In this document: in pieces, positions 1 through 20,682 of the stretch
Layout of the letters: each line of letters starts with the position of its first letter
How positions within the stretch are numbered: the first letter of the stretch is position 1
DNA from: a virus
Virus record (IMG/VR): IMGVR_UViG_3300037493_003155
Coordinates: 1-20,682 of that record
Strand: one strand, 5' to 3'
DNA length: 20,682 nt
Program-made: the position numbers and the translations under genes
The notes under the pieces: generated by a model
What the model saw: only the letters and a program-made list of their open reading frames with translations
What the model was told of the DNA's origin: nothing
The model's database searches: none

Positions 1-49
1 CGACGCCGGGCACCTCGTGCAGCGCGCCGCCGATCAGCAGGCCCCTCAC
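1..49 (-). CDS. Truncated start of the next gene, possible endolysin
   Basis: Only 16 codons are in the window. They begin at a GTG at 49 that overlaps the previous stop (GTGA) and read MRGLLIGGALHEVPGV. The gene runs off the left edge. After two membrane-type lysis candidates an endolysin is expected, and the opening looks like that of some phage amidases, but this is far too short to identify. Treat it as a coupled open frame of unproven function. Confidence 0.5.
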   Translation of the reverse strand, partial: MRGLLIGGALHEVPGV

Positions 50-621
50 AGCGGGGCCAGTCGCGACCCGAACAGGTCGTGATTGATCGCCGCAAACCCG
101 GCCCGCAGATCATCAGGCGACCACTCGAGGCCGGACGACTGCACGCCGCCGCTCGAGCGAGGCTGCATCGCCGCGGTGATCGCCGCGCGGAACGCGCACC
201 GGGGCGCGTCGGAGCGGAACGTCTGGACCGCAGCGCGCAAGGTCTGCCAGTCGACGTGGCCGGTATGGTCCGTCGCGGCGCGCAGCACGTCGCCCACCAC
301 GCCGGTCAGTTCGGCGGCGAGCCGGGCCGTGCTCGGGGCGAGGCAGTCGATCGCCGCGGCCCCGCCGCGCTGGAGCGAGCCGCACCCGGCACTGGTCGCC
401 GCGCCTGCGACCAGCCCGACCGCGAGCAGGATGGACGCGACCGATCCCGCCGACGGGCCGGCCCTGCGCACGTCGACGACGCCCTGCGCGGCGAGCGACG
501 CGGCCAGCGGCGAGCTCGCGAGCATGGCGACCTCGATCGGGAACCCGAGCGCGAGCGCGATCAGGTTGATGATCGACGCGGCGAGGCCGGTCAGGAACTT
601 CTTTGACTTCAAGATCTCCAT
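46..621 (-). CDS. Holin-like membrane protein joined to a lipoprotein-like domain (191 aa)
   Basis: Residues 1-50 look like a small phage holin or membrane protein: a basic start (KSKK, 5-8), a hydrophobic segment FLTGLAASIINLIALALGF (9-27), a hairpin region and AASLAAQGVVDV. Residues 52-80 then look like a separate lipoprotein signal peptide: RR, a hydrophobic core SVASILLAVGLVAGAATS and Cys80 in SAGC. A soluble domain with two more cysteines (C93, C142) follows. An internal GTG at 469-471 would give exactly this lipoprotein. The ATG at 621 overlaps the previous stop (TGATG) and has GGAGG six bases upstream. The stop overlaps the next GTG. Two membrane anchors in one chain, or two products from one gene, are both possible. 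A spanin-like role is inference. Confidence 0.78.
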   Translation of the reverse strand: MEILKSKKFLTGLAASIINLIALALGFPIEVAMLASSPLAASLAAQGVVDVRRAGPSAGSVASILLAVGLVAGAATSAGCGSLQRGGAAAIDCLAPSTARLAAELTGVVGDVLRAATDHTGHVDWQTLRAAVQTFRSDAPRCAFRAAITAAMQPRSSGGVQSSGLEWSPDDLRAGFAAINHDLFGSRLAPL

Positions 622-902
622 CAGCGTCCTCCGCTTTTCTGGCCGATGCCGTTCAGATCCGCGCGGGCCTGCGCGATGTCCTGGCCCTTCTCGATGCGCG
701 CGAGCGCGGTCGACATTTCCGCGTGCGACTCGAGATCGGCCCGCTGGTGCGCGGCGATCTGCGCTGACAGCGCCTTGAAGCCCTCGCCCATCGCGATGAC
801 CTTGGCCTCCTCGACCTTGGAGCGCCGGACCTCGAGCAGGTACCAGACGAGGACGACGAGGCCGGGGAGGCCGAGGGTCCGGGCGAACTCTTCAATGTTC
901 AT
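621..902 (-). CDS. One-segment membrane protein, holin or lysis-accessory candidate (93 aa)
   Basis: This 93-residue protein has a single short hydrophobic stretch LGLPGLVVLVWYLLE (10-24) after an acidic N-terminus (NIEEFARTL), then a long charged helix with heptad-like spacing (EVRRSKVEEAKVIAMGEGFKALSAQI...) and a soluble tail. Positive residues follow the segment (VRRSK), which places the C-terminal part in the cytoplasm by the positive-inside rule. The layout is seen in small phage lysis-region proteins such as holins, antiholins and membrane-anchored helpers, but no family motif is decisive. It starts at an ATG six bases after the LamG stop without a good ribosome site. Its stop overlaps the next ATG by one base (TGATG). 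Lysis is inferred from the neighbours. Confidence 0.75.
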   Translation of the reverse strand: MNIEEFARTLGLPGLVVLVWYLLEVRRSKVEEAKVIAMGEGFKALSAQIAAHQRADLESHAEMSTALARIEKGQDIAQARADLNGIGQKSGGR

Positions 903-908
903 GGACGG

Positions 909-1721
909 TCAGATCCACGGGATTGTGTAACCGAGGCCCTCGAACAGCGCCTTGGCCTGCGCGTCGGTGACGGCCTCGGCGGCAGCACCGGACCACCCGC
1001 ACGAGTAGAGGATCGTCGATGGCGCCCAGGTGCCCGAGTCCGCCCCGAGCGTGTAGGCGGTGGTCGCCGACGGGAGCCCGTAGGTCGGAGAGAGCTTCTC
1101 GACGTCGGTATAGATCCGGGCGCGCGTGCCCGTGTGGTCGATCAGCAGCAGCACCGGCGTGACGCGGGATTGGTAGTCGGTGCCGGTGCCGGTGTCGGTG
1201 ATGTTGGCCGACTCGCGGTACCGCAGGCGACCGACAGCGGGGGAGATGTTGAGGTACGCGGATGCTCCGGTGTCGCTAATCGCCCCGACACCGAACAGCG
1301 CCTGAACGGAGGCGGACAGCGTGCCGACCGCGACGTAGCAAAAAATAGCCATTGACGTCGTCGAGGGATCCGGCGCCGTCGCCGACCGGAACCGTTGCGA
1401 GGCAGTGACGCCGTCTCCTCGCACGCCCGTGCGCGACCAGCCGGTCACGGCCTGCTGATAGGCCGGCGACCCGCCCGCCGTCAGGGTTAGCCCGCCGATC
1501 GTGTCGGCCAGGTTGCCGCTCGCCTCCTGGCAAAGATGCAGGTAGTTCGGCGCGGAGATAGTGAGCGACTCGGCCGCGATGAACGCTGTCCACTCGGCCG
1601 AGCTCGCGGGCGCGGCCTTGCCGCTCGCCGGGTCCGTCGCGTATGGCAGCGCGACGCCGCTCGGCGGCACCGGACCGACCCGCGGACCGACCGTCAGCCC
1701 TGCGGAGACGCCGACGATCAC
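909..1721 (-). CDS. LamG/concanavalin-like jelly-roll protein, candidate appendage
   Basis: This 270-residue protein has a Gly/Pro-rich head (VGVSAGLTVGPRVGPVPP, 3-20), then about 210 residues that look like a LamG-type jelly roll: LHLCQEASGNLADTIGG (61-77), GWSRTGVRGDGVTASQRFRS (94-113), a strand MAIFCYVAVGTLSA, a strand-turn GRLRYRESANITDTGTGTD, then VLLLIDHTGTRARIYTDVEKL (190-210), followed by an AYTLGAD strand. It ends with TDAQAKALFEGLGYTI, a short helix common at the end of such phage proteins. Jelly-roll domains of this type usually bind sugars or decorate the virion. No catalytic residue is evident. The GTG has AAGGAG six bases upstream, one of the best sites in the window. Fold moderately sure, target unknown. 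Confidence 0.75.
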   Translation of the reverse strand: MIVGVSAGLTVGPRVGPVPPSGVALPYATDPASGKAAPASSAEWTAFIAAESLTISAPNYLHLCQEASGNLADTIGGLTLTAGGSPAYQQAVTGWSRTGVRGDGVTASQRFRSATAPDPSTTSMAIFCYVAVGTLSASVQALFGVGAISDTGASAYLNISPAVGRLRYRESANITDTGTGTDYQSRVTPVLLLIDHTGTRARIYTDVEKLSPTYGLPSATTAYTLGADSGTWAPSTILYSCGWSGAAAEAVTDAQAKALFEGLGYTIPWI

Positions 1722-1724
1722 GCC

Positions 1725-2189
1725 CTACTCCTTCCCATGCGGCACGACGCGAACCGTCCCGCCCGTGGTGATCGCCGCCTTGATCCGGCAGCGACGCGCG
1801 CCGAGGTTGCCGAGGTGGATCATCGCCGCGCCCACACCGGCCGTTTTAAGGCCGGTCAGGTAGGTCCAGGTCCAGCCCGTGCCGACGCTGGAAACCTGCG
1901 CCGAGGTCGGGTCCTCCTTGACCCAATTCCCGCTGGTCTCGTCCCATGACGAAACCGCGCCCGCCGGACCGGCCTGCGGGAAATTGGTCGTCTCGACCGT
2001 GAACGTGCCCGCGATGAGCGCGCCGGTCAGGATGTGCACGGACTGGAGCCCGCCTTCTGCGGTGATCGGGATCTCGAAGTAGTAGTCATCCACGCCGAGC
2101 GTCACGAGGCCCGTGGTCGGCGCCGGGACGGATTCAACGCCCGCGCCGTCGAACGCGGAGAGGTTTTTGTCGTTTTTCAGGCTGCTCAT
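1725..2189 (-). CDS. Small beta-rich virion protein candidate (154 aa)
   Basis: This 154-residue protein has no family I can name. It has strand-like stretches DDYYFEIPITAEG, LQSVHILTGALIAGTFTVETTNFP, a Trp-rich section (SSWDETSGNWVKED, GTGWTWTYLTG) and a final MIHLGNLGARRCRIKAAITTGGTVRVVP. The composition fits a beta-sandwich surface protein, maybe a head or tail appendage. Its N-terminus has A/T-rich codons (AAA AAC GAC AAA AAC), which keep the start region unstructured. The ATG at 2189 is preferred over 2195 by ribosome-site spacing. The upstream open frame to 2357 is a shadow of the ejection-type gene. It is followed closely by the LamG-like gene, whose GTG lies three bases beyond its stop. 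Confidence 0.75.
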   Translation of the reverse strand: MSSLKNDKNLSAFDGAGVESVPAPTTGLVTLGVDDYYFEIPITAEGGLQSVHILTGALIAGTFTVETTNFPQAGPAGAVSSWDETSGNWVKEDPTSAQVSSVGTGWTWTYLTGLKTAGVGAAMIHLGNLGARRCRIKAAITTGGTVRVVPHGKE

Positions 2190-2196
2190 CGTCATG

Positions 2197-2202
2197 CTCC
2201 TA
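2197..2202 (-). promoter_or_regulatory. Ribosome site that decides the start at 2189
   Basis: The minus strand reads TAGGAG, of which TAG (2200-2202) is the stop of the upstream gene. The first ATG, at 2195, lies only one base from it, too close. The second ATG, at 2189, lies seven bases away, the usual spacing, so the protein most likely begins MSSLKND. Confidence 0.65.
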
Positions 2203-4530
2203 ACTGGCGCGTTCCTGCGCGGGTGTGGCCTTGTCCGTGCTCTTGACAGATCCGAATTGCGCTTGTGCTCGCGGTGCCTGCGTGCCGCCCGCGCTGCCCT
2301 CTTCGCTCGCGTACTGACTCTGCAACACGGCGAGCACGCGCGGATGCATCGCGGCATCGACAGCCACGCCGGTCAGGATCGACAGCGCCAGTCGGCGCGG
2401 ATACGGGAGGGTCTGGCGCAGGGTTGGCAGTTGCTCGACGATCTGCCGCGTGATCTCCGCGAGCCGCTCGGGGTAGACCTCGCGCATGACCTGGGCGTCC
2501 TCCGGGGTGATCTGGCCCGCCGCGAGCCGCTCCTCGATGCCGCCCGGATCTTCCACGCCGGCTGCGTAGCGGGCGAAGGTGCGCATCTCGAGGTCGCTCG
2601 GCTGGTAGCGGTCCGGGCCGGTCTGCAAGGTCCCGAGGTCTGCGCGCCGGGGCAGCTTGGACGCGAGGAACTCCAGCCGGCGCGCGGCCAACGTCTCCAT
2701 GCGGTCTGCCATGATCGGACTCGCCGCGCGGATCGGCGCAAGCTGCGCGGCCATCGCCTGCCGGGCCTGCGGGCGCATGACGGTCGAGCCGTCCGGCGCG
2801 TACGCGGTCTGCGAGCGGATCTCCTCGGAGCGGGCCTTGAACGACGTGGCGAGCGATGGCTTGCCCTGTGCGGGCTCGGAGCGCGTCTCCCGCTCGGGCG
2901 CATAGCGGACCGCGCCGAGCACCTTGGAGGCGAGCACAGGCACAACGGGCGTGATGCGCTTCGTGACGTCGAGGAAGGCGTCGACGGCTTTGGACGTGCG
3001 CGCGGCAGCCTCGGTGGTCGCCTTGCCGAGGCGACCAAAGACCTGCTCGCCGACGAGGCCCGCGGCCTTGGCGCCGACGAACGGCGCGAGGAACGGGCCG
3101 ATCACGGGGATGGCCGAGACGAGCCCGGCCGTCGTGTTGTAGGCCGCGCCGCCCGCCATCTGCTCGCCGAGGCTCTTGGGGCCGCGACCGGCCGTTGCGG
3201 CATCCTTGGCGATCTTGAGCTGGTCGAGGAGCGGCGAGGCGAGCTCGCTCTTGGGCGAGGTGGCCCGCAGGATGTCGGCCTGGAGAGCCTGGTTCCGCTC
3301 GAGCATGGCCGGCAGCCGATCGAACGCGGCCTTGGTGTCGCCCGCCACCTTGCCGCTCGAGATGGCGTCGATGAAATCGGCGGCCTTGCCGCGCGGGATC
3401 TCGACGACGCCCGTGCCCTTGACGTCCGCCCAGGCCCGGTAACGCTTGGCGCCCGCGCCAGACAGCGTGGCGCCGGCCGCGTCGTCGGTGAGTGCGGCGA
3501 CCTTCTCGGTGATCTCCTTGGCGACCTTGGCGTCCGCCGCCGCGAGCTTTGCCGTGATTCCGTCGACGTCGGCGAGCGTGCGCTGGAGCGCCGTCTCCTG
3601 CGCGCGGAGGGCCTGCAACGTGGGCCGCGGCGCCTCGGCGATGCCCGCCGGGGTGTCGAGCTGGGTGCGCAGCGTGCCCTTGGACTTCGTGAGCAGCTTG
3701 GACGCCTCGCCCTCGTTGATCACGAGCCACGGGTTCGCCTCTTGGAACTCGCGCTGGTACGTCGAGACGCGATCTGGCAGGGTCTGCCGCAGCGCCTGCT
3801 GATCGCCCACGAGCCGCGCCTTCTCGCCGAGCTCGCGCTCGGCAAGCTGCTTGACGTCCAGCCCGGCCAGGTCATCCGCAACATCGGGCGCCGCGCTGCG
3901 AGCCGCGGCGAACTCGTCGAGCGCGCCCTTGGCCCGGACGATGCCCTTCTCGAGAACCTTGCCGGCGAGGTTCGCGCCGCCGCCGATGGCTGCGCCGTAG
4001 AGCATGTTGCTCGAGAGGACCGACACGGCCTGCTCGAGCTTGAGCGGCCCCTCCTGTAGAGAGACTTGAGAGATGCCCGTGCCGAGGCCGGTCAGCCCGC
4101 CCTCGACCAGCCCGCCCTTGACGACCGCGCCCACGGTGCCCTTCGCGCCGACCTTGGTGCCGAGCTTCGCGATGGCACCGGCCGGCGTGTTGCCGAGGAA
4201 CATGCCGCCGACCGCGCCGCCGATCTCGCCGACGGTCGACAGGCCCGGGTTGACCTCGCGGTAGTTGCGGACGGTATCGGCCTCGCCGATCAGTGCGGCG
4301 AGCGCGTCGGTGCCGCCCGCCGAGACACCGCGGAGCGCGCCGAGGCCAGTGGCGACAGCGCCGCCCACGACGCCGCCGTACTCGTCCTCGCGCTGCGCGT
4401 TGGCGACGCGGTTGACCTGACCCTCGATGCCCTCGACGGTCCAGCCACGCTGGTCCGCGAGCATCTTGACGTCGGCCTCAGGAACGACGTGTGCGTCGCC
4501 GTCCTGGTCGATCATCCTGACAGGCGGCAT
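2200..4530 (-). CDS. Second large ejection-type protein, Gly/Ala-rich with hydrophobic segments (776 aa)
   Basis: I start at the ATG at 4530, which overlaps the previous stop by one base (TGATG); the frame is open to 4614 as a shadow. The 776-residue protein has a charged N-terminus (1-50), then glycine-rich hydrophobic stretches at about 52-82, 103-150 and 175-192, a long helical charged region (200-450), a marked hydrophobic segment with AIPVIGPFLAPFVGAKAAGLVGE (473-495), and a charged C-terminus with GGIEERLAAGQITPEDAQVMREVYPERLAEITRQI. Such amphipathic, membrane-prone segments are typical of podovirus proteins that leave the virion and build a channel through the cell envelope. I see no lytic enzyme motif. 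The role is inferred from size, composition and position after the nozzle and the first ejection-type gene. Confidence 0.78.
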   Translation of the reverse strand: MPPVRMIDQDGDAHVVPEADVKMLADQRGWTVEGIEGQVNRVANAQREDEYGGVVGGAVATGLGALRGVSAGGTDALAALIGEADTVRNYREVNPGLSTVGEIGGAVGGMFLGNTPAGAIAKLGTKVGAKGTVGAVVKGGLVEGGLTGLGTGISQVSLQEGPLKLEQAVSVLSSNMLYGAAIGGGANLAGKVLEKGIVRAKGALDEFAAARSAAPDVADDLAGLDVKQLAERELGEKARLVGDQQALRQTLPDRVSTYQREFQEANPWLVINEGEASKLLTKSKGTLRTQLDTPAGIAEAPRPTLQALRAQETALQRTLADVDGITAKLAAADAKVAKEITEKVAALTDDAAGATLSGAGAKRYRAWADVKGTGVVEIPRGKAADFIDAISSGKVAGDTKAAFDRLPAMLERNQALQADILRATSPKSELASPLLDQLKIAKDAATAGRGPKSLGEQMAGGAAYNTTAGLVSAIPVIGPFLAPFVGAKAAGLVGEQVFGRLGKATTEAAARTSKAVDAFLDVTKRITPVVPVLASKVLGAVRYAPERETRSEPAQGKPSLATSFKARSEEIRSQTAYAPDGSTVMRPQARQAMAAQLAPIRAASPIMADRMETLAARRLEFLASKLPRRADLGTLQTGPDRYQPSDLEMRTFARYAAGVEDPGGIEERLAAGQITPEDAQVMREVYPERLAEITRQIVEQLPTLRQTLPYPRRLALSILTGVAVDAAMHPRVLAVLQSQYASEEGSAGGTQAPRAQAQFGSVKSTDKATPAQERAS

Positions 4531-6764
4531 CAGTCCACCCCGCCCTGATTGGCGGCAAACAGGGCTGTCTCGGCCGCGCCGCGAATCTGCGGGCTGCCGC
4601 CCCGCTCGGACCACTCGATCAGGTAGGCGCGGGCCTTCTCGGAGGTCTTCTCATCGCCGCTGCGTGCCTCGGCCTCCCATTTGTCGAGCTGCGCGCGGAT
4701 GGTCGGCGGGATGCCGCCCGATGCCTTGAGCGCTTCGAGCAGCTCGTTCTCGCTCTTGGGCGCGGCCTTGCGCTTGGAGGGCTCGACGTTCTCGGTGTCC
4801 TTGGCGAACGCCAGCGCGGAGCTGACATCGCTGGACAGACCGCGTGCGAGGATGCGGTCCTCCTCGGTCTCCTTGGGCTTCTCGTAGTTCGGCGCCTTGA
4901 TGTCGTAGCGCTTCGGCTTCTGGCCGGGGCGGGCCTCCGACCGGATGACCTCGTTGAGTGAATTGATCGAGTTGAACCGCGCGCGCTTGAGGCCCGGGGT
5001 CGGATCGCGCGCCTCGGTCGGGTCCGTGGTGCCGAGCATTTTCTCGATCAGGACCATGTCGGCCGCAGCGAGCGCGCCTAGTTCGGCGTCGTTCTTCTGC
5101 GCGACGATCAAGGCGCCCATGTCCGCGAGGGCGTCCTGGTACTCCTTGCTCTTGATCAGCGACGACGACCAACCGTACTTCTCGCGAGCCGCCGTGATCT
5201 GGTCGATCAGGCGCGCAGCCGTGTCCACGGCGCCGCGCTTCTTGGCGATGCGTCCGGCCGAGGTCGCGTCACGGAACAGGACCGGCTTGCCGTCCTCGTT
5301 GACGAGGTCACCGGCGCCGAGCTCGCCGGCGATCCACTCGGGCGAGTTCTCGCGGTTCTTCGTCTCGGCCTCAGCCTGCGCGCTGGCGCGGGTCGCGATC
5401 TTGCCGCCCGTGACGACCCACTCCTTGTATTCCTTCGCGTCCATCGCCGACGGTGGCCGCCCGGCCTCGCCGTACTGCGCGGCCCACTGGTCCGGCGTGA
5501 GCTTGCCAGACACGCCCGAACCGCCACCGCCGCCGCCCATCGCGGCCCGCTGCGCCTTGGCGAGTTCGGCCTGCTTCTTCTGGAGGTCGAGCTCCTTGCC
5601 GGCGAAGTCGAGCTGCTCCTTGTACTGGTCCGCGATGCGCCTCTGCGCGTCGGCCGCAGTCTGTGCGCGCTTGGCCGCCAGATCCTGGTACGCCTGCCCG
5701 TAGCGGATCGCCTGCGTGCCGCGCGGGTCAAAGTTCTGCGCGTCGCTGGCGATCTGCCCGAGGACGCGATCGTAGGACGTCAGCCGGAGCCGCGTCTCCT
5801 CGCGGAAGTCGTCGCCCGCCATCGCCAGGCGGTCGCGCGCCGACGCGCCGCGCCGAGTCAGGTCGTTTACGCGCTGAGACTTGTTGAATTTCTGCGCGTC
5901 GATGTCGCGGCTGATCAGGTTGTCGATCATCTCGAGGCCGCTGTTTTTTCCGCCGTATTTGTGCGCGACCAGTCCGCCCGCAAACGCCGAAAAGATGCCG
6001 GCGATCTTGGTGCCGGTGGATGCGTTGGCCCATCCCCGGTTGATGTCGATCTCGCGGCCTGCTTCGGCCTTGGCTTCGGCGTCGATCTGCTCGATGTCGC
6101 GGCGGGACGTTTCGCGCGAGGTGCGCCAATCGCGCTCGTCGCGCTCGGCCTCCTCCGCGTCGGCCTTGGACGCCCTCGCAAGCGCGGTGCGCTGCATGTC
6201 GCTGCGGCGCTGCTCGAGGTCAAGCTGCTGATTCAGTTGCTGCTCGGGCGTCAGCCGCGCGAACGCCTGGCCGGCTTCCTGGTTCGTCAGGTACTCAGCC
6301 GGGAGCTCCGGCGTGCCCTGCGTCTCCATCGGGACGCCGCGCATCGCGGCTTGGAACATGGCCTCGGGGATGCCGAGGCCGGGCGCCATCGGCGCAAGCG
6401 GGACGCCCCCGGCGCCCGTGATCGCGTCGGGCTCCGCAGGCAGATCGAGCGCGGCGGGCGTGGCCTCCGCGGGTGCCTCGTCGGGGTTCGTCGGAAAGCC
6501 GATGTAGGGCTGCTCGGGCGAGGGCGAGCGGAGCGCCGCGAACGGGTCGCCGCGGTAGTCCTCGGGCGTTCCGGCTTCGGCGGCGATCTCGGCGCGTGCT
6601 GCCGCGAGCGCCTCAGGCGTCACGTCGTCGAACGTGGCCTCGGGAAACTGGATCTCGCCGTCCTCGGCCTGCATCTCGGCGCTCGCCGCCGCGAGCTCGG
6701 CGGGCGTCACGCTCGAAAAATCGTCCGGCGGGAACTCCAGCTCGGGGCCGAACGGGGTCGCCAC
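4530..6764 (-). CDS. Large internal/ejection-type virion protein with tandem N-terminal repeat (744 aa)
   Basis: No family is recognised with certainty for this 744-residue protein; context suggests an internal protein delivered with the DNA. Residues 11-39 and 40-68 are two copies of a 29-residue repeat (FPPDDFSSVTPAELAAASAE and FPEATFDDVTPEALAAARAE). A Pro/Ala-rich linker follows to about 150. Residues 165-240 and 360-408 look like long helices or coiled coils. A hydrophobic Gly/Ala segment (IAGIFSAFAGGLVAHKYGG) lies at 254-272, and a run of six Gly at 410-415 splits the protein. The remainder is helical and charged. Start is a GTG overlapping the previous TAG by one base; no good ribosome site, so coupling is likely. 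Codons 272-274 contain A_AAA_AAC (5943-5949). A transglycosylase motif was not found. Confidence 0.8.
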   Translation of the reverse strand: MATPFGPELEFPPDDFSSVTPAELAAASAEMQAEDGEIQFPEATFDDVTPEALAAARAEIAAEAGTPEDYRGDPFAALRSPSPEQPYIGFPTNPDEAPAEATPAALDLPAEPDAITGAGGVPLAPMAPGLGIPEAMFQAAMRGVPMETQGTPELPAEYLTNQEAGQAFARLTPEQQLNQQLDLEQRRSDMQRTALARASKADAEEAERDERDWRTSRETSRRDIEQIDAEAKAEAGREIDINRGWANASTGTKIAGIFSAFAGGLVAHKYGGKNSGLEMIDNLISRDIDAQKFNKSQRVNDLTRRGASARDRLAMAGDDFREETRLRLTSYDRVLGQIASDAQNFDPRGTQAIRYGQAYQDLAAKRAQTAADAQRRIADQYKEQLDFAGKELDLQKKQAELAKAQRAAMGGGGGGSGVSGKLTPDQWAAQYGEAGRPPSAMDAKEYKEWVVTGGKIATRASAQAEAETKNRENSPEWIAGELGAGDLVNEDGKPVLFRDATSAGRIAKKRGAVDTAARLIDQITAAREKYGWSSSLIKSKEYQDALADMGALIVAQKNDAELGALAAADMVLIEKMLGTTDPTEARDPTPGLKRARFNSINSLNEVIRSEARPGQKPKRYDIKAPNYEKPKETEEDRILARGLSSDVSSALAFAKDTENVEPSKRKAAPKSENELLEALKASGGIPPTIRAQLDKWEAEARSGDEKTSEKARAYLIEWSERGGSPQIRGAAETALFAANQGGVD
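6561..6734 (-). repeat. Two tandem 87-base repeat units inside the ejection-type gene
   Basis: The minus strand codes for two consecutive 29-residue units, residues 11-39 and 40-68. The base GGCGTCACG recurs at 6616 and 6703 on the plus strand, exactly 87 bases apart, and flanking bases also match. The DNA copies have drifted while the pattern of hydrophobic and acidic residues is kept. Confidence 0.6.
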
Positions 6765-7663
6765 TACTTGCCGCGCCCTTCGAGCTTCTTCACGCGCTCG
6801 GCGAGCGCAGCCGTCAGCGCGAGCGACGAGGTCGCAGCCTTGCCCGCGTCAACCATTTTGCCGTTCGGCGTGTCGCGGACCGCGTGGCCGAGGCCGGCGC
6901 GCTCCATGTCCTGCGCCATCACGCCGACCTGCGGGCCGGCGCCGTTTGATGCGTCCTTGTAGCGGTAGGTGTACGCCTTGAGTCCGTCGAGGATGCTACG
7001 GGCGCGACCGTCGGCCGGCTGCACGCCGGTCTTAGCGCGCTCGTCCGAGATGGCCGCCGCAACGTCGCCGCCCGCCTTGATCAAGGGCGCGTACTGGTCG
7101 AGCTTCGTGCCCTCGGGCTTGATGCCGCCGTACGCGCCCACGGCGGTCTGCCGCGAGCCCAGCGCACCCTGGAGATCCTGCCCGCGCTGCTGCAGGATCA
7201 TCTGCGACAGCGCGTTCTGTGCGGCCTGCCGCTCCTGGATGCCGGCCGTTGCAGCCGCGCCCGACATGCCCGAGGCGGCTCGGCCCATGTTCATCGCGGC
7301 ATTGCGCGCCGCCATCGCCGAGTTCTGCGGCGAGGCACCGGCCGCCATGGACCGCTGGGACGCGAGGTTCTGCTGGAGGCCCTGTCGGAGCTGCTCACTC
7401 GACAACGAGTCCTGTCCCAACGCCTGCCGCCGGAGCGCGTCGCGCTGCGCCGCAGCCTCGCCGGTCAGCGCCTGATAGCCGCCCTGGTTGTATTCGGCAA
7501 ACTGGTTTGAGGCGAGGCCCGTCTCGTCGAGGTCGGCGCGCTGCTTTTTTGTCGAGTCTGACTCTTCGGTCAGATTGCCGGGGTTGAGTGGGCTGTCCTT
7601 GTTGAAGGGGTTGTACTTGTTGAGCGCATTGCCAGCTTTGTACAATTTTCCGAGGATGTTCAC
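6764..7663 (-). CDS. Ala/Gln-rich virion protein with C-terminal S74-type chaperone domain
   Basis: The 299-residue protein has two parts. Residues 1-190 are polar and rich in Ala, Gln, Ser and Met (SQRSMAAGASPQNSAMAARNAAMNMGRAA), like internal or ejection proteins. Residues 204-296 match the intramolecular chaperone (peptidase S74) found at the ends of trimeric tail spikes: ISDERAK (205-211), LKAYTYRYKD, VGVMAQDMERAG (246-257), GKMVDAGK and a final ALAERVKKLEG helix. In the family the domain assists trimer folding and can cleave itself off just before the Ser of S-D-x-R. No fibre-like beta helix is present here. The GTG start has AGGAG upstream that overlaps the nozzle stop. Codons 38-40 hold A_AAA_AAG (7544-7550). 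Confidence 0.8.
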   Translation of the reverse strand: MNILGKLYKAGNALNKYNPFNKDSPLNPGNLTEESDSTKKQRADLDETGLASNQFAEYNQGGYQALTGEAAAQRDALRRQALGQDSLSSEQLRQGLQQNLASQRSMAAGASPQNSAMAARNAAMNMGRAASGMSGAAATAGIQERQAAQNALSQMILQQRGQDLQGALGSRQTAVGAYGGIKPEGTKLDQYAPLIKAGGDVAAAISDERAKTGVQPADGRARSILDGLKAYTYRYKDASNGAGPQVGVMAQDMERAGLGHAVRDTPNGKMVDAGKAATSSLALTAALAERVKKLEGRGK

Positions 7664-7669
7664 GGTTGT

Positions 7670-7675
7670 CTCCTA
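7670..7675 (-). promoter_or_regulatory. Ribosome site that contains the upstream stop codon
   Basis: On the minus strand TAGGAG holds both the stop codon of the nozzle gene (TAG, 7673-7675) and the Shine-Dalgarno sequence of the following GTG at 7663. This ties re-initiation of the next gene to termination of the nozzle gene. The same design recurs at 2197-2202. Confidence 0.6.
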
Positions 7676-10600
7676 CTGCCGCTGCGCGGCTGGCATACGG
7701 CGGTAGAGGCCGCGCTTGATTCCGACCTCGAGCCCGATGCCGGTCAGCGTCATCGGCGCAAAGGCGTAGGCGTTCCCCGGCACGGTAGGGAACACCATCG
7801 TGATCCGCACCTTGATCGCCTGGACTTGCTGGATCGGAGGCTGGACGCGGACCTGGACTGGGTCGCCGGTGGTCGACCCGTTTACTGTCCAGTTCCGATC
7901 ATCGAAGTACGTGATCTGGTAATCCCGCGCAAGCCTCACGCGGATGCGTTGCGGTGTGCCGTAGATGCCGAGGATGTTGATCGCCCGGATCCGCACGTAG
8001 CCCTGTAGATCGGCCGGCTTGATCCAGCCTGTCTCGATGTCGTAGCTGGTCGTGTCGGTCTGGTAGAATACCCCCGCGTCCGACAGCGCGCCGATCTCCG
8101 TCAGGTAGCAGTGCGTCCCGTTCCAGACCGCGGCGTGGACGCCCTCGATGGACCATTCGGCCCACTGGTTTACGAGCGTGTCGTACAGCAATACGCGACC
8201 CGTGACCGAGCTCGGAGGGTCGCCGGGGGTCACGTGCGGAACTACCACCCCGACCTGAGTCACACACCGGATCTGGTGCTGGCCCTCGATGACGTGGACC
8301 GCGTTGACCGTCTCGTCGTCGTAATCACTGACGCCCCCGCCGATGTAATCGACCGTCCAGCCCCGGTTGAGGACGTACCAGCCCTTGCGCGACTTGAAGA
8401 TCAGGCCCTTGTCGCACAGGGCGACCGAGTCGTAGTCGGTCGCCCCGACATCGACGGACAGCACGCGCGCGGGGCCGTAGTTGATGCCCTGCCCGAGGTT
8501 GTTATAGCCGTCGCCGCTGAGGGCGTAGATCGCGGTCTCCTTGAACGCGATCAGCGTGTCGTTCAGGAACGCCAGCGCGGTGATCGCGCCGTTCCCGGGC
8601 GGGACGGTGACGGTCAGCGCGTCGTTGAACGCGGCGACCTGGCCTTCTTCGCGGAGCTTGCTGTACCAGATCCGATGCGGATCGCCCGCAACGCCCGCGA
8701 TGAACAGCCGATCGGCGTTGGCCGCGATGATCGTACAGGCCGGCGGGGCGAGGTTCTCGAGGACGCCGTAGTTCTCGGGGCTGCTCTCCTTGGTCGTCGC
8801 GTCGCTGTCCACAAACCCGTCGAGGAACGACGCCGGGGCCGATGCCGAGCGCAGGTTCGGAACGTAGCGATTCGGGTTCGTCAGCGCCGCCGGGTCTTTG
8901 GAGGTGACGAGGTAGAACGGCGCGTCGTCGGTCGGGTTGACGGCGGTGCGCCAGACCTCGATCGCCAGCTCGTTGTCCGTCTTGTGCGTCACGTACAGCG
9001 GGATCCACCTGCTGATCGTTACGCCTCTTGGTCCGCCTGAAAGCGTGACGGTTTCGTTCGTTGCGGTTGTCGATCGGTCGATCTCGCCAGTGGCGTTGTC
9101 CCATCGCCACGTAACCTTGAATGTGTACGAACCGTCAACCAGGCTCCCCACTCCCACGCCGCCGGCCTCGAAGAAGTGCGGATACAGGTGGAAGCCCGCC
9201 TCAGTCAGCCGAACGCCGTCGTACTGGAGCAGCTCGCCGCCCGTGACGTAGAGCGTCTGCCCGTGGCGCACACATCGGCGGGCCGCGTCCGAGTCAAACG
9301 TGACCTTGACCTCGCGCGGAGCCCGCGCGCCATAGCCGGACTGGTTCTCACCGATCTGGATAATCCGCCGCTCGATGCCCGCGTGTGCGTAGACACCCGA
9401 GCCGAGCGACTGGACGCCAGGAAGGTGCCCGGTCAGCGCCGAGAACCCGCCCGCGTTGAACCGCGCCGCCTTGGCCGTCAGGAACGCATCGTCGCGATAG
9501 AGAAAATACGTGTTCTGGAGCTGCGCGCGCAGCCCGGCCACGCCAGGCAAAAAGGACGCACCGGCGAAGACGGCCCACACGAACACACGCCCGTCATGGT
9601 CGAACGCACGCGAGGCGATGCCGAGCCGGCGAACAAAGGTCGCCTCCGTGCCCAGCGTGTTGCCTGTGCTGACCCAGTTGGTTCGGCTCTGCCAGTCGGA
9701 ATCGTCATCGTCCTCGGCGGCCGACCAAAACACGTAACAGCGGTAGACGCTGGAGTCCGTGACCGAGCGATGCGCCGCCGCGATCTGGTTAAACGCGGCG
9801 CCCGTGCCGATCGCCTGCGCCGTGTAGACGTCGGCAAGCGTCGACAGGAGAATGAAATCTCCTTGCACGTTAATCCCACTAGCCCGGACGATCTGCACGT
9901 GCGTGCCGGTCGGTGGACAGGAAACGGCGATCGGCCCGTCGCAGGTCCGGCCCTTGTTCAGGCGCGCCGCGGTCAAACCAGCCGTCATGGTGACGACGTC
10001 GTAGGACGTCGTGACCGCGCGCCGGATGCCAAACACAGCCTGATCCGCGCCGGGGACCTTGGTGACGTCGAAGTAAACCGTGGCGCCCGTGCCGGTCTGC
10101 ACGGTGGTCGAGGCGCCGCCGAGCGCGGTGGTCGGGCTGGCCGGGTCGAGGGCGTAGCAATAGACCCCGTTGATGCCGTCGAAAAACGACAGCATTACCT
10201 TGGTCGTCAGCGCCGTCAGCCGGATCCGCTGGAAGCCCGCGAGCTCGTAGGGCGACATCAGCACCGAGCCCGTGATCTTGTCGACCGCCGCGACGTAGCC
10301 CGTCGTGTTGCCCGCCACGACCTTGTGCCACGAAAAAAACACGACGCCGCCGAGCTCGGCGCGGTCCGCGGCGATCTGGTCGTCCGTGGTGACAAACCGC
10401 GAGCCCTCGGCGATCTCGGCGGCGAGGTGCGTGCCGCGGCTGACCCACACGGCGTTCTGCGCGTTCCAGCTATAGATCGTGTCTTTGTCGAACAGGAGCA
10501 GCTCGTCACCATTCGTGACGAGCCGCCGGCCCGTCGAGATGGTGCCGCCGCCGAAGATGTTGCCGTTGGCAGCCGCCGCGACCGTACCCAAGCCGAAATA

Positions 10601-10750
10601 ACTCGGGCGCGGCTCCACGCTGCCGACGTCGTCGAACTGGACGTCGAGCGCGCGGGTCAGGTTCGGCGGATTCATCGCCTGGTCGTTTTGCTTCTGCGCC
10701 AGCCCCGCCGCGATCGGGATCTGGATGGTCTGCCAGTCGAGCCCGTTCAC
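7673..10750 (-). CDS. Large tail nozzle-like protein (1025 aa)
   Basis: I start this at the GTG at 10750, overlapping the previous stop (GTGA); the frame is open to 11227 but that part shadows the two preceding genes. The product has 1025 residues, almost all beta strand. The start reads NPPNLTRALDVQFDDVGSVEPRPSYFGLG, the common opening of podovirus nozzle or tail-tube-B-type proteins (roughly Asn-Val-x-F-x-x-x-G-x-x-x-x-R-P-G). A region around 535-600 (DGSYTFKVTWRWDNATGEIDR) looks like a fibronectin-type domain. Around 675-745 are NADRLFIAGVAGDPHRIWYSK and LAFLNDTLIAFKETAIYALSG, repeat-like blades of a propeller. It would form the tail tube under the adaptor. No enzyme motif is seen. The exact family name is inferred. 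Confidence 0.82.
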   Translation of the reverse strand: MNGLDWQTIQIPIAAGLAQKQNDQAMNPPNLTRALDVQFDDVGSVEPRPSYFGLGTVAAAANGNIFGGGTISTGRRLVTNGDELLLFDKDTIYSWNAQNAVWVSRGTHLAAEIAEGSRFVTTDDQIAADRAELGGVVFFSWHKVVAGNTTGYVAAVDKITGSVLMSPYELAGFQRIRLTALTTKVMLSFFDGINGVYCYALDPASPTTALGGASTTVQTGTGATVYFDVTKVPGADQAVFGIRRAVTTSYDVVTMTAGLTAARLNKGRTCDGPIAVSCPPTGTHVQIVRASGINVQGDFILLSTLADVYTAQAIGTGAAFNQIAAAHRSVTDSSVYRCYVFWSAAEDDDDSDWQSRTNWVSTGNTLGTEATFVRRLGIASRAFDHDGRVFVWAVFAGASFLPGVAGLRAQLQNTYFLYRDDAFLTAKAARFNAGGFSALTGHLPGVQSLGSGVYAHAGIERRIIQIGENQSGYGARAPREVKVTFDSDAARRCVRHGQTLYVTGGELLQYDGVRLTEAGFHLYPHFFEAGGVGVGSLVDGSYTFKVTWRWDNATGEIDRSTTATNETVTLSGGPRGVTISRWIPLYVTHKTDNELAIEVWRTAVNPTDDAPFYLVTSKDPAALTNPNRYVPNLRSASAPASFLDGFVDSDATTKESSPENYGVLENLAPPACTIIAANADRLFIAGVAGDPHRIWYSKLREEGQVAAFNDALTVTVPPGNGAITALAFLNDTLIAFKETAIYALSGDGYNNLGQGINYGPARVLSVDVGATDYDSVALCDKGLIFKSRKGWYVLNRGWTVDYIGGGVSDYDDETVNAVHVIEGQHQIRCVTQVGVVVPHVTPGDPPSSVTGRVLLYDTLVNQWAEWSIEGVHAAVWNGTHCYLTEIGALSDAGVFYQTDTTSYDIETGWIKPADLQGYVRIRAINILGIYGTPQRIRVRLARDYQITYFDDRNWTVNGSTTGDPVQVRVQPPIQQVQAIKVRITMVFPTVPGNAYAFAPMTLTGIGLEVGIKRGLYRRMPAAQRQ

Positions 10751-11079
10751 AGCGCCACCACGTCGACGGTGACGGTCGCCCCGTAGCCCGTGGCGCGCAG
10801 CACCACGACGCGCTTTCGGTCCGTGCCGTCGCGGACCTCCTCGATGTAGCCCGCCGCAGCCGGGCCGCGAGGTGCCGAGCACGCGACGAATAGCGGCGCC
10901 CGGCCGATCTTGTGCGCGACGGACACGAGCGCGCCGTCTGCGAGCTCCACGCTCGGGATGACCGTCAGCGACGAGGCCGGCAGCGCCTGGAGCTCGCGCA
11001 CCGACTCGACCAGCACGCGCCGCGCCTCTTCGGCCTGCGGCTCGGGCAGTCGCGGCGTGATGATCGCGCGCAGGCTCAT
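10747..11079 (-). CDS. Small beta protein between adaptor and nozzle (110 aa)
   Basis: I start this 110-residue protein at the ATG at 11079, overlapping the adaptor stop by four bases. The frame is open nine codons further, which only copies the adaptor end. The N-terminal half is helical (EAEEARRVLVESVRELQALPASS). The second half carries VAHKIGRAPLFVACSAPRG, AAAGYIEEVRDGTDRKRVVVLRATGYGATVTVDVVAL. The sequence (H-x-IGR-x-P, then a charged turn and a final T-V-T-V-x-V strand) resembles a short beta-sandwich protein often found next to adaptor genes in short-tailed phages. No function is proven for those that I know. Its stop overlaps the following GTG (GTGA). Confidence 0.72.
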   Translation of the reverse strand: MSLRAIITPRLPEPQAEEARRVLVESVRELQALPASSLTVIPSVELADGALVSVAHKIGRAPLFVACSAPRGPAAAGYIEEVRDGTDRKRVVVLRATGYGATVTVDVVAL

Positions 11080-11783
11080 CGGTTGATCCAGTTGCCAGGA
11101 TCCCACCCGCCGCCGCCGTTGCCGCCGTCAAAATCGGAGACGATCCGGCGGCGAGGCTGGGTGAACGCCCGCAGCGTCGCCCACTCGAGCAACCGCGCCC
11201 GCGCCGCCTCGCGCTCCGCCATCGCAAGGCGGACGTCCGTTTCCGACTTGGCGAGCGCCTTGACCATCACGCCGTAGATCAGGAACGCCTCGCCGTCAGG
11301 CGTCACGAGGTCGAGCAGTTCCGCGCCGGTCGAGGCCACGTCGTACGTCGTCGGCTGCGGGATATACGTCAGCTCGTAGGCCTGCCCGCTCGGCGGTGTC
11401 GGGTACAGGTAGACCAGCGCGTTCGAGATCGCAAAGGCTCGAGCGTTGGAGCCCGTCCGCCCAGACCATCCGGGCTCCTCTGGCGACATCAGCTCCTCGA
11501 GCTCGCGCCGCTCGCCCGTGGTCGTGCCGTTGACCAGCCAGTCGAGCCGGATCGTCGCGTAGTGGGCGGTCGGGACGGAGACCGTCGCCGCGCCCGTGGT
11601 CGTCAGCGTCGTGCGGCTCTCGAAATAGCGGAGCCCCGACGACGCGACGACCGAGAAAAGGTCGCCGTACTGCTCCGAGATGAGCACATTCCACTCTGCC
11701 GTCGTGATGTGAGTGGAGTTTTCCAGATCGCTCCGCTGCTGACAGCGGGTGACCAAGACGCTCAACGCGAAGGAGCGCGGCAT
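11076..11783 (-). CDS. Head-tail adaptor (connector) protein
   Basis: This 235-residue protein has the N-terminal pattern of podovirus-type head-tail adaptors: CQQRSDLENSTHITTAEWNVL (14-34), followed by ISEQYGDLFSVV, matching the usual arginine-acid-Asn-Ser, Thr-acidic, Leu-Asn-Gln-Ser-Tyr helix pair. The mid-part is beta-rich (TTLTTTGAATVSVP, YELTYIPQPTTYD). A long helix (GEAFLIYGVMVKALAKSETDVRLAMAEREAARARL) forms the ring-lining bundle typical of the fold. The protein ring binds under the portal and carries the nozzle. The last 17 residues, GGNGGGGWDPGNWINR in part, are a Gly/Trp-rich arm that may dock into a neighbouring ring. No clear ribosome site precedes the ATG. Its stop overlaps the next ATG (ATGA). 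Confidence 0.85.
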   Translation of the reverse strand: MPRSFALSVLVTRCQQRSDLENSTHITTAEWNVLISEQYGDLFSVVASSGLRYFESRTTLTTTGAATVSVPTAHYATIRLDWLVNGTTTGERRELEELMSPEEPGWSGRTGSNARAFAISNALVYLYPTPPSGQAYELTYIPQPTTYDVASTGAELLDLVTPDGEAFLIYGVMVKALAKSETDVRLAMAEREAARARLLEWATLRAFTQPRRRIVSDFDGGNGGGGWDPGNWINR

Positions 11784-11787
11784 GGCG

Positions 11788-12159
11788 CTAGACCGAAACC
11801 CGCTTGAAGAGCAGGGTTGCCGTCAGCCACTCGAGCACGGCGAGATCATGCAGCGTCTCGCTCGCGTTCGTGATGTTGAGCCGTAGCGTGTTGGTCGTCG
11901 TGTTGTAGACGCCCGCCACGACCGTGTGACCCTTGACGTCCGCCGCCGTGGTCGCCGCGAAGGCCGGCGCCCCCGCAAGGCCGATGAACGTGCCCTGCGC
12001 GTCGGAGAACGTCAGATCCACGATGCCCGCGCTGATATACGTCACGGTCACGCCCTCGCCGTAGACCTTCGTGACGGCCGCAGATCCGCCGACGAACCGC
12101 ACCGGGCACAGGACCAGCTCCGGTACCGGGGAGCGAACCGGGCTGGCATCGAGCGCCAT
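11788..12159 (-). CDS. Small beta-rich virion protein candidate (123 aa)
   Basis: This 123-residue protein of unknown family has alternating strand-like stretches: VTVTYISAGIVDLTFSD, GTFIGLAGAPAFAA, VKGHTVVAGVYNTTTNTLRLNI and a last helix-strand part EWLTATLLFKRVSV. The pattern fits a compact beta sandwich, such as a head decoration or fibre-tip protein. The ATG follows the previous TAG without any gap and has GGGAG six bases upstream. Together with the gene before it, it forms a pair between capsid and adaptor, the usual place of capsid accessory proteins. No signal peptide or membrane segment is seen. Confidence 0.72.
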   Translation of the reverse strand: MALDASPVRSPVPELVLCPVRFVGGSAAVTKVYGEGVTVTYISAGIVDLTFSDAQGTFIGLAGAPAFAATTAADVKGHTVVAGVYNTTTNTLRLNITNASETLHDLAVLEWLTATLLFKRVSV

Positions 12160-12900
12160 CTAGCGCTCCCACCAGCCGCAAGAGAACTCCCACGTGGCCG
12201 CGACGGTCTGAGCAGCCGCGATCTCGTGGAGCAGGAACGACTGCCCGGGGCCGAGAACGACGGGCGGGCACGGCGTGTGGATGGCGGCCTGGAGCGTGCC
12301 CTCGAGCGGCATCCCCGGCATCGCCGGCATCGAACTGCCGAACGTGAACACGTACTGATCGCCGATCACCTTGATGACCGTGCGCAGGACCCCGTGGTTC
12401 AGCCGGCGCACCGACGCGCCCGCCGCTGCCGCCGTGATCGCGCCGACGTACATCGTCGCGATCGACGTGGTGTCGCTGTCCATGCTCGTGTTCACGGGCG
12501 TGATCGCCGTGCCGCCGCTGCTGTAGCGGTTGGTCCGGTCGCCGCTCATCGCGTAGGAGAAGTTCGTCCCGCTGGTGCCGGCCGCCTTGGGCGACAGGAG
12601 CAGCCAGTCGAGGTGGATGCGCTTGCCGCCCGTCGCCGCCGCGTTGAACAACGAGACCAGCGCGACCGTCGCGCTGAACGCGGTGGGCGCGGCGGTGCCG
12701 GTCAGCGCGGTGCCGAGCGTCGCGTTCGTCGCGACGAAGTACGAGCCCTCGTTCGCGAGGCCATCGAGCTTCGAGCCCGTCAGCGAGTGCACGTACTGGT
12801 CGCCGTAGCGACCGACGCGGATCGGCGCCTGCGTGCCGTCCTGATTGATGCCGGGGAGGGCGCGGCTGACCACTCCCAGGTTGCGAACTTCGTCAGTCAT
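12160..12900 (-). CDS. Putative virion structural protein (246 aa)
   Basis: I do not recognise the family. The 246-residue protein is rich in Ala, Thr, Ser and Gly and looks mostly beta-stranded, as in many phage surface proteins. Features are an N-terminal APIRVGRYGDQYVHSLTGSKLDG segment, a middle strand KRIHLDWLLLSPKAAGTSG, and a C-terminus with GPGQSFLLHEIAAAQ and WEFSCGWWER. Strands followed by a final Trp-rich strand suggest a jelly-roll or sandwich fold. It starts at ATG with AAAGGA upstream, 27 bases after the capsid stop, and ends directly before the next ATG. Position right after the capsid protein favours head decoration or a head-fibre role. That is inference. Confidence 0.75.
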   Translation of the reverse strand: MTDEVRNLGVVSRALPGINQDGTQAPIRVGRYGDQYVHSLTGSKLDGLANEGSYFVATNATLGTALTGTAAPTAFSATVALVSLFNAAATGGKRIHLDWLLLSPKAAGTSGTNFSYAMSGDRTNRYSSGGTAITPVNTSMDSDTTSIATMYVGAITAAAAGASVRRLNHGVLRTVIKVIGDQYVFTFGSSMPAMPGMPLEGTLQAAIHTPCPPVVLGPGQSFLLHEIAAAQTVAATWEFSCGWWER

Positions 12901-12927
12901 TGGATGTCCTTTCCTTCGGATCGATGG

Positions 12928-14127
12928 CTAGATCGAGAACACGCCGAAGGCGCCCGGATCGATCTGGATGTAGTTCGAGAACGAGCGGATCCGCATCTCG
13001 ATGTCGTCCGCGCTCGTCGAGCGCAGCGACTTGTTTCCGTCGTCCATGATGATGTGCGGGAAGCCCTTCAGGTGCTTGATGTAGTGCGCCTTCGAGGACA
13101 TCACGCGCCCACGGTTGGTCGGGCAGTCGGGGTCGGAGTAGCACTTGAGCGTGCCCGCCGGCGAGTGCACGGCGATCGACTCGAAGCCGTAGTCGGCGTT
13201 ATCTCCGCCGCCGTCGTAAACGACCTTGGCGCCGAGCCGACGAGCAACCTCCCAGAATTTTATTGGGTTCAAAAAAAGCTGGTCGGCTTTCTTGCCGACC
13301 TGGGCGATCTTGACGGCGGTCAGGCCCGCGTTCTCCTCGATAGAGCCCGCGGTGTTGTCGACGCGCACGCCCGCGAGGCGGCGCGTGTCGACGCCGCGAT
13401 CCACGCCCCGGAACGAGTCCGAGAGGTAGACCGGCGCGGTGAGCGGCGTGCAGGAGTCGAAGCCCTCCATGCAGGTGCCCGGATCGCCGATCGCGAACAG
13501 GAAATCGTTATCCGCGAACGCGGTGATCGCCGCTGCGCTGGTCAGTGTGACGGTGCCCGCGTCCTCGTCGACCGCCGCAATGGTGGTCGAGCCGACGCGC
13601 GGCGACAGGCCGGTCGCGGTGTCGTCCGCGATCACGGTCATGCCGACCTTGAAGTTGCGGGCGTCGTCCGCGTTGGACAGCGTGATCACGTTCGTTGACG
13701 CCGACGCGCGCTTGCCGCGCTGGCCGTAGCCCTCGCGATACAGGTCGAACGCGAGCCGGTCGCCCATCTCCTCGAGGACGCCGTCGGTCTCGAGCGTGAC
13801 GAGGTCGTAGAACGCGCCCTGATTGCCCTCGGTGGCCGCGATGGCCTCGCCGTTGAGAGTGATGAATCCGTATTTCGTCTTGCGCGAGACCTGGAACTGC
13901 ACGCCCTTCGAGGACGCCGCCGCGGACTGCGCCGACGCGAACGTGCCGCCGATGGCCGCCGGGTTGCCGTACTTGACGGTGTAAAAATGGGCGACGCCGT
14001 TGAAGCCGCCCTCCTTGTTGATCATCCGCATTGCGGGGTGATCGCGCATCGCCAGGTCGCCCTGACGCTTATCGGAGTAGACGCGCTTCGCGATGTACGC
14101 GACGGAAGTGAGATCTGATGCAGCCAT
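12928..14127 (-). CDS. Major capsid protein (HK97-fold candidate)
   Basis: This 399-residue protein follows the scaffold and is the main shell subunit. The sequence reads like an HK97-type coat: an N-terminal helix (SVAYIAKRVYSDKRQGDLAM), a strand-rich part with the GGTFASAQSAAASSKG loop and SRKTKYGFITLNGEAIAATEG, then a long spine-like helix region (FYDLVTLETDGVLEEMGDRLAFDLYREGYG). A Gly/Thr-rich inserted beta part around residues 140-210 (ITLSNADDARNFKVGMTVIADD) may be a surface domain. Four cysteines occur, two in the pair CMEGFDSC and two in CYSDPDC, which could cross-link. The ATG has GGAG seven bases upstream. A run of seven T falls in codons 284-286 (13270-13278) among unusual A/T-ending codons. 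The fold is inferred from order, size and pattern. Confidence 0.88.
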   Translation of the reverse strand: MAASDLTSVAYIAKRVYSDKRQGDLAMRDHPAMRMINKEGGFNGVAHFYTVKYGNPAAIGGTFASAQSAAASSKGVQFQVSRKTKYGFITLNGEAIAATEGNQGAFYDLVTLETDGVLEEMGDRLAFDLYREGYGQRGKRASASTNVITLSNADDARNFKVGMTVIADDTATGLSPRVGSTTIAAVDEDAGTVTLTSAAAITAFADNDFLFAIGDPGTCMEGFDSCTPLTAPVYLSDSFRGVDRGVDTRRLAGVRVDNTAGSIEENAGLTAVKIAQVGKKADQLFLNPIKFWEVARRLGAKVVYDGGGDNADYGFESIAVHSPAGTLKCYSDPDCPTNRGRVMSSKAHYIKHLKGFPHIIMDDGNKSLRSTSADDIEMRIRSFSNYIQIDPGAFGVFSI

Positions 14128-14241
14128 GACAAGACTCCGCGCCGCTTGCTAGCGGTCGCACTGCGAACCAATTCGGTTGTTCGCCGGTCGTCTCGTCGGC
14201 AGGTCGGGTTTGATCTTCGGGTCGCGTCGTCGTGGGAAAAG
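14128..14241 (-). promoter_or_regulatory. Leader of the major capsid gene with short hairpins
   Basis: This 114-base non-coding stretch is the longest fully contained gap in the window. In the minus-strand transcript CCGCT-AGCA-AGCGG (plus 14142-14155) can fold into a 5-bp hairpin that ends three bases before the GGAG ribosome site (14135-14138). Further upstream AACC-GAATT-GGTT (14166-14178) can form a second small hairpin. No convincing promoter and no terminator T-run was seen. Hairpins in such a leader often protect or tune the mRNA of very abundant proteins, which would suit a capsid gene. The folds are read by eye. Confidence 0.45.
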
Positions 14242-15249
14242 TTAGTCGGCAGTGATGCCGCGCGCCATCTCGCGGAGCACGTCGTCGCGCTCCTCCTGGC
14301 GAGTCCTGGGCGCGTTGCCGTTGGCCGGGGCGGCGCCGTGGCCGTTGCCCAGCGACTTGCCGGGGCGAACGACGGGCGCGGCTGCGGGCCTTGCGCTGGT
14401 CGCGACGTCGATGCCGAGGTCCGCCAGCTCGGCGCGGCGCTGCGATTCCCACGCGGTGATCACGTCCTCGTGATCGGGCATCTCGCCGGTCTCATCGAAC
14501 AGCCGCTCGGCGGTCTGCCACAGCGCGGCGCGGGCCTTCTCGGGTGCCTTCGCGGCGAGCTTGGACAGCAGCGGGGCGTTGTCGTTCGCGACGGCCTTGA
14601 TCGTCAGGTCGAGATACTGCCCGCGCTGCGACTCGAATTGCTGCGCCTGGTCCCGGGCGGTCAGTTTCGCCTCGAGAGCGGCGAGCTTCTGCTCGTGCGC
14701 GGAGATGCGATCCGTGCTCTCGCGCTCCCGAATCGCTTGATCGGCAGCGGCGCGGTTTTTGGGGTCGGCCTGTCCGGCCTTGCTGCGGGCGTATATGTGG
14801 CGGGCGGCGAGCTCAAGGTCATCGGCGGTCAGGCCGAGATGCTCGAGCACGGCGGTCGGGTCGTACTTCGCGCGCTTCGCCAGCGCCTCGAAGTCCTGCG
14901 CGGCCTTGAGCCTCGGGGCGATGTCCTGCTCGAACTGCTTGCGCTCGGCGTCGAGCGCGGCTCGGGCGTCGGTGCGATCCTTGGCGATCTGCTCGCGTTG
15001 GCGCTTTTCCTGCGCCTTGATGGTCGCGAGGCGCTTGCCTGTCTCGGCATCGGCCGGCGCAGCCTCGACAGCCTCGGCAGAGGCATCCTCCACGGCATCG
15101 ACAGCAGGCGCGTCCTCGGCAGGGAGAACCTCGGCGGGCGCCGACTCGACGGGCGCGGCCTCGACGACGGGATCAACCGTCATCGACGCCATCTCCGCGA
15201 GCACTGTTGCCCGATCCGCGCCTGCCGCCGATGCCGTGGGTTCAGCCAT
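14242..15249 (-). CDS. Scaffold-like head assembly protein
   Basis: This 335-residue protein between portal and major capsid protein has the build of a scaffold, the core around which the shell forms and which then leaves. Residues 1-68 are an Ala/Glu/Pro-rich acidic stretch without predicted fold. Residues 70-125 (KAQEKRQREQIAKDRTDAR...) and 165-215 (HEQKLAALEAKLTARDQAQQ) look like coiled coils. The C-terminal part has a helical region (LWQTAERLFDETGEMPDHED), a disordered PAAAPVVRPGKSLGNGHG linker and a charged final helix with EERDDVLREMARG. Scaffolds often bind the capsid through such a C-terminal helix. There is no protease motif, so maturation protease activity is not supported. The ATG start has TAGGAG four bases upstream. 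Confidence 0.8.
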   Translation of the reverse strand: MAEPTASAAGADRATVLAEMASMTVDPVVEAAPVESAPAEVLPAEDAPAVDAVEDASAEAVEAAPADAETGKRLATIKAQEKRQREQIAKDRTDARAALDAERKQFEQDIAPRLKAAQDFEALAKRAKYDPTAVLEHLGLTADDLELAARHIYARSKAGQADPKNRAAADQAIRERESTDRISAHEQKLAALEAKLTARDQAQQFESQRGQYLDLTIKAVANDNAPLLSKLAAKAPEKARAALWQTAERLFDETGEMPDHEDVITAWESQRRAELADLGIDVATSARPAAAPVVRPGKSLGNGHGAAPANGNAPRTRQEERDDVLREMARGITAD

Positions 15250-15290
15250 GCGTCTCCTACGTGTACACGATACACGATGTCATGCAACAA
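15250..15290 (-). promoter_or_regulatory. Portal-scaffold gap with palindrome, tandem repeat and ribosome site
   Basis: This 41-base gap is one of the few spaces in the cluster. On the minus strand it holds TAGGAG (15254-15259), four bases before the scaffold ATG. It also contains a perfect 10-base palindrome CGTGTACACG at 15260-15269 and, overlapping it on the plus strand, two tandem copies of ACACGAT at 15265-15278. The palindrome abuts the ribosome site, so a protein or RNA fold there could control scaffold translation. The sequence elements are seen; a role is inference. Confidence 0.4.
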
Positions 15291-17108
15291 CTAACCCGCC
15301 ATCAGATTCATGGCCTCGGGTGCGAGCGCGGCGACCGGCTGGCCCGGATCCATCGGCATCGCGGCGTTGTCGTTCGCGGGTGCCGCCGCCCGCGAGAACA
15401 GCTCCGCCGCCTGCGTGCTGTACTGCCGCAGACTCTCGAGCACCTCCTCGGGTGCGCCGAGGTCGCGATCACGGAGGTAAGCCATCTGCGAGACGCGGAC
15501 GGCGAGCTGGAGGTTCGCGAACGGCTCGGGCGTCACGTAGTCGCCATCCTCGATCGTCTCGACGTCCTTCTCGATCGACTCGATGCCCTGCGTGTAGAGC
15601 GAGAGCACGCGGTCGAGGTCGGGGTGCTCGGTGATGCGCCGCCACTCGTCCGTCGAGATCACGCCCGCCTGCGCCCACTCCAGCGCGAGCTGGTAGCGAC
15701 CGGCCGGCGTGCGCGAGAGCGTCGAGGCCGCGACGATCTGGATCAGGACGTCCTGCATGTCGACGTCCGACCACTTGATCTTGCGGGCGCCGAACTTGGT
15801 CCGCTTGCTGATGACCGGCGCGGCCTTGCCGAGATCCTTGCAGCAATCCAGCACCAGGACCACGACGTCGAGCCACAACCGCTCAAACGCCTTCTCCTGC
15901 ATCGCGAACCGCTGCGTGGTCTGGTCGCGGTACTCGCGCATGGCCACGCCGCTATCGATGCCGGCCGGCTTGACCGACTGCGCCGCCATGCGCGAGACGC
16001 CCGACTCCTCGTAGGCCGAGGACTTGAGATCGTCGCGCGACTTGTACGTCTCGCCCGAGACGGCCTGCGGGATGATCGTCACGGGCGGCGAGCCCTTGAT
16101 CACGGCGATCGTGCCGAGGCGGTTCGTGGTCTTCGTGGTCAGGTTCGCGTCGGCCATGCTCACGTAGGTCGTGGGTACGGCGAGCTGGTCGAGCTGGCGG
16201 TCGATCTGCCAGTTCCGTTTGTTGAGCGCCCGTTGATGGCCCGCGATGCGCTCGGCGAGGCCGATGCCGTACCAGCCATTGGCGCGCTCAGACCAGCGAA
16301 TGACCGCAAACGGAAACGCCGGCTTGTGCCATTCCTCGTCGAGTAGGTCGCAGCCGTCGATCACGATCGTGTGGCGCCCGGGGCGGTGACTTGCGCCGCC
16401 GATCTTGCCGAACGCGAGCCGCCACGACTCGATCACCACGATCTCGTTATTCTCGAGCGGCCGGTAGTCGGCCCACGATCGCCAGTCCCTGGACATGCCG
16501 CGCTGCGCCGCGCGGATCTTGTCCTCGTACTCGGGGAACATGGCGACCAGCTCGTCACGGTCGAACGTCTGCCGCTGGTGTAGCTGCTTGGGGCTGCCGC
16601 CGTGGCGGCACTCGACCTCGTCGACGACGATGTTGTCGATCAGCACGTGCTCGACGCGGATCTCGTCGTCCTCGGTCGCGAAGACCTTGACCAGCCCGGT
16701 GCCCTTCAAGGCCGCGCCCATCTTGAACGCCATGCGGCAGGCCGCGCCGACGTTGAGCAGCTTGCACAGCCCCTCGGTGTAGAGCTCCAAGCCCTTCGCG
16801 GTGCGCTGCGTGGACCAATCGCCGTCGTCGGTCATAAACCGCGCGCGGACGTCGACCGCCGCGACGACCGCCGCGACCGTGTCGATGTTGCTCGCGATCA
16901 CGTTCTCGGTCACCAGGCCGAGCTGGTCCAGGCCGCGCCGGACGTCACCCGCGCTGTTGTTCGGGTCATACAGCGAATCGAGCTTCACGAACCGATCGAA
17001 CAGGTCCGCCTGCTGCGCCTCGACCGTCGAGACGTAGTCGAGGATCGCGGTGTACTTGCTGCCCTCCTCGACGTTCCACCACGCACGCTGATTATGCGGT
17101 TGCTTCAC
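15291..17108 (-). CDS. Portal protein
   Basis: At 605 residues, directly after the terminase and before the scaffold-like and capsid genes, this is the portal: the dodecameric ring at one capsid vertex through which DNA enters and leaves. Portal-like features include the early helical part (QQADLFDRFVKLDSLYDPNN), the wing-type region with VFATEDDEIRVEHVLIDNIVVDEVE, the GWYGIGLAERIAGHQRALNK helix typical of portal stems, and a long helical C-terminal half with a QTTQRFAMQEKAFERLWLDV segment. The last 60 residues are Ala/Pro-rich and probably flexible. It starts at a GTG overlapping the previous stop (GTGA), with GGAG eight bases upstream. The assignment rests on order, size and family-like sequence; no catalytic motif is expected. 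Confidence 0.9.
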   Translation of the reverse strand: MKQPHNQRAWWNVEEGSKYTAILDYVSTVEAQQADLFDRFVKLDSLYDPNNSAGDVRRGLDQLGLVTENVIASNIDTVAAVVAAVDVRARFMTDDGDWSTQRTAKGLELYTEGLCKLLNVGAACRMAFKMGAALKGTGLVKVFATEDDEIRVEHVLIDNIVVDEVECRHGGSPKQLHQRQTFDRDELVAMFPEYEDKIRAAQRGMSRDWRSWADYRPLENNEIVVIESWRLAFGKIGGASHRPGRHTIVIDGCDLLDEEWHKPAFPFAVIRWSERANGWYGIGLAERIAGHQRALNKRNWQIDRQLDQLAVPTTYVSMADANLTTKTTNRLGTIAVIKGSPPVTIIPQAVSGETYKSRDDLKSSAYEESGVSRMAAQSVKPAGIDSGVAMREYRDQTTQRFAMQEKAFERLWLDVVVLVLDCCKDLGKAAPVISKRTKFGARKIKWSDVDMQDVLIQIVAASTLSRTPAGRYQLALEWAQAGVISTDEWRRITEHPDLDRVLSLYTQGIESIEKDVETIEDGDYVTPEPFANLQLAVRVSQMAYLRDRDLGAPEEVLESLRQYSTQAAELFSRAAAPANDNAAMPMDPGQPVAALAPEAMNLMAG

Positions 17109-17386
17109 TGGTCGATCTCCTCACGGCGCCGACGCGGGAACCCGGGAACACCCGAGCCCGGGCGGCGCCCATATGTCAGCTCGTCGTCGAGCGCGTCGGT
17201 GGGTTCCTCGACGCGATCACGCGCATCGGGCACGGCCGGCGGGGCCTCGTGCGGCGCGAACCGCATCGACACACCGTCGACCGTCATCTCGAGGACGCCC
17301 GCCTCGCGCAACGCGGGCGCGCGATCGATGATCAGCGCGAGCCAGGCCGCCGGGGATAGATCGTGTGGCGCAGACACTACCCCCAC
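17105..17386 (-). CDS. Small protein between terminase and portal (93 aa)
   Basis: This 93-residue product is translated from a GTG at 17386 that overlaps the terminase end by ten bases. A second GTG at 17377 overlaps the terminase stop by one base (TAGTG) and would give 90 residues; I cannot decide between them because neither has a strong ribosome site. The N-terminal half (LSPAAWLALIIDRAPALREAG) looks helical, then a short beta pair LEMTVDGVSMRF, then an acidic and Pro/Arg-rich tail probably without fixed structure. Its stop overlaps the portal GTG (GTGA). Small genes at this place are common in phages and mostly unassigned; a packaging or portal-assembly helper is a guess. Confidence 0.75.
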   Translation of the reverse strand: MGVVSAPHDLSPAAWLALIIDRAPALREAGVLEMTVDGVSMRFAPHEAPPAVPDARDRVEEPTDALDDELTYGRRPGSGVPGFPRRRREEIDQ

Positions 17387-18945
17387 AGATCATCATAGGA
17401 ATCAGTTCCGAGCAATGATGAGAACTCACCGCCGCCACGATCATCGACCTCGGCATCGTCACCGAGCAGCGACGTCCGCGCCGATGGCACCCGGTGTGTC
17501 GGCTGCGCGGCCTGCCGGCCCTCAAACAACTTGAGCAGCTCGGGCACGATGTACAGGCACGAGTCCGTGTGGTCGTTCCGTGCGCCCTTGTCCTCCCGGA
17601 GGTTGCCGTATTCGTCGGGGCGCCACTGGAGCGATGTCATCTGCTCCTCGAGCTTCGAGCCCTTCAGGATCATCAGCTTCCCGTCGACGAGTTGCCCGTT
17701 CACCACTTCGATGTTCGAGAACTTGTCGCGCTTTTGCGCGGGCAGGAACCGAATGCCGTAGACGTTCGCCAGCTCGTTGAGCAGCCCCTCGCCCTGGCCG
17801 GCGATGTCGGCGCGGGCCTCGACGGGCCAGCCCGTGGCGGCGTAGAGCCCGCCGATCGAATCGGGCAGACCGTCGCCGCGCGCGACTTGCTTGATCGCGT
17901 CCTCGCCGATCAGCAGCTCGGCGATCGTCCGCGCGTACATGTCGCGTCGGTCAAACCCAAACACGTGGAAGATCTTCCGGTCGGGGTCGGCCGGGTTGAC
18001 CGCGAACACGTTGATCGCCAGCGGATCCCGCGTGCCCGGATCCATCCCGTAACCGTACAGCCAGTCACCGGGCGGGAGACTCGCAATCTTGTACGGCCCG
18101 ACCCGCTCTGGATCCCACTGGTTCCAGGCGACGCCCTCGACGTGCGCCCGATAGCGAAACATCGCGGACGTGTCGTCCGCGGCCCAGCGGCCGAGGTACT
18201 CGCGCATCCAAATGGGGTTATCATCACTCCAGCCGTTCGCTTCTTTCTCACGCTGCGCCTCGCTCCACAGCCGGCCCATCGCGGGAATAGATCGCGCGCC
18301 GTCCTGGAGCGTCCAGCTGTGCGAGCTCCAGCGCTGCCAGCCGTCGTACTCCGGGAGGTGCCGCTCCTCAAACGGACGGTGGCTGTCCGAGCCGGGCCGC
18401 GTCGAGTCATAGAACGGTCCCGACAGGATGTGCCCGGGCGTGCCGAACATGACGATACAGCCGTCGAGGTCGCCGAGCCGGGGGCCGACGACGCGGAACA
18501 TTAGCGCCTCGAGCAGGCCGGTCGGGTACGACGCGGCCTCGTCGATCTGCACCTCGTGAAAACTTTGACCACGGAGCTTGTCGATCTCGCGCTTGTCGTC
18601 CGCGCCGACGAGGCGAATGGTCGCGCCCGTCCGGCCGATCGTGCACTTGCGCTCGGTCTCGTTGAACGTCGCCGCAACCCCGAGGTTATCGAGCAGATCT
18701 TTGAGGGGGTACCACATCAGCTCGCCCGCCTGCTGCCTCGTCGTCGCGACGTAAACGAGCTTGGCCTTGTAGAGCCGCAGCGCCTTCATCGCGAGCCGCG
18801 CGCGTGCGCCCGTGGTCTTGCCGCCGCCGCGACCGACCAGCGCGTTGACGCGCCGGCCCTGGTCGAGCGCGAACTGCCGTTGTTTCGGGTGCAGCGACGC
18901 GATGATCTTGCGGCAGGCCCGCTCGACGAAGTCCTCGTCGGACAC
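17377..18945 (-). CDS. terL: Terminase large subunit (packaging ATPase and nuclease)
   Basis: This 522-residue protein is the motor that drives DNA into the empty head and cuts the concatemer. The ATPase has a Walker A loop GRGGGKTT at 38-45, a Walker B VQIDEA at 132-137 with D135 and E136 as the acidic pair, and a coupling motif MFGTP around 166-170. The RNase H-like nuclease follows, with acidic residues in GYGMDPG (D302), EARADIAG (D380) and RNDHTDS (D458/D461) as the likely metal ligands. The length is normal for the family. The start is a GTG three bases after the previous stop, with almost no Shine-Dalgarno sequence, so it may depend on coupling. The C-terminal 45 residues are acidic and Gly/Ser-rich. 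I am sure of the function; the packaging type (cos, pac or other) cannot be read from this. Confidence 0.97.
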   Translation of the reverse strand: MSDEDFVERACRKIIASLHPKQRQFALDQGRRVNALVGRGGGKTTGARARLAMKALRLYKAKLVYVATTRQQAGELMWYPLKDLLDNLGVAATFNETERKCTIGRTGATIRLVGADDKREIDKLRGQSFHEVQIDEAASYPTGLLEALMFRVVGPRLGDLDGCIVMFGTPGHILSGPFYDSTRPGSDSHRPFEERHLPEYDGWQRWSSHSWTLQDGARSIPAMGRLWSEAQREKEANGWSDDNPIWMREYLGRWAADDTSAMFRYRAHVEGVAWNQWDPERVGPYKIASLPPGDWLYGYGMDPGTRDPLAINVFAVNPADPDRKIFHVFGFDRRDMYARTIAELLIGEDAIKQVARGDGLPDSIGGLYAATGWPVEARADIAGQGEGLLNELANVYGIRFLPAQKRDKFSNIEVVNGQLVDGKLMILKGSKLEEQMTSLQWRPDEYGNLREDKGARNDHTDSCLYIVPELLKLFEGRQAAQPTHRVPSARTSLLGDDAEVDDRGGGEFSSLLGTDSYDDLWG

Positions 18946-18948
18946 GCG

Positions 18949-19236
18949 CTAGGCTTCTGACCAGACCGACACCATGTGCTCCATGATGTTGCGGCGCTCC
19001 GGCACCTTGCTACCCGGCGCGAAGTAGCTCACCACGAAGACGCGCCGCCACGGCTGGTGCTCTGCGGTCCAGCGAGCGCCCGGCGCGTCGTCCTTGCACA
19101 TCAGCGCGTCCGCGCTGTTCTTGCCCGGCAGGTCCGTGGGGAGCTTGAACCATAGCGTGCGGGCCTGCGTCGCCTCGCGGGCGGGCTTCTCGGCAGCGGC
19201 GGCGGGCTTCTTCGGGGCGATCGTCTCGGTGCTCAT
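18949..19236 (-). CDS. Small pre-terminase protein with Lys/Ala/Pro-rich N-terminus (95 aa)
   Basis: This 95-residue protein starts at the ATG at 19236, which overlaps the acetyltransferase stop (ATGA) and has AGGAG six bases upstream. The frame is open further upstream but only as a shadow of the acetyltransferase gene. Residues 1-28 are rich in Ala, Lys, Pro and Glu and look disordered, like a nucleic-acid-binding tail. The folded part has several aromatic residues (TLWFKLP, QPWRRVFVVSYF) and ends with a helix IMEHMVSVWSEA. No family is recognised. It ends three bases before the large terminase start, a common place for a small terminase subunit. I see no helix-turn-helix, so that role is only a positional guess. 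Confidence 0.75.
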   Translation of the reverse strand: MSTETIAPKKPAAAAEKPAREATQARTLWFKLPTDLPGKNSADALMCKDDAPGARWTAEHQPWRRVFVVSYFAPGSKVPERRNIMEHMVSVWSEA

Positions 19237-19694
19237 CGGGTGCTCCTGTTGTCGTTCTTCGGCCGTCTGCCGGCCGCGGGGTTCCAGCGCGCGAACGGCG
19301 CCTTGGCAACGAGTTCGGCGGGCTGCGGCGCCTTGCACACGTACTCAAACCGCTTGTGCGCGTCGATCCCGACCGCCGCGAACAAGCGCCGCGCGACGCC
19401 CATCCGCCGATATGCCTGCTTCGTGTAGCAGTAGTACAGCAGCGGGGTAATTGCGATCGTGTCGGCCGCGATGAAGCCGTACAGGTCCGCCACGTGGTCA
19501 GCCTCGTCCGTCTCGTAGGCGACGAGCGTGCGCACGTCGGGCCGGGCGAGCGCCTTCTTGATCTGCGGCCACATGACCGGGAACCAATCCTCGTCCTGGA
19601 TCAGCCCGGCGGCGTCCGCGGCGCGCCACGAGGACAGCCACGAGGCGATCACGAACTTCTCGTCATGCTCGGCGGCGGGGCGGATGGCGATCAA
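19233..19694 (-). CDS. GNAT-family N-acetyltransferase-like protein
   Basis: This 153-residue protein looks like a compact GNAT acetyltransferase, which moves the acetyl group of acetyl-CoA to an amine. The best evidence is the acetyl-CoA-binding motif A: a beta strand (LLYYCYTKQ, about 85-93) followed by YRRMGVARRLF (95-105), which fits R-x-x-G-x-A at 96-101. The N-terminus begins with IRPAAEHD, typical of the first GNAT strand. The C-terminal strand is short and the last 20 residues are basic and probably disordered. The start is a TTG that overlaps the previous stop (TTGA) and has GAGG five bases upstream. The stop overlaps the next ATG (ATGA). Its substrate is unknown; host protein, virion protein or a small amine are all possible. 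Family assignment is fairly sure, activity unproven. Confidence 0.75.
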   Translation of the reverse strand: MIAIRPAAEHDEKFVIASWLSSWRAADAAGLIQDEDWFPVMWPQIKKALARPDVRTLVAYETDEADHVADLYGFIAADTIAITPLLYYCYTKQAYRRMGVARRLFAAVGIDAHKRFEYVCKAPQPAELVAKAPFARWNPAAGRRPKNDNRSTR

Positions 19695-19978
19695 GCGTTC
19701 CTCGGCAGGCCGAACGGCTGGAATACCTGGACGCCCGCGCCGGCTCGCTCGGTCTCGGCAAAATAAGCGCGGCCCGGATAGACGCGCTCGATCACGCTCT
19801 CAACGTGCCGCACCGACGTCGCGTGATCGCCGAACTCGGCCGCCGCGCACGCGAGCTCCCAGGCCCAGATCGCAAGCCCCGCGATCGGCTCGCTGCGCCA
19901 CTCGACGCCGACCGAGACTTCGAAGCCGTCGCGCTCCGCATGACCGCGCGCGTAGGCTTCGCGGGTCGGGCGCGTCAC
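19691..19978 (-). CDS. Small phage protein of unknown function (95 aa)
   Basis: I choose the GTG at 19978, which overlaps the zinc-ribbon stop as GTGA and has AAGGAG eight bases upstream. The frame stays open further upstream to 20248, but that part only shadows the zinc-ribbon gene. The product has a charged N-terminus, a mid-section EWRSEPIAGLAIWAWELACA that looks like an amphipathic or buried helix, then a helix with RHVESVIERVYPGRAYF. No family is recognised. The hydrophobic patch is too mixed to call a membrane segment. It sits between the zinc-ribbon and acetyltransferase genes, overlapping both by four bases, which suggests co-translation and possibly a shared task. Confidence 0.75.
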   Translation of the reverse strand: MTRPTREAYARGHAERDGFEVSVGVEWRSEPIAGLAIWAWELACAAAEFGDHATSVRHVESVIERVYPGRAYFAETERAGAGVQVFQPFGLPRNA

Positions 19979-20277
19979 GCCAACTGCTCCTTGAGGATCT
20001 TCCGCCGCTCCTCGGTCCGCCACTTGTCGCGGCCCGCTTTCCACTCGCTCATCGGCATCCCCTCGCCGAGCAAGCGCGTGTCCATCGCGCCGGGCGGGGC
20101 ACGGTCCACCGTGCCGCGCGTGACCTCGCCGATCTTGACGCGGCCGTGAATCGGCGACGGCGCCCAGGTGGCCGGCGCGAAGCAGACGCGGCACGGCGTG
20201 ACGTCGGGCGAGGGCGAGTGGACCATCTCCTCGAAGTCCGCGCCGCAATCGGTGCAGTGGTAGTCGGAGAGGATCAC
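19975..20277 (-). CDS. FmdB-type zinc-ribbon protein
   Basis: This 100-residue protein has two CxxC pairs near its N-terminus, C8-C11 in HCTDCG and C29-C32 in PCRVC, spaced like the small zinc ribbon of the FmdB family. The pairs most likely bind one zinc ion. The rest has no domain I know: a basic linker with GRVKIG and a charged C-terminal helix ending in KILKEQLA. FmdB-type ribbons are usually called putative regulators, and short versions occur in many phages without a proven role. The GTG start at 20277 overlaps the stop of the previous gene (GTGA), with GGGGAG about nine bases upstream. Its own stop overlaps the next GTG in the same way. The zinc ribbon is seen directly; DNA, RNA or protein binding is inference. 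Confidence 0.85.
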   Translation of the reverse strand: MILSDYHCTDCGADFEEMVHSPSPDVTPCRVCFAPATWAPSPIHGRVKIGEVTRGTVDRAPPGAMDTRLLGEGMPMSEWKAGRDKWRTEERRKILKEQLA

Positions 20278-20624
20278 CCCATCACGCTCCCCTCGGCCAT
20301 CGCCGACACTTCCATCACGAACCGGGCGCGCTCCTCCTCGGAGAGCTCGCGCACGTAGGCCACGACGACCTCGCGCGGGATCGTCCGGGCCGTGTGGACG
20401 CGCGCCTTGTCGCGTGCACGGCGCTCCGCACTGACCGCCGTAAGCTTGCCGGACAACCCATCGATAGCCCGGAGCAACTGAACCGGGGCGTCGCCGGCCG
20501 TAACCATGTCGTTCGCGAGCTTCAGTGCCTGGTTCAGGCTCTGCTCTGCCAGATCCAGCGCATCCAGCCCCGCATCGACAATAACCAAAACCTGCTTAAC
20601 GCCCAACTTGACGTGTTTACCCAT
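20274..20624 (-). CDS. Small helical phage protein of unknown function (116 aa)
   Basis: I do not recognise this 116-residue protein. It looks almost entirely alpha-helical: an N-terminal stretch rich in Leu/Ala (about residues 10-40), a central basic part (SAERRARDKARVH, around 65-80) and an acidic-basic C-terminal helix containing RELSEEERARF. There is no signal peptide, membrane segment or cysteine pair. It is the first gene of the cluster and starts at an ATG with a strong AAAGGAGT ribosome site. Its stop overlaps the GTG start of the next gene by four bases (GTGA), so the two are probably translationally coupled. A small terminase subunit is often encoded ahead of the large one, so this is one of two positional candidates for that role, but I see no clear helix-turn-helix. 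That it is a gene is well supported; its function is not. Confidence 0.8.
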   Translation of the reverse strand: MGKHVKLGVKQVLVIVDAGLDALDLAEQSLNQALKLANDMVTAGDAPVQLLRAIDGLSGKLTAVSAERRARDKARVHTARTIPREVVVAYVRELSEEERARFVMEVSAMAEGSVMG

Positions 20625-20628
20625 CGTG

Positions 20629-20636
20629 ACTCCTTT
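20629..20636 (-). promoter_or_regulatory. Strong ribosome binding site of the first gene
   Basis: On the minus strand AAAGGAGT lies just upstream of the ATG at 20624, with CACG between. It is one of the best Shine-Dalgarno matches in the window and fixes the start of the 116-residue protein. Confidence 0.7.
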
Positions 20637-20650
20637 ATTCTGTTAAAAAG

Positions 20651-20678
20651 TCTGTGAAAACTCAATAACACTCACAGA
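20651..20678. repeat. 7-base inverted repeat, operator-like dyad
   Basis: TCTGTGA at 20651-20657 and its exact reverse complement TCACAGA at 20672-20678 are separated by 14 bases. The centres of the two halves are 21 bases apart, about two turns of the helix, as expected for a dimeric DNA-binding protein. As RNA it would be a weak hairpin with a 14-base loop and no T-run, so a terminator is less likely. No cognate regulator is visible in the window. Confidence 0.45.
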
Positions 20679-20682
20679 TGCC

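Follow-up and report, generated by a model that had tools for sequence, protein, structure and literature searches.

The window, that is, the whole stretch of DNA analysed here, is a virus record of 20,682 bases; a comparison with 50,697 phage records revealed nothing closely related to it. Its minus strand encodes a terminase, a portal, a major head protein and a tail component bearing Peptidase_S74. The gene under study is the final one of the record, which stops 45 bases beyond it, and its organization is summarized below:

621..902, minus strand: upstream gene, 93 aa, with one N-terminal membrane segment followed by a charged helix
628..632, minus strand: ribosome-binding site GGAGG, 6 bases upstream of the ATG
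619..623, minus strand: TGATG overlap, in which the upstream gene (621-902) stops and the composite gene starts
46..621, minus strand: composite gene, 191 aa (open reading frame and alignments), consisting of a holin-like module A, an internal signal-like membrane segment and a putative periplasmic domain with three Cys
460..621, minus strand: module A, residues 1-54, two weak membrane segments predicted to form a hairpin that is N-in/C-in according to charge
544..597, minus strand: hydrophobic segment 1, residues 9-26 (GES scan)
478..531, minus strand: hydrophobic segment 2, residues 31-48 (GES scan)
469..471, minus strand: GTG codon 51, proposed as a nested start, unsupported
388..441, minus strand: hydrophobic segment 3, residues 61-78 (GES scan), internal and signal-like, ending in S-A-G-Cys80
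382..384, minus strand: codon of Cys80, candidate site of lipidation and cleavage, invariant in nine of nine fused proteins
49..384, minus strand: C-terminal domain, residues 80-191, with D92, C93 and C142 invariant

The upstream gene and the composite gene are likely to be translationally coupled via the TGATG overlap. From its N-terminus onward, the window protein presents a basic stretch, a pair of weak membrane segments and a linker with RR and GTG51, followed by a third segment and SAGC80; the layout given in the original prediction (GTG at 469-471, RR, a hydrophobic core and SAGC80 with Ser at -3) is hence confirmed on the sequence. Comparison of the protein with the PHROGs, Pfam and NCBIfam models gave no match except one chance-level PHROG, and nothing was found among the PDB sequences or, at the DNA and protein level, among the phage records. 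Prophages in named genomes, which were sought by the C-terminal domain and the capsid protein, were not found either, and P0004 had no match among the viral contigs. The product of the window gene at 909-1721 has a weak relative in L018 (4877-5599; 27%) and no family match; by its position it could be a fibre tip or an adhesin.

Relatives of the window were reached via its major head protein (14 viral contigs) and subsequently via a conserved gene of the tail region (12 loci). Several of these 12 loci extend to the lysis region, where some phages have a fused gene at the matching place and others have separate ones. The window protein and P0002 had no matches in the first 14 capsid-relative contigs, and further fused genes were obtained in later scans with alignments of the C-terminal domain. 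Copies were set aside before counting, namely L028, L035 and L036 (of L029 or its near-identical contig), L038, L042 and L046 (of L037), L018 (of L030), L041 (of L032), L045 (of L044), L047 (of L043), L048 (of L039) and L049 (of L040). The distinct fused proteins number nine, the window included:

Window: 46..621, minus strand, 191 aa
L037: 5001-5684, 227 aa
L029: 14617-15321, 234 aa
L032: 15010-15642, 210 aa
L030: 17574-18386, 270 aa
L039: 4698-5336, 212 aa
L044: 4749-5357, 202 aa
L040: 4437-5387, 316 aa
L043: 4473-5378, 301 aa

Since the records of L040 and L043 hold no match to the head protein or the terminase of the window, the fused gene is not limited to one phage group. The record of L029 contains a terminase homologue (G021:C1:28016-29473) with one in-frame TAA, which may reflect a sequencing error, an intron-like break or decay.

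The alignment from Cys80 onward revealed four residues, Cys80, Asp92, Cys93 and Cys142, that are invariant in all nine fused proteins; the conservation of Cys80 in homologues, which the original prediction had put forward as a check, is thereby borne out. With L037 the window protein can be aligned over the full length (27% over 214 columns; BLASTP E 2e-10 in a single comparison), and the shuffle z-scores of its C-terminal domain amount to 17.3 for L043, 14.6 for L044, 11.6 for L037, 11.1 for L040, 10.2 for L039 and 5.3 for L032; the joining of a holin-like and a lipoprotein-like part thus exceeds what chance would give. Low values were obtained for L030 (1.9), L029 (1.1) and a stand-alone version of the domain (1.2). 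The latter is a 122-aa lipoprotein of MW202816.1 with its own signal ending in TLAC20, and its gene is located directly before an amidase gene. It is matched by the domain of L029 (z 14; BLASTP E 1e-10), which in turn scores 7.7 with L040. Judged from these sequence comparisons, the link between the window domain and the stand-alone lipoprotein is indirect and runs through intermediates and the invariant residues. In the same way, direct BLASTP of the window protein against L018/L030 gave chance segments only, and the link passes via L032 and the invariant columns. A chance Cys in an Ala-rich protein was considered and rejected, because Cys80 and three further residues are invariant in nine of nine proteins and the z-scores range from 5 to 17 for six relatives. 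An AlphaFold2 model, with a pLDDT of 59.6 for the whole window protein and 67 for the C-terminal domain, depicts this domain as mostly helical with four helices; its best matches in the fold libraries (E 1.2 viral, 2.9 PDB) are meaningless at a pLDDT of 67. C93 and C142 are candidates for a disulfide, and given the odd number of invariant Cys residues one of them would stay free if these two pair.

The segments N-terminal to the shared domain represent four sets, with high shuffle z-scores within and mostly background between them:

Module A (shuffle z): window, L037, L029; stand-alone genes of L022, L016 and L017
Module B (shuffle z): L032, L030
Module C (shuffle z): L039, L044; stand-alone genes of L031 and L025
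Module D (shuffle z): L040, L043

The top z-score between sets, 4.8, was found for L030 and L043, both of which have a signal-like stretch at the N-terminus. Two of the modules, A and C, are found as holin-like genes of their own as well, and the Cys80 domain stands alone once. The N-terminal part of the window protein resembles the stand-alone protein of L022 (42% over 50 aa, E 8e-6), and module C of L039 resembles those of L031 (62%, E 2e-16) and L025 (50%). Relatives of module A match PHROG 9987 ‘holin’, both as stand-alone proteins (L022 8.6e-5, L016 0.0034, L017 0.035) and in the fused state (L037 0.049, L029 0.13); the window protein itself gave no match to this PHROG. None of the modules is monophyletic in the domain tree (0% of 200 bootstrap trees in every case), and modules C and D need at least two changes, judged by starred branches. 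L039 (module C) is paired with L040 (module D) with support values of 97/93, and L029 (module A) with the stand-alone protein with 100/99. The modules are scrambled on the domain tree, which indicates that module and domain have been recombined several times. On this sequence basis the gene is very probably a composite that has repeatedly been reshuffled, and its composite architecture is well supported. The proposal that two modules are joined in one gene, made from the window sequence, accordingly holds up: the N-terminal part is like stand-alone holin-like genes, the C-terminal part stands alone in MW202816.1, and Cys80 is retained throughout the fused proteins. A by-eye idea that module D is a relative of P0005, the gene preceding the stand-alone lipoprotein of MW202816, gained no support from the comparisons and was dropped.

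The topology was assessed by a GES scan combined with a count of K+R. The fused proteins contain two, three or five membrane segments, and the charge bias places the Cys outside in all nine of them (K+R in even versus odd loops 5:0, 5:1, 6:1, 0:6, 7:0, 7:0, 5:0, 10:0 and 7:1). L032 is the odd case, with one segment before the last one and an N-out orientation by charge; in its relative L030 the Cys-outside end is regained through an extra signal-like segment at the N-terminus. An identical predicted outside end reached from differing starts fits a domain that needs export. After the Cys of the window protein no segment attains the cut-off, and the best 18-residue GES value is 0.35.

The residue at position -1 is Ala or Gly in all nine fused proteins and in the stand-alone protein, and Asp never occurs at +2. 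The strict lipobox [LVI][ASTVI][GAS]C, which was taken from PMC6139136, is found in none of the nine fused proteins and, with the stand-alone protein included, in none of ten. Position -3 is occupied by S (window), Q (L037), T (L029), L (L032), S (L030), A (L039), Q (L044), M (L040) and Q (L043), and by T in the stand-alone lipoprotein. The core of PROSITE PS00013 fits four of the nine. According to PMC6139136, spanins with deviating boxes are known and an AWAC box is functional. The presence of an invariant Cys at the predicted membrane exit represents fair, though not decisive, evidence of lipidation.

The off-consensus lipoboxes also suit an uncut chain, in which the periplasmic three-Cys domain would remain tethered to the holin-like module and regulate it or act as its sensor, by analogy with the domain of the T4 holin T to which the antiholin RI binds; in a variant of this scenario Cys80 may be lipidated without cleavage or have another role. 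The periplasmic globular domain of T is described in PMC12162936 as regulatory and disulfide-bonded. T resembles the fused proteins in carrying a C-terminal periplasmic domain with Cys on a holin-like protein, the invariant C93 and C142 are located on the predicted outer side as well, and fusion to four unrelated modules could reflect selection for tethering. However, T has one membrane segment (PMC12162936) and the window protein three, no stand-alone lipoprotein version of the T domain is known, and PDB sequences and fold libraries revealed no sequence or fold link between the two. A Cys exactly at the membrane exit that is preceded by Ala or Gly in nine of nine proteins would be needless for a mere tether, and the domain does exist as a stand-alone lipoprotein. 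We therefore regard the uncut chain as rather unlikely.

A way of making two products was part of the original prediction, namely that GTG51 serves as a nested start and yields a separate lipoprotein precursor in the same frame. From GTG51 onward, RR, a hydrophobic core and SAGC at position 30 follow each other, and in-frame GTGs with signal-like sequence are found 24-34 codons before the Cys in L032, L044 and L043. A start codon is present 20-40 codons before the Cys in eight of the nine fused genes, but chance predicts 5.9 on the basis of 21-codon windows of the same genes and 6.8 on the basis of synonymous redraws, so that the observed number is at the chance level. The zone is devoid of ATG, GTG and TTG in L037, its sole start in L030 is a TTG without ribosome site, and among the other fused genes the start codons vary in type and place. 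Native starts have a ribosome-site match of 4-6 bases in eight of nine genes and of 3 in L040. The site before GTG51, which had already been called weak, is a 3-base AGG match with a spacing of 11; within the zone, none of the start codons has a match of 4 bases to the core AAGGAGG. The longest formal internal matches, GTGATC before codon 175 of L040 and GATC before codon 50 of L044, stem from the portion of the search pattern that extends past AAGGAGG and sit in membrane segments. Owing to the chance-level codons and the weak ribosome site the nested start was rejected, and a separate product from GTG51 appears very improbable. A single precursor accounts for all nine fused genes, whereas the nested start fails for L037 and L030.

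The genomic neighborhood bears on the function of the composite gene. An endolysin domain is encoded downstream of seven of the nine fused genes, i.e., GH25 in L039, L037 and L030, Amidase_2 in L043 and L044, and, with a score under the Pfam cut-off, CHAP in both L032 and the L029 copy L035. No endolysin domain was seen downstream in L040, and the window record ends before that region. The unfused relatives L022 and L025 harbor a holin-like gene together with an Rz-like gene, the latter with an Rz1-like lipoprotein embedded in it:

L022, 14977-15366 with 15197-15451: Rz-like gene with Rz1-like gene embedded in another frame
L025, 16037-16420 with 16233-16496: Rz-like gene with Rz1-like gene embedded in another frame

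The embedded Rz1-like genes suggest diderm hosts for this phage group. Near the eight fused genes that are sequenced on both sides no Rz/Rz1 pair was detected by an ORF scan, which found the pair of L025 and missed that of L022 and is thus of low sensitivity. A replacement of the o-spanin by the fused lipoprotein is conceivable. Proteins with a single membrane segment and a charged helix precede most fused genes (window, L029, L037, L032, L030, L039, L043 and L044); in the window product of 621-902 the helix is cytoplasmic by charge, judged by eye, and thus unlike an i-spanin.

The lysis regions contain additional small genes. A second, unrelated family of stand-alone lipoproteins is found in L031 (8724-9086) and L023 (10633-10986), and the former has a weak O_Spanin_T7 match (0.055). 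A Cys-rich lipoprotein-like protein of 81 aa without PHROG match is encoded directly upstream of the fused gene in L044 (4507-4752). Small two-segment membrane proteins precede the fused genes with module C in L039 (4460-4654) and L044 (4305-4490); they share the pattern DGP.GE.V.AI by eye and may represent a second holin or an antiholin. L016 (8269-8691, minus strand) and L026 (15752-16174) encode a 140-aa lipoprotein-like protein with the motif HELGHVLGLQD and a weak match to Matrixin (Pfam 0.0028, under the cut-off). Its gene sits between holin-like and endolysin-like genes, and from its sequence the protein is possibly a metalloprotease lipoprotein of the lysis cassette.

A role outside lysis would make the product an envelope lipoprotein, e.g., for superinfection exclusion, that borrows small membrane proteins for its export, so that the N-terminal modules are not holins. 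Only module A bears a holin label, which is weak and comes through relatives, apart from a chance-level match for the stand-alone module C of L031; modules B and D are without named relatives, and the same cassettes hold other small membrane proteins. This explanation is nonetheless improbable, given the endolysin domains downstream of seven of nine fused genes and the fact that L022, L025 and L031 have their stand-alone module A and C genes next to genes of the Rz/Rz1-like or lipoprotein type.

Spanins occur in four gene layouts according to PMC6139136, which also describes the two closest counterparts. Like the two-component spanins Rz/Rz1, the composite gene would supply a lysis-locus lipoprotein, and the relatives L022 and L025 carry Rz/Rz1-like genes; unlike Rz1, the fused lipoprotein domain follows in frame behind a holin-like module and is not embedded in, overlapping with or beside an i-spanin gene. 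As a further difference from Rz/Rz1, the Cys of the fused proteins is followed by 112-127 residues, of which 4-9% are Pro. The unimolecular spanin gp11 of T1 likewise combines a lipidation signal and a membrane segment in one chain, but there the lipid signal comes first and the membrane segment is C-terminal, whereas the membrane segments of the fused protein come first. The order that defines u-spanins, an N-terminal lipidation signal and a C-terminal membrane segment, is accordingly reversed. The small holins of PHROG 9987 are matched by the module A relatives; in contrast, the window protein is unmatched, and the matches of L022, L016 and L017 are stand-alone proteins. The fbcH polyprotein of cytochrome b/c1 consists of a polytopic and an exported protein, which are synthesized together in a single chain that is cleaved at a signal in its interior. 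It is thus similar to the composite protein in principle, but it involves signal peptidase I and respiratory proteins.

The most economical scenario, which we place ahead of the tethered regulator and to which we assign nearly even chances, is a processing model with one chain that is split by its lipoprotein signal. The chain would be translated from the ATG at 621 without requiring an internal start, and its first part would insert into the membrane as a hairpin. The third segment would act as an internal lipoprotein-type signal, leading to export of the C-terminal domain. Lgt of the host would then lipidate Cys80 and signal peptidase II would cut before it; from this cleavage, which we infer, a holin-like inner-membrane protein and a lipoprotein would be released. 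Under the sorting rules of E. coli, a lipoprotein without Asp after the Cys is directed to the outer membrane. Because Asp is missing there, the released lipoprotein would by these rules reach the outer membrane, where it would join the envelope-breaking step of lysis. We count the invariant residues, the Ala or Gly at -1, the charge bias, the module exchange, the stand-alone domain and the adjoining endolysins in favor of the processing model. Counted against it are the strict lipobox in none of ten proteins, the three Gln at -3, the lack of family models for the window protein, the z-scores of about 1 between the window domain and L029 or the stand-alone protein, and the separate lipoprotein gene upstream in L044. 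The fact that we found no internal signals cut by signal peptidase II in print was also counted against the model.

In the literature, holins, endolysins and spanins each figure as a protein of their own (PMC6139136). A holin-like module and a lysis-locus lipoprotein in one gene, rebuilt with four unrelated modules, would add another layout. No report of holin-lipoprotein fusions was found in open-licence PubMed Central papers, as far as the available excerpts extend, including PMC6139136, PMC3556154, PMC6102473 and PMC12596118. It is conceivable, although we remain doubtful, that the fused genes represent a further lysis architecture, in which holin and outer-membrane lysis lipoprotein are made as one polyprotein and split by the signal peptidase II of the host, with a lipoprotein cassette that is traded among phages and joined to whichever holin is at hand. 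A gene that couples the two parts would keep the two lysis proteins at a fixed ratio, and it would account for some phages that seemingly lack an outer-membrane lysis gene. With this gene one could also examine directly whether a polytopic protein can be split by signal peptidase II. The joining of one domain to four unrelated membrane modules points to an undescribed packaging of the proteins with which phages burst their hosts.
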